From positions 62,001 to 126,000 of the forward strand of contig NZ_ATVM01000005.1 of NCBI RefSeq assembly GCF_000420725.1: a DNA stretch of 64,000 nt, written 5' to 3'. The position numbers were made by a program, and so were the translations under genes. Origin of the DNA: Marinococcus halotolerans DSM 16375. Lineage in GTDB: Bacteria; Bacillota; Bacilli; Bacillales; Marinococcaceae. How positions within the stretch are numbered: the stretch's first letter is position 1; each line of letters starts with the position of its first letter. The notes beneath the pieces were generated by a model. It saw only the letters and a program-made list of their open reading frames with translations, was not told where the DNA came from and ran no database searches. This document shows positions 1-64,000 of the stretch, piece after piece.

Positions 1-196
1 AACGTCGTATTCGGCACTTGAGCCACAGCCGTACTTTGCGCTAATTATCGGCAATGAAGGAGCCGGTGTACAAAAGAAATGGCTCGAGCGGACCGACCAG
101 AACCTGTACATTCCGATCCCCGGCCAGGCAGAATCACTAAATGCGGCTGTCTCTGCCGGCATCCTGCTGTATCATTTGAAGCAGACGGATTGGTGA
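1..196 (+). CDS. TrmH/SpoU family RNA 2'-O-methyltransferase, C-terminal part (partial)
   Basis: The reading frame is open from base 2 and encodes the last 64 residues of a SpoU/TrmH (SPOUT) methyltransferase. Two family motifs are visible: IIGNEGAGV and IPIPGQAESLNAAVSAG, which form the trefoil-knot SAM-binding site. The family methylates a ribose 2'-OH in tRNA or rRNA. In Bacillus the gene directly upstream of pheS is the SpoU-type gene ysgA, so this is probably its orthologue. The N-terminal RNA-binding part lies outside the window, so the substrate cannot be inferred. Confidence 0.9.
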   Translation, partial: TSYSALEPQPYFALIIGNEGAGVQKKWLERTDQNLYIPIPGQAESLNAAVSAGILLYHLKQTDW

Positions 197-199
197 TGG

Positions 200-228
200 T
201 TGCAATCGGGCCGGGCTTTTTCTATAAT
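200..228 (+). promoter_or_regulatory. SigA-type promoter of the pheS T-box operon
   Basis: A TTGCAA -35 box (200-205) and a perfect TATAAT -10 box (223-228) are separated by 17 bp. Transcription would start near 235, just upstream of the T-box leader. The promoter begins four bases after the stop codon of the methylase gene. Confidence 0.75.
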
Positions 229-234
229 AATGCA

Positions 235-490
235 TATTGAAACATATAAACACAAATGCGCAGATGAAGAGTAGTAGCATTGCTTCCTGCTGAACAGGGA
301 AAAGGTATCGCTGACTGAAAATACCTTACAGTAAGGATTTGTGAATTCGCTTCGGAGCAGCCGCTGGAGTATTCCCCGTGGAAGAAAAGCGTGCCGGAAC
401 CTGTCGTTACAGGAGAGTGAGCTGTGCACTGCAGCTAACAAGGGTGGTACCGCGAGCCTTCGTCCCTTTCAGGGAGAGGGCTCTTTTTAT
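235..490 (+). promoter_or_regulatory. T-box riboswitch leader, phenylalanine-specific, upstream of pheST
   Basis: The conserved T-box core AAGGGTGGTACCGCG lies at about 440-453. It is followed by a terminator helix (454-487) pairing GAGCC with GGCTC before a U-run. The likely specifier is TTC at 346-348 in the context GAATTC; the leucine leader in this window has a matching GAA before its CTC. Uncharged tRNA-Phe would pair with the specifier and the T-box bulge to favour the antiterminator. The fit with pheST is strong; a second TTC at 351-353 is a less likely specifier. Confidence 0.88.
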
Positions 491-518
491 TTGGCATAAA
501 AATGGAGGGAACCAGGAT

Positions 519-1553
519 ATGATAGAACGTTTGGAGGAGCTGCAGCAGGAAGCGCTGCAGCAGATTGAAGAAGCTGGCGACACAAAAGAATTAGAGCAGG
601 TGAGAGTAAAATATTTAGGAAAGAAAGGCCCAATTACGGAAGTGCTCCGGGGGATGGGGCAGCTGTCCAAGGAGGAGCGTCCTGTTGTCGGTCAAAAAGG
701 GAACGAGGTACGCGAAGCCATTCAGGAGCGTCTGGAGAAAAAGACGAAAATACTTGCCGATGAAGCATTAAAGGAAAAACTCAAAAAAGAGACGCTGGAT
801 GTAACACTTCCGGGGCGTAAAGTTCAGCGCGGGGCGAAGCATCCGCTGACGAGCGTGGTGGAGGAGATTGAAGATATTTTTATCGGCATGGGATTCGAAG
901 TGACTGAAGGACCGGAAGTCGAAACCGATTATTACAACTTTGAAGCCATGAATCTGCCAAAAGACCATCCGGCCCGGGATATGCAGGATTCTTTTTATGT
1001 CAGCAGTGATCTGCTGTTGCGTACGCAGACGTCGCCTGTGCAGGCCCGCTCGATGGAACGCCACCACGGCGAAGGACCGGTGAAGATTATCTGCCCGGGC
1101 AAGGTCTACCGCCGGGATGACGATGACGCTACTCACTCCCACCAGTTTATGCAAATCGAAGGACTGATGGTTGATGAAAATATCCGGATGAGTGATTTAA
1201 AAGGGGTGCTCGAAACATTTGTGAAAAAATACTTCGGGGAGGAAAGAGAAATCCGCCTACGCCCGAGCTACTTCCCGTTTACCGAGCCGTCTGCAGAGCT
1301 TGATGTTTCGTGCGGCATCTGCGCCGGGGAGGGCTGCCGCATCTGCAAGCATACCGGGTGGATTGAAGTACTCGGGTGCGGAATGGTGCATCCGCGGGTA
1401 CTGGAGATGAGCGGTTTTGATCCGGAAGTATACAGCGGCTTTGCCTTTGGAATGGGAGTGGAACGCTTCTCCCTGCTGAAGTACGGCATTGATGATATCC
1501 GGCATTTTTACACGAACGATATGCGCTTTTTAAAACAATTCACTCGAGTATAG
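519..1553 (+). CDS. pheS: Phenylalanine--tRNA ligase alpha subunit
   Basis: This is the catalytic alpha chain of the (alpha-beta)2 enzyme that charges tRNA-Phe in the cytosol. The 344-residue product has the usual bacterial length. An N-terminal coiled coil (about residues 1-90) is followed by the class II core, with motif 2 ([14 protein letters not shown]) and motif 3 ([14 protein letters not shown]) clear. The open frame extends upstream into the T-box, but the ATG at 519 follows GGAGGGA by 8 bases and gives the canonical MIERLEELQ start. It is co-transcribed with pheT 15 bases downstream and is controlled by the T-box leader. Confidence 0.97.
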
Positions 1554-1568
1554 AAGGAGAATGCAGAC

Positions 1569-3992
1569 ATGTTGATCTCATATAAATGGCTGAAAGATTA
1601 TGTAGATATTGAAGATATTACTCCCGGGGAAATTGCTGATCGTCTGACTACGGGAGGCGTGGAGGTAGACGCCCTGTACCGGCGTGCCGAACCAATTGAG
1701 GGTTGTGTCGTCGGGTACGTTACCGAAGCCAAAAAGCATCCGGATGCGGATAATTTAAACATCTGCCAGGTGGATCAGGGAACAGAGACTGTGCAGATTA
1801 TCTGCGGAGCTGACAACGTGGCTGCCGGACAGAAGGTCGTAGTGGCAAAGCCGGGCACCTTGCTGCCCGGGGGTATGGAAATTAAAGCAACGGAAATACG
1901 CGGCGAGGAATCCAACGGCATGATTTGCTCTCTCCAGGAGCTCGGTGTGGAAGCCAAACTGGTTCCTAAACACGTGGCTGAAGGTATTTTCGTCTTTGAT
2001 GAGGATCCAGAGACGGGATCGGATGCAGTAGAAGCTCTTGGCTGGGACGACACGGTAATGGATCTCGACATTACGCCAAACCGCGCCGACTGTCTCAACA
2101 TTCTCGGTGTTGCCTATGAAGTAGCGGCCCAGCTGGATCGGACCGTTCAGCTCCCCGTAACTTCAGTACAGGAAAGCGAAAAGCCCGCATCGGCAGCGGT
2201 CAATGTGAAAATCGAAAACGGGGAGGACACTCCCTATTACGGAGCAAGAGTCGCTGAAAACATTGAGATAAAGCCGTCCCCTTATTGGATGCAGAACCGT
2301 TTGATGGCAGCAGGCATCCGGCCAATCAGCAACGTTGTAGACATTACCAACTATGTGCTGCTTGAATACGGGCAGCCGCTGCATGCGTTTGATTTTGATG
2401 CTTTTGGTTCTGACGAAGTACTCGTGCGACGAGCTTTTGAAGATGAAGAAATACAAACGCTCGACGGCAATAAGCACCACCTTTCCACGGAGCATTTGGT
2501 TGTAACCAACGGCACAAAGCCGACAGCTCTCGCAGGAGTGATGGGCGGAGAGCACTCAGAGGTCAGCGACCAGACAACAAATATTCTGCTTGAAGCAGCT
2601 CTTTTTCACCCGTCCCTGATTCGCCAGGCGTCCAAGGACACACGGATACGCAGTGATGCAAGTGTCCGGTACGAACGGGGGCTGGACACTGAGAGAGTCG
2701 AGCAGGCAGCAGACCGGGCAGCGCACTTATTCGCTGAATACGCAGGAGCCTCTGTGCTTCAGGGCATCGAGCAGGAGGATCATCGGGAACCGGGTGGCCG
2801 CTGGGTCCGGGTGAGTGACCGCCGGATCAATCAGCTGCTTGGAATGGAGCTCAGCGGTTCAGAAATGGTCGGTATTCTCGAACGTCTCGGCTTTCAGACC
2901 GCAGATAAGGAAACGAGCAGTATCGAAGTATATATCCCAAGCCGCCGTCCGGATATTCGTATCGAAGAGGACGTGGCAGAAGAAATCGCACGGATGCACG
3001 GCTATCAGGATATTCCGAGTACATTGCCTAAAGGGGCTACGACCGCCGGAAGCTTAACCGCCGAACAGAAAAGAAAACGGACAGTACGTCGCTTTCTAGA
3101 AAGTGCCGGCCTGAGTGAAGCTGTCACCTATTCTCTGACGACCGCCAGTTCAGCGTCCCGTTTCACCCTTTACCCGGAAAAGTATACGATGGAAGTATCC
3201 ATGCCGATGAGCGAAGACCGCAGAGTGCTGCGACAGAGCCTGATTCCTCAGCTTCTTGAAGGAGTCAGCTATAACCGCAACCGCCAGACGAAAGATATCG
3301 CTCTTTTTGAAATGGGCTCCGTATTTCTTTCCGAAGAAGCGAATGCTGCTGTACAGCCGGAAGAGCGTATTATGCTTGCTGCAGTAGTAAGCGGCAGATG
3401 GGAAAGCCACCTGTGGCAGGGAGAAACGAAAAATGCAGACTTTTATGTGATGAAAGGAATTGCTGAAGGCATTCTTGAGGAATTGCACGTAGAAAGCCGT
3501 GCTTCGTTCACTCTGGCAGAGCGCAGTGATATGCACCCTGGTCGTACCGCAGATATACTGCTCGACGGAGAGACAGTGGGATATGTCGGCCAGATTCATC
3601 CAACGACGGCGGGGGATTGGGACATTGCTGAAACGTATGCCCTGCAGGTCGATTTAACCTCCCTGCTTCAGGCGGTGGAAACGCCGGTTCGTTATCAAAC
3701 ACTGCCGCGGTTTCCTTCCACTACCCGTGATATCGCGATCGTGGTGGATGAAAATGTGGCTGCAGCTGAAGTGAAAGAGGTTATTGAGTCCGCGGGCGGA
3801 AGTACGCTGTACAGCACCTCCCTGTTTGACGTTTATCAGGGCGAGAATCTGACGCCCGGCAAAAAATCCCTGGCGTTCACCCTGGTGTATCTGGATCCGG
3901 AAAGAACGCTGACAGATGAAGAGGTCAGCTCCGCACATGACCAGGTGCTTCGTATGCTTGAAGAAAAAACCGGGGCAGAGCTCAGGCAGTAA
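1569..3992 (+). CDS. pheT: Phenylalanine--tRNA ligase beta subunit
   Basis: The 807-residue beta chain binds tRNA and edits mischarged Tyr-tRNA-Phe. In order it has an N-terminal EMAP/OB-type tRNA-binding domain (about 40-150), the B3/B4 editing region with GGVMGGEHSEVS near 320, the B5 domain, a catalytic-like domain, and a C-terminal ferredoxin-fold anticodon-binding domain that begins near RFPSTTRDIAIV. The ATG follows AAGGAG by 9 bases and sits 15 bases after pheS. No strong terminator follows, only a short CCGG-based hairpin near 4000. Confidence 0.97.
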   Translation: MLISYKWLKDYVDIEDITPGEIADRLTTGGVEVDALYRRAEPIEGCVVGYVTEAKKHPDADNLNICQVDQGTETVQIICGADNVAAGQKVVVAKPGTLLPGGMEIKATEIRGEESNGMICSLQELGVEAKLVPKHVAEGIFVFDEDPETGSDAVEALGWDDTVMDLDITPNRADCLNILGVAYEVAAQLDRTVQLPVTSVQESEKPASAAVNVKIENGEDTPYYGARVAENIEIKPSPYWMQNRLMAAGIRPISNVVDITNYVLLEYGQPLHAFDFDAFGSDEVLVRRAFEDEEIQTLDGNKHHLSTEHLVVTNGTKPTALAGVMGGEHSEVSDQTTNILLEAALFHPSLIRQASKDTRIRSDASVRYERGLDTERVEQAADRAAHLFAEYAGASVLQGIEQEDHREPGGRWVRVSDRRINQLLGMELSGSEMVGILERLGFQTADKETSSIEVYIPSRRPDIRIEEDVAEEIARMHGYQDIPSTLPKGATTAGSLTAEQKRKRTVRRFLESAGLSEAVTYSLTTASSASRFTLYPEKYTMEVSMPMSEDRRVLRQSLIPQLLEGVSYNRNRQTKDIALFEMGSVFLSEEANAAVQPEERIMLAAVVSGRWESHLWQGETKNADFYVMKGIAEGILEELHVESRASFTLAERSDMHPGRTADILLDGETVGYVGQIHPTTAGDWDIAETYALQVDLTSLLQAVETPVRYQTLPRFPSTTRDIAIVVDENVAAAEVKEVIESAGGSTLYSTSLFDVYQGENLTPGKKSLAFTLVYLDPERTLTDEEVSSAHDQVLRMLEEKTGAELRQ

Positions 3993-4109
3993 ACAGCTGC
4001 CGGGCATCTGCCGGTTTAATAAATGGCCTGTACAGGGAAATATATTCAGAGTCATTTTATTCTGTTACTATTAAAGAAAAGGCACATTCAAGAACAGGGG
4101 GCGGAAGAC

Positions 4110-4361
4110 GTGGCTGATGATCAAAGTAAAAAACGCACTACGGTTACGATATACGGCCAGCAGTACACGATTGTCGGTGATGAACAACCCTCGCATATTA
4201 ATCAGGTCGCCAATTATTTAGATAAGAGAATGAAAGAGTATAAAGCATACAATCCTTATTTGGATACGACCCGCCTTGCGGTATTGACGGCTTTAAACGT
4301 AGTAGATGACTATATCAAACTCAAAGAAGAAGTAAACAAGGACAAAGATTCTGAAGGATAA
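4110..4361 (+). CDS. zapA: Cell division protein ZapA
   Basis: This small cytosolic protein binds FtsZ and promotes Z-ring bundling. The frame is open from 4023, but the GTG at 4110 sits behind GGGGGCGG and yields an 83-residue protein of normal ZapA length. The ZapA fold is recognisable: [15 protein letters not shown] at the N-terminus, [13 protein letters not shown] in the middle, and a C-terminal coiled coil. In B. subtilis rnhC sits between pheT and zapA; it is absent here. The stop codon overlaps the cvpA start by one base, so the two genes are translationally linked. Confidence 0.92.
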
Positions 4362-4939
4362 TGGCTATGGAAATAGTAATAAACGTTCTGCTTGTTGTGA
4401 TTTTAATCGGAAGCTTTTTCACAGGACTTCAAAGAGGCTTTGTTCATCAATTGCTTCGCCTGGTCAGTCTGGTGGCAGCGTTTATTGTTGCGTTTTTATT
4501 CTATGAAGAAGTGGCACAGTTTTTAGAGCAATGGATCCCCTATCCATTCGGCCAGCAGGCGGAAGGGACATTTCTTGCTGCTTTTGATACCCGCAGCTTG
4601 TTTTATTATTCGATTGCCTTTCTTCTTTTATTTATCGCCACCCGTATCGTTGCCGGCTTTTTGACCGGAGCAGCAGGCGGCATCGCCAGGCTTCCGGTGC
4701 TTAGAACGATCAATTACTGGCTTGGCGGTGTGCTCGGCGTGCTGGAGGCGTACGTGATTTTATTCGTTGTACTGGCAGCAGCTATGCTGATGCCGTTTCC
4801 GGCTCTTGAGCCGGTAGTGAACAATTCGGTAATTGCCAGTTTTATATTACATGAAACCCCATGGCTTTCCGGCTGGTACGAGCAAATCATGCCGGCAGAC
4901 CCCGGGAACATGGACGGCCCAATAGAGAATGAAGGCTGA
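4361..4939 (+). CDS. cvpA: CvpA family membrane protein
   Basis: The 192-residue protein has four hydrophobic segments (about residues 5-20, 30-50, 85-105 and 120-145). It has the family N-terminal pattern of a helix followed by GLQRGFVHQLLRL. CvpA proteins were named from colicin V production in E. coli; the function in Bacillus (YshB) is poorly defined. The zapA-cvpA pairing is conserved in Bacillaceae. The start could be the ATG at 4361 or the in-frame ATG at 4367, which is better spaced from AAGGA. A strong terminator follows directly. Confidence 0.87.
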   Translation: MAMEIVINVLLVVILIGSFFTGLQRGFVHQLLRLVSLVAAFIVAFLFYEEVAQFLEQWIPYPFGQQAEGTFLAAFDTRSLFYYSIAFLLLFIATRIVAGFLTGAAGGIARLPVLRTINYWLGGVLGVLEAYVILFVVLAAAMLMPFPALEPVVNNSVIASFILHETPWLSGWYEQIMPADPGNMDGPIENEG

Positions 4940-4971
4940 CTTCCCTGTGTTTCACAGGGGAGTCTGTTTTT
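4938..4971 (+). terminator. Factor-independent terminator after cvpA
   Basis: GACTTCCCTGTG pairs with CACAGGGGAGTC around a TTT loop, then comes TGTTTTT. It overlaps the cvpA stop codon and ends the pheST-zapA-cvpA unit. Confidence 0.85.
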
Positions 4972-4997
4972 ATGTCTTCAGCCCGGCGGCGTGAGCT

Positions 4998-5026
4998 TAG
5001 ACAGAATTATTAACTCCCGTTATACT
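4998..5026 (+). promoter_or_regulatory. Promoter of polX-mutS2
   Basis: TAGACA (4998-5003) and TATACT (5021-5026) have a 17-bp spacer. Together with the preceding terminator, this makes polX-mutS2-yshE a separate transcription unit. Confidence 0.6.
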
Positions 5027-5076
5027 CAAAAAAGAATGCCTAGCATGATTAAAGCTGACATGTGGAGGAGAATAGC

Positions 5077-6792
5077 ATGAATAAAAAAGATCTTATTGGC
5101 CATTTGGAAACAATCGCTGTATATATGGAAATTAAGGGTGAGAACCCATTTAAAATTTCTGCCTACCGTAAAGCGGCTCAGGCGCTTGAATATGATGAGC
5201 GTTCACTGAGTGAAATTGACGATGCAGGCAGCCTAAAGGGCATCGGTAAAGGAACAGCGGCTTTGATACAGGAATGGCGGGACAATAACGGGGAAACAGA
5301 ACTGATGCAGACGCTGACAGAAGAAGTGCCGGAGGGATTGATCCCGCTGCTGAAGCTGCCCGGACTCGGCGGAAAAAAAGTGTCGAAGCTCTATCAGGAG
5401 CTGGACATAACAGACCGGGACTCGCTGGAACAGGCGTGTTTAACCCATGAAGTACAGAATCTCGAAGGCTTCGGGGCGAAAACCGAGCAGAAAATACTCG
5501 AAGCGCTCGCGGAAGAAGGCAAGCGTCCGGAACGACTGCCAATTGCTTATATGCTGGAAATGGCCCAAAAGCTTGAAGCGTCTCTGGATCAAGTGGAAGG
5601 TGTCCAAAGATATGCGCGTGCAGGCAGCCTGCGACGGGTGGAAGAGTCGGTGAAGGACCTGGATTATATTATGAGTGTGGAAGATGCAGAAAATGTCCGT
5701 AAACAGCTGGTGGAGCTGCCCGAAGTAACGAAGGTGATTAACGATGGTACAAGCAAGGTCAGTGTTGAAATTAAAGGGGAATTTAATGTTCAAGTAGATA
5801 TTCGCCTGGTAGAGGAAGAAGATTTTGCGAGCACCCTGCATCATTTCACCGGATCTAAAGACCATAATGTACAAATGCGCCAGCTGGCAAAGGAACGAAA
5901 TGAAAAATTAAGTGAATACGGTATTGAAGATCAGCATGGACGCAAAACAACGTTTCAGAATGAAACCGAATTTTACGACCACTTTGGTCTGTACTTTATT
6001 CCTCCCGAAGCACGACTAGGGAGAGATGAGACGGATAAATTCCGGCAGCCGTATCCATATATCGAAAAGAAACACATTCGCGGTGATCTTCATATGCACA
6101 CAACGTGGAGCGACGGCTCTCTTTCCATCCGCGAAATGGTGGAGGAAGTGAAGAAGCACGGCTATGAGTGGCTGGCTCTTACAGACCATTCCAAATATCT
6201 CCGCATTGCCCACGGACTGGACGAAGAAAGAATCCGCAGGCAGATAGAAGAAATACGAAACGTCAGGGAAGAAGAAAAGGATATTCAAATTTTTGCCGGA
6301 ATTGAAATGGATATCCGGCCGGACGGAACGCTCGATATTGAGGAGGAAGTTCTCGAAGAGCTCGACGTTGTGATTGCTTCCATCCATTCCTCCTTTTCCC
6401 AGACGGAAAAAGAAATTATGAACCGGCTTGAGCAGGCGCTCGAGCATCCGGAAGTAAACGTTATTGCCCATCCGACAGGAAGACTTTTAGGGCGCCGGGA
6501 CGGATACAAAGTGGATATAGACCGGCTGATGAAGCGGGCAGGCGAAACGAACACGGCTCTCGAGCTGAATGCCAATCCCAATCGCCTTGATCTTTCGGCC
6601 GACTGGCTGAGAAAAGCTGCTGAGCATAATGTGCGTATTGCAATCAATACGGACGCCCATAATCCTGGCATGCTTGAACACATGGAGGTGGGCGTCTCCA
6701 TCGCTAAAAAAGCACTTCTGCAGCCGGAGCAGGTCATAAACACGATGACAGCGAAGCAGTTAAAAGAATGGCTGAAGCGTAAGAAACAATAG
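5077..6792 (+). CDS. polX: DNA polymerase/3'-5' exonuclease PolX
   Basis: This 571-residue family X polymerase fills short gaps in base-excision repair and carries a separate PHP exonuclease. The N-terminal helix-hairpin-helix region (about 1-150) contains LKGIGKGTAALIQEW. The polymerase palm has GSLRRVEESVKDLDY near 190. The C-terminal PHP domain starts at GDLHMHTTWSDGS (about 340) and keeps metal-binding motifs LTDHSKY and NTDAHNPG. ATG 5077 follows GGAGGAG; the frame also opens from a GTG five codons upstream. It sits before mutS2, as in Bacillus (yshC-mutSB). Confidence 0.95.
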   Translation: MNKKDLIGHLETIAVYMEIKGENPFKISAYRKAAQALEYDERSLSEIDDAGSLKGIGKGTAALIQEWRDNNGETELMQTLTEEVPEGLIPLLKLPGLGGKKVSKLYQELDITDRDSLEQACLTHEVQNLEGFGAKTEQKILEALAEEGKRPERLPIAYMLEMAQKLEASLDQVEGVQRYARAGSLRRVEESVKDLDYIMSVEDAENVRKQLVELPEVTKVINDGTSKVSVEIKGEFNVQVDIRLVEEEDFASTLHHFTGSKDHNVQMRQLAKERNEKLSEYGIEDQHGRKTTFQNETEFYDHFGLYFIPPEARLGRDETDKFRQPYPYIEKKHIRGDLHMHTTWSDGSLSIREMVEEVKKHGYEWLALTDHSKYLRIAHGLDEERIRRQIEEIRNVREEEKDIQIFAGIEMDIRPDGTLDIEEEVLEELDVVIASIHSSFSQTEKEIMNRLEQALEHPEVNVIAHPTGRLLGRRDGYKVDIDRLMKRAGETNTALELNANPNRLDLSADWLRKAAEHNVRIAINTDAHNPGMLEHMEVGVSIAKKALLQPEQVINTMTAKQLKEWLKRKKQ

Positions 6793-6812
6793 AACAACCA
6801 AAGAGGTGAGCA

Positions 6813-9173
6813 TTGTTGAATGATAGAACACTCCGTGTGCTGGAATACGAAAAAATGAAAGAGCAGCTGCAGGCTCATGCCGGCTCCACTCTTGCTAAAG
6901 AACGAATTGAACAGCTTCAGCCCTACCGGGAGCTCGCAGAAGCAAAGGAAGCACAGAACTTCACCGCAGAAGCGGCCAAAGTAATACGGCTTCGGGGCCA
7001 GGCGCCACTCGGCGGCATTCGCCAGATCCATGCCCACGTGCGCCGCGCACAAATCGGGGGCATGCTGAACGCGGGCGAGCTTAAAGAGGTTTCGGACACG
7101 CTGTACGCCAGCAGGCGGATACGATCGTTTATTCTGGATATGACAGAAGAGACGGTGGATCTCCCGCTGCTTGAGGGATTGGTACGGCAGATAGTGGCGC
7201 TTCCGGAGGTGGAAAAGCAGATCCGGGATTGTATAGATGAAAACGGGGCGGTGCTCGACAGCGCAAGCTCCGCTCTGCGTGGACTCCGGCAGCAGATGAG
7301 AAGTCTCGAATCGTCGGTGCGTTCGAAGCTTGAACAGTATACCAGGTCGCCGGACCAGCAAAAACGCCTCTCCGATTCCATCGTAACGATACGTAATGAC
7401 CGGTATGTACTGCCGGTGAAGCAGGAATACCGGTCATCCTTTGGCGGTATTGTCCACGATCAGTCTTCAACAGGGGCTACTCTTTTCATTGAGCCCCAGG
7501 CGGTCGTTTCGATGAATAACGAATTAAGAGAAGCCAGGCTGAAAGAACAGCGGGAAATTGAACGGATTCTCCAGGAGCTGTCTTCGTATATTGCTGAAGA
7601 CGGGGAGGAGATTCTGGTGAATATGAATACGCTGACCGAGCTCGATTTCACCTTTGCCAAGGCCTACTATGCAAGGGACCAGAAAGCGGTGCAGCCGGAG
7701 CTGAACAATGAGGGGAGATTCCGGTTCATGGAGGCACGGCATCCGCTCATTGATCCGGAAGAAATGGTACCGCTTGACCTGGAGCTTGGAGAAGAGTTTG
7801 GAACGCTTGTCATTACCGGGCCCAATACCGGGGGGAAAACCGTGACTCTTAAAACGGCCGGTCTGCTGACGCTGATGGCCCAGTCAGGGCTGTTTGTTCT
7901 CGCAGAAGAAGAAGCAGAGGCCGCTGTATTTTCGAAAGTGTTTGCCGATATCGGGGATGAACAGTCCATTGAGCAGAGCTTAAGTACATTTTCTTCCCAT
8001 ATGACAAATATTGTAGATATTGTTAAACAGGTGGACAGTGAATCGTTCGTGCTTTTTGATGAGATAGGCGCTGGCACCGACCCGGAGGAAGGCTCGGCCC
8101 TTGCCGTCAGCATACTGGACTATGTCCAGGAAGCCGGAGGCAGGTTAATTGCGACAACCCACTACAGTGAACTGAAGGGATATGCGTATAACCGCGAAGG
8201 AGTAATGAATGCAAGCGTTGAATTTGACGTGGAAACATTGAGGCCAACCTACCGGCTGCTCGTCGGCGTACCGGGTCGAAGCAACGCGTTTGCTATTTCC
8301 AGGCAGATAGGCCTGCCGGATTCTATTATTTCCAATGCGGAAAAAGAAATGAGCACAGATACAAAGCAGGTCGAAACGATGATTGCTTCTCTGGATGAAC
8401 AGAGAAAAGAAACAGAATCGGCGTGGCAGGAGGCAGATGACCTCCGGCAGGAAGCATCCAGGCTCTGGCAGGAATTGAACACTGCCTGGAATGAAGTGCT
8501 GCAAAAACGGGATCAGATTATTGCAAACGCGGAAGGCAAAGCAAAAAGTGAAGTCGATAAGGCGAAAGCTCAGGCGGAAGAAATTATTGCCGAGCTGAAG
8601 GAAATGCAGAAGGAAGGCGCGGAAATTAAAGAGCACCGCCTGATCGAAGCCCGCAGGCAGATGGAACAGGCGGCCCCTGTGATGACTAAAAAGCAGAAAC
8701 AGGTGAAACAAAAAGCCCAGAAAGAACGTACCTTTGAAGTAGGAGATGAGGTGAAGGTGCTTCGCTTCGGGCAGCGCGGACACATTGTGGAAAAGATAAA
8801 TGACAAGGAATTTCAGGTGCAGCTTGGCATTATGAAAATGACAGCGAAGCCTGAAGAAATGGAAAAGCTCAAATCAGAGCCCGCAAAAGAGCCTAAACGG
8901 CAGGTCGCCACGACTTCTACAGCGGCCCCGGCGAAGCCCGAACTGGACCTGCGTGGTGAAAGGTACGAAGACGCCGTTCAGCGCCTTGAAAAATACCTCG
9001 ATGAAGTGGTGCTCGCTGGTTACCGGGAAGTTCATATTATTCACGGAAAAGGCACTGGCGCTCTTCGCAAGGGCGTGAAAGAATATTTGAAAAACCATCC
9101 CAGTGTAAAATCAACCAGGGATGGCGGTATGAATGAAGGCGGCATCGGTAACACGGTGGCAGAACTTAAGTAA
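6813..9173 (+). CDS. mutS2: Endonuclease MutS2 (Smr-domain, branched-DNA/ribosome-rescue ATPase)
   Basis: The 786-residue protein has the MutS core and ABC ATPase with Walker A TGPNTGGKTVTLKT and Walker B FVLFDEIGAGTDPEEGSA. A long coiled coil follows (about 510-640), then a KOW-like region and a C-terminal Smr nuclease domain (LDLRGERYEDA, HIIHGKGTGALR). MutS2 suppresses homologous recombination in some species and splits collided ribosomes in B. subtilis. The start is a TTG at 6813 or the adjacent TTG at 6816; GAGGTGA lies at 6803-6809, so 6816 is slightly better spaced. It follows polX by 20 bases. Confidence 0.95.
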   Translation: MLNDRTLRVLEYEKMKEQLQAHAGSTLAKERIEQLQPYRELAEAKEAQNFTAEAAKVIRLRGQAPLGGIRQIHAHVRRAQIGGMLNAGELKEVSDTLYASRRIRSFILDMTEETVDLPLLEGLVRQIVALPEVEKQIRDCIDENGAVLDSASSALRGLRQQMRSLESSVRSKLEQYTRSPDQQKRLSDSIVTIRNDRYVLPVKQEYRSSFGGIVHDQSSTGATLFIEPQAVVSMNNELREARLKEQREIERILQELSSYIAEDGEEILVNMNTLTELDFTFAKAYYARDQKAVQPELNNEGRFRFMEARHPLIDPEEMVPLDLELGEEFGTLVITGPNTGGKTVTLKTAGLLTLMAQSGLFVLAEEEAEAAVFSKVFADIGDEQSIEQSLSTFSSHMTNIVDIVKQVDSESFVLFDEIGAGTDPEEGSALAVSILDYVQEAGGRLIATTHYSELKGYAYNREGVMNASVEFDVETLRPTYRLLVGVPGRSNAFAISRQIGLPDSIISNAEKEMSTDTKQVETMIASLDEQRKETESAWQEADDLRQEASRLWQELNTAWNEVLQKRDQIIANAEGKAKSEVDKAKAQAEEIIAELKEMQKEGAEIKEHRLIEARRQMEQAAPVMTKKQKQVKQKAQKERTFEVGDEVKVLRFGQRGHIVEKINDKEFQVQLGIMKMTAKPEEMEKLKSEPAKEPKRQVATTSTAAPAKPELDLRGERYEDAVQRLEKYLDEVVLAGYREVHIIHGKGTGALRKGVKEYLKNHPSVKSTRDGGMNEGGIGNTVAELK

Positions 9174-9187
9174 GCGGAGGGGTGCAC

Positions 9188-9598
9188 GTGGATGCGTGGA
9201 TGGATAATGCTTTTATAAATACAGCCGGCAACTTTAGCGTTGCTGTGCTCTTCCTGGTGATTTTTCTATGGATATTTGAAGTTATCACTCCTTACCGTAA
9301 CTGGGAAGAAATCAAGAAAGGAAATATCGCTGTCGCTCTGGCGACCGGTGGGAAACTATTTGGGGTTTCCAACATTCTTCATTATTCCATCATGCATAAC
9401 GACGGCATTCTGTTTATGCTTCTATGGGGTTTTTATGGTTTTATATTATTGATTTTAAGCTATTTAATTTTTGAATTTCTTACTCCTATGTTTAAGGTGG
9501 ATGAAGAAATCAGCCAGGATAATCGTGCAGTCGGAATTATTTCCTTTATCATCTCAGTGGGGATTTCTTTTGTAATAGGTGCCGGAATTATCACTTAA
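9188..9598 (+). CDS. DUF350 family membrane protein (YshE-like)
   Basis: The 136-residue protein is almost all membrane: four helices at about residues 14-34, 45-65, 75-98 and 112-135. It contains the DUF350 feature of a conserved FEVITPYRNWEEIKKGN loop and its internal repeat FEFLTPMFKVDEEIS. The gene directly after mutS2 in B. subtilis is yshE of this family; its role is unknown. The GTG at 9188 lies 5 bases after GGAGGGG, 14 bases beyond the mutS2 stop; the open frame begins two codons earlier and an ATG lies at 9200. Confidence 0.8.
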   Translation: MDAWMDNAFINTAGNFSVAVLFLVIFLWIFEVITPYRNWEEIKKGNIAVALATGGKLFGVSNILHYSIMHNDGILFMLLWGFYGFILLILSYLIFEFLTPMFKVDEEISQDNRAVGIISFIISVGISFVIGAGIIT

Positions 9599-9665
9599 AT
9601 AGAAAAAAATGTAATATAAAAGCCACAAACAGTTAATTTATTAGGACTATATACGTGCATTAAGG

Positions 9666-9694
9666 TTGACATCTCTGTACGGATTATGTACATT
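9666..9694 (+). promoter_or_regulatory. Candidate promoter between yshE-like gene and fadR
   Basis: A perfect TTGACA (9666-9671) and TACATT (9689-9694) have a 17-bp spacer. Transcription from about 9701 would meet the hairpin at 9742-9774 within 75 bases. It would then either stop or read through into the regulator gene. Confidence 0.5.
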
Positions 9695-9741
9695 TATAAC
9701 TAACTAAAATACTATGCCAGTATTACCTGAACGCAATGAAG

Positions 9742-9774
9742 CGCCTTACTCTGTTACGGGAGTGAGGCGTTTTT
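9742..9774 (+). terminator. Terminator (or attenuator) upstream of fadR
   Basis: CGCCTTACTC pairs perfectly with GAGTGAGGCG around an 8-base loop and is followed by TTTTT. It may end the mutS2-yshE transcript, and it also lies downstream of the 9666 promoter. Confidence 0.85.
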
Positions 9775-9849
9775 AAAGGCATTATTCAGGCGGGATAAAA
9801 CAGAAACCGGCATGATGGTTGGTTTTGTTTGAAAGGGCGGCAGATACGT

Positions 9850-10440
9850 ATGGGGAAAAATCCAAACAGGAAACATGCACAGATTATCGAGGCGGGGATC
9901 AAGGTAATCGCTGAACACGGTTATCACCAGGCGAAGGTGTCGGATATTGCTAAAGAGGCAAAGGTAGCAGACGGAACGATTTATTTGTATTTTAATAACA
10001 AGGAGCATATATTAATTTCCATTTTTGAAGAAAAAATGCAGGAGTTCATGCAGAAGCTCGAGACCATCATGCAAAGGGAGGTTTCTGTTAAAGAGCAGCT
10101 GTTTGAAATGGCCCAGCTACAGCTTGAATTTATGGAGGGCCGGCCGGAGCTCGCTACGCTTGCCCACTTTGAACTTTTGCAGACAAAGGGCGAGATTCAT
10201 GACAATATGCAGCGCATACTGTCTCCGTTTTTTCAGGCGGTTATCGATATTGTAAACAGGGGAAGCGAGGAAGGGGTCTTCTCTTCCTCGCTTCCCACAG
10301 AAATCGGAAGAATTTGTTTTGTCGGCATACTCAATGAAGCGATTACTACGTGGGTCATGGAAAAGGGAAGCTATTCGCTGGCGGCGCAGGGACCGGTACT
10401 TGCGGAAATAGTTTATCAGGCGCTGCAGGCGGATATATAG
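9850..10440 (+). CDS. fadR: TetR family transcriptional regulator, FadR-like
   Basis: The 196-residue protein has an N-terminal TetR helix-turn-helix: IIEAGIKVIAEHGYHQAKVSDIAKEA, then VADGTIYLYFNNKEHIL. These match B. subtilis FadR (YsiA), the acyl-CoA-responsive repressor of fatty-acid breakdown. Residues 60-196 are the variable ligand-binding part. In B. subtilis the gene lies between lcfA and fadB-etfBA-trxA-uvrC; here it directly precedes trxA-uvrC and the fatty-acid genes are missing. That synteny supports the name, but the regulon cannot be seen. ATG 9850 follows AAAGGGCGG; an in-frame TTG at 9829 is less likely. Confidence 0.8.
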   Translation: MGKNPNRKHAQIIEAGIKVIAEHGYHQAKVSDIAKEAKVADGTIYLYFNNKEHILISIFEEKMQEFMQKLETIMQREVSVKEQLFEMAQLQLEFMEGRPELATLAHFELLQTKGEIHDNMQRILSPFFQAVIDIVNRGSEEGVFSSSLPTEIGRICFVGILNEAITTWVMEKGSYSLAAQGPVLAEIVYQALQADI

Positions 10441-10496
10441 TCAGGTAGAACCGATGAAAAATTTTAAGCTAAACGTTAGCCAGTAAAGCAAGGGAA

Positions 10497-10505
10497 TGCT
10501 ATAAT
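10497..10505 (+). promoter_or_regulatory. Extended -10 promoter of trxA
   Basis: TGCTATAAT is a perfect extended -10 element; the -35 region (TTAGCC, 17 bp upstream) is weak. Transcription would start about 40 bases before the trxA ATG. Confidence 0.65.
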
Positions 10506-10551
10506 AACGAAGAATAAATGCAAAGATAGAGATATAAAGGAGGAACCATTC

Positions 10552-10866
10552 ATGGCTATTGTCAATGTATCGGACCAAAACTTTGCAGGCGAAACGTCCG
10601 ATGGAGTAGTACTTGCGGACTTTTGGGCGCCCTGGTGCGGGCCTTGTAAAATGATCGCTCCGGTGCTCGAAGAAATCGACACTGAAATGGGCGAACAGAT
10701 TAAAATTGCTAAATTAGATGTTGATGAAAATCAGGAAACAGCCGGAAAATACGGTGTGATGAGTATTCCAACACTAATGATCTTTAAAGATGGCGAAGTA
10801 GTCGAGCAGGTAGTCGGCTTTCAGCCTAAGGAACAACTGGTGGAGCTTTTGAACAAACATTTGTAA
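10552..10866 (+). CDS. trxA: Thioredoxin
   Basis: The 104-residue cytosolic thiol-disulfide oxidoreductase has the active site WCGPC (Cys29 and Cys32) in the context [11 protein letters not shown]. The cis-proline segment [11 protein letters not shown] and the C-terminal [10 protein letters not shown] helix region follow. It keeps cytosolic proteins reduced and serves ribonucleotide reductase. The ATG has a strong AAAGGAGGA site. It forms its own unit between a TGCTATAAT promoter and a strong terminator. Confidence 0.98.
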
Positions 10867-10874
10867 AAACACGA

Positions 10875-10904
10875 AACTGCTGGTCTCTGGGCCGGCAGTT
10901 TTTT
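10875..10904 (+). terminator. Terminator after trxA
   Basis: AACTGCTGG pairs with CCGGCAGTT (one G-U pair) and merges into a TTTTTT run. Confidence 0.85.
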
Positions 10905-10965
10905 GTTTCTCCTTCTTTTAAAAAAGGAACACCATAGATATTACATGCCAAGAGGGGTTGAGCGC

Positions 10966-12753
10966 ATGACTCAATTAAAAGAAAAGCTGGCTATTCTGCC
11001 GGATCAGCCTGGCTGCTATTTAATGAAAAATAAACACGGCACTGTTATATATGTAGGCAAGGCAAAGGTTTTAAAAAACCGGGTGAGATCCTATTTTACA
11101 GGGTCGCACGACGGGAAGACCCAACGGCTCGTAATGGAAATTACCGATTTTGAATATATAATGACCTCTTCCAACCTGGAAGCATTAATCCTTGAAATGA
11201 ATTTGATTAAAAAGTATGAACCAAAATACAACGTGCTTCTTAAAGACGATAAATCGTATCCGTATATTAAAATCACCAACGAAGAGCATCCCCGTCTGAT
11301 TATTACGAGAAAAGTTAAAAAGGACGGCGGGAAATATTTCGGCCCGTACCCGAACGCCGGGGCGGCAAATGAAACGAAGAAGCTGCTTGACCAATTATAT
11401 CCGCTGCGTAAATGCCGGACAATGCCCGACCGGGTCTGTTTGTACTATCATATCGGCCAGTGTCTGGCCCCCTGCGAGTTTACGGTGACAAGAGACCAGT
11501 ACGACGATATGATTCAGCAGATTGCCCGGTTTTTAAACAACGGCCACCATGAAATCCGGGCGGAGCTTCAGACTAAAATGGAAACTGCTTCCGAACAGCT
11601 GGAATTTGAACGCGCTAAAGAGCTGAGGGATCAAATTCAGCATATTGATTCCGTAATGGAAAAGCAGAAAATGTCTGTGAAGGACCAGGTGAACCGCGAT
11701 GTGTTTGCCTACAGCTATGACAAAGGCTGGATGTGTGTGCAGGTATTCTTTGTCAGACAGGGGAAATTGATAGAAAGAGACGTTTCCCTTTTCCCGATGT
11801 ATCAGGAGCCGGAGGAGGATTTTCTTACATTCTTAGGCCAGTTCTACATGCAGGAGCAGCATATGAAGCCGTCAGAAATATTTATTCCGGACTCGGTGGA
11901 TGCGTCCATGGCGGAACAATTCGTAAACGTGCGGGTTCAGCAGCCAAAGCGGGGACAAAAAAGAGAGCTCCTTGACCTGGCAGAAAAGAATGCCCGACAG
12001 GCGCTCAGCGATCGCTTTGCATTGATTGAACGGGATGAAGAACGGACAATAAATGCGGTGGAACAGCTCGGTGAAGCGATGGGCATCGATACTCCTTACC
12101 GCATGGAGGCCTTCGACAACTCGAATATCCAGGGCACAGACCCGGTAGCGGCAATGGTTACTTTTGTGGACGGCAAACCCTGGAAAAAAGGATACAGAAA
12201 GTATAAGGTCCGGGATGTAAAGGGGCCGGATGACTATGCATCCATGCGGGAAGTTGTGCGCAGGAGGTATATCCGTCTCTTAAAAGACGAAGCGGAGCTG
12301 CCGGATCTGATTCTTATTGATGGCGGGAAAGGCCAGTTAAGTGCGGCCGTCAGCGTTATCGAGGATGAGCTTGGCTTAAATATTCCGGTGGCGGGACTTG
12401 CCAAAGACGATAAGCACCGCACCTCGGAGCTTTTAATAGGAGAAGAGGGCATCAGAGTTCCTCTTGAGCGGCACAGCTCCGCCTTTTATCTGCTGCAGCG
12501 TGTTCAGGACGAAGTGCACCGTTTTGCAATCACCTTTCACCGCCAGACGCGCGGGAAAACGATGTTTTCCTCTCTGCTGGACGACATCAACGGGATCGGG
12601 CAGAAGCGCAAACAGATGCTTTTAAAGCATTTTGGTTCAGTGAAAAAAATGAAGGAAGCATCCTTTGAGGATTTTAAACAGCTGTCTCTCCCGGATGATG
12701 TTATTGCGGAGCTGATGAAAAAGCTGGAGGAAGATTCGGCACCTTCGAAGTAA
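10966..12753 (+). CDS. uvrC: Excinuclease ABC subunit C
   Basis: The 595-residue UvrC makes both incisions in nucleotide-excision repair. It has the GIY-YIG nuclease (CYLMKN...VIYVGKAK, residues 15-95) and a cysteine cluster with RKCR, DRVC and CLAPC. The UVR helix ([13 protein letters not shown]) binds UvrB. The second, RNase H-like nuclease shows [10 protein letters not shown] and [11 protein letters not shown], and a tandem HhH is at the end ([13 protein letters not shown]). The ATG at 10966 follows AGGGG by 8 bases and gives [16 protein letters not shown], as in relatives; the frame opens further upstream inside the trxA terminator region. Confidence 0.96.
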
Positions 12754-12786
12754 AAAACGTTCGCTGATACACATCAGCGAACGTTT
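12754..12786. terminator. Bidirectional terminator between uvrC and yslB
   Basis: AAAACGTTCGCTGAT pairs with ATCAGCGAACGTTTT around a 4-base loop. It has A-runs and T-runs on the two sides, so it can end both the rightward uvrC and leftward yslB transcripts. Confidence 0.9.
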
Positions 12787-12807
12787 TGCTATGCAACGCA
12801 GGTCAGG

Positions 12808-13209
12808 CTACTCCCATTTAATATGCATAGTCGTGGATTTTTTCTTTTCTTCTATGTAAGTTTCCGCGTATGTATTCTTCATCCGGGACCACTGCTCTGC
12901 TAAAAAGCCGCCTTCTAAAGCTTTCGTGAACGAATTTGCCTTTTCGTCAACGGACAGCTCAGCAATGACATCTTTTTTTCTTTCTTTTTTCCAGACGATT
13001 TCTCCCCACCCGGCATCACGGAAAAAATCAGCCACCTCTCCGGAGGAACTGCATGGATAGCGGCGGGCGAGCTGTTTGCCGGCCCAGTACAATATCGCAT
13101 GCTCGTCAGAGCCTAAAATATCAGGAAGAACATTTTTCCGCAGTAATTCATATCCGAAGGAAGCCGGTTTATTTGTTTCTTCTTCCATTTCCATCACCAC
13201 TTTCTTCAT
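12808..13209 (-). CDS. YslB-like protein (DUF2507)
   Basis: This is the only leftward gene. The 133-residue product matches B. subtilis YslB: FGYELLRKNVLPDILG, ILYWAGKQLARRYP, and the C-terminal GGFLAEQW...IKWE pattern. The family has a V4R-like ligand-binding fold with no defined function. In B. subtilis the gene also sits between uvrC and sdhC. The -10 box TATAAT (rev. 13220-13215) ends only 5 bases before ATG 13209, so a transcript from it would be leaderless there. Internal ATGs at 13194 and 13188 (behind GTGGTG) are possible starts. Confidence 0.78.
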   Translation of the reverse strand: MKKVVMEMEEETNKPASFGYELLRKNVLPDILGSDEHAILYWAGKQLARRYPCSSSGEVADFFRDAGWGEIVWKKERKKDVIAELSVDEKANSFTKALEGGFLAEQWSRMKNTYAETYIEEKKKSTTMHIKWE

Positions 13210-13214
13210 CTAAT

Positions 13215-13220
13215 ATTATA
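13215..13220 (-). promoter_or_regulatory. -10 element for yslB
   Basis: A perfect TATAAT on the minus strand; no good -35 box is seen 17 bp upstream. Its position immediately before the first ATG raises a leaderless-mRNA possibility. Confidence 0.45.
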
Positions 13221-13263
13221 CACGCTGGAGTTGGAAATCTCTATAGATTCCCAAAATCATACA

Positions 13264-13272
13264 TGATATACT
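13264..13272 (+). promoter_or_regulatory. Extended -10 promoter of the potassium channel gene
   Basis: TGATATACT is an extended -10 motif located 29 bases before the ATG at 13301; the -35 region is poor. It is divergent from the yslB -10 box 44 bp away. Confidence 0.5.
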
Positions 13273-13300
13273 AATGCACGATTATGACGGAGGGACCGAT

Positions 13301-14650
13301 ATGAAAAATATTTTTGCAGAAAAAATGACACCATTTCGCATGATCATCGGTGCCTACGTTTTTTCAATGCTGTTGTTCAGTTTACTGCTCTGGCTGCCGA
13401 TTTCGCATCAGCCGGGGCATGAATTAACATATATAGAAGCTTTGTTTACCTCAGTATCCGCCGTGAGCGTAACAGGTCTGACAGTCATCCAGGTATCTGA
13501 CACCCTGAGCGCTGTTGGAATTGCGTTTTTAGCACTGGCGATGCAGGTAGGCGGCATTGGAATTATGTCTCTGGGCACATTCGTGTGGATGGTTTTTGGA
13601 AGAAAAATTAATTTGTCCCAGCGGTTACTGATTATGGTGGACCAAAATCAGTATAAGTTTTCGGGAATGGTGAAGCTGATGAGAAACATATTGCTTCTTG
13701 CTTTAGGAATTGAAGCGATGGGCATGCTGATACTCGGTACATACTTTCTTCGTTACTTTGACTCAACGTGGGAGGCGTATTATCAGGGCGGCTTTGCCGC
13801 TCTGAGTGCTTTTACCAATGCAGGCTTTGATGTCACAGGACAGTCGCTGATTCCATTTGCTGAAGATTACTATGTCCTGTTTGTCGTCATAACTCTGATC
13901 TTTGCCGGAGCAATTGGCTTTCCGGTTTTGATGGAGGTCAGGGAATATTTAACCAACAGGGAACGGTTTAATTTCAGTCTGTTTACGAAAGTGACGACTA
14001 CGACTTATTTTCTCGTGTTTGTGCTTGGAGCCGTCAGCATATGGGCGCTTGAATTCGGCTTTTATTATGACGGTATGGCCTGGCATCAGCAGTTTTTCTT
14101 CTCGATGTTTAATTCAGCGACCACAAGGAGTGCCGGGCTGTCGGTAATGGATGTTTCGGCGTTTTCCCTGCCGACGCTTCTTCTGATGTCGGGATTGATG
14201 GTTATCGGGGCGAGTCCGTCGAGTGTTGGGGGAGGCATCCGGACGACTACACTTGCTGTAATGTTTTTAACGATTCGGAGCTTTGCGCTTGGACGTTCGG
14301 ATGTAAAAGTGTTTAACCGCCAGATCGATCCGGAGGATAAACAGCGGACATTTATTGTTATTTCTTTTTTCATTGTAGGGTTATTGGCTGCAATTACTCT
14401 AATCAGCGCATTCGAACGCGGGAATGCGGAAGTGGAATTAATTGATATTATTTTTGAAACAAGCTCAGCCTTTGGAACCTGCGGGCTTTCGACCGGACTG
14501 ACGGATGATTTTTCCACCCCGAGCCAAGTACTGCTCATGTGCCTGATGTTCATCGGGCGGGTGGGGATATTGGTATTTTTATTCTCAGTGAAAAAGAAAG
14601 AAACGAAATCACATTATAGATATCCAACAGAGCGCATAATTATTGGGTAG
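13301..14650 (+). CDS. ktrD: Ktr/Trk-type potassium uptake channel subunit (KtrB/KtrD-like)
   Basis: The 449-residue integral membrane protein forms the K+ pore of a Ktr system; a cytosolic KtrA/KtrC-type RCK partner gates it but is not encoded nearby. Four pore-loop repeats with the selectivity glycine are visible: SVTGLTV, TNAGFDV, RSAGLSV and GTCGLSTG. Length and lack of an adjacent ktrA resemble B. subtilis KtrD more than KtrB. K+ uptake matters for osmotic adaptation, fitting a halophilic host. The ATG follows GGAGGGA. The KtrB versus KtrD assignment is an inference. Confidence 0.85.
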   Translation: MKNIFAEKMTPFRMIIGAYVFSMLLFSLLLWLPISHQPGHELTYIEALFTSVSAVSVTGLTVIQVSDTLSAVGIAFLALAMQVGGIGIMSLGTFVWMVFGRKINLSQRLLIMVDQNQYKFSGMVKLMRNILLLALGIEAMGMLILGTYFLRYFDSTWEAYYQGGFAALSAFTNAGFDVTGQSLIPFAEDYYVLFVVITLIFAGAIGFPVLMEVREYLTNRERFNFSLFTKVTTTTYFLVFVLGAVSIWALEFGFYYDGMAWHQQFFFSMFNSATTRSAGLSVMDVSAFSLPTLLLMSGLMVIGASPSSVGGGIRTTTLAVMFLTIRSFALGRSDVKVFNRQIDPEDKQRTFIVISFFIVGLLAAITLISAFERGNAEVELIDIIFETSSAFGTCGLSTGLTDDFSTPSQVLLMCLMFIGRVGILVFLFSVKKKETKSHYRYPTERIIIG

Positions 14651-14680
14651 CCGGAGAGATGGTTCTCCGGCTCTCTCTAT
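14649..14680 (+). terminator. Weak terminator after ktrD
   Basis: AGCCGGAGA pairs with TCTCCGGCT around 6 bases, but the tail is CTCTCTATT rather than a clean U-run. Confidence 0.5.
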
Positions 14681-14731
14681 TGCCGGGGGAAGTGAACCGT
14701 ATAAACGATGAATAATATACATTTAAGATGC

Positions 14732-14745
14732 TGTATACGTTTTCT
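14732..14745 (+). promoter_or_regulatory. Candidate cre (CcpA) box at the sdh promoter
   Basis: TGTATACGTTTTCT matches the cre consensus TGWAANCGNTWNCW at all but one defined position. It abuts the -35 box of the sdhC promoter. CcpA control of TCA-cycle genes is known in Bacillus; its action here is inferred from position. Confidence 0.5.
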
Positions 14746-14773
14746 TGACGGGCAATTTTAGGGGGAGTACAAT
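14745..14773 (+). promoter_or_regulatory. Promoter of sdhCAB
   Basis: TTGACG (14745-14750) and TACAAT (14768-14773) have a 17-bp spacer. GTACAATT, which includes the -10 box, is repeated at 14788-14795, 21 bp downstream. Confidence 0.75.
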
Positions 14774-14779
14774 TAACGT

Positions 14780-15038
14780 AACGTTTCGTACAATTCCTTG
14801 AATATTTCTTTTCCATTTTGTGACTAATTGGTTGTATCGTGCATGCATATGCATTTTGCGAAAAGGAAAAGAAGCAGGAGGCGCGGCCGGCATACAAGTA
14901 CATAGGAAACAGAAATCTGTAATTCTGTTTAGTATGCGGGTGGCGGAAAGTTCAGCAAGGGGGTAATGGAGCCGGAAAAGAAAGCAAGGCAGAAAAACAG
15001 GATGGAGAGAATTTTTATGCTAATGGAGGAGGATGAAT
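14780..15038 (+). promoter_or_regulatory. Long structured 5' leader of sdhC
   Basis: About 258 bases separate the inferred start point from the sdhC ATG. They contain a two-part hairpin: GCATAC (14890-14895) with GTATGC (14932-14937) enclosing AAACAGAA (14907-14914) with TTCTGTTT (14923-14930). No U-run follows, so it is not a terminator. No credible ORF is seen on either strand. In B. subtilis the small RNA FsrA acts on the sdhC leader; whether that applies here is unknown. Confidence 0.5.
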
Positions 15039-15650
15039 ATGGCTTTAAATAAGGAATTTGCCGCCCGGAGGCTGCACTCGCTTCTTGGTATTATTCCAAT
15101 TGGACTATTTTTGATGCAGCACTTCGTAGTAAACCATTTCGCGACCAGGAGTGCTGAAGCGTTCAACGGAGCGGCTCACTTTATGGAAAACTTACCGTTT
15201 CGTATCTTTTTAGAGATGTTTCTCATTTATATTCCTATACTGTTTCACGGGATTTACGGACTTTTTATCGTATTTCAGGGCAAGGCGAATGCGAAGCGCT
15301 TTGGCTACTTTCGTAACTGGATGTACATTTTCCAGCGTATCACCGGGGTTTTCCTGTTAGTATTTATTACCTGGCACGTCTGGGATACGTGGGTACAGGC
15401 GCAGTTTTTCGGCGCTGAAGTAAACTATCAGATGATGGCTGATATCGTAGCGAATCCTTGGATGCTCGCATTTTACATCGTAGGTATCTTGTCTGCCACA
15501 TTCCACTTTTCAAACGGTTTATGGTCATTTTTGGTTACATGGGGGATTACGGTTACGCCAAAAGCCCAATTGGCTGCAACATACTTCACTTTAGCCGTTT
15601 TCGTAGCAATGTCTGTGATTGGCCTTCGCGCTATTTTCGCATTCGTATAA
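15039..15650 (+). CDS. sdhC: Succinate dehydrogenase cytochrome b558 subunit
   Basis: The 203-residue membrane anchor of complex II binds haem b and passes electrons to menaquinone. Five hydrophobic helices are evident (about 17-35, 58-80, 95-118, 135-158 and 178-200). Histidines sit in RRLHSLLG, LMQHFVVNHF, LFHGIYG and TWHVWDTW, the usual Bacillus ligands. The ATG at 15039 is 6 bases after GGAGGAGG; the ATG at 15033 directly abuts that site. The RRLHSLLGIIPIG start matches B. subtilis SdhC. It is first in sdhCAB. Confidence 0.95.
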   Translation: MALNKEFAARRLHSLLGIIPIGLFLMQHFVVNHFATRSAEAFNGAAHFMENLPFRIFLEMFLIYIPILFHGIYGLFIVFQGKANAKRFGYFRNWMYIFQRITGVFLLVFITWHVWDTWVQAQFFGAEVNYQMMADIVANPWMLAFYIVGILSATFHFSNGLWSFLVTWGITVTPKAQLAATYFTLAVFVAMSVIGLRAIFAFV

Positions 15651-15689
15651 GATCGGTTTTTTAATAAACTAAAGGAGTGAAACATCCGC

Positions 15690-17468
15690 ATGAGTAATGG
15701 AAAAGTTATTGTCGTAGGCGGCGGACTGGCAGGACTGATGGCAACAATCAAGGCCGCTGAAGCAGGTTCTCAGGTGGACTTGTTTTCAATTGTACCGGTA
15801 AAACGTTCTCACTCTGTCTGTGCTCAGGGCGGCATGAACGGTGCCGTCAATACAAAAGGGGAAGGGGACTCCCCGTGGGAGCATTTTGACGATACTGTAT
15901 ACGGAGGCGACTTTCTGGCAAATCAGCCTCCGGTAAAAGCTATGACAGAAGCGGCTCCGGGGATCATTCATCTGATGGACCGCATGGGCGTTATGTTCAA
16001 CCGGACACCGGAAGGGCTGCTCGACTTCCGTCGTTTCGGCGGCACCCAGTTCCACCGTACAGCTTACGCCGGAGCAACGACCGGTCAACAGCTGTTGTAC
16101 GCGCTGGACGAGCAGGTTCGCCGTTATGAAGTAGAAGGGCTTGTCAATAAATACGAGGGATGGGAGTTTCTTTCGGCCATTCTTGACGAGGAGCAGACCT
16201 GTAAAGGGATCGCTGCCCAAAACCTTCGTTCGATGGAAATTGAAACGTTCCGGGCTGACGCAATCATTATGGCTACGGGCGGCCCTGGCATTATTTTCGG
16301 TAAATCCACGAACTCCATGATCAACACCGGCTTTGCCGCCTCATCGCTTTATCTGCAGGGCGTCAATTATGCCAATGGTGAATTTATCCAGATTCACCCG
16401 ACTGCCATTCCCGGCGATGATAAGCTCCGGCTGATGAGTGAATCTGCGCGTGGGGAAGGCGGACGTATCTGGACGTATAAAGACGGCAAGCCTTGGTACT
16501 TCCTTGAGGAAAAATATCCGGCCTACGGCAACCTGGTTCCGCGGGACATTGCAACGCGTGAAATCTTTGATGTCTGTGTTAACCAAAAACTGGGTATTAA
16601 TGGGGAAAACATGGTTTATCTCGACCTTTCCCATAAAGATCCGCATGAACTCGACGTAAAGCTTGGCGGAATTATGGAAATCTATGAAAAGTTCATGGGT
16701 GACGATCCGCGGAAAGTGCCAATGAAAATCTTCCCAGCCGTACACTATTCGATGGGCGGCATGTGGGTTGACTATAACCAAATGACAAATATCCCCGGCA
16801 TTTTTGCTGCCGGTGAGTGTGACTACTCCCAGCATGGCGGTAACCGTCTCGGAGCCAACTCCCTGCTTTCCGCTATTTACGGCGGCATGGTTGCCGGTCC
16901 GAACGCGGTAGAGTATGCCAACGGCCTGGAAAAATCAGCAGAAGACCTTTCTTCTACACTTTTTGAGACAAAGAAACAGGAAGAACAGCAGGAGTTCGAT
17001 AAAATTATGAACATGGATGGCACCGAAAATGCCTACGCGCTTCATAACGAACTCGGCGAATGGATGACAAACAACATGACCGTGGTTCGGCACAACGATA
17101 AGCTGCTTGAAACGGACGACAAACTCCAGGAGCTTCTTGAGCGCTGGGAGAACATTAATATGCACGACAGCTCCAAATGGAATAACCATGCGGCAATGTT
17201 CACCCGCCAGCTTAAAGGAATGATCCACCTGGCCCGCGTGATGACGCTCGGAGCTTATCACCGTAATGAAAGCCGCGGTGCCCACTATAAGCCGGAATTT
17301 CCGGAACGTAATGATGAAGACTTCCTGAAAACCACGAAGGCCCAGTACAACCCGGAGACCAATCATCCGGAATTTGAGTACGAAGATGTTGACACATCGC
17401 TGATCAAGCCGAGAAAACGGGATTACTCCCAGGCAAAAGCATCTTCTGAGAAAGGAGCAAGTAACTAA
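15690..17468 (+). CDS. sdhA: Succinate dehydrogenase flavoprotein subunit
   Basis: The 592-residue subunit oxidises succinate to fumarate in the TCA cycle with covalently bound FAD. The N-terminal Rossmann motif is VVGGGLAGLMATIKAAEAG. The FAD-histidine region shows KRSHSVCAQGGMNGAV, and the substrate region has RFGGTQFHRTAYAG and HYSMGGMWVD. The ending DTSLIKPRKRDYS is typical of the Bacillus B-type enzyme. The ATG follows AAAGGAGTGA. The stop codon overlaps the sdhB start by one base, indicating tight coupling. Confidence 0.97.
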   Translation: MSNGKVIVVGGGLAGLMATIKAAEAGSQVDLFSIVPVKRSHSVCAQGGMNGAVNTKGEGDSPWEHFDDTVYGGDFLANQPPVKAMTEAAPGIIHLMDRMGVMFNRTPEGLLDFRRFGGTQFHRTAYAGATTGQQLLYALDEQVRRYEVEGLVNKYEGWEFLSAILDEEQTCKGIAAQNLRSMEIETFRADAIIMATGGPGIIFGKSTNSMINTGFAASSLYLQGVNYANGEFIQIHPTAIPGDDKLRLMSESARGEGGRIWTYKDGKPWYFLEEKYPAYGNLVPRDIATREIFDVCVNQKLGINGENMVYLDLSHKDPHELDVKLGGIMEIYEKFMGDDPRKVPMKIFPAVHYSMGGMWVDYNQMTNIPGIFAAGECDYSQHGGNRLGANSLLSAIYGGMVAGPNAVEYANGLEKSAEDLSSTLFETKKQEEQQEFDKIMNMDGTENAYALHNELGEWMTNNMTVVRHNDKLLETDDKLQELLERWENINMHDSSKWNNHAAMFTRQLKGMIHLARVMTLGAYHRNESRGAHYKPEFPERNDEDFLKTTKAQYNPETNHPEFEYEDVDTSLIKPRKRDYSQAKASSEKGASN

Positions 17469-18265
17469 TGAGTGATGCACAAGCGCAAGAAACGCGTAAC
17501 GCAGAAGAAACCGACACAAAAAAAGTGAAGTTTATTATCACCCGTCAGGATGACCCGGACAGTCCTTCCTATGATCAGGAGTTTGAAGTTCCTTACAGAG
17601 AAAACATGAACGTTATCTCCGCCCTGATGGAGATCCGCAGAAATCCGGTCGACAGCCAGGGTAACCAGGCTAATCCGGTTATCTGGGATATGAACTGTCT
17701 TGAGGAAGTGTGCGGCGCCTGTTCGATGATTATTAACGGTACAGCCCGCCAGTCCTGTACGGCCCTGATTGATCAGCTTGAACAGCCGATCCGTCTGGAG
17801 CCGATGAAAACATTCCCGGTGATGAGAGATCTCCAGGTAGACAGAAGCCGGATGTTTGATTCCCTGAAAAAGGTCAAAGCATGGATTCCGATCGACGGGA
17901 CGTACGATCTTGGTCCGGGACCGAGAATGGCGGAAAATAAACGCCAGTGGTCGTATGAGCTTTCCAAGTGTATGACGTGCGGCGTGTGCCTCGAAGCCTG
18001 CCCGAACGTAAACGATGATTCTTCATTTATCGGTCCAGCAGCTATTTCCCAGGTTCGCCTGTTCAACTCCCATCCAACAGGGGAAATGAACAAATCCGAG
18101 CGTCTGGAAGCCTTGATGGGTGAAGGCGGGATCAGTGGCTGCAGCAACGCCCAGAACTGTGTGGAAGTATGTCCGAAGGGCATTCCTTTAACAACCTCCA
18201 TTGCCGCTATGAACCGTGAAACAAATATCCAGTCGTTTAAAAACTTCTTTGGCGGCGGGAACTAA
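17468..18265 (+). CDS. sdhB: Succinate dehydrogenase iron-sulfur subunit
   Basis: The 265-residue subunit carries three Fe-S clusters linking SdhA to SdhC. The 2Fe-2S domain has NCLEEVCGACSM and a later SC. The 4Fe-4S and 3Fe-4S cysteines lie in CMTCGVCLEACPN, SNAQNCVEVCPKG and nearby GCS. It is about 12 residues longer than B. subtilis SdhB because of an acidic N-terminal tail (MSDAQAQETRNAEETDT). An internal start would lack a good ribosome site. A terminator follows 6 bases after the stop. gerE, next in B. subtilis, is absent. Confidence 0.97.
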   Translation: MSDAQAQETRNAEETDTKKVKFIITRQDDPDSPSYDQEFEVPYRENMNVISALMEIRRNPVDSQGNQANPVIWDMNCLEEVCGACSMIINGTARQSCTALIDQLEQPIRLEPMKTFPVMRDLQVDRSRMFDSLKKVKAWIPIDGTYDLGPGPRMAENKRQWSYELSKCMTCGVCLEACPNVNDDSSFIGPAAISQVRLFNSHPTGEMNKSERLEALMGEGGISGCSNAQNCVEVCPKGIPLTTSIAAMNRETNIQSFKNFFGGGN

Positions 18266-18270
18266 TTGAG

Positions 18271-18297
18271 AAAAAGGCAGCCTCCGGGCTGTCTTTT
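18271..18297 (+). terminator. Terminator after sdhB
   Basis: AAAAAGGCAGCC pairs with GGCTGTCTTTTT (one mismatch) around a TCCG tetraloop. Confidence 0.85.
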
Positions 18298-18394
18298 TAT
18301 TTGTGTCTTATGAAAATTACAGGCATGCAGTACCCGGCAAAAAGGGCGGGAAAGCCTGGCGAGGTCTTGAAGGAGGGAACCGCTGGGTCTGTTC

Positions 18395-18423
18395 TTGTTT
18401 CCCTTAAATCAGAGTGGTACAAT
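18395..18423 (+). promoter_or_regulatory. ptsH promoter P1
   Basis: TTGTTT (18395-18400) and TACAAT (18418-18423, with an extended TGG) have a 17-bp spacer. Transcription would start near 18430, about 180 bases before ptsH. Confidence 0.65.
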
Positions 18424-18441
18424 GTAACAGTATTTACATAC

Positions 18442-18455
18442 TGAAACCGCTAATA
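18442..18455 (+). promoter_or_regulatory. Candidate cre (CcpA) box in the ptsH leader
   Basis: TGAAACCGCTAATA matches TGWAANCGNTWNCW at all but one defined position. It lies about 12-25 bases downstream of the inferred P1 start. A weaker cre-like match (two mismatches) lies at 18577-18590. Confidence 0.45.
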
Positions 18456-18499
18456 ATAGCAGTGCACTGGATGCTCTGAATTTACGGAGCAGTTCGCAG

Positions 18500-18528
18500 T
18501 TGCGACTTTATTAAGGGTGAAGTACAAT
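18500..18528 (+). promoter_or_regulatory. ptsH promoter P2
   Basis: TTGCGA (18500-18505) and TACAAT (18523-18528) have a 17-bp spacer. The -35 box lies inside the inverted repeat TCGCAGTTGCGA (18494-18505). Another small hairpin, ACGCA/TGCGT, follows at 18553-18567. Confidence 0.6.
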
Positions 18529-18610
18529 ATAAAAAGCCTGCTTTCGAGAAAAACGCACACGCTGCGTATTTCATAGTGAAAGCGATCTATATTGAAAAGG
18601 GGTATGAATC

Positions 18611-18874
18611 ATGCAGGAAAAAACATTTACTATTACAAACGAAACAGGAATCCACGCGCGCCCAGCAACGCAGCTCGTAAACAAAGCCGGCCAGTTTTCT
18701 TCAGATATTTCTTTAGAATATAACGGCAAATCGGTAAACCTTAAATCCATCATGGGTGTTATGTCTCTTGGCGTTGGAAAAGGCTCCGAAGTTACAGTTA
18801 AAATTGAAGGTAACGACGAAGAAGAGGCAATGGAAGCAGTCGATCAAGTGATTAAAGAAGGGCTTGGAGAATAA
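18611..18874 (+). CDS. ptsH: Phosphocarrier protein HPr
   Basis: The 87-residue cytosolic protein carries phosphate from Enzyme I to sugar-specific EIIA domains. The catalytic His15 lies in [14 protein letters not shown]. The regulatory Ser46 lies in [13 protein letters not shown], the HPr kinase/phosphorylase site that links PTS flux to CcpA. Length and sequence are typical of Gram-positive HPr. It has tandem upstream promoters, and its stop overlaps the ptsI start by one base. Unlike B. subtilis there is no ptsG upstream. Confidence 0.97.
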
Positions 18875-20595
18875 TGAGTGCCAGCCTGACCGGAATTGCT
18901 GCCTCAAAGGGGATAGCGATTGCAAAAGCTTTCCTTTTGGAACAACCGGAATTGGACGTAAGTAAAAAACCGGTGGATAACGCCCAGGACGAAATTGCAA
19001 GATTTAAAGAAGCAGTCCAGGAGTCCAAGCAGGAACTTCAGGTTATTAAAGAAAAAACACTACAGGATATGGGAGAAGACCAGGCGGAGATTTTCTCTGC
19101 ACATCTGCTCGTACTGGAAGACCCTGAGATCATGGACGGCGTTTCCAGTAAAATTACGGAGGAAAGTGCCAATGCAGAGTATGCTCTCAGTGAAGTAGCG
19201 AACATGTATGTAGATATGTTTGAGAACATGGATAATGAATACATGAAAGAACGTGCTGCAGATATCCGGGACGTATCAAAGCGTGTTCTCATGCATTTGT
19301 TTGGTCTTGAAAACACCAGTCTGGCAACGATTGACCAGGAAGTAGTCGTTATTGCTGATGACCTGACGCCGTCTGATACTGCACAGTTGAACGAATATGT
19401 GCGGGGTTTTGCTACAGACATCGGCGGGCGCACGTCCCACTCTGCGATTATGGCCAGATCAATGGAAATCCCGGCTGTAGTGGGCACCAAAGAAGCAACG
19501 GGTACGATTAATCAGGATGATCTTTTGATTGTTGACGGCCTCGAGGGCCGGGTTATCATCAACCCAAGCGACGAGGAAGTGCAGGAGTATAAAGAGAAGC
19601 TCGAGCAGTTTAACCGTCAAAAAGAAGAGTGGGCAAAAATGGTCAACGAGCCGACGAAAACTGAAGACGGTCATACGGTGGAATTAGCAGCTAATATCGG
19701 CACTCCAAATGACCTCGACGGTGTTTTATCGAACGGTGCTGAAGGTATCGGTTTGTACCGGACAGAGTTTTTGTATATGGGCAGAAATGAACTTCCTTCC
19801 GAGGAAGAGCAGTTTGAAGCTTACAAAGAAGTGCTGGAGCGTATGGAAGGAAAGCCGGTCGTTATACGGACGCTTGATGTCGGCGGTGACAAAGAGCTCC
19901 CTTATCTGGACCTTCCAAAAGAAATGAATCCGTTTCTCGGCTTTCGTGCAATCCGCCTCTGTCTCGAAGAAAAGGATATGTTCCGTACACAGCTCCGTGC
20001 TCTGCTGCGGGCCAGCTCTTATGGGAAATTAAAAATAATGTTCCCGATGGTGGCAACAGTAGAAGAAGTGCGTGAAGCGAAATCGATGCTTGAACAAGCC
20101 AAAAAAGAGCTTCAGGATGAAAACATTGATGTCTCCGAAGATATTGAAGTGGGAATTATGGTAGAAATTCCTTCCACAGCGGCAGCAGCAGAAATTTTTG
20201 CTAAAGAAGTGGATTTCTTCAGTATTGGCACAAACGATTTGATCCAGTACACTCTTGCTGCAGACCGGATGAGCGAAAAAGTAGCTCATTTGTACCAGCC
20301 TTATCACCCGGCGATTCTTCGTTTAGTTAAAAACGTGATCGATGCTGCTCATAAAGAAGGCAAATGGGCAGGTATGTGTGGTGAAATGGCCGGAGAGCCT
20401 GTAGCGGTCCCTCTTCTTTTAGGACTCGGATTGGATGAATTCAGCATGAGTGCTACCTCAGTGCTTCCGGCAAGAACCCAGCTCCGCTCGTTGAAAAAAA
20501 CGGACGCAGAGGGTCTCGTAGAGGAAGCGATGAAATGTTCCACAGCAGATGAAATTGCTGAACTTGTTGAGAGTAAAGGCTTTGTTATTCAATAA
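18874..20595 (+). CDS. ptsI: Phosphoenolpyruvate--protein phosphotransferase (Enzyme I)
   Basis: The 573-residue enzyme takes phosphate from PEP and passes it to HPr, starting the PTS cascade. The active-site histidine is in [13 protein letters not shown] near residue 190. The C-terminal PEP-binding TIM barrel shows [26 protein letters not shown] and the cysteine loop [10 protein letters not shown]. Length agrees with Bacillus PtsI. It is translationally coupled to ptsH and ends at a strong terminator. Confidence 0.97.
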
Positions 20596-20613
20596 GCTGA
20601 AATCAGAAAAGCG

Positions 20614-20650
20614 AAAAGCCTGGAACCGTTCGTAGGTTCCAGGCTTTTTT
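20614..20650 (+). terminator. Terminator after ptsI
   Basis: AAAAGCCTGGAACC pairs with GGTTCCAGGCTTTT around a 7-base loop, followed by TT. Confidence 0.92.
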
Positions 20651-20828
20651 GTGGGTGATGAAACGTGTATTTTCTTGTATACTGAAAAAGTTGATGTTCT
20701 ACAGCTGAATAAGCTTCGGAGCGGAAATTGTAAAATTGTCAGCAGCTCTGGTGCCGCGCAGAAGACATAAAAACCTGAAGGGCTCCAACAAGCTGAATAA
20801 CAAGGTCTGAAAATGGAGAGAAGCAAAC

Positions 20829-21698
20829 ATGAAACAACCTATTGGCGTTATTGATTCGGGTCTTGGCGGCCTGACTGTTGCCCGTGAAATTTTGAGGCAG
20901 CTGCCGAAAGAAGAAATGATATACATAGGAGACACTGTCAGGTGTCCATACGGGCCCCGTCCGATTGAAGAAGTAAGGGAGTTTACCTGGCAGATGATCG
21001 CACGACTGCAGTCTGAAAATATCAAAATGCTTGTAATTGCGTGCAACACGGCAACGGCTGTAGTGCTTGAGGAAGTAAAACAAACATTGGATATTCCGGT
21101 CGTAGGGGTGATTACACCTGGGGCTATATCCGCGTTAAAGGTAACCAAAACAGATCAGGTGGCCGTGATTGGCACCAGCGGAACCATTCACAGTGGTGCC
21201 TACGAACGGGCGTTAAAATCTATTAATGAAGATGTGGAAGTTACGTCACTTGCCTGTGTGCCCTTCGTACCGCTTGTAGAGCAGGGGCAGTGCGAGGGCA
21301 GAGCCGTTCTTGATATTGTGAAGCAGACGCTCCTGCCGTTAAAACAAGCTTCATATGATACGCTGATTTTAGGCTGTACTCATTATCCGCTGCTTGAAGG
21401 TGTCATCCAGGAGGCGGTCGGGCCGGAGATTCAGTTGATTTCCTCCGGCGATGAAACAGCCAGGGAAGTAAGTACGCTGCTTAATTATCATGAAACGTTA
21501 AACGCGGGGGAAATCCCTCCGTTTCACAGGTTTTACACTACGGGCCCCGAAGAAGAATTTCGGAGCATAGCAAACCAGTGGATGGACCAGCAGATAGAGC
21601 AGGTGGTCTCCATTCAACTCGATAATGATGACCAGTTTGTCGGAAGTGAAAAGAAAGGAAGATTGCATGCATCGATTGGACGGAAGGAAATGGAATGA
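20829..21698 (+). CDS. murI: Glutamate racemase
   Basis: The enzyme makes D-glutamate for peptidoglycan. The two catalytic cysteines are in [11 protein letters not shown] and [11 protein letters not shown], and the N-terminal [13 protein letters not shown] and [11 protein letters not shown] motifs are present. At 289 residues it is slightly long; the last 11 codons run through the start of rph (32-base overlap). In B. subtilis racE is followed by ysmB and gerM before rph; both are missing here. The ATG follows GGAGAG. A TATACT box at 20678-20683 may be its -10 element, without a good -35. Confidence 0.95.
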
Positions 21699-22443
21699 GC
21701 TTCGTTCTATTCAAATTGAAACGGATTATTTAAAGCACCCGGAGGGTTCGGTACTGATCTCCTTTGGAGAAACAAAGGTAATTTGTACAGCAAGTATTGA
21801 AGAACGGGTCCCTCCTTTTATGCGCGGAGAGAAAAGGGGATGGATCGCAGCCGAATATTCGATGCTGCCCAGAGCGACAGAAACCCGTAATATTCGCGAA
21901 GCAGCCCGGGGTAAGCTTACCGGAAGGACGATGGAAATCCAGCGCTTAATCGGTCGGGCTCTCCGGGCGGTAGTGGACTTGAAGCTTCTCGGAGAACGCA
22001 CTGTCTGGATTGACTGCGACGTCATCCAGGCAGACGGAGGCACCCGCACGGCTTCAGTAACAGGAGCTTTTATTGCTCTAGCTATGGCTGTGCAGTCCTA
22101 CCATGAGCAGGGGAAATTTAAAGGCTTTCCCATTACAGATTACTTAGCAGCTGTTTCCGTAGGCCTTAACGCTGAACAGGAGACTATTCTTGACCTTGCC
22201 TATGCAGAAGATTCACAGGCGAATGTAGATATGAATGTTGTAATGACGGGAAAAGGCGAGTATGTAGAAGTGCAGGGAACAGGCGAAGAAGCCTCCTATA
22301 CGAGAGAGCAGCTCAATAACATGCTCGACTCTGCAGAGGCAGGAATGCATGAGATCATTCAGCTTCAAAAGCAGGTTATCGGGCCCGCGGCAGCTTCTAT
22401 CCAGGAGAAATTTTCAGAGAACGAAAATGGAAGGGAGTTATAA
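21667..22443 (+). CDS. rph: Ribonuclease PH
   Basis: The 258-residue phosphorolytic 3'-5' exoribonuclease trims tRNA 3' ends. Family signatures are [60 protein letters not shown] and the metal-binding [18 protein letters not shown]. The ATG at 21667 follows GGAAG and gives [13 protein letters not shown], aligning with other RNase PH starts. It lies inside the end of murI. The stop overlaps the rdgB ATG by one base. Confidence 0.96.
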
Positions 22444-23039
22444 TGAAAACAGTAGTAATAGCTACAAAGAATGCGGGAAAAGTGAAAGAGTTTGAACACA
22501 TGTTTGGCAGCGGGTACAAAGTGGAATCGTTACTGGAGAAAAATATTGATGATATTCCAGAAACCGGCGATACCTTTGAAGAAAATGCGATTATTAAGGC
22601 AGAGGCTGTGCGGGACCACCTCAACTGCACGGTGGTTGCAGACGATTCCGGTCTGGAGATTGACGCCTTAGACGGGCGTCCGGGTGTTTACTCCGCACGT
22701 TATGCGGGAGAAGAAAAAGATGATGAAGCGAATATAGAGAAAGTGTTACATGAAATGAAGCAGGTGCCCCGAAGCGGGCGCAGTGCCCGCTTTGTGTGTG
22801 TACTGGCTGTAGCATTTCCGGACGGCAGTGTGCACACATTTACGGGAACATGTGAAGGGGAAATAGCAGAAGCGAAAGCTGGCGATAACGGCTTCGGCTA
22901 CGATCCTGTTTTTTATCTGCCGGACTACGGGAAAACAATGGCAGAGCTGCCTGCAGAAGAAAAGCACCGCATCAGTCATCGGGGCAGGGCTCTTGAAAGG
23001 CTCCGGGTTCAGGGACAAAATCTTCTCGAAGACGACTGA
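22443..23039 (+). CDS. rdgB: XTP/dITP diphosphatase (RdgB/HAM1 family)
   Basis: The 198-residue enzyme hydrolyses dITP, dXTP and related nucleotides to keep deaminated purines out of DNA and RNA. The N-terminal VIATKNAGKVKEFEHMF, the DDSGLEIDALDGRPGVYSAR motif and GFGYDPVF are diagnostic. It is coupled to rph by an ATAATG overlap. The rph-rdgB-yfcE order is the same as rph-ysnA-ysnB in B. subtilis. Confidence 0.96.
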   Translation: MKTVVIATKNAGKVKEFEHMFGSGYKVESLLEKNIDDIPETGDTFEENAIIKAEAVRDHLNCTVVADDSGLEIDALDGRPGVYSARYAGEEKDDEANIEKVLHEMKQVPRSGRSARFVCVLAVAFPDGSVHTFTGTCEGEIAEAKAGDNGFGYDPVFYLPDYGKTMAELPAEEKHRISHRGRALERLRVQGQNLLEDD

Positions 23040-23080
23040 AAATAATTTTTAAGAATCATAGAGAGTTGGAGGCAGAAATA

Positions 23081-23611
23081 ATGGACATTTTAGTGGTAAG
23101 CGATAACCATGGAAGTGAAGAAGTATTAAAGCAGGTGCTTGACCGCCATCAGAATGGGGTTAGTGCTGTACTGCACTGCGGAGATTCGGAAGCCGCGCCG
23201 GACAACAAGCTGTTAAACAACGTGCATATCGTCCAGGGCAATGTGGACAGTCCGGGGAATTTTCCTGATGAACTAACAGTGGATGTAGGTCACATTAAAA
23301 CGTACCTTACCCATGGACATTTGTACCAGGTGAAAACATCTTATGCTTCGCTCTTTTCCAAGGCTGAAGAGATCAATGCGGATCTGGTTTGTTCCGGTCA
23401 TACTCATGTAGCGGGAGCATTCGAGGAGGATGGAACGATTTTTGTGAATCCAGGAAGCCTGCTGCTCCCGCAGGAGCGTCCCGAGCAGACCTATGCTATC
23501 GTAAATGTCTCTAACCAGGGCCAGTCGATCAATGTCCATTTCTATGAAAGAGAGTCAGGCAGCGAGCTTCTTGATCTTTCGCAAAGCTTTCCGTTTCCAG
23601 AGGGAGAATAA
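23081..23611 (+). CDS. YfcE-type metallophosphoesterase (YsnB-like)
   Basis: The 176-residue protein is a small calcineurin-like phosphoesterase of the MJ0936/YfcE group. Metal-binding motifs in order are DILVVSDNHG, HCGDSE, GNVD, THGH and CSGHTHVAG, ending with NPGSLLLPQ. Family members hydrolyse model phosphodiesters; the cellular substrate is not known. The ATG at 23081 follows TTGGAGG by 9 bases. It is the last gene of the murI cluster, with no clear terminator before the tRNA promoter. Confidence 0.9.
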   Translation: MDILVVSDNHGSEEVLKQVLDRHQNGVSAVLHCGDSEAAPDNKLLNNVHIVQGNVDSPGNFPDELTVDVGHIKTYLTHGHLYQVKTSYASLFSKAEEINADLVCSGHTHVAGAFEEDGTIFVNPGSLLLPQERPEQTYAIVNVSNQGQSINVHFYERESGSELLDLSQSFPFPEGE

Positions 23612-23631
23612 AATCCCTCCGGAAACCTTTA

Positions 23632-23660
23632 TTGACTTTTAAGAAGAAATATTTTAACAT
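23632..23660 (+). promoter_or_regulatory. Promoter of tRNA-Arg
   Basis: TTGACT (23632-23637) and TAACAT (23655-23660) have a 17-bp spacer. The start point would be about 17 bases before the mature tRNA. Confidence 0.65.
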
Positions 23661-23683
23661 AATGAATGTCGCAAAAAACAGAT

Positions 23684-23760
23684 GTCCCAGTAGCTCAGCT
23701 GGATAGAGCAACAGCCTTCTAAGCTGTAGGCCGCAGGTTCGAGTCCTGCCTGGGACACCA
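23684..23760 (+). tRNA. tRNA-Arg (anticodon UCU)
   Basis: A full cloverleaf can be folded. The acceptor stem is GTCCCAG with CTGGGAC. The anticodon arm is ACAGC-CTTCTAA-GCTGT, giving anticodon TCT at 23718-23720. The T-arm contains GGTTCGAGTCC, and the CCA end is encoded (23758-23760). It reads AGA/AGG codons. It is a solitary tRNA gene with its own promoter and terminator. Confidence 0.97.
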
Positions 23761-23782
23761 TTTCCTAATTAATAATATGTTC

Positions 23783-23818
23783 AGAGACAGAAGAGGGCTT
23801 CCTTTTCTGTCTCTTTTT
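23783..23818 (+). terminator. Terminator after tRNA-Arg
   Basis: AGAGACAGAA pairs with TTCTGTCTCT, followed by TTTT. Confidence 0.88.
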
Positions 23819-23963
23819 ATTTATTTTCAGGTATTCGGAAGGCGGGGCGGAATGAAAGCAGAAAATGCTTCAGGGGGCTTTTTCTCCGGCGTTAATTAAA
23901 AAAGTTGTCAGGTTATATTTCAGGGCAGTGGACAATAAAGATTATATATGATGCAGAAGTACA

Positions 23964-23978
23964 AATTATCTAAAAAGT
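23964..23978 (+). promoter_or_regulatory. Candidate CodY box upstream of ilvE
   Basis: The 15-mer AATTATCTAAAAAGT matches the CodY consensus AATTTTCWGAAAATT at 12 of 15 positions. It ends 13 bases before the -35 box. CodY control of branched-chain amino-acid genes is established in Bacillus; this site is a prediction. The rest of the 23820-23960 gap shows nothing recognisable. Confidence 0.35.
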
Positions 23979-23991
23979 TTATACAAAATGG

Positions 23992-24020
23992 TTGACCATA
24001 AACTGTATTCGGCGTAATAT
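23992..24020 (+). promoter_or_regulatory. Promoter of ilvE
   Basis: TTGACC (23992-23997) and TAATAT (24015-24020) have a 17-bp spacer. A tandem repeat of ACGTCAA (24023-24029 and 24030-24036) covers the likely start site. Confidence 0.7.
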
Positions 24021-24138
24021 ATACGTCAAACGTCAAAAATGTATTCAGAGAAAGAACATTTGCCTTTTGAGGGTGTACACGTTACCCTGTTCATTAAGAG
24101 GGCAGACGATAGATTGAAGAGACGCAGAGGTGATATCA

Positions 24139-25044
24139 GTGGCGGAACAATGGATATTTATGGACGGAGAGTTCGTCAAAAAGGAAGACGCCAAAATCTC
24201 CGTATATGATCATGGTTTTTTATACGGCGATGGTGTCTTTGAAGGCATTCGTGTATATAACGGGAATATTTACAAACTGGATGAACACCTCCTGCGTTTA
24301 TATCACTCTGCGAAATCGATTATGCTTGATATCCCTCAATCAAAAGAAGAGATGACGGAAATCATCAGGCAGACGCTGCAGAAAAATAAACTGGAAGATG
24401 CTTATATCCGGCTTGTTGTTTCAAGAGGTGTAGGGAATCTTGGCCTGGATCCGGCATCTTGTGCAAACCCTTCTATTATAGTTATTGCAGAAGAGCTTGC
24501 AATCTATCCGAAAGAGTTTTACGAGCACGGGCTTGAAATTGTGACAGTTGCTACCCGGCGGAACCGGCCGGATGTGTTAAGCCCGAAAGTGAAATCATTA
24601 AATTATTTAAATAATATACTGGTGAAGATGGAAGCAAGCCTTGCTGGGGTCAGCGAAGCATTAATGCTTAACGACCAGGGCTATGTCGCGGAAGGCTCCG
24701 CAGACAATATCTTTATTATTAGAAACGGGGTGCTGATGACGCCGCCAGGTTACATTGGGGCTTTAGAGGGCATCACCCGGCAGGCGATTCTGGAAATGGC
24801 CGAGGACATGGGGTACGACGTTCGTGAAGAAGCATTTACGAGGCATGACGTCTATACCGCAGAAGAAGTTTTTCTGACCGGCACAGCTGCAGAGGTTATT
24901 GCCGTGATTAAGGTAGATGGAAGAGTGATCGGTGATGGCCAGCCAGGAGAAGAGACAAACCGGCTTCTGCGTGCGTTCAGACAAAAGGTAGTGGAAGACG
25001 GAGTAAAAGTTTATTCAGACAATTCCCGCATAGAGATTGGCTAA
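24139..25044 (+). CDS. ilvE: Branched-chain amino acid aminotransferase
   Basis: The 301-residue fold-type IV PLP enzyme makes the last step of Val, Leu and Ile synthesis. It has the usual N-terminal ISVYDHGFLYGDGVFEGIRVYNG. The PLP lysine lies in PKVKSLNYLNNILVKMEA, and EGSADNIFII and GALEGITRQAIL follow. The chosen GTG (24139) follows AGAGGTGAT; another GTG three codons earlier lies inside that ribosome site. It has its own promoter and lies ahead of the T-box operon ilvBNC-leuABCD. D-amino-acid transaminase is excluded by the long ilvE-type core and context. Confidence 0.93.
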   Translation: MAEQWIFMDGEFVKKEDAKISVYDHGFLYGDGVFEGIRVYNGNIYKLDEHLLRLYHSAKSIMLDIPQSKEEMTEIIRQTLQKNKLEDAYIRLVVSRGVGNLGLDPASCANPSIIVIAEELAIYPKEFYEHGLEIVTVATRRNRPDVLSPKVKSLNYLNNILVKMEASLAGVSEALMLNDQGYVAEGSADNIFIIRNGVLMTPPGYIGALEGITRQAILEMAEDMGYDVREEAFTRHDVYTAEEVFLTGTAAEVIAVIKVDGRVIGDGQPGEETNRLLRAFRQKVVEDGVKVYSDNSRIEIG

Positions 25045-25065
25045 TTGCCTGATTAGATGTACAAT
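25037..25065 (+). promoter_or_regulatory. Promoter of the ilv-leu T-box operon
   Basis: TTGGCT (25037-25042) and TACAAT (25060-25065, running into an overlapping TATAAT) have a 17-bp spacer. The -35 box overlaps the ilvE stop codon. Confidence 0.6.
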
Positions 25066-25071
25066 ATAATT

Positions 25072-25375
25072 AAATAGTATTGATAAATCGACGACAGGGA
25101 CCAGTAAATAATGGATTTTCCTTCACAGAGAGCTGCCGTGGCTGAAAGAGCAGCAGGAAATCGTATTGAACTCCCCCTTGAGAGCTTTCCTGAACCCAAG
25201 TAAGGAAGGCCGGATGCCGACAGGGCCTCCGTTATGGCAAACCGAACCGGAAAACGGTTCTTAAGGCAATAAGTGCGAGCTTATTGTAAAAAAGGGTGGT
25301 ACCGTGAAGAGCAGACGTCTTTTCGCCCCTTTAGAGCAGCAGCAGCTGTCTATTGGAGGTGAAAGGGCGTTTTTT
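25072..25375 (+). promoter_or_regulatory. T-box riboswitch leader, leucine-specific, upstream of ilvB
   Basis: The T-box core AAGGGTGGTACCGTG is at about 25292-25306. The terminator pairs CGCCC...TTT (25324-25332) with GAAAGGGCG (25361-25369) before TTTTTT. The specifier is probably CTC (Leu) at 25171-25173 in the context TTGAACTC. The known B. subtilis ilv-leu leader is also a leucine T-box. Low charged tRNA-Leu would therefore raise expression of all seven downstream genes. Confidence 0.88.
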
Positions 25376-25461
25376 ATTATCCGGAGAGGTCCTTTTTAAG
25401 GGTGGCGGCATTGACGCAGGCATGGAGAAAAAATGATTTGAGTATAAAAGGAGGAGCGAGT

Positions 25462-27189
25462 ATGAACACAAGAGTGAGAGAAGTTAAAGGCCGCGAATTG
25501 AAAGACGAAAACCAGGAAATGAGTGGCTCAAGCATGCTGATCCAGGCTTTAGCCCGGGAAAATGTAGACACCATTTTCGGCTATCCCGGCGGTGCCATTC
25601 TTCCAACGTACGATGAAATCTACCGTACCGGTATCCGTCATATCCTCTCCCGGCATGAGCAGGGTGCCATTCATGCAGCAGAGGGGTACGCAAGAGTTTC
25701 AGGAAAGCCCGGTGTGTGTGTAGTTACATCAGGGCCCGGAGCTACAAATGTGGTAACCGGCATTGCTGACGCCATGATTGACTCTCTCCCTCTTGTGGTT
25801 GTGACCGGCCAGGTGGCAACATCGGTGATTGGGACGGATGCTTTCCAGGAAGCGGATATTCTGGGTATTACGATGCCGATCACAAAGCATAATTTCCAGG
25901 CACGGACGGTGGAAGACCTTCCGAGAATTATCCGGGAAGCATTCCATATTGCCACTACCGGCCGGCCGGGGCCCGTCGTGATCGACCTTCCTAAAGACGT
26001 ATCCATTGCCTCCGGGATGTTTCATTACGATGATGAGCCGGATCTCCCTGGGTACCAGCCGACGTATACACCAAACAAGCTTCAGATCCGCAAGCTTGCT
26101 GAAGCGGTAACGAAAGCAAAACGCCCGGTTATTCTGTCGGGAGCAGGCATTCTGCATGCCGGAGCTTCCCCGGAACTGCTTGAATTTGTTGAACAGCAGC
26201 AAATCCCGGTCGCTTCTACGCTTCTTGGTCTTGGCGGTTTCCCCGGTACTCATGAACTCGCGCTCGGTATGGCGGGTATGCACGGGACGTACGCAGCCAA
26301 CATGGCTCTCCATGAAGCCGACCTGCTTATCAATATAGGCGCCCGCTTCGACGACCGTGTCACCGGTAATTTGGAGCACTTTGCCCCGCAGGCAACAGTT
26401 GCCCATATTGACGTTGATCCGGCGGAAATCGGTAAAATCATCGAAACGCATATTCCGGTAGTAGGAGATGCCAAAGAAGCCTTGCGCCTGTTAAATGAAG
26501 TGAATCCAAAGCCAGGTGAAAGCGTGCGCTGGAGAATGAAAGTGGACGAATGGCAGCAGGAATTCCCACTCTGGTACAAGGAAGGCTCGGAGTATATTAA
26601 ACCGCAGAAGCTTACAGAGCTTGTTTACGAAAAAACCAACGGCGAAGCAATTATTACGACGGATGTCGGCCAGCATCAAATGTGGGCTGCCCAGTATTAC
26701 AAATTCGATCATCCAAACGCCTGGGTAACAAGCGGAGGTCTTGGAACGATGGGATTTGGCTTTCCGGCCGCTATCGGTGCCCAGTTTGCCGAGCCGGACC
26801 GCCAGGTGGTAGCTATTCTTGGAGATGCCGGCTTCCAAATGACGATGCAGGAGCTTTCCATTCTGCAGGAGCTGAACCTGCCGGTGAAGGTGCTTCTGGT
26901 CAACAATGCCTCCCTCGGCATGGTCCGCCAGTGGCAGCAGCTCTTCTATGAAGAGCGGTATTCCAACTCGTTGTTTCCAATCCAGCCGGATTTCGTGAAG
27001 ATGGCGGAAGCATATGATATTAAAGGATATAAAATTACCGACGAAAATGAAGTGGCGGGAGTGCTTGAAGAAGCATTCAATTACAACGGTCCGGTGCTTA
27101 TCGACTGCAGAGTACACGAAGAAGAAAATGTGTATCCGATGATCGCTCCCGGGCAGGGGCACCATCAAATGGAAGGAGTGAAACCATGA
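25462..27189 (+). CDS. ilvB: Acetolactate synthase large (catalytic) subunit
   Basis: The 575-residue ThDP enzyme condenses two pyruvates, or pyruvate and 2-oxobutyrate, the first common step to Val/Leu/Ile. The catalytic glutamate lies in the [15 protein letters not shown] segment. FAD-site motif [11 protein letters not shown] and the ThDP motif [12 protein letters not shown]...[16 protein letters not shown] are present. ATG 25462 follows AAAGGAGGAG and is preferred to the longer open frame. The stop overlaps the ilvN ATG by four bases. Confidence 0.97.
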
Positions 27190-27704
27190 GGCGGACCATT
27201 ACAGCGACAGTAAACAATACAACAGGAGTGATGAACCGCATTACGGGCCTGTTTGCCCGCCGTCATTTTAATATTGAAAGCATTACGGTCGGAATGACGG
27301 AAAACCCGGAAGTGTCGAGGATGACATTTGTGGTGAATGTGAGCGACCAGCGGGGGCTTGACCAGGTCATCAAGCAGCTGAATAAGCAGGTGGATGTATT
27401 AAAAGTCCGTGATATTACCGATGAAGCGATTGTAGCCAGAGAACTTGCGATGATTAAAGTCATGACAGTCTCCGGCCAGCGTGGAGAAATATCGGATTTA
27501 ATTGCCCCGTTTCGTGCCACAGTTATCGATGTAGGCAGAGAAAGCGTCACAATTCAAGTGACCGGAGACACGCCGAAAGTGGAAGCACTCATCGATCTGT
27601 TAAGGCCTTACGGCATTAAAGAAATGGCCCGCACGGGTATAACGGCTTTCCAACGAGCTACGAAAAAAAGCAGTGATCAAACCAGGTATTCCATTATTAA
27701 TTAA
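27186..27704 (+). CDS. ilvN: Acetolactate synthase small (regulatory) subunit
   Basis: The 172-residue subunit gives acetolactate synthase valine feedback control and higher activity. The N-terminal ACT domain reads [30 protein letters not shown], followed by the C-terminal domain with [13 protein letters not shown] and [12 protein letters not shown]. The ATGA overlap with ilvB ensures coupled synthesis. In Bacillus the gene is also called ilvH. Confidence 0.96.
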
Positions 27705-27707
27705 TGA

Positions 27708-28739
<1,032 letters not shown>

Positions 28740-28743
28740 TGCT

Positions 28744-30297
28744 GTGAAAAACATTAACGTTTTCGATACGACGCTTCGAGATGGAGAGCAGACGCCGGGC
28801 GTCAACCTGAACTTTGAAGAAAAGCTTCAAATTGCGAAACAGCTCGAACGTCTGGGTGTTGATATTATTGAAGCGGGATTTCCAGCCGCTTCTAAAGGCG
28901 ATCTTCGTTCTGTGAAGGAAATTGCGGATACTGTCAAAAACAGTTCAGTAACCGGATTATCCCGGGCGCTGACTTCTGATATCGATGCCTGCTGGGAAGC
29001 GTTAAAAGGAGGGGCAGAGCCAAGAATCCACGTATTTTTGGCCACCTCCCCCATCCACCGTGAGCATAAGCTCCACATGACTCAGGAACAGGTGATTGAG
29101 ACAGCAGTTAACGCGGTACGCTATGCAAAAGAGCGCTTTGCCAAAGTGCAGTTTTCTGCAGAGGACGCCTGCCGGACAGAGCTTCCGTTTTTGGCGGAAG
29201 TTGTCGAAGCAGTCATTGATGCCGGAGCAGACGTAGTAAACCTGCCGGACACGGTCGGATTTATTATGCCCGAAGAGATCCGCAGCATGTTCCGCTATAT
29301 TAAAAACGAAGTGCCAAATGCAGACAAAGCTGTACTATCTGCGCACTGTCATGACGATCTCGGCATGGCGACTGCCAATTCGCTGGCTGCTGTAGAAGGC
29401 GGCGCAGAGCAGGTGGAATGCACGATTAATGCCGTCGGTGAACGTGCCGGCAATGCTTCATTAGAAGAAATTGCTGTAGCGCTTCATATCCGGAATGATT
29501 TCTACGGTAAATCCACCAACATTACGCTAAACGAAATCAAACGCACAAGCAGCCTTGTCAGTTCACTGATGGGTATGCAGGTTCCAAACAATAAAGCTGT
29601 TGTCGGCGACAACGCCTTTGCCCATGAATCAGGGATTCATCAGGACGGCGTGCTGAAGGAAACATCCACGTACGAAATTATTACGCCGGAGCTCGTCGGT
29701 GTAGAAGCGAACCGGATGGTGCTCGGCAAGCTTTCCGGGCGTCACGCCTTTAAAGAAAAGATTATTTCTCTTGGCTACAATGCGACTGAAGAGGAGATTA
29801 ATAAAGTATTTAAATCCTTCAAAGAGCTTGCAGATAAGAAAAAAGAGATTACAAACGAAGATATTTTTGCTTTGATGGCCGACGAAAAAGCCGGCGATGC
29901 AATGAAATATTATTCTCTTGAGACACTGCAGGTGACGTATGGCACCTCAAATATCCCGACAGCCACCGTTACGGTGCTCGACCAGGCAGGAGAGCGTATC
30001 GAACACGCAGGTACTGGTTCAGGCAGCGTAGAGGCTCTCTACAATACGCTTGAAAAAATTGTGGGGGAAGGATTTACGCTCCAGGATTACCGTATCCAGT
30101 CCACTACCGGCGGACGGGATGCGCTGGCAGAAGTGTTTGTGCGGCTGGCGTTTGAGGAAACGGAATCGAGTGGACGCGGAACAGATAACGACGTACTTGA
30201 AGCCTCCGCAAAAGCGTATATTAACGCCGTGAATCGTGTATTAAACCAGCGTCGTGCAGAAAACCAGCCTAAAGTAGCAAATATATCCACGCCATAA
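28744..30297 (+). CDS. leuA: 2-isopropylmalate synthase
   Basis: The 517-residue enzyme condenses acetyl-CoA and 2-oxoisovalerate, committing carbon to leucine. The N-terminal TIM barrel has [17 protein letters not shown], and the metal and catalytic histidines lie in [24 protein letters not shown]. The C-terminal LeuA allosteric domain (about 390-510) contains [13 protein letters not shown]. The GTG start at 28744 sits 10 bases after GGGAG and 4 bases beyond the ilvC stop. It aligns with B. subtilis LeuA (518 aa). Confidence 0.96.
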
Positions 30298-30334
30298 AAT
30301 AATTACTGAAGCAGCGGACAAGGGAGAGATCGAG

Positions 30335-31423
30335 ATGGAAAAAAAGATTGCGATCCTGCCCGGTGACGGTATCGGACGGGAAGTAGTAGAGGCAGCAGTA
30401 CAGGTATTGAAGCAGATTGAAACATCGTTTCACCATTCATTCACATTTGAATATGCAGATATTGGCGGAGGAGCAGTGGATAATTACGATGATCCGCTTC
30501 CTGCCCACACGCTCGATATTTGCAAAAAAAGCGATGCCATTCTGCTCGGTGCAGTCGGAGGCCCGGCGTGGGACCACCTTCCGGGAGAGAAGCGCCCGGA
30601 AAAGGGACTGCTCCGCATTCGGAAAGAGTTAGGACTGTTTGCCAATCTGCGCCCGGTCCGCAGTTTCAAAAGTTTGCTGCACAGTTCACCCCTGCGTGAA
30701 GAAGTTATCGACGGAGTCGATGTAATGATTGTCCGGGAATTGACCGGAGGACTTTACTTCGGAGAGCCGAGAGAACGCCGGACGATCGACGGCGAAGAAG
30801 CAGCGGTGGACACCTTGGTTTATAAAAAATCAGAAATCCAAAGAATTGTTCAGCAGGCCTTTGAAATTGCCCGTTTACGCACGCAAAAAGTAATATCAGT
30901 TGATAAAGCTAACGTTCTTGAATCAAGCCGCCTGTGGCGGGAAACAGCTGAAGAGACAGCCAAAGACTACCCGGATGTGGAGCTTGAGCATATGCTTGTA
31001 GATAACGCGGCCATGCAGATTATGTATGATCCAAAAAAGCTGGACGTCATCGTCACGGAAAACATGTTCGGGGATATTTTAAGCGATGAAGCGTCGATGC
31101 TGACAGGATCGCTCGGTATGCTGCCGTCTGCGAGTATGGGCAGTGAAAAGCCCGCTTTGTATGAGCCGGTCCACGGATCGGCCCCTGACATTGCCGGACA
31201 GGGCACAGCGAATCCTCTGGCCACGATTGCTTCAAGTGCTATGATGCTGAAATATTCCTTCGGACTCCAACGGGAATCAGACGTATTGGAGGAAGCTATT
31301 GAACAGGTTCTCACAGAAGGGCTCTTTCCGGCAGACTTAAGCAGGGATAAAACGTCTGCTGCCACAACGGAAGAAGTCACAAAAGCCGTATGCAGTCACA
31401 TTGCACGGCTGGCAGGAAAATAA
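30335..31423 (+). CDS. leuB: 3-isopropylmalate dehydrogenase
   Basis: The 362-residue enzyme oxidatively decarboxylates 3-isopropylmalate with NAD+. The N-terminal [17 protein letters not shown], the substrate-binding [22 protein letters not shown], and the Mg/NAD signature [25 protein letters not shown] are all present. The ATG follows AGGGAGAG. It is the fifth gene of the T-box operon. Confidence 0.96.
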
Positions 31424-31440
31424 TAAAAGGAGGAAGTTCC

Positions 31441-32856
31441 ATGAAGCCGAGAACAATCATTGATAAGATCTGGAACGAACATGCTGTTCGTGCCGAAGCG
31501 GGCAAACCGAATTTAATGTATGTTGATCTGCATATGGTCCACGAAGTCACGTCCCCGCAGGCGTTTGAAGGCCTTCGGCTGAGTGGGCGCCCGGTGAGGC
31601 GCCCGGACCTGACCTTTGCGACGATGGACCACAATGTACCGACGCTGAACCGGGAGTCTATTACAGATGCCATTTCGAAAAAGCAGATTGATACGCTGTT
31701 TGACAACTGCAGAGAATTTGGAGTGGAGCTTGCTGATATTCACAGCCCGAACAATGGTATTGTCCACATTATCGGCCCGGAGCTCGGGCTGACCCAGCCG
31801 GGGAAAACCATCGTGTGCGGTGACAGCCATACGTCAACCCATGGAGCTTTTGGAGCCCTTGCCTTTGGTATCGGCACAAGTGAAGTGGAACATGTGCTTG
31901 CCACCCAGACGCTTTGGCAGTCTCCTCCAAAAACGATGGAGGTCCATGTCGATGGAAGACTGGGCACCGGGGTTACAGCCAAGGACATTATTTTGGCGAT
32001 CATCGCTAAATTCGGCGTTGATTTTGGCAGTGGCTATGTACTGGAATACACTGGTGAAGCGATTCGCGGTCTGACGATGGAAGAGCGGATGACAATCTGT
32101 AACATGTCTATCGAAGCCGGGGCTCGTGCTGGTTTGATCAGCCCGGACCAGGTGACGTTCGATTACTTGAAAGACCGCCGGTTTGTACCGGAGGGCGCAG
32201 AATTCGATGAAAAAGTGGAGCAGTGGCGTCAGCTTGCTACTGATGAAGGCGCCGAATACGACGAACGCGTAGTGATCCCAGCAGATGAAATCGAACCGAT
32301 GGTGACATGGGGTACCAATCCGTCTCAGGGCGTAGGCATTCACGGTACAGTTCCTTATCCGGAAGACGGAAAAAGTGCTACGGAGAAAAAAGTGATCAAA
32401 ACATCGCTTGATTATATGGCTTTAGAGCCGGGCACGAAAATCACAGATATTCATGTGCAGCACGTATTTCTTGGCTCCTGTACCAACGCACGGATCGGAG
32501 ATCTTCGTGAAGCTGCTAAAATTATCCGCGGCAACAAAGTAGCCGATGGCATCCGCGCGATGGTGGTCCCAGGGTCCCAGCAGGTTAAGCTGCAGGCAGA
32601 GGAAGAAGGGCTCGACCAGGTATTTAAGGAAGCTGGATTTGAGTGGAGGGACTCCGGGTGCAGCATGTGCCTTGGCATGAATCCTGACTTTGTGCCGGAG
32701 GGAGAGCGCTGTGCCTCCACGTCCAACAGAAACTTTGAAGGCAGACAGGGAAAAGGTGCAAGAACGCACCTGGTCAGCCCGGCTATGGCAGCAGGGGCTG
32801 CTATCTACGGACACTTTGTGGATGTACGAAAATTAGATCAAACAGTTTCTTCATAG
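31441..32856 (+). CDS. leuC: 3-isopropylmalate dehydratase large subunit
   Basis: The 471-residue aconitase-family subunit carries the 4Fe-4S cluster of isopropylmalate isomerase. Cluster cysteines are in [12 protein letters not shown] and [13 protein letters not shown]. The substrate region [26 protein letters not shown] is typical. The ATG at 31441 follows AAAGGAGG; the frame is open further upstream within leuB but without a ribosome site. It works as a heterodimer with LeuD. Confidence 0.96.
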
Positions 32857-32868
32857 GGAGGTGGCACC

Positions 32869-33459
32869 GTGGAAGCACTCACAGTGCACGAAGGCAATAC
32901 GGCAGTACTTGAACGGGCAAACGTGGACACAGACCAGATTATTCCGAAGCAGTTTTTAAAACGCGTAGAACGTACCGGGTTCGGGCAGTTTTTATTTTTT
33001 GACTGGCGCTTCAAGTCAGATGGGGAAGAAGACCCTTCCTTTGAGCTGAACTACCCGTCAGCAGCCAATGCTTCGATTTTGATTGCTGATCACAACTTTG
33101 GTTCAGGCTCTTCGAGGGAGCATGCTCCGTGGGCCCTGCAGGACTATGGGTTTCGCGTTATTATAGCTCCCAGCTATTCAGATATTTTTTACAATAACTG
33201 TGTTAAAAACGGAATATTGCCAGTACGGCTGCCCGAAGATCAGGTTTATGAGCTGATGCAGAATGGGAATGATAAAGAATACCACTTGACAGTAGATTTA
33301 CAGAACCAGCAGATCTCTGATAAAGATGCGGGTTTTCAGGCGACATTCGAGATAGATCCGTACTGGAAGGAAATGCTGTTAAACGGATGGGATGAAATTA
33401 GTATTACGCTTCAATATGAAGAAGATATTGAGGCGTATGAAAAACGGGTCAAAGTTTAA
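32869..33459 (+). CDS. leuD: 3-isopropylmalate dehydratase small subunit
   Basis: The 196-residue swivel-domain subunit completes the active site of isopropylmalate isomerase with LeuC. Typical motifs are ERANVDTDQIIPKQFLKRV, the FGSGSSREHAPWALQDYGFR loop and SYSDIFYNNCVKNGILPV. The GTG start at 32869 follows GGGAGG by 9 bases. It is the last gene of the operon; a hairpin terminator follows. Confidence 0.96.
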   Translation: MEALTVHEGNTAVLERANVDTDQIIPKQFLKRVERTGFGQFLFFDWRFKSDGEEDPSFELNYPSAANASILIADHNFGSGSSREHAPWALQDYGFRVIIAPSYSDIFYNNCVKNGILPVRLPEDQVYELMQNGNDKEYHLTVDLQNQQISDKDAGFQATFEIDPYWKEMLLNGWDEISITLQYEEDIEAYEKRVKV

Positions 33460-33463
33460 CGGG

Positions 33464-33495
33464 GAAGGCGGCCCACAGCGGCCGTCTTCATTTTT
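33464..33495 (+). terminator. Terminator after leuD
   Basis: GAAGGCGGCC pairs with GGCCGTCTTC (one G-T pair) around 6 bases, followed by ATTTTT. Confidence 0.8.
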
Positions 33496-33541
33496 ACATT
33501 AAGCTCTAATGAAGGCAGTTATTCATACATACATATACTGT

Positions 33542-33570
33542 TTGGTCTGCCCATACAAAAGGTTTATGAT
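33542..33570 (+). promoter_or_regulatory. Promoter of the TPR gene (ysoA-like)
   Basis: TTGGTC (33542-33547) and TATGAT (33565-33570) have a 17-bp spacer. Confidence 0.5.
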
Positions 33571-33608
33571 TTACTGGCATAGCGGATTTGTAAAGAAGGA
33601 GGCCTCGG

Positions 33609-34628
33609 ATGAATAAAAGGCTGAATCAAAAGGTTGTTTCTTTCCCCGGAGCAGCCGGGCAATTGGTTAAGCAGGGGCTCGAACAGCTGAAGTCGGGGGA
33701 AAAAGAGGAGGCTGTGCACGTTTTTCGCCAGGCACTGATTCATGAGAGCGGCAATCCCGACGCTTCCTATGGACTTCTTTTAGCTTATGCGGAAGCAGGA
33801 CATCTGCAGGAAGCAGCCGGGTGGGCAGAAGAACTGCTTAAAGATAATACTGGTGACTTTCTCGAGATTCTGCACGTATACGTACCGGTGCTGGCACAGC
33901 TTGGCAGATATGACCAGGTAGTTGAGACACTGGATGAAGTACAGAAGACAAAGGAAGTGCCTGCCCATCTGAAGGAACAGTTTCAGGAATTATATACCCT
34001 TGCCGACGGCATGATGCAGATGGACGTGGAAACGGAAGAATACGATGCAACGCTTGAGGAACGTTCTTCGCTTCCCGTGGAATGGGAAATGGTGCTTCAA
34101 ATGGGAACGGAGGACCAGAAGCTGCACGTATTGAACGTGCTTCGAAAAGAAGGCCCGGAAAAATGGATGCCTGCGATAAGAGAACTGCTCGCCCGCCCGG
34201 AAACATCGCCATTAATGAAAAGCTTCCTTCTTCTGCTTCTGAAGGACTGGCAGATCGAAGACGCTGTCTGGGTACAGAAGCTGGGCAGGAAAGGGGACTT
34301 CGCCCCGTCAACACTACCGGCTCTGGAAGAGAGCAGTTCGTATAAAGAGTCTTCGTCTCTGCTCGACCGTTCACTTGGTGATAAAGATCCAGTTCTGCTT
34401 CAGCATGCAAAAGAGCTGCTGCAGCAGCTGCTGTTGTATTACTATCCTTTTCCTCCTTCGGTTCAGATTGAAGTACTGGCGGCAGTTCTGCACTTCGAGA
34501 CGCTCCGGCAGTTTGAGCCGATTCCGGACGAACAGGGTATCAGGGATTTTTACGGGGTGGCTGAACCAGGCTTTAAATCAATGCAGCAGGAATACGAAAG
34601 AATCCAGGGGTTCATTCAGGAAATCTGA
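33609..34628 (+). CDS. TPR-repeat protein (YsoA-like)
   Basis: The 339-residue soluble protein has tetratricopeptide-like helical pairs in its first 140 residues: LVKQGLEQLKSGEKEEAVHVFRQAL and the following SYGLLLAYAEAGHLQEAAGWAEELL. The rest is a helical region with no motif I recognise. B. subtilis has the TPR gene ysoA at the same place between leuD and tig, so this is probably its orthologue. Function is unknown; TPRs mediate protein contacts. The ATG follows AAGGAGG. Confidence 0.82.
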   Translation: MNKRLNQKVVSFPGAAGQLVKQGLEQLKSGEKEEAVHVFRQALIHESGNPDASYGLLLAYAEAGHLQEAAGWAEELLKDNTGDFLEILHVYVPVLAQLGRYDQVVETLDEVQKTKEVPAHLKEQFQELYTLADGMMQMDVETEEYDATLEERSSLPVEWEMVLQMGTEDQKLHVLNVLRKEGPEKWMPAIRELLARPETSPLMKSFLLLLLKDWQIEDAVWVQKLGRKGDFAPSTLPALEESSSYKESSSLLDRSLGDKDPVLLQHAKELLQQLLLYYYPFPPSVQIEVLAAVLHFETLRQFEPIPDEQGIRDFYGVAEPGFKSMQQEYERIQGFIQEI

Positions 34629-34696
34629 AAGGCCCCCATTTGAGAGTGTTGTTTAATCCCTTGTGGGAGTAAGTTTAGCGGAAAATGAATCATTCA

Positions 34697-34724
34697 TTGA
34701 AATGGTTTAGTGTTATGTTATAAT
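34697..34724 (+). promoter_or_regulatory. Promoter of tig
   Basis: TTGAAA (34697-34702) and a perfect extended -10 TGTTATAAT (TATAAT at 34719-34724) have a 16-bp spacer. Confidence 0.75.
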
Positions 34725-34772
34725 AGGGTAGTTGTTTACACGGTAGAACCTAGTTATTTGGAGGGAATTTGA

Positions 34773-36110
34773 ATGAATGCCAGTTGGGAAAAGAAAGAAG
34801 GAAACCAGGGAGTCTTAACCGTAGACGTAGAATCGGAACGGTTTGACAAAGCTCTGGATCAAGCATTTAATAAAGTGAAAAACGATGTATCTATTCCAGG
34901 ATTTCGTAAAGGGAAAGTACCACGGAAGCTTTTTGAAAGCCGTTTTGGAGTAGAATCTTTATACCAGGATGCCCTGGACATTCTGCTTCCAGACGTTTAT
35001 GCCGAAGCAGTTGATGAAGCGGGTATTGAGCCAGTGGATCGCCCGGAAATCGATGTAGAAGAAGTAGAAAAAGGCAAAGACCTGAAATTCACTGCTACAG
35101 TAACTGTAAAACCTGAAGTAGAACTCGGCGAAATTAAAGGTCTCGAAGTAGAAGAGTTTGATACTTCTGTATCAGAAGAAGAAGTGAACCAGGAGCTTGA
35201 AAATCTTCAGGGCAAATACGCTGATCTAGCCGTAGTGGAAGAAGGCGAAGTGCAGGACGGAGATACCGCTGTACTTGACTTCGAAGGTTTCGTGGATGGA
35301 GAAGCTTTTGAAGGCGGCAGTGCGGAAAACCACTCGCTTGAAATCGGCTCTAATTCCTTCATTCCAGGATTTGAAGAGCAGGTTGTAGGTATGCAGCCGG
35401 GCACAGAAAAAGATATTACGGTTACTTTCCCGGAAGAGTACCATGCTGAAAACCTTGCCGGGCAGGAAGCTGTCTTCCATGTAAAACTTCACGAAATCAA
35501 GCGTAAAGAGCTTCCTGAGCTCGACGATGAATTTGCGAAGGACGTAGAAGAGCATGAAGCAGAAACACTCGACGAGCTTAAACAGGCAGTTCGTCATCAG
35601 CTGGAACACGACCGTGAGCATGAAAAAGAACATCACGAGCGCGACGCTGTAGTTGAAGAAGCAGCGGAGAAAGCTTCTGCAGAAATTCCACAGGCGATGA
35701 TCAACACAGAGTCGGACCGCATGCTTCAGGAATTCAGCCAGCGCCTTCAGTCCCAGGGCATGACTCTTGAAATGTACCAGCAGGTTACCGGTACGGACGA
35801 AGAAGGCATGAAAGAACAGTTCCAGCCGGAAGCTGAAAAACGCGTCCGCATGAATCTGACTCTTGAAGCCGTAGCTGAGCAGGAAAACCTCGAAGCAAGT
35901 GAAGAAGATGTGGAAAACGAACTTCAGAAAATGGCTGATATGTATCAGCGCGATAAAGAAGAAATCCGCAGCCTTATCGAAATGCAGGGCGGCGTAGACA
36001 TGCTGAAGCAGGATCTTCGTCTGCAGCGTGCTATCGACTATCTTGTTGAGCACAGCAAAACTGTACCAAAGAAAGAAAAACCGGAAGCTGAAGAAGCAGA
36101 AAACGAATAA
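34773..36110 (+). CDS. tig: Trigger factor (ribosome-associated chaperone, peptidyl-prolyl isomerase)
   Basis: The 445-residue chaperone binds nascent chains at the ribosome exit. The N-terminal ribosome-binding signature is [18 protein letters not shown] (about 43-60). The FKBP-type domain (about 160-245) has [20 protein letters not shown] and [10 protein letters not shown]. The C-terminal helical domain runs to the end, and the tail [11 protein letters not shown] is strongly acidic. Many Glu/Asp residues across the protein agree with a salt-adapted host. The ATG has GGAGGG upstream. It is monocistronic, with its own promoter and terminator. Confidence 0.97.
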
Positions 36111-36123
36111 GGCATAAATGCTG

Positions 36124-36161
36124 AAAAAATCCTGAGGGTGAAGTATGCCTTCAGGATTTTT
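36124..36161 (+). terminator. Terminator after tig
   Basis: AAAAAATCCTGAGGG pairs with CCTTCAGGATTTTT (one mismatch). Confidence 0.88.
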
Positions 36162-36436
36162 CCGCCTGAAAGGGTCAAAAATCAGCATATCCCGGCCGCT
36201 CAGACTAAAGGCTATTGTTTCGATTTCCATAGGAAAGTATGATACAATTCAACTCAAGCGCAATAATTGTGTTATTTAAAAACTTCCTATATAGTAAACG
36301 AAGAATTAATATTTGTGTTTAGACAGAGCAGAGAATATGCCGCGTTGAGAAAGTCATCGAAGGGCTTGATCAGACGGATTGATTGTATACATTACACTGC
36401 TTCAAATGTTTCATATTTAGGTGAGGGGTGAACCAG
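36162..36436 (+). promoter_or_regulatory. tig-clpX intergenic region with candidate clpX promoter
   Basis: The clearest signal is the extended -10 motif TGATACAAT at 36240-36248, about 190 bases before clpX, with no good -35 box. I saw no CtsR or CIRCE repeat, no hairpin with a U-run and no credible small ORF in the rest. Confidence 0.4.
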
Positions 36437-37711
36437 TTGATTAAATTCAATGAAGAAAAAGGACAATTGAAATGTTCCTTCTGTGGAAAAACTCAGGATC
36501 AGGTTCGTAAACTGGTCGCCGGGCCCGGTGTATACATTTGTGATGAATGTATCGAACTGTGCACGGAGATCGTGGAAGAAGAATTAGGTTCAGAAGAAGA
36601 AGTGGAATTCGAAGAAATTCCGAAGCCATACGAAATCAATGAAACACTCGATGATTATGTTATCGGCCAGGAAAGAGCGAAAAAATCACTTTCTGTAGCT
36701 GTTTATAACCACTATAAGCGTGTAAATTCCACAAAGAAAACCGACGACGTGGAACTGGCTAAAAGTAATATAGCGCTATTAGGCCCGACCGGGAGCGGAA
36801 AAACGCTATTAGCCCAGACACTGGCCCGTATTTTGAACGTGCCGTTTGCAATCGCAGACGCAACTTCTTTAACAGAAGCAGGGTATGTGGGTGAAGACGT
36901 GGAAAATATTCTGCTGAAGCTTATCCAGGCAGCTGATTATGATACAGAAAAAGCAGAAAAGGGTATTATTTACATCGATGAAATTGATAAAGTAGCCCGT
37001 AAATCAGAAAATCCTTCCATCACCCGTGACGTATCCGGCGAAGGGGTTCAGCAGGCGCTTCTGAAAATTCTGGAAGGCACAACAGCCAGTGTTCCTCCGC
37101 AGGGTGGCAGAAAGCATCCTCATCAGGAGTTTATCCAGATCGATACGAGCAATGTGCTGTTCATCTGCGGCGGTGCATTTGATGGCATCGAACAGATTGT
37201 AAAAGAACGCCTTGGCCGTAAAATTATCGGCTTTGGGGCAGAATCTGAAAATGCTGAAATGGGCCACGATGAATACATGAGCCGGATTCTTCCGGAAGAC
37301 CTGCTGCGCTATGGTCTGATTCCTGAATTTATCGGCCGGATCCCTGTTATCTCCAGCCTGTCACAATTAGACGAGGAAGCACTGATTGAGATCCTGACCC
37401 AGCCGAAAAACGCGCTCGTCAAGCAGTATCAGAAGCTGCTCGAAATGGATGAAGTCGAGCTCGAATTCACCGAAGATGCGCTGCGTGCGATTTCGCGCAA
37501 GGCAATCGAACGAAAGACCGGAGCACGTGGACTGCGTTCCATCATCGAGGGCATCATGCTTGATGTAATGTATGATCTGCCTTCTAAAGAAGAAATTGTT
37601 TCCTGCACTATTACAGCAGAAAGCGTAGATAGTGACGGATCGCCTCTTCTGAAAACAAAAGATGGCAAAGAAGTAACGTTAAAACAGTACAAACCAAAAG
37701 AAAGTGCATAA
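36437..37711 (+). CDS. clpX: ATP-dependent Clp protease ATP-binding subunit ClpX
   Basis: The 424-residue AAA+ unfoldase feeds substrates to ClpP. The N-terminal zinc-binding domain reads [11 protein letters not shown] and CDECIELC. Walker A is [13 protein letters not shown], Walker [11 protein letters not shown], and the IGF ClpP-docking loop appears as KIIGFGAE. The TTG at 36437 follows GAGGGG by 8 bases and gives [17 protein letters not shown], aligning with B. subtilis ClpX; the GTG at 36428 overlaps that site. The lonB gene that follows clpX in B. subtilis is missing. Confidence 0.97.
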
Positions 37712-37750
37712 ACGGTTTTTCGCCTGAATGAAAAGGGACCTTATACAGAA

Positions 37751-37785
37751 ACCCCCGCATCCGTATGGTGCGGGGGTTCTGATTA
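37751..37785 (+). terminator. Hairpin after clpX (probable terminator)
   Basis: ACCCCCGCA pairs with TGCGGGGGT around 9 bases; the tail TCTGATTATTT is U-rich but broken, so termination may be incomplete. Confidence 0.6.
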
Positions 37786-37946
37786 TTTATACATAGCATT
37801 TATAGACAACTTCCTGTCAATGAGTAATGTTTCATAGACAGTAATTTTATAAATAGGATAAAATAAATAGTATACCTTTAGTACGTAACAACCGCATCAC
37901 TGCATAACAGTAAACGAATATAATTTGACAATAGAGGTGTTAGCGA

Positions 37947-40280
37947 ATGCCAAATACAACGACGATTTCCATACCGATGCTGCCGCTTCGCGGACTGCTT
38001 GTGTTTCCGTCGATGGTGCTTCATTTGGATGTGGGAAGAGATAAATCCGTAGAGGCCCTGGAGCAGGCAAATGCTAAGGACAGCCGGATTCTGCTCGTCA
38101 CGCAGAAAGATTTATCAGTAGATAATCCGGGCGAATCTGATGTGTACCATGTTGGTACAGTGGCAAAAATTAAGCAGATGCTGAAGCTTCCAAATGGAAC
38201 CATCCGCGTACTTGTGGAAGGCCTGGAGCGCGCAGAGATAAAAGAATTTATCGATCAGGATGCTTTTTTCGAAGTGGAAATGGAAGTCCTGCCTACAGAA
38301 GAACACGCGGATTCGGCTGAGGAACAGGCACTAATGAGAAAGGCGCTGGAAGCCTTTGAACAGTATGCGACCGCTTCCAAGCGGATTTCCAGTGAAACGA
38401 TCCAGTCGGTGCAGGATATTGCAGGGGCGGACCGGCTCGCTGATATGATCAGTTCACACCTGCCGCTAAAAGTGGCAGAGAAGCAGGAGCTGCTCGAACA
38501 GTTCACTGCTTCAGAGCGTTTGCGTAAAATTATCGATATTTTGCAGAAAGAACAGGAAGTATTAGGTCTTGAAAACCAGATCGGCCAGCGCGTAAAAAAA
38601 TCGATGGAAAAAACGCAGCGGGAATACTATCTGCGCGAACAAATGCGGGCAATCCAAAAGGAACTCGGAGAAACTGACGGGAAAGAAAGCGAAGTAGATG
38701 AACTCAGGGAAAAAATCCAGCAGGCAAAAATGCCGGAACAGGTTCAGGAAAAAGCCGAGCGGGAGCTCCGCCGCTACGAAAAAATGCCAGGGGCTTCTGC
38801 AGAAACGTCCGTTATCCGAACATATATCGAATGGCTGGTGGATATACCGTGGTATGAGGAAACTGAAGACCAGCTCGATATTAAACGTGCCCAGCGGGTG
38901 CTTGATGAAGATCATTATGGGCTTGAAAAGGTAAAGGACCGGGTACTTGAGCACTTAGCCGTGCAGCAGCTGACAGAATCAGTAAAAGGCCCGATTTTAT
39001 GTCTGACCGGACCACCGGGCGTGGGGAAAACGTCTCTGGCACGTTCCATTGCGCGCTCGCTTGACCGTAATTTCACCAGAATGAGTCTTGGAGGGATCCG
39101 GGACGAAGCAGAAATCCGCGGCCACCGCAAAACCTATGTCGGTGCTATGCCCGGCCGCATTATTCAGGGAATGAAAAAAGCCGGGACCGTTAATCCGGTA
39201 TTTCTGCTTGATGAAATCGACAAAATGGCCAGTGATTTCCGGGGAGACCCTTCTTCAGCAATGCTTGAAGTGCTTGACCCGGAACAAAATAATACGTTTG
39301 AAGATCATTATGTGGAAGAGCCTTACGATCTTTCCAAAACGATGTTTATTACTACGGCGAACAACATGAACACCATCCCTGAGCCACTGCTCGACCGGAT
39401 GGAGGTTATTCGCATTGCCGGATACACGGAAATTGAAAAAGAAGGTATTGCCAAAAACCACCTTGTGGAAAAGCAGATTAAAGAAAATGGTTTAACCAAA
39501 GGAAGCATCCAGTTCCGGCAGGGAGCTCTTTTAAAGCTGATACGCGAGTATACAAGAGAAGCAGGAGTCCGTGGCCTGGAAAGAGAAATTGCCGCGGTGT
39601 GCCGGAAAGCAGCAAAGCTGATCGTTATGGGTGAAAACAAAAAAGTAGTAGTCACGCCGGCGAAAATCGAAGAACTGCTTGGACGTCCGCGGTACCGCTA
39701 CGGACGTGCGGAAGAAGAAGACCAGGTGGGCGCAGCTACCGGCCTTGCCTATACGTCGGCCGGCGGAACGACTTTATCTATTGAAGTATCTCTCGCAAAA
39801 GGCAACGGTCAGCTTCAGTTAACCGGGAAGCTCGGCGATGTTATGAAGGAATCCGCGCAGGCAGCCTTCAGCTATATCCGGTCAAAGGCGGATGAATGGG
39901 GCGTTGATCCGGATTTTCAGGAAAAATGGGACATTCATATTCACGTGCCGGAAGGAGCCACGCCAAAGGATGGGCCTTCTGCGGGCATCACAATTGCAAC
40001 AGCCCTGGTGTCTGCACTGTCCGGCCGGAAAGTGAAAAAGGAAGTAGGAATGACCGGGGAAATTACTCTGCGCGGCAGAGTGCTCCCGATCGGCGGACTG
40101 AAGGAAAAATCAATGAGTGCCCACCGTGCAGGACTGACGACGATCCTGATACCAGCCGATAATGAAAAGGATTTGGAAGATATACCGGAAAGCATTAAAA
40201 AAGATATTACATTTATCACGGTGAAGCATCTCGATGAAGTGTTAAAAGAAGCATTGGAGGAGAAAAATGAAAGTTCATAA
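37947..40280 (+). CDS. lonA: ATP-dependent protease Lon
   Basis: The 777-residue AAA+ serine protease degrades misfolded and regulatory proteins. The N-terminal substrate-binding domain starts [15 protein letters not shown]. The coiled coil and AAA+ module have Walker [14 protein letters not shown] and Walker [12 protein letters not shown]. The C-terminal protease has the catalytic serine in [13 protein letters not shown] and lysine in [15 protein letters not shown]. The ATG follows AGAGGTG. Its last 14 bases overlap engB, as in B. subtilis lonA-ysxC. Confidence 0.97.
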
Positions 40281-40848
40281 GTCGGAGCTGGTTATAAGTG
40301 CGGTCAGCCCTAAGCAGTACCCTGAAGGGGGACTTCCGGAAATAGCTCTGGCCGGAAGGTCCAATGTGGGGAAATCTTCGTTTATTAATTCCCTGTTAGC
40401 AAGAAAGAACCTGGCCCGGACCTCTTCAAAGCCCGGTAAAACGCGCACACTCAATTTTTATAATATCGAAGACCGCTTTTTGTTCGTAGACGTTCCCGGC
40501 TACGGCTATGCGAAAGTATCGAAAAGCGAACGGGCAGCCTGGGGCGAAATGATGGAGGAGTATCTTAAAAGCAGAGACGTACTGAAAGCTGCTTTTATGA
40601 TTATTGATTTCCGCCACGAACCAACCAAAGATGATATTGCCATGTACGATTATTTGAAATTCCATGAGCTGCCGGTAGTTATTATTGCAACAAAAGCAGA
40701 CAAAATCACGAAAAATAAACGCCCCCGTCATTTAAAACGTGTTAAAGAAACACTTAAGCTACAACCGGAGGACCAGACGGTGGTGTTTTCTGCAGAAACT
40801 GCACAGGGTAAGGATGAAGCCTGGCGGGCCATTGAGCAGTTTATTTGA
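40267..40848 (+). CDS. engB: Ribosome biogenesis GTP-binding protein EngB/YsxC
   Basis: The 193-residue Ras-like GTPase acts in late 50S subunit assembly. G1 is [14 protein letters not shown]2 is in [12 protein letters not shown]3 is [10 protein letters not shown], and G4 is IATKADKI. The ATG lies within the 3' end of lonA, 14 bases before its stop, with GGAGGAG upstream. The gene is called ysxC in B. subtilis, where it is essential. Confidence 0.96.
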
Positions 40849-40956
40849 AAACGGTACGTGGAAGATATACATTGGAACGGTGAGTAAAAGACAGATACAG
40901 CAGAAAAAACTGTCAGCCCTTGTTCACAAATTGATGCCAAAAGATAAATAGTTGTG

Positions 40957-40965
40957 TGATACAAT
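40957..40965 (+). promoter_or_regulatory. Extended -10 promoter of the hem operon
   Basis: TGATACAAT lies 95 bases before hemA. No good -35 box or PerR-type palindrome was seen near it. Confidence 0.45.
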
Positions 40966-41059
40966 GGGTTGTGTGAAGAGTGGAACGTATAAATAGAGCT
41001 GAACATTTGGTGGTTGCATTAAACATGGTATTGATGACGCAGGGGGTGAAGATACGAAC

Positions 41060-42460
41060 ATGCATATTATTGTCGCTGGACTAGACTATAAAACAACTCC
41101 AGTTGAAACGAGGGAACGATTGGCCTTTCAAGAGGATACACTTCCTCAGGCACTGCAGGAGCTTCGTGACATGAAAAGTATCCTGGAATGCGTCATCGTA
41201 TCTACTTGTAACCGGACAGAGGTGTATGCAGTCGTCGACCAGCTGCATACAGGGAGACACTTTGTGAAAAAATTTCTGGGCCGCTGGTTCGAAATGCCAC
41301 AGGAAGATTTTGGCCCATTTTTAAATATACGCGAAAATGATGCAGCAGTGCAGCATTTGTTTCAGGTCGCAAGCGGTCTTGATTCCATGGTGATTGGTGA
41401 AACACAAATACTGGGACAGGTGAAAAATGCCCTTGCTACAGCTCATGAAAATGAAACGACCGGCACGATTTTTAATGAACTGTTTAAACGTGCAGTCACG
41501 TATTCCAAACGGGCCCACCACGAAACAGAAATTAACGATAATCCTGTATCAGTCAGCTATGCAGCTGTTGAACTTGGAAAAAAAGTAGTCGGTTCGTTTA
41601 AAAACAAACGGGTGCTTGTTTTGGGTGCCGGGAAAATGAGCGAATTGACAGCTAAGCATCTGCACTCCGGCGGTGCTGCTGAAGTGACGGTTTTTAACCG
41701 GACGTATGAAAAAGCAGAACAGATTGCCGCGCAGTTTAACGGGAAAGCTAAACCAATGGAGGAATTGACTGATGCGCTTTCACAGGCGGATGTTTTAATT
41801 TCTTCCACCGGCTCGGATTCATATGTGCTGAATAAAGAACAGGTGGCTTCTGCCAACAAAAAAAGAAAAGGCAAACCGTTGTTTATGGTTGATATTGCTG
41901 TTCCAAGAGATTTGGATCCGGCATTGAACCAGCTCGATAATGTTTTTTTGTATGACATTGATGATCTGCAGGATATTGTTAATTCCAACATGGAAGAACG
42001 CAAAAAAGCTGCAGCACTGATGGAGAGAATGATTCATGCCGAAGTCTCGGATTTCAAGGACTGGGTGCATACTCTCGGAGTTGTACCGGTAATTTCAGCT
42101 CTTCGGACAAAAGCTCTGGCTATTCAGGCAGATACCATGGATAGTGTGGAACGGAAGCTTCCGGAGCTTACCGAACGGGAGAAGAAAGTGCTTCGCAAGC
42201 ACACGAAAAGCATCATCAACCAAATGATCAGAGATCCAATAACTAAAGCTAAAGAAATGGCTGATAACAACGATGCAGAAGAAATGCTGCAGCTGTTTAC
42301 CGAAATCTTTGCTCTTGAAGAGGAAGTAGAAGAAGCCAGGGCAGCAGAGGAGCGCCAGATACGCAAGGAAGAAGCGGAGGAGGAGTGGAATTCCTCCCGG
42401 GAAGCACGCGGGTTCCGCCTTCCATATGCTTACGCGACAGATGTCGCTGTTCGTTCCTAA
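41060..42460 (+). CDS. hemA: Glutamyl-tRNA reductase
   Basis: The 466-residue NADPH enzyme reduces Glu-tRNA to glutamate-1-semialdehyde, the first step of C5 haem synthesis. The catalytic cysteine is in [13 protein letters not shown]. The tRNA/substrate segment [19 protein letters not shown], the NADPH motif [14 protein letters not shown] and the C-terminal dimerisation helices follow. The C-terminus ([23 protein letters not shown]) is highly charged. The ATG is 11 bases after GGGGGTG, a long spacing, but it matches family starts. Confidence 0.96.
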
Positions 42461-42475
42461 GAGAGGGGCGTCAGG

Positions 42476-43306
42476 ATGGTTGCAGCCGAAGGAACTATTT
42501 ATATCGTAACGATTGTACTATACGGCCTTAGCGTCCTTTGCTACTTCGTTGATTTTTCTCAAACCAACCGGAAGGTGAACCGACTCGCCTTCTGGTTGCT
42601 TTCTATTGTCTGGGCTTCGCAGACGGCCTTTTTAGTACTTAGAATATTTATGTATGATCGTGCACCGGTAATCACGCCTTTTGAAGGCATGTATTTCTAT
42701 GCGTGGTCGCTTGTAACCATTTCACTTATCGTGAACTGGTTTTTTCGAATGGATGTACTGGTTTTCTTTTTAAATGTGATCGGATTTCTTTTGATGACGT
42801 TCAGCTCTTTTTCGTTTAACGGCGATATTCCAAACGAGCTTGAAACGCTGCTCTTGTCTGAGACACTTGTGGTGCATATTATTTTTATTCTGCTCTCGTA
42901 TGCTTCGTTTACACTGGCGTTTGTATTCTCCGCAATGTATGTACTGCAGCATCAGCTTTTAAAAAGAAAGCAGTGGGGCAAACGGTTAATCAGAATGGAG
43001 AATCTGCCGAAAATGGAAAAGCTGGCAGGCACGACTACTGTAATTGGAGTTCCTCTTTTATTTGCGGGCCTTGTGTTTGGTTTTCTCTGGGCAGGCAGAT
43101 GGTACGACTCTCTCCCGTGGCAGGACGCCAAAGTCATCGGTTCGATTATTCTGCTTGGCTTTTACAGTACGTATATATATTTACTGGCTGTTCATCACTG
43201 GCGTGGGTACCGGATGGCACTTTTGAACGTTGCCTGCTTTGTCGTTTTACTCATTAATTATTTTATTTCGAGTGATTTGAGTCAGTTTCATATATGGTAC
43301 TTATAA
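42476..43306 (+). CDS. hemX: HemX-like integral membrane protein (CcsA/ResC-type fold)
   Basis: The 276-residue protein has about eight transmembrane helices and belongs to the cytochrome c assembly (CcsA) superfamily. B. subtilis HemX, second in the hem operon, lowers HemA levels. Conserved histidines appear in VVHIIFILLSYASFTLAF and in VHHWRGYR. The ATG follows GAGGGGCG, 15 bases after hemA. Whether it acts on HemA or in haem transport cannot be told from the sequence. Confidence 0.9.
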   Translation: MVAAEGTIYIVTIVLYGLSVLCYFVDFSQTNRKVNRLAFWLLSIVWASQTAFLVLRIFMYDRAPVITPFEGMYFYAWSLVTISLIVNWFFRMDVLVFFLNVIGFLLMTFSSFSFNGDIPNELETLLLSETLVVHIIFILLSYASFTLAFVFSAMYVLQHQLLKRKQWGKRLIRMENLPKMEKLAGTTTVIGVPLLFAGLVFGFLWAGRWYDSLPWQDAKVIGSIILLGFYSTYIYLLAVHHWRGYRMALLNVACFVVLLINYFISSDLSQFHIWYL

Positions 43307-43341
43307 TAACTATGGATGCTTAGAAAGGAAGGGCTAAACGC

Positions 43342-44277
43342 ATGCGCACAATTACCCTCGGCACTAGAAAAAGTAATCTGGCATTAAAACAAACGGAGTG
43401 GGTACAGCAGGAGCTTGAAAAGCTGGATCTGCCCTATCGTTTTGAAGTGAAAAAAATCTCCACAAAAGGTGACCGTGTGCTGGACCGGACGCTATCTAAA
43501 GTTGGTGGAAAGGGCTTGTTTGTAAAGGAAATTGAGCAGGCGCTTACAGATGGCGAAATTGATATAGCTGTACACAGCATGAAGGATCTTCCGGGAGAAA
43601 TGGCAGAAGGATTCGAAGTCGGGGCTGTCACAAACCGGGTGGATCCAAGAGACGCTTATATTGCAAACGATCATGTGAAGTTTCATAATCTGCCGCTCGG
43701 GGCAGTAGTTGGTACGAGCAGCCTGCGGCGTACATCCCAAATTAAAGCAGAGCGTCCGGATTTAAATGTCCATTGGATTCGGGGCAATATTGAAACCCGG
43801 CTTCGGAAGCTTCGTGAGGAAAGCTTTGACGCCATTATTTTAGCCGCCGCCGGCCTGGAGCGAATGGGCTGGAGCGACGAAATTGTAACGGAATTCCTCG
43901 AGCCGAATATGTGTGTGCCGGCCGTAGGACAGGGCGCACTTGGTATTGAGTGCCGCAGCGGGGACGAAGATATATTAAAAATTATTCAACACCTTCACGA
44001 CGAGCCGGTAGCGGTATGTGTGGCTGCCGAACGGGCCTTCCTGAAGGCTGTAGAGGGAGGATGCGCCGTGCCGATTGGCGGCTATGCTACTCTTAATAAA
44101 CAGGGTAATGTACAATTAACCGCAATGATTGGTTCTACGGATGGACGCAAAATACTAAAAGAAAAGCTCACGGGTGATAATCCGGAAGAAATGGGCAGAC
44201 AGGCCGCTCACGCCCTGCTTGGCCGGGGTGGTAAAGAAATTCTGGAACAGGCCCGGGAAGAGATGGGGGAAGAGTAG
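43342..44277 (+). CDS. hemC: Porphobilinogen deaminase (hydroxymethylbilane synthase)
   Basis: The 311-residue enzyme polymerises four porphobilinogens. N-terminal TLGTRKSNLALKQTEWV and KGLFVKEIEQAL, the arginine-rich GTSSLRRTSQIK, and VPAVGQGALGIE are typical. The dipyrromethane cofactor cysteine is in EGGCAVPIGGYA. Its TAG stop overlaps the hemD GTG start by one base. Confidence 0.96.
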   Translation: MRTITLGTRKSNLALKQTEWVQQELEKLDLPYRFEVKKISTKGDRVLDRTLSKVGGKGLFVKEIEQALTDGEIDIAVHSMKDLPGEMAEGFEVGAVTNRVDPRDAYIANDHVKFHNLPLGAVVGTSSLRRTSQIKAERPDLNVHWIRGNIETRLRKLREESFDAIILAAAGLERMGWSDEIVTEFLEPNMCVPAVGQGALGIECRSGDEDILKIIQHLHDEPVAVCVAAERAFLKAVEGGCAVPIGGYATLNKQGNVQLTAMIGSTDGRKILKEKLTGDNPEEMGRQAAHALLGRGGKEILEQAREEMGEE

Positions 44278-45023
44278 TGCCAGCAACAGTACTGGTGACA
44301 CGAGGAGCCGGCCAGAACGCAAGTCTGGTGCAGGGTCTTCAGTCTGCAGGCTGTTGTGTCAAAGCGGTGCCGGCTATTACCACTGTACCGGTACGGAGCA
44401 GGGAAAAGGCAATGGCAGAGCGGTGGCGGAACGGTAATATTGACTGGATGATTGTAACAAGCGTAAATACCGTCTATTATCTGGCAGAATGGCAAAAACG
44501 GTATAATCTGGGTATTCCAGCCGGCTTAAAAACAGCTGCTGTCGGGCCAAAGACCAAGCAGGCGCTGGAACAGGAAGGCTTTCAGGTAGAGATGATGCCA
44601 GAAAAATATACAGCCGTTTCGTTAGCTGAAGCAGCCGTACGGGTAATCGGAGACCGGGAAAACGTGCTTCTTCCTCAAAGTGACCAGGCGGCTGACACCC
44701 TTTACCGGTCGCTTGCAGCCCGGGGCCTAAGCGTATGGGTGTGGCATTTGTATACTACGGTTCCGGAAGAAAAAAATGAGTCTCTTCTCCAGGCTGTTTT
44801 AAAAAACCGGGAGATTGACGTACTGACGGCTGCAAGTCCTTCCTCTATAAATGCTCTGTACCGGCTTGCAGGAGCTTACCGGCAGGTGCTTTTAGCTGTT
44901 CCTGTAGTAGTAATTGGCCCTTCGACCGGAAAAGCTGCCCGAGAAACCGGATTTAAGTATGTCTACGAAGCAGAGATTCATTCTGTGGAGGGAATAATAG
45001 AAAAAACAAAGGAAATTATTTAG
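44277..45023 (+). CDS. hemD: Uroporphyrinogen-III synthase
   Basis: The 248-residue cytosolic enzyme closes and isomerises hydroxymethylbilane to uroporphyrinogen III. The family is poorly conserved. Supporting features are the N-terminal [17 protein letters not shown], the [15 protein letters not shown] segment, [15 protein letters not shown], and the second-domain [14 protein letters not shown] and [15 protein letters not shown]. Position between hemC and hemB fixes the call. GTG start, coupled to hemC. Confidence 0.92.
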
Positions 45024-45034
45024 GAGGCTTTACA

Positions 45035-46027
45035 TTGGCTGATTTACATTTCCGCCGGCACCGCAGATTGCGGACGACGCCTGGTATACGAGCAATGGTA
45101 AGAGAAAACGAATTAAGACCCAACGATTTAATTTATCCTATTTTTGTCGTCGAAGGGGAAAATGTGCGCAAAGAAGTGCCGTCCATGCCGGGGGTCTATC
45201 ACGTTTCCCTGGATCATTTGGATGCAGAAATGAACGACTTGGAATCTCTCGGTATTCCGAGCGTCATCGTATTTGGCGTGCCTCATGAGGAAGAAAAAGA
45301 TGCTGAAGGAACGCCGGCTTTTCTGAAGGACGGGATTGTCCAACGGGCTATTCGGCAGATTAAAGAAAATCATCCGGCATTGACGGTGATTGCGGATACC
45401 TGCCTGTGCCAGTACACAGACCACGGGCACTGCGGGGTTATTCATAACGGTTACGTGGATAACGATGAATCGCTGAGGAATCTAACAGAAACCGCGGTCT
45501 CCCAGGCAGAAGCCGGGGCAGACATTATTGCGCCGTCGAACATGATGGACGGCTTTACAGCGGCTATCCGGGAAGGGCTCGATAAAGCAGGGCACGTTAC
45601 AGTGCCGCTGATGTCCTATACGGTTAAATATGCCAGTGCCTTTTACGGTCCGTTCCGTGACGCAGCTCACAGCACTCCTTCGTTTGGGGACCGGAAAACC
45701 TACCAGATGGATCCACCGAACCGGCTTGAAGCGTTAAAAGAAGCGGAAACTGATGTCGAAGAAGGAGCCGATTTTCTTATTGTGAAGCCGGCCCTTGCTT
45801 ATCTCGATATCGTAAGAGAAGTAAAAGAGCGCACCGGATATCCGGTGGTAGCGTATAACGTTTCCGGGGAATATGCGATGATTAAAGCTGCCGCCCAGAA
45901 CGGATGGGTGAATGAAAAGGATATTGTCATGGAAAAGCTCACCAGTATGAAGCGTGCCGGAGCTGACCTGATTGTGACGTATTTCGCCAAAGATGCTGTT
46001 CGTTATATGCAGGAAGACAATAAATGA
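45035..46027 (+). CDS. hemB: Delta-aminolevulinic acid dehydratase (porphobilinogen synthase)
   Basis: The 330-residue enzyme condenses two ALA molecules. The zinc-binding cysteine cluster is [14 protein letters not shown], so this is a Zn-type enzyme. Schiff-base lysines lie in [15 protein letters not shown] and [12 protein letters not shown]. The start is a TTG (45035) seven bases after AGGAGG. In B. subtilis the operon runs on into hemL; here a terminator directly follows hemB. Confidence 0.96.
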
Positions 46028-46031
46028 TGGA

Positions 46032-46069
46032 AACAAGCTCTGGAAGGTGTTCAGTCCAGGGCTTGTTTT
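46032..46069 (+). terminator. Terminator after hemB
   Basis: AACAAGCTCTGGA pairs with TCCAGGGCTTGTT (one mismatch) and is followed by TTC. A TATACT -10-like box for hemL lies immediately after (46073-46078), with a poor -35 (TTCAGT). Confidence 0.75.
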
Positions 46070-46129
46070 CGTTATACTAAGGACGGGAATAGAAAAAAAG
46101 ATAACTTTTAAGTATCCAGGAGGTATGAC

Positions 46130-47443
46130 ATGAAATCGTATCATAATTCAATACATGCACATGAACGCGCAAAAAAAGTAATGCCGGGAGGAGTCAGCAG
46201 TCCCGTGCGGACCTATGAATCTGTCGGCCATCCGGCTGTTTATATGGACGAAGGCAAGGGGTCCCGCATTAAAGACATCGACGGCAATGAATACATTGAT
46301 TATGTGATGTCCTGGGGGCCGCTTCTGCTCGGGCATGCAAACGAGCATGTCGTTGACAGCTTAAAAATTGTAGCCGAGAAAGGAACGAGCTTTGGTGCCT
46401 CGCACGTAACAGAAGCCGGTCTGGCAGAGCTTGTTGTGGACCGGGTGCCCTCCATTGAAGTTGTCCGGATGGTGAATTCCGGCACGGAAGCGACGATGAG
46501 TGCGCTGCGTCTTGCCCGCGGGTTTACCGGCCGGGACAAAATTGTAAAAATGGAGGGCTGCTATCACGGCCACGGAGACTCTCTTCTCATTCGTGCCGGC
46601 TCCGGCGTCGCTACTCTTGGCCTGCCGGACAGCCCGGGCGTCCCTGGGTCGATTGCGCAGAACACGCTTACCGTTCCGTACAACGATCTCGACAGCCTGC
46701 AGAAGGCGTTTGATGAATACGGAGATGAAATCGCCGGTGTTATCCTCGAGCCTGTCACCGGGAACATGGGGGTTGTCACCCCGGGTGAAGGATTTTTGGA
46801 AGGCGTTCGTAACATTACGAATCAGTACGGCAGTCTGCTGATTTTTGATGAAGTTATGAGCGGCTTCCGGGTGGATTATAACAGCGCCCAGGGACACTAC
46901 GGAGTGACTCCGGACCTCACGTGTCTTGGAAAGGTGATCGGCGGCGGGCTTCCGGTGGGAGCCTACGGCGGCCGTGCCGATATCATGCAGCAGATTGCCC
47001 CGGACGGACCTATTTATCAGGCAGGTACCCTTTCCGGCAATCCGCTGGCGATGACAGCCGGACTTGAAACACTCAGACAGGTGGATGAAAGCAGCTATGA
47101 AACGTTCCGCGCCCGGGCAGCACAGCTTGAAGATGGGCTGAACCGGGCGGCCGCAAAGCACGGGATTCCTCATCAAATCAACCGTGCCGGAGCGATGATC
47201 GGCCTGTTCTTTACCGATGAACCTGTAGTGGATTTTGCTTCTGCGAAAAAATCAGATCTGGGAATGTTCGCTCGTTATTTCCGGGGAATGATGGCAGAGG
47301 GCATATCGCTTCCACCTTCGCAGTTTGAAGGACTGTTTTTATCGACAGAGCACAGCGAAGAAGATATCGATAAGACCATTGAAGCGGCTGACCGCGTCTT
47401 TGCAAGCCTTGCTGCAAATAAAGAGCACGGGGAAGATAGTTGA
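46130..47443 (+). CDS. hemL: Glutamate-1-semialdehyde 2,1-aminomutase
   Basis: The 437-residue PLP enzyme converts glutamate-1-semialdehyde to ALA. It has [15 protein letters not shown] at the N-terminus, [17 protein letters not shown], and the PLP lysine in [19 protein letters not shown]. The ATG follows AGGAGGT. It is separated from hemB by a terminator and has its own -10 box. In B. subtilis spoVID and ysxE lie between hemL and valS; here the valS T-box promoter overlaps the hemL stop. Confidence 0.96.
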
Positions 47444-47468
47444 CGCATGCGTCTTCGTTTCGTAAAAT
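47440..47468 (+). promoter_or_regulatory. Promoter of valS T-box operon
   Basis: TTGACG (47440-47445, overlapping the hemL stop) and TAAAAT (47463-47468) have a 17-bp spacer. The -35 box lies partly inside the 12-bp palindrome GACGCATGCGTC (47442-47453). Confidence 0.6.
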
Positions 47469-47474
47469 AAAGAC

Positions 47475-47727
47475 ACTCACTCAATATTAATAATAAATGC
47501 AGAAACAGGGAGGAGTACGCACGAAGGTCCGTTGTACAGAAAAAAGGATCCAGGGCTGAGAGATTCTTTAACGACCCGTGTGGAAAGTCGCCCTCGAGCT
47601 TCTTTTCTGAACGCATACAGTAAGAAAAGACGGTAGCCGCCGTTATGGGAAAGTGCCTGCTTTAGAGCAGGTATTAAGGTGGTACCGCGAAAACTCTTCG
47701 TCCTTACTTGGGATGAAGAGTTTTTTT
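47475..47727 (+). promoter_or_regulatory. T-box riboswitch leader, valine-specific, upstream of valS
   Basis: The T-box core AAGGTGGTACCGCG is at 47676-47689. A terminator helix pairing AAACTCTTC with GAAGAGTTT (47691-47727) ends in a U-run. The probable specifier is GTC (Val) at 47587-47589 in the context GGAAAGTC. It would turn on valS when tRNA-Val is uncharged. Confidence 0.87.
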
Positions 47728-47748
47728 ATGAGAAGAAAGGGGATTTGT

Positions 47749-50388
47749 ATGGGAAAACAAGAAACGGAAATGGCGAAAAAGTACGATCCGAAAGAAACGG
47801 AGAACCGCTGGTATGACTTCTGGAAAGAAACTGGACAGTTTGAAGCAGGCCAGACAGACGGGACGCCGTATACAATTGTTATTCCGCCGCCGAACGTGAC
47901 CGGACGGCTTCACCTTGGCCACGCCTGGGATACGACGCTTCAGGATATTTTAATCCGGATGAAGCGTATGCAGGGATATGACACTTTATGGCTGCCGGGC
48001 ATGGATCATGCCGGGATTGCTACCCAGTCCAAGGTTGAGGCGCAGCTGAAGGAAGAAGGCACGAGCCGCTACGAGCTCGGACGGGAAGCGTTCCTCGAAA
48101 AAACGTGGGGCTGGAAGGAGGAATATGCCGATTTCATCCGGAGCCAGTGGGCCAAGCTCGGACTTTCGCTCGACTATTCGAAAGAGCGTTTCACGCTTGA
48201 TGAAGGTCTGTCGGAAGCGGTACGGGAAGTCTTTGTTTCGTTGTACAAAAGGGAGCTTATCTACCGGGGTGAGTACATTATCAACTGGGACCCGCAAACA
48301 CAGACGGCGCTTTCAGATATCGAAGTGGAATATAAAGAAGTGCAGGGTCACTTTTACCATATGCGCTACCCGGTTAAAGGCGAAAACACTTCGATCGAAG
48401 TAGCGACGACCCGGCCGGAAACGATGCTCGGTGACACGGCAGTCGCAGTACATCCGGAGGACGGGCGCTATAAGCATCTTATCGGGAAAACAGCCGTGCT
48501 CCCGGTCATCGGAAGAGAAATTCCAATCATCGCAGACGACTATGTGGACATGGATTTTGGTTCCGGGGCAGTAAAAATTACGCCTGCGCATGATCCAAAT
48601 GATTTTGAAATGGGCAACCGTCATGACCTGCCGCGCGTGCTTGTGATGAATGAAGACGGCAGCATGAATGAAAATGCCGGAATTTACGAAGGCATGGACC
48701 GCTTTGCCTGCCGCCGGCAGCTGACAAAGGATCTGCAGGCAGAGGGCATTCTGTTTGATATTGAAGAACATATGCACTCTGTCGGCCATTCCGAGCGGAG
48801 TGGCGCGGTAGTTGAGCCTTATCTTTCCACGCAGTGGTTTGTACACATGGGGCCGCTTGCAAAGCAGGCGGTAGAGCTTCAGCAGAAGGAAGAAAAGGTT
48901 ACCTTTGTGCCGGAACGTTTTGAAAAGACGTATCTGCAGTGGATGGAAAATATCCGGGACTGGTGTATTTCCCGGCAGCTGTGGTGGGGGCACCGTATCC
49001 CAGCCTGGTACCATAAAGAAACAGGCGAAATTTATGTCGGACGCACGGCACCGGAAAATCCGGAGGAATGGAAACAGGACGAGGACGTGCTTGATACATG
49101 GTTCAGCTCGGCTTTATGGCCGTTTTCGACCATGGGCTGGCCGGAAGAAAGCGCGGACTATGCGCGCTACTACCCGACCAGTGCGCTTGTCACCGGCTAC
49201 GATATTATTTTCTTCTGGGTGTCGCGGATGATTTTTCAGGGACTGGAATTCACCGGCGAACGCCCGTTTGAGGACGTGCTTATTCACGGCCTGGTACGTG
49301 ACAGTGAAGGACGGAAAATGAGTAAATCCCTCGGCAACGGGGTGGACCCGATGGATGTCATCGATCAGTACGGTGCGGATGCTCTGCGTTTTCTGCTCGC
49401 TACAGGTACAACCCCGGGCAACGATATCCGTTTCCAGTGGGAAAAAGTAGAGGCCAACTGGAATTTCGGCAATAAAATTTGGAATGCCGCCCGGTTTACG
49501 CTGATGAATGTGGAAGGGGTAACGGCAGAAGACATCGAGCTTGAAGGCGCAAAAACGATTGCGGACCGCTGGATTTTACACCGGCTGCAGGAAACAAAGC
49601 AGAATGCCACCCAGCTGATGGAAAAATACGAGTTTGGGGAAGCCGGAAGGACGCTTTATAACTTTATTTGGGATGATCTTTGTGACTGGTATATTGAAAT
49701 GGCCAAACTGCCGCTGTACGGTGAAGATGAACAGCCAAAACGCATGGCCCAGTCTGTGCTTGTTCATGTGTTTGATCAGACGATGCGCATGCTTCACCCG
49801 ATGATGCCGTTTATCACGGAGGAAATCTGGCAGCATCTCCCTCACGAAGGAACGTCAATCATGAGTGCTTCCTGGCCGATAGCGGATTCGCAGCTGTTTG
49901 ACGAGGAAGCGGTACGCGATATGGAATTAATCCAGGAGGTTATTCGTTCGGTCCGGAATACGCGGGCGGAAATGAACGTTCCACCGAGCAAAGCGGTGCC
50001 GATGAGTCTGAAGCCGTCCCACAGCCAGGCTTCGGAACGACTCGAACGGGGGCGTGACTATATTGTACGGTTTGGAAATCCGGAAACGCTGACGATTGAT
50101 GCAGCGATGGAGGCTCCGGAAAAATCCATATCCCACGTATTGAGCGGGGCGGAGATCTTTCTGCCGCTTGAAGGCCTGATTAATATAGACGAAGAAATAG
50201 AGCGGCTGCAGCGGGAAAAAGACAAGCTCGATAAAGAAGTGGAACGGGTCACGAAAAAGCTGAACAACGAAGGGTTTGTCAGCAAAGCTCCCGCACACGT
50301 CGTCGAGGAAGAAAAGGAAAAACAGAAGGATTACGAACAAAAAAGAGAAAAAGTAACAGCGAGAATGGAAGAACTGCAAAAAAGCTAG
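47749..50388 (+). CDS. valS: Valine--tRNA ligase
   Basis: The 879-residue class I synthetase charges tRNA-Val and edits Thr. The HIGH motif appears as [15 protein letters not shown]. The editing (CP1) domain contains [17 protein letters not shown]. The KMSKS loop is [15 protein letters not shown], the anticodon-binding domain follows, and a C-terminal coiled coil (about 810-879) clamps tRNA. ATG 47749 follows AAAGGGG by 6 bases. A GC-rich stem (50398-50414) lacking a U-run follows, so folC may be co-transcribed. Confidence 0.97.
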
Positions 50389-50446
50389 GCACAAGACGCC
50401 CCCGGGCAGGGGGCCTGCTGCATGGCTGTTTAAAGGGAGGTCTACT

Positions 50447-51739
50447 TTGCACACATACAAGGAAGCAGAAGCATGGGTGCACTCACTCGAAACGTTCGGT
50501 ATCCGCCCGGGACTTGACCGGATGAACATGATGCTTGAAGCTGTCGGCAACCCGGAACGCCGGCTGAAAGGCATTCATATTGGCGGAACGAACGGCAAAG
50601 GATCCACCGCGGCATTTACGAGAAATATTATGACAGAAGCAGGTATTGTCTGCGGATCATTCACATCACCGTATATTCACCATTTCCGTGAGCGGATTGC
50701 CACAGACGGAGAGCCGATCAGCGAAGAGGATTTTCTGGAGCTGGCTGCCGTTCTTCGTCCGGTAGTGGAAAGCATCGCCCGCACGCCGTTTGGATCACCG
50801 ACGGAGTTTGAAGTGATTACTGTTATCGCGGCAATGTATTTTGCCAGAAAAACGTTTCCGGACGTAGTAATATGGGAGGTTGGCCTTGGCGGCCGTCTGG
50901 ACGCTACAAACGCCATTCACCCCATGGTGAGCATTATCACAAACATTGGTCACGACCATCAGGGGATCCTCGGGGACACGCTCGAAGAAGTAGCCCGGGA
51001 AAAAGCCGGCATTATTAAAGGCGGGGTTCCTGTGGTGACATGCGAACAGAATGAGGAGCTTGCCGGCATTTTTGAGGAGGCTGCCGATTATCAGCGCTCG
51101 AAATTTTATCAGCTTGGTCGTCAGTTTCATGTCCGCCGTCTTGAGCCGTCAGAGTCAGGAACTCGTTTTTCCTTTTATTCCCTGTTGGGGGATATGGAGG
51201 ATCTCGAGGTCTCCATGCTCGGGGAGCATCAGGTGGAGAATGCGGCAGCAGCAGTAATCACAACGCGTTACCTGAAAATGTATTACGCACTGCCCGCAGA
51301 GGACGAGCACATCCGTGCTGGTCTGAAAAAAGCAGCCTGGCCGGGGAGGCTTGAAAAAGCGCCTGGCAAAGAATATGTTCTTTTCGACGGTGCGCATAAT
51401 GAAGAGGGGATGAAAAGCCTCAAAGAAGCGTTGGCCAAGCATTATCCAAACAGCCGGTTTCATTTTATTGTCGGAATGAAAACGGACAAATTACAAGCGC
51501 CGGTGCTCGATCAGCTGGACGGCCTGGAGATAGAATCCATCATGGCGGTGCCGTTTGATTTTCCGCAGGCAGCCGCACCGGAGGATATTGCTGAAGCGAA
51601 TACAGCCGACGTTCAAAAAGCAGCAAGCTGGCAGGAGGCATGGGAAAAAGCAGATACAGCCCGGGATCAGGAAGACGTGATCGTGTTTGCCGGCTCCCTG
51701 TATTTCATCTCCCAGTTGACGCAGGAGTGGAGTCAATAA
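50447..51739 (+). CDS. folC: Bifunctional folylpolyglutamate synthase/dihydrofolate synthase
   Basis: The 430-residue Mur-ligase-family enzyme adds glutamates to folates. The P-loop is HIGGTNGKGSTAAFTRN, followed by GSFTSPYIHHFRERI, the GLGGRLDATN motif, TNIGHDHQGILG and the C-terminal FDGAHNEEGMKSL. The start is the TTG at 50447, 8 bases after GGGAGG. valS-folC-comC order is as in B. subtilis. Confidence 0.95.
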   Translation: MHTYKEAEAWVHSLETFGIRPGLDRMNMMLEAVGNPERRLKGIHIGGTNGKGSTAAFTRNIMTEAGIVCGSFTSPYIHHFRERIATDGEPISEEDFLELAAVLRPVVESIARTPFGSPTEFEVITVIAAMYFARKTFPDVVIWEVGLGGRLDATNAIHPMVSIITNIGHDHQGILGDTLEEVAREKAGIIKGGVPVVTCEQNEELAGIFEEAADYQRSKFYQLGRQFHVRRLEPSESGTRFSFYSLLGDMEDLEVSMLGEHQVENAAAAVITTRYLKMYYALPAEDEHIRAGLKKAAWPGRLEKAPGKEYVLFDGAHNEEGMKSLKEALAKHYPNSRFHFIVGMKTDKLQAPVLDQLDGLEIESIMAVPFDFPQAAAPEDIAEANTADVQKAASWQEAWEKADTARDQEDVIVFAGSLYFISQLTQEWSQ

Positions 51740-51748
51740 GAAAGCGAT

Positions 51749-51777
51749 AAGCAGAAGCCGTATGCTTCTGCTTTTTT
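51749..51777 (+). terminator. Terminator after folC
   Basis: AAGCAGAAGC pairs perfectly with GCTTCTGCTT around 5 bases, followed by TTTT. Confidence 0.9.
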
Positions 51778-51809
51778 GTTATATTTTTAAGCTAATTATC
51801 GGAAAACCA

Positions 51810-51818
51810 TGCTATAAT
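51810..51818 (+). promoter_or_regulatory. Extended -10 promoter of comC
   Basis: TGCTATAAT is a perfect extended -10 motif 26 bases before the comC ATG. No ComK-type A-T box pair was identified with certainty. Confidence 0.55.
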
Positions 51819-51844
51819 AAGAAAAAAATGGAAGAGGTGTTGTG

Positions 51845-52600
51845 ATGAACATATTGCTCGCTGTATATTTTACAGCAGCAGGGATGATAGTAAGCTCCTT
51901 CTGTAATGCCGCAGGGATGCGACTGGCTGTTGGCGGGTCCGTATGGATGCCCCCGTCAAGCTGCCCGGTATGTACCCATACGATTAAAAAAAGAGATTTA
52001 GTCCCCTGCTGTTCGTATCTGTATCTGGGCGGTAAATGCCGCTTCTGCAAAAACCGTATTTCCGCGATTTATCCTCTTATGGAAGGCGCCGGTGGTGTCT
52101 TGTTTTTCCTCGCTTATGTCCGCTTCGGACTAACTGCAGAATTCGCTGCAGCTTTACTTCTTATTTCCTACCTATTCATTATTACCATCAGCGATATTAC
52201 AGCCATGCTTATCCCGGGCCGGGTGTCACTTTTGTTTTTTCTTGGAGCCATACTTTTAAAATTTTTCTGGCTGGAGGAGCCTGCCTGGGACGAAAGCTTT
52301 ATAGGTGCACTCGCCGGTTTTTTTCTTTTGGCAGCCATTATTCTGGCCACGAGGGGAGGGATGGGCGGCGGCGACCTGAAAATATTTACTGTTCTCGGAT
52401 TTTTCTTTGGACCGCACCTTTTTGCCGTAAACTTTATAGCTGCTGTGTTCACCGCTTCTATCGTTGTTTTTGCTCTATATCCATTTGGTATTTTCAAAAA
52501 AGGAGTACCGTTCCCATTTGCACCTGCCATCGCGGCCGGCAGCTTATTTACTTTATTTGCCGGAGAAGCCTGCCTGAAATGGTACCTGTCATTTTTGTAA
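51845..52600 (+). CDS. comC: Type IV prepilin peptidase (ComC/PilD family)
   Basis: The 251-residue membrane aspartyl protease (family A24) processes competence pseudopilins such as ComGC. Catalytic aspartates lie in TISDITAMLIP and GMGGGDLKIF. Paired cysteines SCPVC and KCRFC form the usual zinc-like cytoplasmic module after the first helix. About seven transmembrane segments are seen. ATG 51845 is 5 bases after AGAGGTG; a GTG one codon earlier is too close. In B. subtilis spoIIB and maf follow; here radC does. Confidence 0.92.
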   Translation: MNILLAVYFTAAGMIVSSFCNAAGMRLAVGGSVWMPPSSCPVCTHTIKKRDLVPCCSYLYLGGKCRFCKNRISAIYPLMEGAGGVLFFLAYVRFGLTAEFAAALLLISYLFIITISDITAMLIPGRVSLLFFLGAILLKFFWLEEPAWDESFIGALAGFFLLAAIILATRGGMGGGDLKIFTVLGFFFGPHLFAVNFIAAVFTASIVVFALYPFGIFKKGVPFPFAPAIAAGSLFTLFAGEACLKWYLSFL

Positions 52601-52643
52601 TTCCCCGCTTCAATTCCCCCACACATAAAGGAGACGATCATTG

Positions 52644-53327
52644 ATGAAAACGACTGTAATCCCCGCCGGGACAGAGCTGTTCCGCCCCCGCGAGAAAATG
52701 GAACAAAAAGGAGCGGAGGCACTGACAGAACAGGAGCTGCTGGCAGTGCTTCTTCGCACAGGTACAAAGCAGGCACCGGTGCTGAACGTGGCTGCACAGG
52801 TGATGGAGCGTTTCGATGCTCTGCCATTGCTGAAAGAAGCCACCAGAGAAGAACTGATGGAAATTCCGGGTATTGGAAAAGCAAAAGCCCTGGAGCTGCA
52901 GGCAGCACTCGAATTGGGAAAGCGCATCTTCCGCTATTCGTATCCGGACAGATACGTTGTGCGTTCCCCTGAAGATGCAGCGGAGTACATGATGGAAGAC
53001 TTGAGGTTTTTACAGCAGGAGCATTTTGTCGTACTGTGTCTGAATACTAAAAATCAAATCATTCATAAGCAGACGTTATTTATCGGCAGTCTGAATTCAA
53101 GCATTGTCCATCCAAGGGAACTGTTCAAGGAAGCGCTGCGGCGATCTGCAGCGTCAATTATCTGCCTTCATAATCATCCATCCGGCGATCCTGCTCCGAG
53201 CAGCGAGGATATTCAGGTGACAAAAAGGGTGGCAGAATGCGGCAGGCTTCTTGGCATCGAACTGCTCGACCATGTAATTGTTGGCGATCAGTGCTTTGAG
53301 AGCATGAAAGAGCAGGGATTCATGTAA
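52644..53327 (+). CDS. radC: RadC family DNA-repair-associated JAB1/MPN protein
   Basis: The 227-residue protein has an N-terminal HhH-like region (TREELMEIPGIGKAKALEL) and a C-terminal JAMM metalloprotease-like domain with CLHNHPSGDPAPSSED. Its molecular function is uncertain; the original link to radiation repair has been questioned. The start is ATG 52644 or the TTG one codon before it; AAGGAGA lies at 52628-52634. It precedes mreB as in Bacillus. Confidence 0.93.
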   Translation: MKTTVIPAGTELFRPREKMEQKGAEALTEQELLAVLLRTGTKQAPVLNVAAQVMERFDALPLLKEATREELMEIPGIGKAKALELQAALELGKRIFRYSYPDRYVVRSPEDAAEYMMEDLRFLQQEHFVVLCLNTKNQIIHKQTLFIGSLNSSIVHPRELFKEALRRSAASIICLHNHPSGDPAPSSEDIQVTKRVAECGRLLGIELLDHVIVGDQCFESMKEQGFM

Positions 53328-53402
53328 AAGAGGAAGATGTTAAAATAAGCCTACCCTAAAAAAACAGGTGCATTGACCCTATGTTTTTCAAATATTTTTC
53401 AG

Positions 53403-53408
53403 TATAAT
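53403..53408 (+). promoter_or_regulatory. -10 element upstream of mreB
   Basis: A perfect TATAAT without a good -35; TTGACC lies 24 bp upstream, too far for a standard spacer. Confidence 0.4.
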
Positions 53409-53414
53409 AAAAAA

Positions 53415-53653
53415 TAGTGCATGCAGGAATAGTTGTACTTTAATGCATAATAACGGGCGGGCGTCAGAGAAACAAAAACCTGAAGAAAGCATCATTCATC
53501 CATGAGCCGCTGAGCGTGCCCGCTACATATGGAAATACAGGGAATGCCTGAAAAGGCATTATCCAACATAATAAATCATTAGATGATCTAATGAACAAAA
53601 CCTGCTGAAAAGGATGACCGTGCATTTTGCAAGACGAGAGGAGATATACATAG
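53415..53653 (+). promoter_or_regulatory. Structured leader upstream of mreB
   Basis: The radC-mreB gap (about 325 bases) holds three inverted repeats. GCGGGC-g-TCAG (53457-53467) can pair with CTGA-gcgt-GCCCGC (53510-53523). AATGCCT-GAAA-AGGCATT (53543-53560) is a GNRA-loop hairpin. TCATTAGAT-g-ATCTAATGA (53576-53594) is a 19-bp palindrome. None has a U-run. No credible ORF is seen. Confidence 0.45.
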
Positions 53654-54697
53654 ATGTTTGGAACGAGAGACCTGGGGATCGATTTAGGTACGGCAAATAC
53701 GCTCGTTTACGCCAGAGGAGAAGGAATTATTCTTCGTGAGCCCTCGGTGGTGGCTATGCGGACAGATACGGGAAATATTGAAGCTGTAGGCCGCAGTGCG
53801 AAAAATATGATTGGGCGTACACCGGGGAACATTACAGCAATACGTCCAATGAAAGACGGCGTCATTGCTGATTTTGATACCACGGCGACCATGATGGAAT
53901 ATTTTATTGGTCAGTCGGTCAAAAAACGTTCGATATTCTCGAGAAAGCCAAACGTGATGGTATGTGTGCCGTCAGGTATTACGGCAGTTGAAAAGAGGGC
54001 CGTGGAGGATGCAACAAAACAGGCTGGGGCAAGAGAGGCCTATACGATCGAAGAACCGTTTGCAGCAGCGATTGGAGCCGATCTGCCTGTGTGGGAGCCT
54101 ACGGGAAGCATGGTTGTTGATATCGGGGGCGGAACGACCGAAGTGGCTATCATTTCTCTTGGTGGAATTGTTACGAGTCAATCGATCCGCATCGCCGGAG
54201 ATGAAATGGATGAAGCGATCATTCAGTATATCCGGAAAACGTACAATGTCATGGTGGGAGAGCGCACATCGGAAGCCATTAAGCTTGAAGTTGGGGCTGC
54301 TTCTCCTCCCGCAGAAAGTGAAGATAATGATACAATGGAAATCCGCGGAAGAGATGTAGTGACCGGGCTTCCAAAAACAGTTACAATTACCTCTGAAGAG
54401 ATTGCTGGATGTCTAAAAGATACGGTCTCCACTATTATTGATACGGTGAAAAGTACACTGGAACAGACTCCTCCGGAATTAGCAGCGGATATTATGGACC
54501 GTGGTATCCTGTTAACAGGTGGAGGGGCTCTTCTGCGGCACATTGACCGGGTTCTCAGCGAAGAAACGAACATGCCGGTATTAGTATCGGAGGAGCCTTT
54601 GGACTGTGTGGCACTTGGTACAGGACGCGCTTTAGAAAATATTCATTTGTTCCGCTCGAAAGCAGGTATTACATCCCGCTCAGGCCGGAATGCTTAA
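53654..54697 (+). CDS. mreB: Rod shape-determining protein MreB
   Basis: The 347-residue actin homologue forms membrane-bound filaments that guide the elongation machinery. The nucleotide-binding [17 protein letters not shown], the [18 protein letters not shown] phosphate-2 motif and the [14 protein letters not shown] adenosine motif are clear. The ATG follows GAGGAGA. mreBCD is intact, so the cell is probably rod-shaped. Confidence 0.98.
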
Positions 54698-54723
54698 TCT
54701 ATCTTTAGAGTAGGTGGGGAACC

Positions 54724-55665
54724 ATGCCGCACTTTTTTAACAACAAGCGATTAATCATCTTGATGGTAAGCATTATTCTTCTTGTTATACTCGTAGGGTT
54801 TTCCATGAGAGAACGGGAATCGGTGCCGTGGCCGGAAGAGTTCGTAAGAGACTCTGTAGGCGTTTTTCAGTCGACCATCAGCCGCCCGGCTCACTTTGCA
54901 GCTAATCGCTTCGAAGCCGTGGAAAATTTATTGGATACATACGAGGAAAATAAAACCCTCAAGCAGCAGCTGGAAAAATACGCTGCCACTTCGGCAGAGC
55001 TTGAAAACACCCGTCAGGAAAATGAAACGCTCCGGGAGTCGGCCGATACGCAGGAAATGCTGAGCGACTATGAAAGCCGCCAGGCGCTTGTCGTCTACCG
55101 GAACCCTGATCGCTGGACACAGACGATCGGTATTAATCAGGGTACCCAGAACGGTATTGAACAGGATATGGCCGTAGTTACGAATGAAGGCCTTATCGGC
55201 CGTGTGGCAGAGGCTTCCGAATTTTCCTCCACTGTTCAATTGTTATCCGACGGGGAACGGACGAACCGTATCAGCGCCAGTGTGACTGCCGGGGACGAGA
55301 CGGTTAATGCTTTCATTGAAGGATGGGACGAAGACCGGGACGGCCTTATGCTCCGGAAAATCCGCAGTGATGCAGAAATTGAAGAAGGCCAGCAGGTGGT
55401 CACCTCGGGAATGGGCGGAGCTTTTCCAAGCGGTATTCCAATCGGGGAGGTAGAGAGCGTAGAGCCGGATGAGTACGGTTTAACGTATAACGCTCTTATT
55501 GAACCAGCAGCAGATTTCAGCGATTTAACATACGTGAACGTCCTGGACCGCAACATTGAAGATCTGGGTGAAGAATTTCCTTCGCTTGAAGAAGACCAGG
55601 AGCAGGAGGATGAAGAGGAAGACACCGTAGATCCGGTCGGTGAAGAAGGCGGCGGGGGATCATGA
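54724..55665 (+). CDS. mreC: Rod shape-determining protein MreC
   Basis: The 313-residue bitopic membrane protein has one N-terminal helix (about 9-25), an extracellular coiled coil (about 75-115) and the beta-barrel MreC core with GINQGTQNGIEQDMAVV and GLIGRV. The C-terminus after residue 280 is a very acidic tail rich in Glu, Asp and Gly. Such tails are common in salt-adapted homologues. The ATGA overlap couples it to mreD. Confidence 0.95.
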   Translation: MPHFFNNKRLIILMVSIILLVILVGFSMRERESVPWPEEFVRDSVGVFQSTISRPAHFAANRFEAVENLLDTYEENKTLKQQLEKYAATSAELENTRQENETLRESADTQEMLSDYESRQALVVYRNPDRWTQTIGINQGTQNGIEQDMAVVTNEGLIGRVAEASEFSSTVQLLSDGERTNRISASVTAGDETVNAFIEGWDEDRDGLMLRKIRSDAEIEEGQQVVTSGMGGAFPSGIPIGEVESVEPDEYGLTYNALIEPAADFSDLTYVNVLDRNIEDLGEEFPSLEEDQEQEDEEEDTVDPVGEEGGGGS

Positions 55666-56186
55666 CAAGATTTCTTATCCCCGTATCGATCTTTTGTTTA
55701 TTTCTTATCGAAGGAACATGGTTTGAAATTCTCTTTCCCCAGGAAAATGAAAGTGGATGGGTGTGGATGCCGAGATTTGCTCTTATTGGAGTGATTTTGA
55801 CCAGCATCTACCGCGGTCCTGTCGCAGGAGTATGGGCGGGCATTTTCGTTGGTTTTCTCTATGACTTCACCTATACGCAGATTCTTGGTGTTTATACGTT
55901 CTGCTTTGGCTTTATTGCGTATATGAGCTCCTACTCTCTGCCGGTGGTCCGCAACAGTTATGGATGGCAATGGCTTATCATATTCTGCGCGCTTTTCGTG
56001 TTTGAACTGCTAATCTATTTTATTTATTTTTTGTTAGGCATTGCCGAACTTTCTTTTGGAGAATTTTTAGTAAAGCGGATGATTGCTTCGTGGCTTATTA
56101 ATGGGGCCGCTGCTTTACTGCTGCTCGTTCCCTTCCGCCGTATTTTTGAATGGATTGAAGACCAGGAAAAAATAAGGCAGCGATAA
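55662..56186 (+). CDS. mreD: Rod shape-determining protein MreD
   Basis: The 174-residue membrane protein has five or six hydrophobic helices. The family region YRGPVAGVWAGIFVGFLYDFTYTQILGVYTF is recognisable. It acts with MreC in the elongation complex. Translation is coupled to mreC by a 4-base overlap. The following gap carries a TTTATT/TATAAT promoter-like pair before minC. Confidence 0.92.
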   Translation: MTRFLIPVSIFCLFLIEGTWFEILFPQENESGWVWMPRFALIGVILTSIYRGPVAGVWAGIFVGFLYDFTYTQILGVYTFCFGFIAYMSSYSLPVVRNSYGWQWLIIFCALFVFELLIYFIYFLLGIAELSFGEFLVKRMIASWLINGAAALLLLVPFRRIFEWIEDQEKIRQR

Positions 56187-56212
56187 TTTTTAAAAAAAGA
56201 AGTGGTTTGCTG

Positions 56213-56241
56213 TTTATTCCTGTGAAATGAAACCGTATAAT
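56213..56241 (+). promoter_or_regulatory. Candidate promoter of minCD
   Basis: A perfect TATAAT (56236-56241) with a weak TTTATT 17 bp upstream (56213-56218). Confidence 0.45.
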
Positions 56242-56297
56242 GGAAAGAACGACATTTACTAAGAATGGAGAGCGCTTAAGGGTTCAGGGGTGAAAAT

Positions 56298-56990
56298 ATG
56301 ACGAATAACAATGGAAATTATGTAACGATTAAAGGTACTAAAGAAGGGTTAACCATTGTATTAAATGATCAGTGCTCTTTTCATGAACTTCTTGAGGAAT
56401 TGAAGAAGAAGATTGAACGGGAGCAGCGTTTGTTTGAAAACGGGCCGCAAGTGGAAGTCCGTGTGGACGCCGGGAACCGTTATTTGAGTAAAAGTCATGA
56501 AGAAGAAATTACGGAAGTTCTGAACAAAACGGGTTCAGTACGGGTGCATGAAGTTCACTCGAACGTGATGACAAAAGACGAAGCACAAGAGGTAATTGAA
56601 AAAGCAACAGTAACGTCTGTCACACAGATTGTCCGCTCCGGGCAGGTGCTCCGCAAAACAGGCGATATCCTTATTATCGGCGATGTTAATCCCGGCGGAG
56701 TGGTTGAAGCAACGGGGAATATCTATGTTATCGGAGCATTAAAAGGAATAGCGAGGGCCGGAACAGAAGGAGCAGATCATGCCGTGGTGTGTGCCTCTGT
56801 GATGATTCCTAAACAAATTTCTATCTCGGATACGTATTTCTACGCGCCCGAAAAGCATGAAAAGCAGGAGCAGAAGCCTGCGATTGAAGGGCCGGGGTAT
56901 GCGTATGTTACCGGAGAAGAATACAAGGCAATTGCATTTGAAGAAACAAAAATGCTCGGGCATTATTTACGCTCGGTCTCATATACATAA
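56298..56990 (+). CDS. minC: Septum site-determining protein MinC
   Basis: The 230-residue protein inhibits FtsZ assembly away from midcell. The N-terminal FtsZ-interacting domain (about 1-105) starts YVTIKGTKEGLTIVLND. The C-terminal beta-helix that binds MinD includes RSGQVLRKTGDILIIGDVNPGG and ATGNIYVIGALKGIARAG. It is followed by minD, as in Bacillus. Confidence 0.96.
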   Translation: MTNNNGNYVTIKGTKEGLTIVLNDQCSFHELLEELKKKIEREQRLFENGPQVEVRVDAGNRYLSKSHEEEITEVLNKTGSVRVHEVHSNVMTKDEAQEVIEKATVTSVTQIVRSGQVLRKTGDILIIGDVNPGGVVEATGNIYVIGALKGIARAGTEGADHAVVCASVMIPKQISISDTYFYAPEKHEKQEQKPAIEGPGYAYVTGEEYKAIAFEETKMLGHYLRSVSYT

Positions 56991-57069
56991 GCATGTCAGG
57001 CCGAAAACACCTTCCGGACACCGTTAACCGGAATGAGAAGCATGTAAGGTCTGAAAGGAGGAACCGTTG

Positions 57070-57867
57070 GTGGGAGAGGCAATAGTAATTACATCCGGAA
57101 AAGGCGGGGTCGGGAAAACCACGACTTCCGCTAACATCGGTACAGCACTTGCACTGCAGGGACAAAAAGTATGTTTGATTGATACAGATATCGGACTTCG
57201 GAATTTGGATGTCGTTATGGGTCTGGAAAACCGGATTATTTACGATCTGGTAGACGCTGCGGAAGGTCGCTGCAAGGTGCAGCAGGCATTAATCCGGGAC
57301 AAGAGGTTCGACTGCCTGCATCTGCTGCCGGCAGCACAGACGAAGGACAAATCTGCGGTGAATCCGGAACAAATGCAGGAAATCGTGGAGACGCTCCGCC
57401 CGGAATACGATTTTATTCTTATCGATTGCCCGGCCGGTATTGAACAGGGATTCAAAAACGCTGTGTCCGGCGCGGATAAAGCGATCGTTGTCACCACTCC
57501 GGATACGGCCGCTGTGAGAGACGCCGACCGGATTATTGGTTTGCTTGAAAACGAAGACATTGAACCGCCTAAGCTCGTAGTGAACCGGGTGCGGAGTGAT
57601 CTTTCCCGGGAAGGCAACGTATTGGATGTGGAAGATGTCGTAGCTACCCTTGCAGTGGATCTGCTCGGGATGATTGTAGACGAAGAGCATGTGTTAAAAG
57701 CAGCGCATAAAGGGGAGCCGATTGCGATGGACCCAAACAGCAGGGCTTCGCTCGGATACCGTAATATTGCGCGCCGCCTGCTCGGGGAATCGGTGCCGCT
57801 GATGGCAGTAGAAGAAAAGAAAAGCTTTTTCTCCAAGGTGAAAAGTTTATTTGGAATAAAATCATAG
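57070..57867 (+). CDS. minD: Septum site-determining protein MinD
   Basis: The 265-residue ParA-family ATPase positions MinC at the membrane. The deviant Walker A is SGKGGVGKTTTSANIG, followed by DTDIGLRNLDVVMGLENR and the Walker B DCPAGIEQ. The C-terminal amphipathic helix ends KVKSLFGIKS and binds membrane. The GTG at 57070 follows AAAGGAGG by 8 bases and gives MGEAIVITSGKGG, as in B. subtilis; a TTG one codon earlier is also possible. No divIVA, minJ or spoIVF genes are adjacent. Confidence 0.97.
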   Translation: MGEAIVITSGKGGVGKTTTSANIGTALALQGQKVCLIDTDIGLRNLDVVMGLENRIIYDLVDAAEGRCKVQQALIRDKRFDCLHLLPAAQTKDKSAVNPEQMQEIVETLRPEYDFILIDCPAGIEQGFKNAVSGADKAIVVTTPDTAAVRDADRIIGLLENEDIEPPKLVVNRVRSDLSREGNVLDVEDVVATLAVDLLGMIVDEEHVLKAAHKGEPIAMDPNSRASLGYRNIARRLLGESVPLMAVEEKKSFFSKVKSLFGIKS

Positions 57868-57872
57868 CAGGC

Positions 57873-57904
57873 AAAGGACGGGAAGTAAGCTTCCTGTCCT
57901 TTTT
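57873..57904 (+). terminator. Terminator after minD
   Basis: AAAGGACGGGAAG pairs with CTTCCTGTCCTTT (one G-U pair) around TAAG, followed by TT. Confidence 0.88.
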
Positions 57905-57921
57905 GTGCAGTGTAGTCAATT

Positions 57922-57951
57922 TTGTTTTCTTTAAGATCCACGTGGTATAAT
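57922..57951 (+). promoter_or_regulatory. Promoter of the small gene at 58072
   Basis: TTGTTT (57922-57927) and the extended -10 TGGTATAAT (TATAAT at 57946-57951) have an 18-bp spacer. The leader to the start codon would be about 115 bases. Confidence 0.65.
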
Positions 57952-58071
57952 AACAGTGAAAGGGCATGCTGTTTTGGATCTGATTCCCGAATCGCCTGTC
58001 TTTCTTACAAAGGTTTTTACAGAATGAAAGGCTTCGAGTATCTATCCGAATGCGCGAAGGAGGAATCACTG

Positions 58072-58245
58072 ATGACCGTTATAGAAAAGCACCCTTATCT
58101 TTCCGATGAAGAACGCCAAAAACTGGCTCTTTTAAATAAACAAATGCAGGAAGCAGCTTCTGAACAGGAATTGAAGCGGCTTACCACACAGATCGCCCTG
58201 CTTCATGAAAAGGCGAAGGTCAGAGAAGAAAATAAGTCTAACTGA
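58072..58245 (+). CDS. Small acidic/basic helical protein of unknown function (57 aa)
   Basis: I do not recognise this gene. The ATG has a strong AAGGAGG site 8 bases upstream. The 57-residue product is predicted mostly helical and highly charged: LSDEERQKLALLNKQ, then ASEQELKRLTTQIALLHEKAKV, a heptad-like pattern suggesting a short coiled coil. There is no signal peptide, membrane helix or cysteine. An in-frame ATG at 58024 would add 16 residues but has a weak ribosome site. It has its own promoter and terminator and occupies the place of spoIVFA/FB in B. subtilis. Confidence 0.7.
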   Translation: MTVIEKHPYLSDEERQKLALLNKQMQEAASEQELKRLTTQIALLHEKAKVREENKSN

Positions 58246-58247
58246 AT

Positions 58248-58281
58248 GACTGCCATCATCATGTGGCAGTCTTTTCCTTTT
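58248..58281 (+). terminator. Terminator between the small gene and rng
   Basis: GACTGCCA pairs perfectly with TGGCAGTC around 8 bases and is followed by TTTTCCTTTT. Confidence 0.8.
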
Positions 58282-58312
58282 GTAAAGAAATGTGCCACTG
58301 GAGGAACGTTCG

Positions 58313-59827
58313 ATGGAATTAATTGCAAATATGAAAGCCGGGGAAGCAAGAGCAGCCCTGAAACATAATGGAAGAGTCGCAGAGTTCTTTTTCGAGTCGG
58401 CAATGGACGACACAGCGGCCGGAGATATCTATAAGGGAAGAGTGGTGGATGTGCTGCCGGGAATGGACGCTGCGTTTATTGATATCGGGAAAGGAAAGAA
58501 AGGGTATCTGCACCGGGACAATATTATGGCGTACCGTCTGCTGAAAGAGCCGCTTGCTGAAAAAAAACAGCGGGGCATTAAAGATTTTATTAAAAAGGGC
58601 GAATATTTATTTGTGCAGGTCGTGAAGGAAGAAACGGCCAGCAAGGGTGCCAAACTTAAAGAAAATTTGTCACTGCCGGGAAAGTACTGTGTGTATCTGC
58701 CGGACGAGCCGGGATTGTTTATTTCGCAAAAGGTGGAAGACGCCGTAAAGGAAGAATGGCTCGAGCAGGAAGAAGCGCTGCCGCTGAACGGGGACGGGCT
58801 GATTGTGCGTACAGAGGGAACGGCACAGTCACTGGATGTGGTAAAAAAGGAAGCGTCCCAGCTCCAGAGCCTGTGGCAGGATATGGTTCTTCGGGGAGAA
58901 GAGCTGGCTTCACCGGGAAAGGTATCGCAGGAGGAGCACTTTTTAACAAAATGTCTGTCATATGCACCCATGGAACGCGTGAAAAGAGTCGCTGTGGATA
59001 CAAGAGAGGCAATGGAGACAGCACAAGCGCAATTCAACGGGCAGGAGCCGGAAAAGCGTCCGGAATTTGTTCTTTTTGAGCGCCCGGAAAATATTTTCAC
59101 AGAAGAGAACGTAGAGATCGACCTCGAGCGGGCCTTAAAGCCTGTAGCATGGCTGAAAAGCGGTGGGTTTTTACAGATTGAAAAAACAGAGATGTGTATC
59201 ACCATTGATGTGAATACGGGAAGGTTTACCGGAAAGCATGACCTGCAGCACACGATCGTAAAAACAAATCTCGAAGCTGCCGCAGAGGCAATGCATCAAT
59301 TGCGTGTGAGAAACCTCTCCGGTATGGTAATGATTGACTTTATACGGATGAATGAAGAAAAAGACCGGCAGCATTTAATTCAGGTACTGGAAGAAAAAGC
59401 CGCTGAAGATCCGCAGAAAATCCGGGTTGCCGGCTTTTCCCGTCTCGGCGTCGTAGAGTTGACCCGCCAGCGCTCCCGCCAGAGCCTCGAGGAACATATG
59501 CTTGAACCTTTTGGTACCGAGTACGGCAAAGGATGGCGGCTGTCGGAAAAAGAAATCATGGAAAGGGCAAAACGAATGCTCGGTGCCTGGGTGGAGGAAG
59601 ATGTAGACGCGATTGTGCTGGAGGTGCCGGACCGGCTGCTCGCCCGGGAAGGCAGGGCGTTGTATGATGATCTCCAGCAAATAGTCCCGGGACGCTTATT
59701 TATCGTCTCTGAAGCAAAGGAGCAGGAGATCGTGGTCCGCTACGCGGGAAGCCTTGAAGTGGCGGAACAAAGAAATCAGGCTTTAAAGGCTCAAATGAAG
59801 CAGCGGGGAATTGACTTTCGTTTTTAA
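58313..59827 (+). CDS. rng: Ribonuclease G/E family protein lacking the zinc-link cysteines
   Basis: The 504-residue protein matches RNase G: an N-terminal S1 domain (GDIYKGRVVDVLPGMDAAFIDIG), the 5'-sensor/RNase H-like core and a DNase I-like region. The two Mg-binding aspartates are kept: D299 in ITIDVNTG and D342 in MIDFIRMNEEKD, spaced as in E. coli RNase E D303/D346. After LTRQRSRQSLEE, where RNase E/G carry CPxCxG, this protein reads EPFGTEYGKG (about 398-407), so the zinc-link is missing. RNase G matures rRNA and decays mRNA. ATG 58313 follows TGGAGG by 8 bases. Confidence 0.9.
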   Translation: MELIANMKAGEARAALKHNGRVAEFFFESAMDDTAAGDIYKGRVVDVLPGMDAAFIDIGKGKKGYLHRDNIMAYRLLKEPLAEKKQRGIKDFIKKGEYLFVQVVKEETASKGAKLKENLSLPGKYCVYLPDEPGLFISQKVEDAVKEEWLEQEEALPLNGDGLIVRTEGTAQSLDVVKKEASQLQSLWQDMVLRGEELASPGKVSQEEHFLTKCLSYAPMERVKRVAVDTREAMETAQAQFNGQEPEKRPEFVLFERPENIFTEENVEIDLERALKPVAWLKSGGFLQIEKTEMCITIDVNTGRFTGKHDLQHTIVKTNLEAAAEAMHQLRVRNLSGMVMIDFIRMNEEKDRQHLIQVLEEKAAEDPQKIRVAGFSRLGVVELTRQRSRQSLEEHMLEPFGTEYGKGWRLSEKEIMERAKRMLGAWVEEDVDAIVLEVPDRLLAREGRALYDDLQQIVPGRLFIVSEAKEQEIVVRYAGSLEVAEQRNQALKAQMKQRGIDFRF

Positions 59828-59840
59828 TATATGCTATTAT
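59811..59840 (+). promoter_or_regulatory. Promoter of rplU-prp-rpmA
   Basis: TTGACT (59811-59816, inside the last codons of rng) and extended -10 TGCTATTAT (TATTAT at 59835-59840) have an 18-bp spacer. Confidence 0.7.
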
Positions 59841-59846
59841 TTGTAA

Positions 59847-59949
59847 CGTTAGTTGTTTGGAAGCACCCAAACTACAACCGCACAAGAACAGGTTTAAGCC
59901 CTGGAAAGGCACCTGTATTGGCGAGTCTAAGTGATTAGGAGGTGCAGAG
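59847..59949 (+). promoter_or_regulatory. Ribosomal protein L21 leader (autoregulatory RNA element)
   Basis: The roughly 100-base leader before rplU has the layout of the Firmicute L21 leader. Typical text includes the ACCGCACAAGAACAGG and GGCACCTGTATTGGCGAG segments, where ACAGGTT...ACCTGT pairing forms the central helix. The element is thought to bind L21 and repress rplU-prp-rpmA. Assignment rests on position and recalled similarity, not on a covariance search. Confidence 0.6.
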
Positions 59950-60258
59950 ATGTACGCAATTATTGAAACTGGTGGAAAACAGTTAAAAGTAGAAGAAGGC
60001 CAGACTATCTTCGTTGAAAAATTAGACGTAGAAGCTGGTGATGAAGTAACGTTTGGCAATGTAGTATTTGTCGGAGGCGACGATGTGAAGGTTGGTTCTC
60101 CTTTTGTTGAGGGAGCCAAAGTTACAGGCAAAGTTGAAAGACAGGGCCGTAACAAAAAAATCATCGTTTTCAAATTTAAGAAACGTAAAAACTACCGCCG
60201 TAAGCAGGGCCACCGTCAGCCTTACACAAAAGTTACAATCAACAGCATTGACGCGTAG
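59950..60258 (+). CDS. rplU: 50S ribosomal protein L21
   Basis: The 102-residue protein binds 23S rRNA. It has the standard [18 protein letters not shown] start, the [17 protein letters not shown] middle, and the basic [23 protein letters not shown]-binding C-terminal motif. The ATG follows AGGAGGTGCAG. It heads the L21-Prp-L27 operon. Confidence 0.98.
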
Positions 60259-60260
60259 TT

Positions 60261-60599
60261 ATGATACGGGTCACTGTTAGCCGCGACGAGGCAGAGCATA
60301 TTCGTTCTGTTACTATGACCGGGCACGCTGAATCAGGTCCCTACGGCTATGATTTGGTATGTGCCGGCGCCTCGGCAGTATCTTTTGGGGCTGTAAATGC
60401 GATGGCATCACTCTGTCATACAGATCCCGCAGTGGATTTAGGCCCAGAAGGCGGTTATTTTCATTGCGTGCTTCCGGAAGAAAGCACCGAAGAGGATAAA
60501 CGCCAGATGCAGCTGCTGGCAGAGGGCATGATTATCTCTTTGGAGACCATAGCTGATCAGTACGGTGAATTTATATCAATTGAAGAGCATAGGAGGTGA
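60261..60599 (+). CDS. prp: Ribosomal-processing cysteine protease Prp
   Basis: The 112-residue protease removes the N-terminal extension of ribosomal protein L27 in Firmicutes. The catalytic His is in MTGHAESGPYGYDLVC and the catalytic Cys in that same segment (His22 and Cys34), followed by AGASAVSFGAVNAM. It starts 2 bases after rplU. Its last codons and stop (AGG AGG TGA) form the ribosome-binding site of rpmA. The gene is ysxB in B. subtilis. Confidence 0.95.
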   Translation: MIRVTVSRDEAEHIRSVTMTGHAESGPYGYDLVCAGASAVSFGAVNAMASLCHTDPAVDLGPEGGYFHCVLPEESTEEDKRQMQLLAEGMIISLETIADQYGEFISIEEHRR

Positions 60600-60605
60600 A
60601 TGTTG

Positions 60606-60890
60606 ATGTTGAAATTAGACCTGCAGTTCTTTGCTCAGAAAAAAGGGGTAGGTAGTACAAAAAACGGTCGTGACTCCATTTCCAAGCGTTTGGGTACCAA
60701 ACGCGCCGATGGCCAGCACGTAACCGGTGGTTCTATCCTCGTCCGCCAGCGCGGTTCGAAAATTTTCCCTGGCAACAATGTCGGTAAAGGTGGAGATGAC
60801 ACTCTTTTCTCCAAAATCGACGGCGTTGTGAAATTTGAGCGTGTCGGGAAAAAACGTAAACGCGTGAGCGTTTATGCAAAAGAAGCGTAA
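60606..60890 (+). CDS. rpmA: 50S ribosomal protein L27 (with cleavable N-terminal extension)
   Basis: The 94-residue protein reaches the peptidyl-transferase centre. The N-terminus [21 protein letters not shown] contains the Prp cleavage motif FFA, after which the mature N-terminus would begin QKKG. The ATG at 60606 is 6 bases after AGGAGGTGA and matches B. subtilis L27; an in-frame ATG at 60600 is too close to that site. spo0B and obg, next in B. subtilis, are absent; a perfect terminator follows. Confidence 0.97.
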
Positions 60891-60897
60891 GACCCGC

Positions 60898-60938
60898 ATC
60901 CGTTTAAACAGATATTTTCTGTTTAAACGGATTTTTTT
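60898..60938 (+). terminator. Terminator after rpmA
   Basis: ATCCGTTTAAACAGA pairs perfectly with TCTGTTTAAACGGAT around 5 bases, followed by TTTTTT. Confidence 0.95.
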
Positions 60939-60957
60939 ATTGAAGGGGGCAAAAAAA

Positions 60958-61698
60958 ATGAAGGTAACAATTATTGGTTTTTGGCACGCATTTCCGGAAG
61001 CAGGGGAAGCAGCTTCCGGTTATCTGCTTGAAGAAGATGGCTTTGAGCTGCTGCTCGACTGTGGAAGCGGAGTGATTTCTCAGCTGCAGCATTACACAGA
61101 GCTCAGCAGCATCGACGCCGTACTGCTGTCTCATTATCATCAGGATCATGTGGGTGATTTCGGAGCTCTTCAGTACTACCGGCTGCTTGAACCTGTCCTT
61201 TGGCCAAAAAAGCAGCACGAGATGGCCGTCTATGCGCATCGGGAGGATGAAGAAGGCTTTCAGCGCCTGTTTTATAAAGAAGCAGTACAGCCGACAGAAT
61301 ACCGGGCGGAGGAGCCGTTTACCGCCGGTCCCTTTACCATTACACCAGTTCCGGTAAAGCATGCTGTGCCCTGCTTCGGATTCCGGATTGAGACCGCCGC
61401 GGGCAGCATGTTCTTTACCGCGGACACCTCATATATACCAGAGCTTGAGCAGGACGCCGCACATGTGGATGTGCTTTTGGCAGAATCCAGCTTTTATGCT
61501 GGTCAGGACGGCTCCTTTGCCGGACATATGAATGCTGAAGAAGCAGCGAGGCTTGCCAAAGGAGCTGAAGCAGGAAAATTAATATTAACTCACCTGCCTC
61601 ATTTCGGAGAGCATGCACAGCTGCAGAGGGAAGCAGAAAACATATTTTCCGGTCCTGTGGAGCTTGCAGCAGGAGGGCTTAAAATAAATATCGACTGA
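60958..61698 (+). CDS. MBL-fold metallo-hydrolase (YhfI-like)
   Basis: The 246-residue protein is a metallo-beta-lactamase-fold hydrolase of the RNase Z/YhfI group. The metal motif is LSHYHQDHVGD, with later histidines in VPVKHAVPCFGF, the DTSYIPE aspartate and LILTHLPHFG. It is close to B. subtilis YhfI in MKVTIIGFWHAFPEAGEAASGYLL and ESSFYAGQDGSFAGHMN. Its substrate is unknown. ATG 60958 follows GAAGGGGGC. In B. subtilis yhfI is far from rpmA, so this junction is a rearrangement. Confidence 0.85.
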   Translation: MKVTIIGFWHAFPEAGEAASGYLLEEDGFELLLDCGSGVISQLQHYTELSSIDAVLLSHYHQDHVGDFGALQYYRLLEPVLWPKKQHEMAVYAHREDEEGFQRLFYKEAVQPTEYRAEEPFTAGPFTITPVPVKHAVPCFGFRIETAAGSMFFTADTSYIPELEQDAAHVDVLLAESSFYAGQDGSFAGHMNAEEAARLAKGAEAGKLILTHLPHFGEHAQLQREAENIFSGPVELAAGGLKINID

Positions 61699-61705
61699 GA
61701 CAATC

Positions 61706-61734
61706 AATCATTTCTTTCGGGAAATGATTTTTTT
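61706..61734 (+). terminator. Terminator after the yhfI-like gene
   Basis: AATCATTTC pairs with GAAATGATT around 6 bases, followed by TTTTT. Confidence 0.88.
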
Positions 61735-61764
61735 CGTTTACATGAGAGCGGTATCGCATGGGCC

Positions 61765-61818
61765 TTTACATATTCTTAACACTTAAACTACTTTCTCTTA
61801 ACAATTAAGTCCTATACT
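61765..61818 (+). promoter_or_regulatory. PhoP-box array and promoter of the pst operon
   Basis: TT(A/T/C)ACA half-sites lie at 61765 (TTTACA), 61776 (TTAACA) and 61798 (TTAACA). Starts are 11 and 22 bp apart, so all fall on one 11-bp register; the 61787 position is degenerate (ACTACT). A TATACT -10 box at 61813-61818 follows without a good -35. This is the arrangement of PhoP-activated promoters in Bacillus. Confidence 0.8.
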
Positions 61819-61883
61819 AAGCATTGGGAGCAAAAAGAGTTGCTTTGCCTCGATTACATAAACAAAAAGAGGAGGAAGTTGGT

Positions 61884-62915
61884 TTGAACTTTAAAAAGGT
61901 ATGGATGGTTCCAACATTCGCTACGCTGGCAGTATTTGCATCCGCATGTGGAGGCGGGGGAGAAGAAAGTTCCGGTAGTGGTTCTGAGGAAAGTTCGGGA
62001 AGCGGCTCCGGTTCGGAAGAAAGCTCTGGTTCGGAAGAAAGCTCCGGTGAGGAAGGAAACGGAGGCTCTGGCGACATTGCTATCGATGGCTCTTCCACGG
62101 TCTTTCCAATTATGGAAGCCGTATCTGAAGAATTTCAACAGGAGCATGGAAACATCGAAGCACCTGTAGGCGTATCAGGTTCCGGAGGAGGATTTGAACG
62201 CTTTATTGCCGGCGAGACGGATTTAAGTAACGCTTCGCGCCCTATCGAACAGGAAGAAGAAGATGCGCTCGAAGAGGCAGGCATTGAATATACTGAGCTG
62301 GAATTAGCCTATGATGGACTTACTGTAGCTGTGAATCCAGAAAATGACTTTGTAGATAATCTTACCTTTGAAGAACTGTCACAAATTTTCGCTGACGGAA
62401 GTGATGCTCAAAATTGGTCGGATATTCGCGACAGCTGGCCAGACGAGCCAATTGATATTTATGCTCCGGGTACAGATTCCGGCACGTATGATTTCTTCAG
62501 TGAAGAAGTGCTTGAAGAAGGCGACGTTTCTCGTGAAGCCCAGCTTTCCGAAGATGACAACGTGTTGGTAAATGGTGTAGCAGGCAGTCAGAATGCTATT
62601 GGGTTCTTTGGCTATGCATACTATGCAGAAAACCAGGATTCTCTGAAAGCAGTGCCTATCGTGCCGCAAGAGGGTGGAGATGAAGGTATTGAGCCTAGCC
62701 AGGAAACAATCAACGATCAGTCATATCCTCTTTCTCGTCCGTTGTTTACGTATGTGAAAAATGAATCCCTGCAGGAAAATGAAGACGTTGTTGAATATGT
62801 GCGCTTTTTAAATGACAATGCAGGGGATCTCGCAGAAGAAGTAGGATATGTGGCAGCACCGGAAGAGGTTTATGAAGAAAATACGCAAAAAATTGATGAA
62901 GTTGTTAACGAATAG
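61884..62915 (+). CDS. pstS: Phosphate ABC transporter substrate-binding lipoprotein PstS
   Basis: The 343-residue lipoprotein captures phosphate outside the membrane. The signal peptide ends in lipobox FASAC (Cys22). Residues 23-63 form a low-complexity acidic Gly/Ser/Glu linker with repeated SEESSG units. The PBP domain has the phosphate-binding IDGSSTVFPI, VSGSGGGFERF, and TDSGTYDFF. The start is TTG 61884, 8 bases after AGAGGAGG; the longer frame from 61824 would begin at the transcription start and lacks a signal peptide at its N-terminus. A PhoP array lies upstream. Confidence 0.95.
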   Translation: MNFKKVWMVPTFATLAVFASACGGGGEESSGSGSEESSGSGSGSEESSGSEESSGEEGNGGSGDIAIDGSSTVFPIMEAVSEEFQQEHGNIEAPVGVSGSGGGFERFIAGETDLSNASRPIEQEEEDALEEAGIEYTELELAYDGLTVAVNPENDFVDNLTFEELSQIFADGSDAQNWSDIRDSWPDEPIDIYAPGTDSGTYDFFSEEVLEEGDVSREAQLSEDDNVLVNGVAGSQNAIGFFGYAYYAENQDSLKAVPIVPQEGGDEGIEPSQETINDQSYPLSRPLFTYVKNESLQENEDVVEYVRFLNDNAGDLAEEVGYVAAPEEVYEENTQKIDEVVNE

Positions 62916-62932
62916 AAGGATTTGGTACGGAG

Positions 62933-62963
62933 AAGCGAGGGAGCATACACTCCCTTGCTTTTG
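62933..62963 (+). terminator. Hairpin between pstS and pstC (attenuator)
   Basis: AAGCGAGGGAG pairs with CTCCCTTGCTT (one mismatch) around 6 bases, followed by a short TTTTG. Partial termination would make PstS more abundant than the permease. Confidence 0.6.
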
Positions 62964-63006
62964 TCCTTGCTTTTAAGGGATTATCTGTTAAGGGGATGTG
63001 CAGAGA

Positions 63007-63945
63007 ATGGAAGATCGTTCAAAACTCTCGGTTAGTGAACGAATCGAACAAAGAACAAAGGGTTCGGGTTCATCGAGTTTTATGGAAAAGTTAATGCCGG
63101 TTGTTTTTTTCACTTGTGCTTTAATATCTATTCTTACTACGGTCGGTATCGTTTTTACTCTTTTATTTGAAACAGTGACGTTTTTCAGCAACGTTCCGTT
63201 TGCCGATTTTTTTGCTTCTACAGAGTGGTATCCGTTTTTTTCCGATCCGCAGTACGGCATTTGGCCTCTGGTGAACGGAACACTGATGATAGCGGGAATC
63301 GCTATGCTGGTAGCCGTGCCTTTTGGTCTGGGAGCAGCCATTTATTTGAGTGAATATGCATCCGAAAAGGTTCGTAAAACAGTAAAGCCTATTCTTGAGG
63401 TATTGGCAGGCATACCGACGATCGTGTATGGCTTTTTTGCCCTCACGTTTGTTACACCAATTCTGCGCTCCATTATACCTGGGATGGACATTTATAATGC
63501 ATTGAGTCCGGGGATTGTAGTAGGTGTAATGATTATTCCGATGATTGCAAGTCTATCAGAAGATGCAATGAGCTCTGTGCCGAATTCGATCCGCCAGGGT
63601 GCTTTTGCTTTAGGGGCCACCCGGATGGAAGTGACTGTAAAAGTAGTGATGCCCGCAGCATTATCAGGTATTGTTGCTTCTTTTGTTCTGGGAATATCCC
63701 GAGCTATAGGGGAAACAATGATCGTAACGGTGGCCGGTGGGGCAAGTCCTACAATGACAGTGGACCCCACAGGAGCCGTGCAGACGATGACTGCATACAT
63801 TGTGCAGGTGACTCAGGGCGACGCAGGTTATGGCACACCAATTTATTACAGTATCTATGCTGTCGGTATGACATTGTTCGTCTTCACGTTGGCTATGAAT
63901 CTGATGGCCCACTACATTTCTCGACGTTTCCGGGAGGATTACTAA
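63007..63945 (+). CDS. pstC: Phosphate ABC transporter permease PstC
   Basis: The 312-residue permease forms the membrane channel with PstA. After a charged cytosolic N-terminus come six helices (first at about 30-55). The EAA loop that contacts the ATPase PstB reads GAFALGATRMEVTVKVVMPAALSGI, and GIPTIVYGFFALTF is typical of PstC. ATG 63007 is 10 bases after AAGGGGA; a GTG three codons earlier almost touches that site. The stop is directly followed by the next start. Confidence 0.94.
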   Translation: MEDRSKLSVSERIEQRTKGSGSSSFMEKLMPVVFFTCALISILTTVGIVFTLLFETVTFFSNVPFADFFASTEWYPFFSDPQYGIWPLVNGTLMIAGIAMLVAVPFGLGAAIYLSEYASEKVRKTVKPILEVLAGIPTIVYGFFALTFVTPILRSIIPGMDIYNALSPGIVVGVMIIPMIASLSEDAMSSVPNSIRQGAFALGATRMEVTVKVVMPAALSGIVASFVLGISRAIGETMIVTVAGGASPTMTVDPTGAVQTMTAYIVQVTQGDAGYGTPIYYSIYAVGMTLFVFTLAMNLMAHYISRRFREDY

Positions 63946-64000
63946 ATGAAATTTGCAAATACGACAGTGCCACAGGAAGTGCAGAACGAAAATGCTCAAC
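63946..64000 (+). CDS. pstA: Phosphate ABC transporter permease PstA, N-terminal fragment (partial)
   Basis: An ATG immediately after the pstC stop, behind GGGAGG, opens a frame running off the window (18 codons: MKFANTTVPQEVQ...). No domain is visible yet. The pstS-C-A-B order of Firmicutes makes PstA the likely product; this is inferred from context only. Confidence 0.6.
   Translation, partial: MKFANTTVPQEVQNENAQ

Follow-up and report, generated by a model that had tools for sequence, protein, structure and literature searches.

An RNase E/G Family Ribonuclease of Marinococcus without the Zinc-Link Cysteines and Its Counterparts across Bacillota

Genomic context of the ribonuclease gene

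The window analyzed here, a 64,000-nucleotide stretch of the genome of Marinococcus halotolerans DSM 16375, carries a gene for a ribonuclease of the RNase E/G family, with minD and a small open reading frame (ORF) upstream and the L21 leader, followed by rplU, downstream. The ribonuclease ORF starts with an ATG at 58313, behind a GGAGG at 58300-58304, and its coding part spans 58313-59824; residue numbers such as D299, N301, and D342 count from this ATG. The features of interest are as follows.

57067-57867: MinD, encoded close upstream of the ribonuclease gene in the genus
58024-58245: small ORF of at most 73 amino acids (MKGFEYLSEC...), lying after minD and ahead of the ribonuclease gene; occurs in 5/5 genus genomes
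58313..59827, + strand: Rne/Rng family ribonuclease gene, 504 amino acids plus stop (PF10150 and TIGR00757 matches)
58415..58645, + strand: S1 RNA-binding domain, residues 35-111 (PF00575, E 0.00034; 21.4 bits, slightly below the cut-off of 22)
58808..58813, + strand: R166-T167, aligned with R169/T170 of the Escherichia coli 5'-monophosphate pocket (pocket residues from PMC3997798)
59207..59209, + strand: catalytic D299, aligned with E. coli D303
59213..59215, + strand: N301, aligned with E. coli N305
59336..59338, + strand: catalytic D342, aligned with E. coli D346
59504..59533, + strand: EPFGTEYGKG, residues 398-407, the zinc-link segment without cysteines (from alignments and the model strands 397-402 and 405-410)
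59546..59803, + strand: retained small (oligomerization) domain, about residues 412-497 (from model secondary structure and alignment with family members)
59866-59938: L21 leader (RF00559), followed by rplU, which is identified by its sequence

The small ORF gave no Pfam match above the cut-off, and its relatives outside the genus are weak, namely, one in another member of the same family (locus L018; E 1e-4) and one in Shouchella clausii (L161; E 7e-5). L018 is also the only one among 12 other family loci, each taken with 1.5-kb flanks, to have a minD match near the E/G gene. Between the small ORF and the RNase gene lies a terminator-like hairpin with a T-rich tail (58248-58281), the stem of which ends 41 bases upstream of the ATG and 28 upstream of the GGAGG. 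The surrounding alignment of 151 columns shows 97% identity across five genomes, the fold z-score is -2.0, and a scan of the region returned four terminator-like sites against 2.5 expected by chance. Transcription of the minD unit could stop here, or the hairpin could attenuate expression of the ribonuclease gene.

Family membership and predicted structure

The 504-amino-acid protein scores 344.9 bits with the Rne/Rng subfamily model TIGR00757 (cut-off, 325.95) and 245.1 bits with PF10150 (cut-off, 25.5), placing it in the family. With the RNase G equivalog model NF008689 it reaches 278.4 bits, far under the cut-off of 594; hence, it is not an RNase G equivalog. It ends at residue 504, past the small domain, and thus has no C-terminal degradosome scaffold of the kind found in E. 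coli-type RNase E. Its closest named match, 92% identical, is from an uncultured Marinococcus, and its solved relatives by sequence are RNase E structures. With E. coli RNase G and the Rne/Rng family as defined by TIGR00757 and NF008689, it shares the domain order, the length class without the C-terminal scaffold, the catalytic D/N/D residues, and the 5'-sensor R/T residues, but it differs from them in having no zinc-link cysteines.

An AlphaFold2 monomer model built from a 43-row alignment (mean pLDDT, 85.0; pTM, 0.69) has the fold of the E. coli-type RNase E catalytic domain. The nearest solved structure is 5f6c_A (Z 28.9; rmsd 4.3 over 402 residues), with 2bx2 at Z 27.9 and rmsd 10.7 over 414 residues; the predicted fold is the same through residue 408, and the small domain is kept. 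Residues 37-124 of the model align with the S1 structure of E. coli RNase E (Z 12.2), supporting the sub-threshold S1 match. Whole-chain Foldseek comparisons with full-length E. coli chains gave TM scores of about 0.5-0.67 and rmsd of about 14-19, so the relative placement of the domains in the model is a prediction. A more distant likeness is to the archaeal FAU-1/Ribonuclease W proteins (8wo8 and 8rza), in which the S1 and 5'-sensor part is alike (Z 16.2-16.3 over residues 33-206), an aligned range that stops short of the catalytic part.

By alignment, the window protein retains the equivalents of the catalytic residues D303, N305, and D346 and of the 5'-monophosphate sensor residues R169, T170, and V128. 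The first-pass annotation of this DNA had named D299 and D342 as the two conserved catalytic aspartates, and both the residues and their numbers are correct.

The zinc-link segment

Relatives carry CxxCxGxG where the window protein has EPFGTEYGKG, so that in the genus the first cysteine is replaced by F or Y and the second by E, while the GxG is kept. Relative to E. coli RNase E, the CPxCxGxG motif (as given in PMC2631609) is lost, and there is no C-terminal half. This agrees with the initial description of a CPxCxG segment turned into EPFGTEYGKG with its glycines preserved, residues 398-407 lying within the interval 59494-59541 to which it was assigned. The whole protein has only three cysteines (C126, C214, and C295), and H395 is the sole histidine close to the loop. 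The usual zinc ligands are therefore absent from the region rather than displaced within it, contrary to a possibility raised in the first-pass annotation. An alternative metal site was likewise rejected, as none of these four residues pairs near the loop.

In the model, residues 397-402 and 405-410 form strands, followed by the small domain; the linker is thus modeled as a hairpin. The block 401-410 has a pLDDT of 68, lower than the mean, and 40 of the 43 rows supplied to the predictor are from neither the genus nor Paenibacillus, so the modeled hairpin may derive from homologs with the CxxC motif.

Pairs of zinc-bearing and zinc-free paralogs are known among ribosomal proteins. A second, zinc-bearing E/G paralog was considered on this model and rejected: a family search of the genome (56 contigs, 3.14 Mb, 99.96% complete) returned the gene at 58313-59827 as the one Rne/Rng family match. 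The same genome encodes an RNase Y (796.7 bits) and two proteins of RNase J type (721 and 650 bits), all three scoring above their cut-offs. The earlier suggestion that many Firmicutes use RNases Y and J instead is therefore incomplete, in that both are present here but so is an E/G enzyme. An E/G match occurs in 342 of the 397 genomes of the order, and part of these matches entered the survey below. One study (PMC3997798) likewise describes many Bacilli besides Bacillus subtilis as combining E/G, J, and Y enzymes, with the E/G protein often short.

Fixation and constraint in the genus

The altered segment reads EP[FY]GTEYGKG in all five genus genomes examined, with W or R following the GxG. 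Its codons vary silently among the species, and the amino acids are frozen apart from the F/Y alternation and one W/R difference. Among six genus sequences, dN/dS lies at 0.089-0.122 in 12 of the 14 informative pairs, and the remaining two stand at 0.318 with a dS of 0.023; one of the six rows (L124) has a coding sequence identical to that of L004 and is probably the same organism. The E/G gene of the genus is thus under purifying selection. A sequencing or assembly error in the segment, which the first-pass annotation had allowed for, is refuted by the agreement of five genomes that differ silently; nothing was found in its favor, and its likelihood is negligible. Given the silent codon differences and a dN/dS near 0.1, the loop is a fixed, constrained state.

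Of the 29 family genomes, 10 have no E/G match, and the 14 family members outside the genus that have the gene all keep CxxC. A rival reading is that the gene was acquired from another lineage that already lacked the zinc-link. Two wider, quicker trees do each place the genus beside a single distant row, but with supports of only 40 and 23, and the neighboring rows have CxxC, as do the 19 nearest rows outside the genus listed for one of these trees. A more careful tree of 40 rows, computed without the linker and small domain, unites the genus with its own family (support 90/99, which lies under the star threshold), and in 19/19 family loci the E/G gene occupies the same position near rplU, with the L21 start motif inside its 1.5-kb flanks. 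Synteny and the careful tree together favor vertical descent of the gene, and we consider acquisition very improbable.

The genus stem in the careful tree is 2.61 changes per column, against at most 0.6 for the other inner branches drawn. Consistently, the window protein has a median identity of 38.1% to 12 family members, compared with 57.5% among those 12, whereas neighboring genes used as divergence controls show smaller gaps (window versus family against within family: L21, 75.2/80.2%; Prp, 54.2/64.3%; L27, 84.4/86.2%). These three controls took the place of MinD, which occurred in just 6 of the 17 family loci compared. We read the stem and the identity gap as loss of the zinc-link on the long stem of the genus, amid a burst of change in the E/G protein, followed by stabilization. 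Among alignment positions with a conservation of 85% or more across the 302 CxxC proteins of the survey below, nine carry substitutions specific to the genus (56, 146, 279, 294, 296, 332, 339, 380, and 386), and no replacement pattern was recognized in them; the loop cysteines are missing from this list, probably because of gaps in the large alignment.

The long stem, the identity gap exceeding that of three neighboring genes, and the presence of RNases Y and J in the same genome would also suit an RNase E/G that is decaying, or has already lost catalysis, and persists as an RNA-binding protein, with the loss of the zinc-link as a sign of decay. Set against this are the intact D299, N301, D342, and R166-T167, the dN/dS of about 0.1 with a nearly invariant loop, and a reading frame that is intact in 5/5 genus genomes, which together make decay improbable.

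Loss of the zinc-link across Bacillota

To place the window protein among its relatives, we use a set of 355 RNase E/G proteins, consisting of one row per genome plus named loci. The set is nonrandom, and overlaps of named with other genomes may add duplicate rows. Four RNase Y and J loci (L050-L053) were removed before counting, two proteins with short cores (L115 and L272) were excluded from the trees, and L019 and L020 were excluded from one alignment (A1). In every protein, CxxC was scored by alignment within 55 residues past the end of the catalytic part.

The motif is present in 302/355 proteins and absent from 53/355, all 53 in Bacillota; as weak matches were deliberately enriched, 53/355 is not a prevalence. 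The counts with and without CxxC, respectively, are 0 and 5 in the genus (including the window genome), 14 and 0 in the rest of the family, 89 and 36 in the order, 41 and 7 in the class, 81 and 2 in the phylum, 16 and 3 among named Bacillota, and 61 and 0 among other named rows, 3 of which have no phylum assignment. Alignment around the segment, the check proposed with the initial observation, thus sets the window protein apart from the 302 with the motif. It does not make the protein the oddity that it was taken for, since the same loss recurs across the phylum. CxxC is accordingly typical but not strictly defining of the Rne/Rng family in Bacillota.

No fewer than 15 family-level groups contain zinc-link-less proteins, among them Paenibacillus (L170 and L191), the order families f2, f7, f8, f14, f15, f19, f21, f33, f36, and f46, the class families f50 and f62, and the phylum families f117 and f130. 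The fewest changes of the CxxC state are 13 on a FastTree tree of 353 rows and 11 on a quick IQ-TREE tree of 124 rows; such counts alone cannot separate gain from loss, and several rows sit on long, weakly supported branches. As 61/61 sampled rows outside Bacillota have the motif, we infer the changes to be losses, most of those elsewhere in Bacillota being separate from that of the genus.

Like the window protein, the other losers keep the catalytic aspartates and the 5'-sensor arginine. The equivalents of D303, D346, and R169 are present in 302/302 proteins with CxxC and 53/53 without it (R169 being R in 355/355), and that of T170 is T or S in all 355. The survey counts and trees together indicate that loss of the zinc-link is recurrent in Bacillota and compatible with retained active-site residues. 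The N305 equivalent is N in 302/302 proteins with the motif and 45/53 without, the other 8 having D, so activity is not certain for each zinc-link-less protein, although the window protein has N. The eight (L122, L123, L359, L360, L363, L367, L368, and L371) belong to families f2, f14, f15, and f21.

The losers differ in the fate of the surrounding region. Most of the small domain is lost in 13/53, and 40/53 keep a tail of at least 90 residues. L170 and L191 from Paenibacillus terminate at the motif ahead of the linker; these two, along with L121 and L123, stop at or just past the catalytic part, lacking both zinc-link and small domain, and keep the catalytic Asp residues. The linker, taken as everything between the catalytic part and the small domain, is 33 residues long in the window protein and in 285/302 CxxC proteins. 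Among the 34 tail-keeping losers outside the genus it is shorter (25-32 residues) in 29 and 33 residues in five (L109 and four f46 proteins). Only 7/53 losers retain the GxG, namely, six rows of the genus, of which one is probably a duplicate, and L109. Thus, unlike most other losers, the genus retains the linker length, the GxG, and the small domain. L109 (genome G046, family f19) has a similar-looking loop, LERYSHETGFGWR, and lies on a very long branch apart from Marinococcus.

A stronger reading, which does not exclude simple loss, is that the loop was remodeled under selection rather than by drift into a protein-only replacement clasp built on the aromatic F/Y together with E, Y, and W. 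The retained linker length and GxG, the otherwise frozen loop, the similar loop of L109 in another family, and the strands predicted on either side are in line with it. Conversely, the model is of a monomer only, conservation within a single genus reflects a short period, and the four f46 losers hold the linker length without GxG; further, a clasp is no general requirement, given that the loop is shortened or gone in most of the other losers. We regard such remodeling as rather unlikely, if worth keeping in view.

Functional interpretation

The zinc-link has been described as an organizer of both the quaternary structure and the active site of RNase E. Core catalysis is reportedly retained without the tetramer domain, going by the title of a 2006 study by Caruthers. 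Paired CPxCxGxG motifs in E. coli RNase E hold one zinc between protomers, and mutation or deletion of the zinc-link abolishes tetramers and substantially lowers activity (PMC2631609). It has been called essential for activity, yet an artificially maintained tetramer stays active (PMC12510024), and hence the first-pass annotation went too far in taking the zinc-link as a requirement for activity. The CxxC does matter in Caulobacter, where its mutation reduces foci and alters the half-life of one mRNA (PMC12510024). RNase G is mostly a dimer without the segments that stabilize the dimer-dimer interface (PMC2948425), and in cyanobacterial RNase E the zinc-link is present but the small domain is missing (PMC10989914). 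Our literature search, covering parts of the sources and excepting the 2015 classification of RNase E homologs (10.1111/mmi.13095), found no earlier report of zinc-link loss in Firmicutes; that its recurrent loss is absent from print is weakly supported.

Taking these findings together, we propose, with a probability of about 0.75, that the gene encodes a chromosomal RNase G-like endoribonuclease of the RNase E/G family that has lost the zinc-link ligands for the shared zinc. Judged from the sequence, it is most likely an active endonuclease that forms a zinc-free dimer and acts alongside RNase Y and RNase J in an accessory role. We infer the absence of zinc, the activity, and the dimeric state alike. 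As in RNase E, the enzyme would cut single-stranded RNA by means of two metal-binding aspartates, and the conserved pocket residues suggest that it would sense 5' ends. The main dimer may be held, without metal, by the DNase I-like interface and the small domain, with the former zinc knuckle probably persisting as a plain protein hairpin that joins the large and small domains. As RNase Y and RNase J can take on bulk decay, the constraint on the oligomer may have been relaxed, the linker being altered on the genus stem and then fixed in its new form. The initial suggestion of an enzyme that dimerizes differently or has a metal-independent interface is upheld as to its basis, the lost ligands and kept active-site residues, from which one or the other presumably must follow; the state of the interface itself is a prediction. 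As a counterpoint to this proposal, the long stem could also signify an altered function.

By itself, the window enzyme is a modest, lineage-specific variant, which becomes more telling among the set of RNase E/G proteins without zinc ligands. For the family, caution is due in scoring membership by the CxxC motif in Bacillota, and the natural zinc-link-less homologs offer a test of whether zinc serves catalysis, 5'-end sensing across the dimer, or only the stability of the oligomer. More tentatively, and at less than even odds, Bacillota RNase E/G enzymes may repeatedly have become zinc independent, the zinc knuckle of Marinococcus having been rebuilt as a fixed hairpin clasp made of protein alone, on which an active dimer relies. 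If so, these proteins would be natural experiments in which quaternary assembly and catalysis of RNase E family enzymes are uncoupled.
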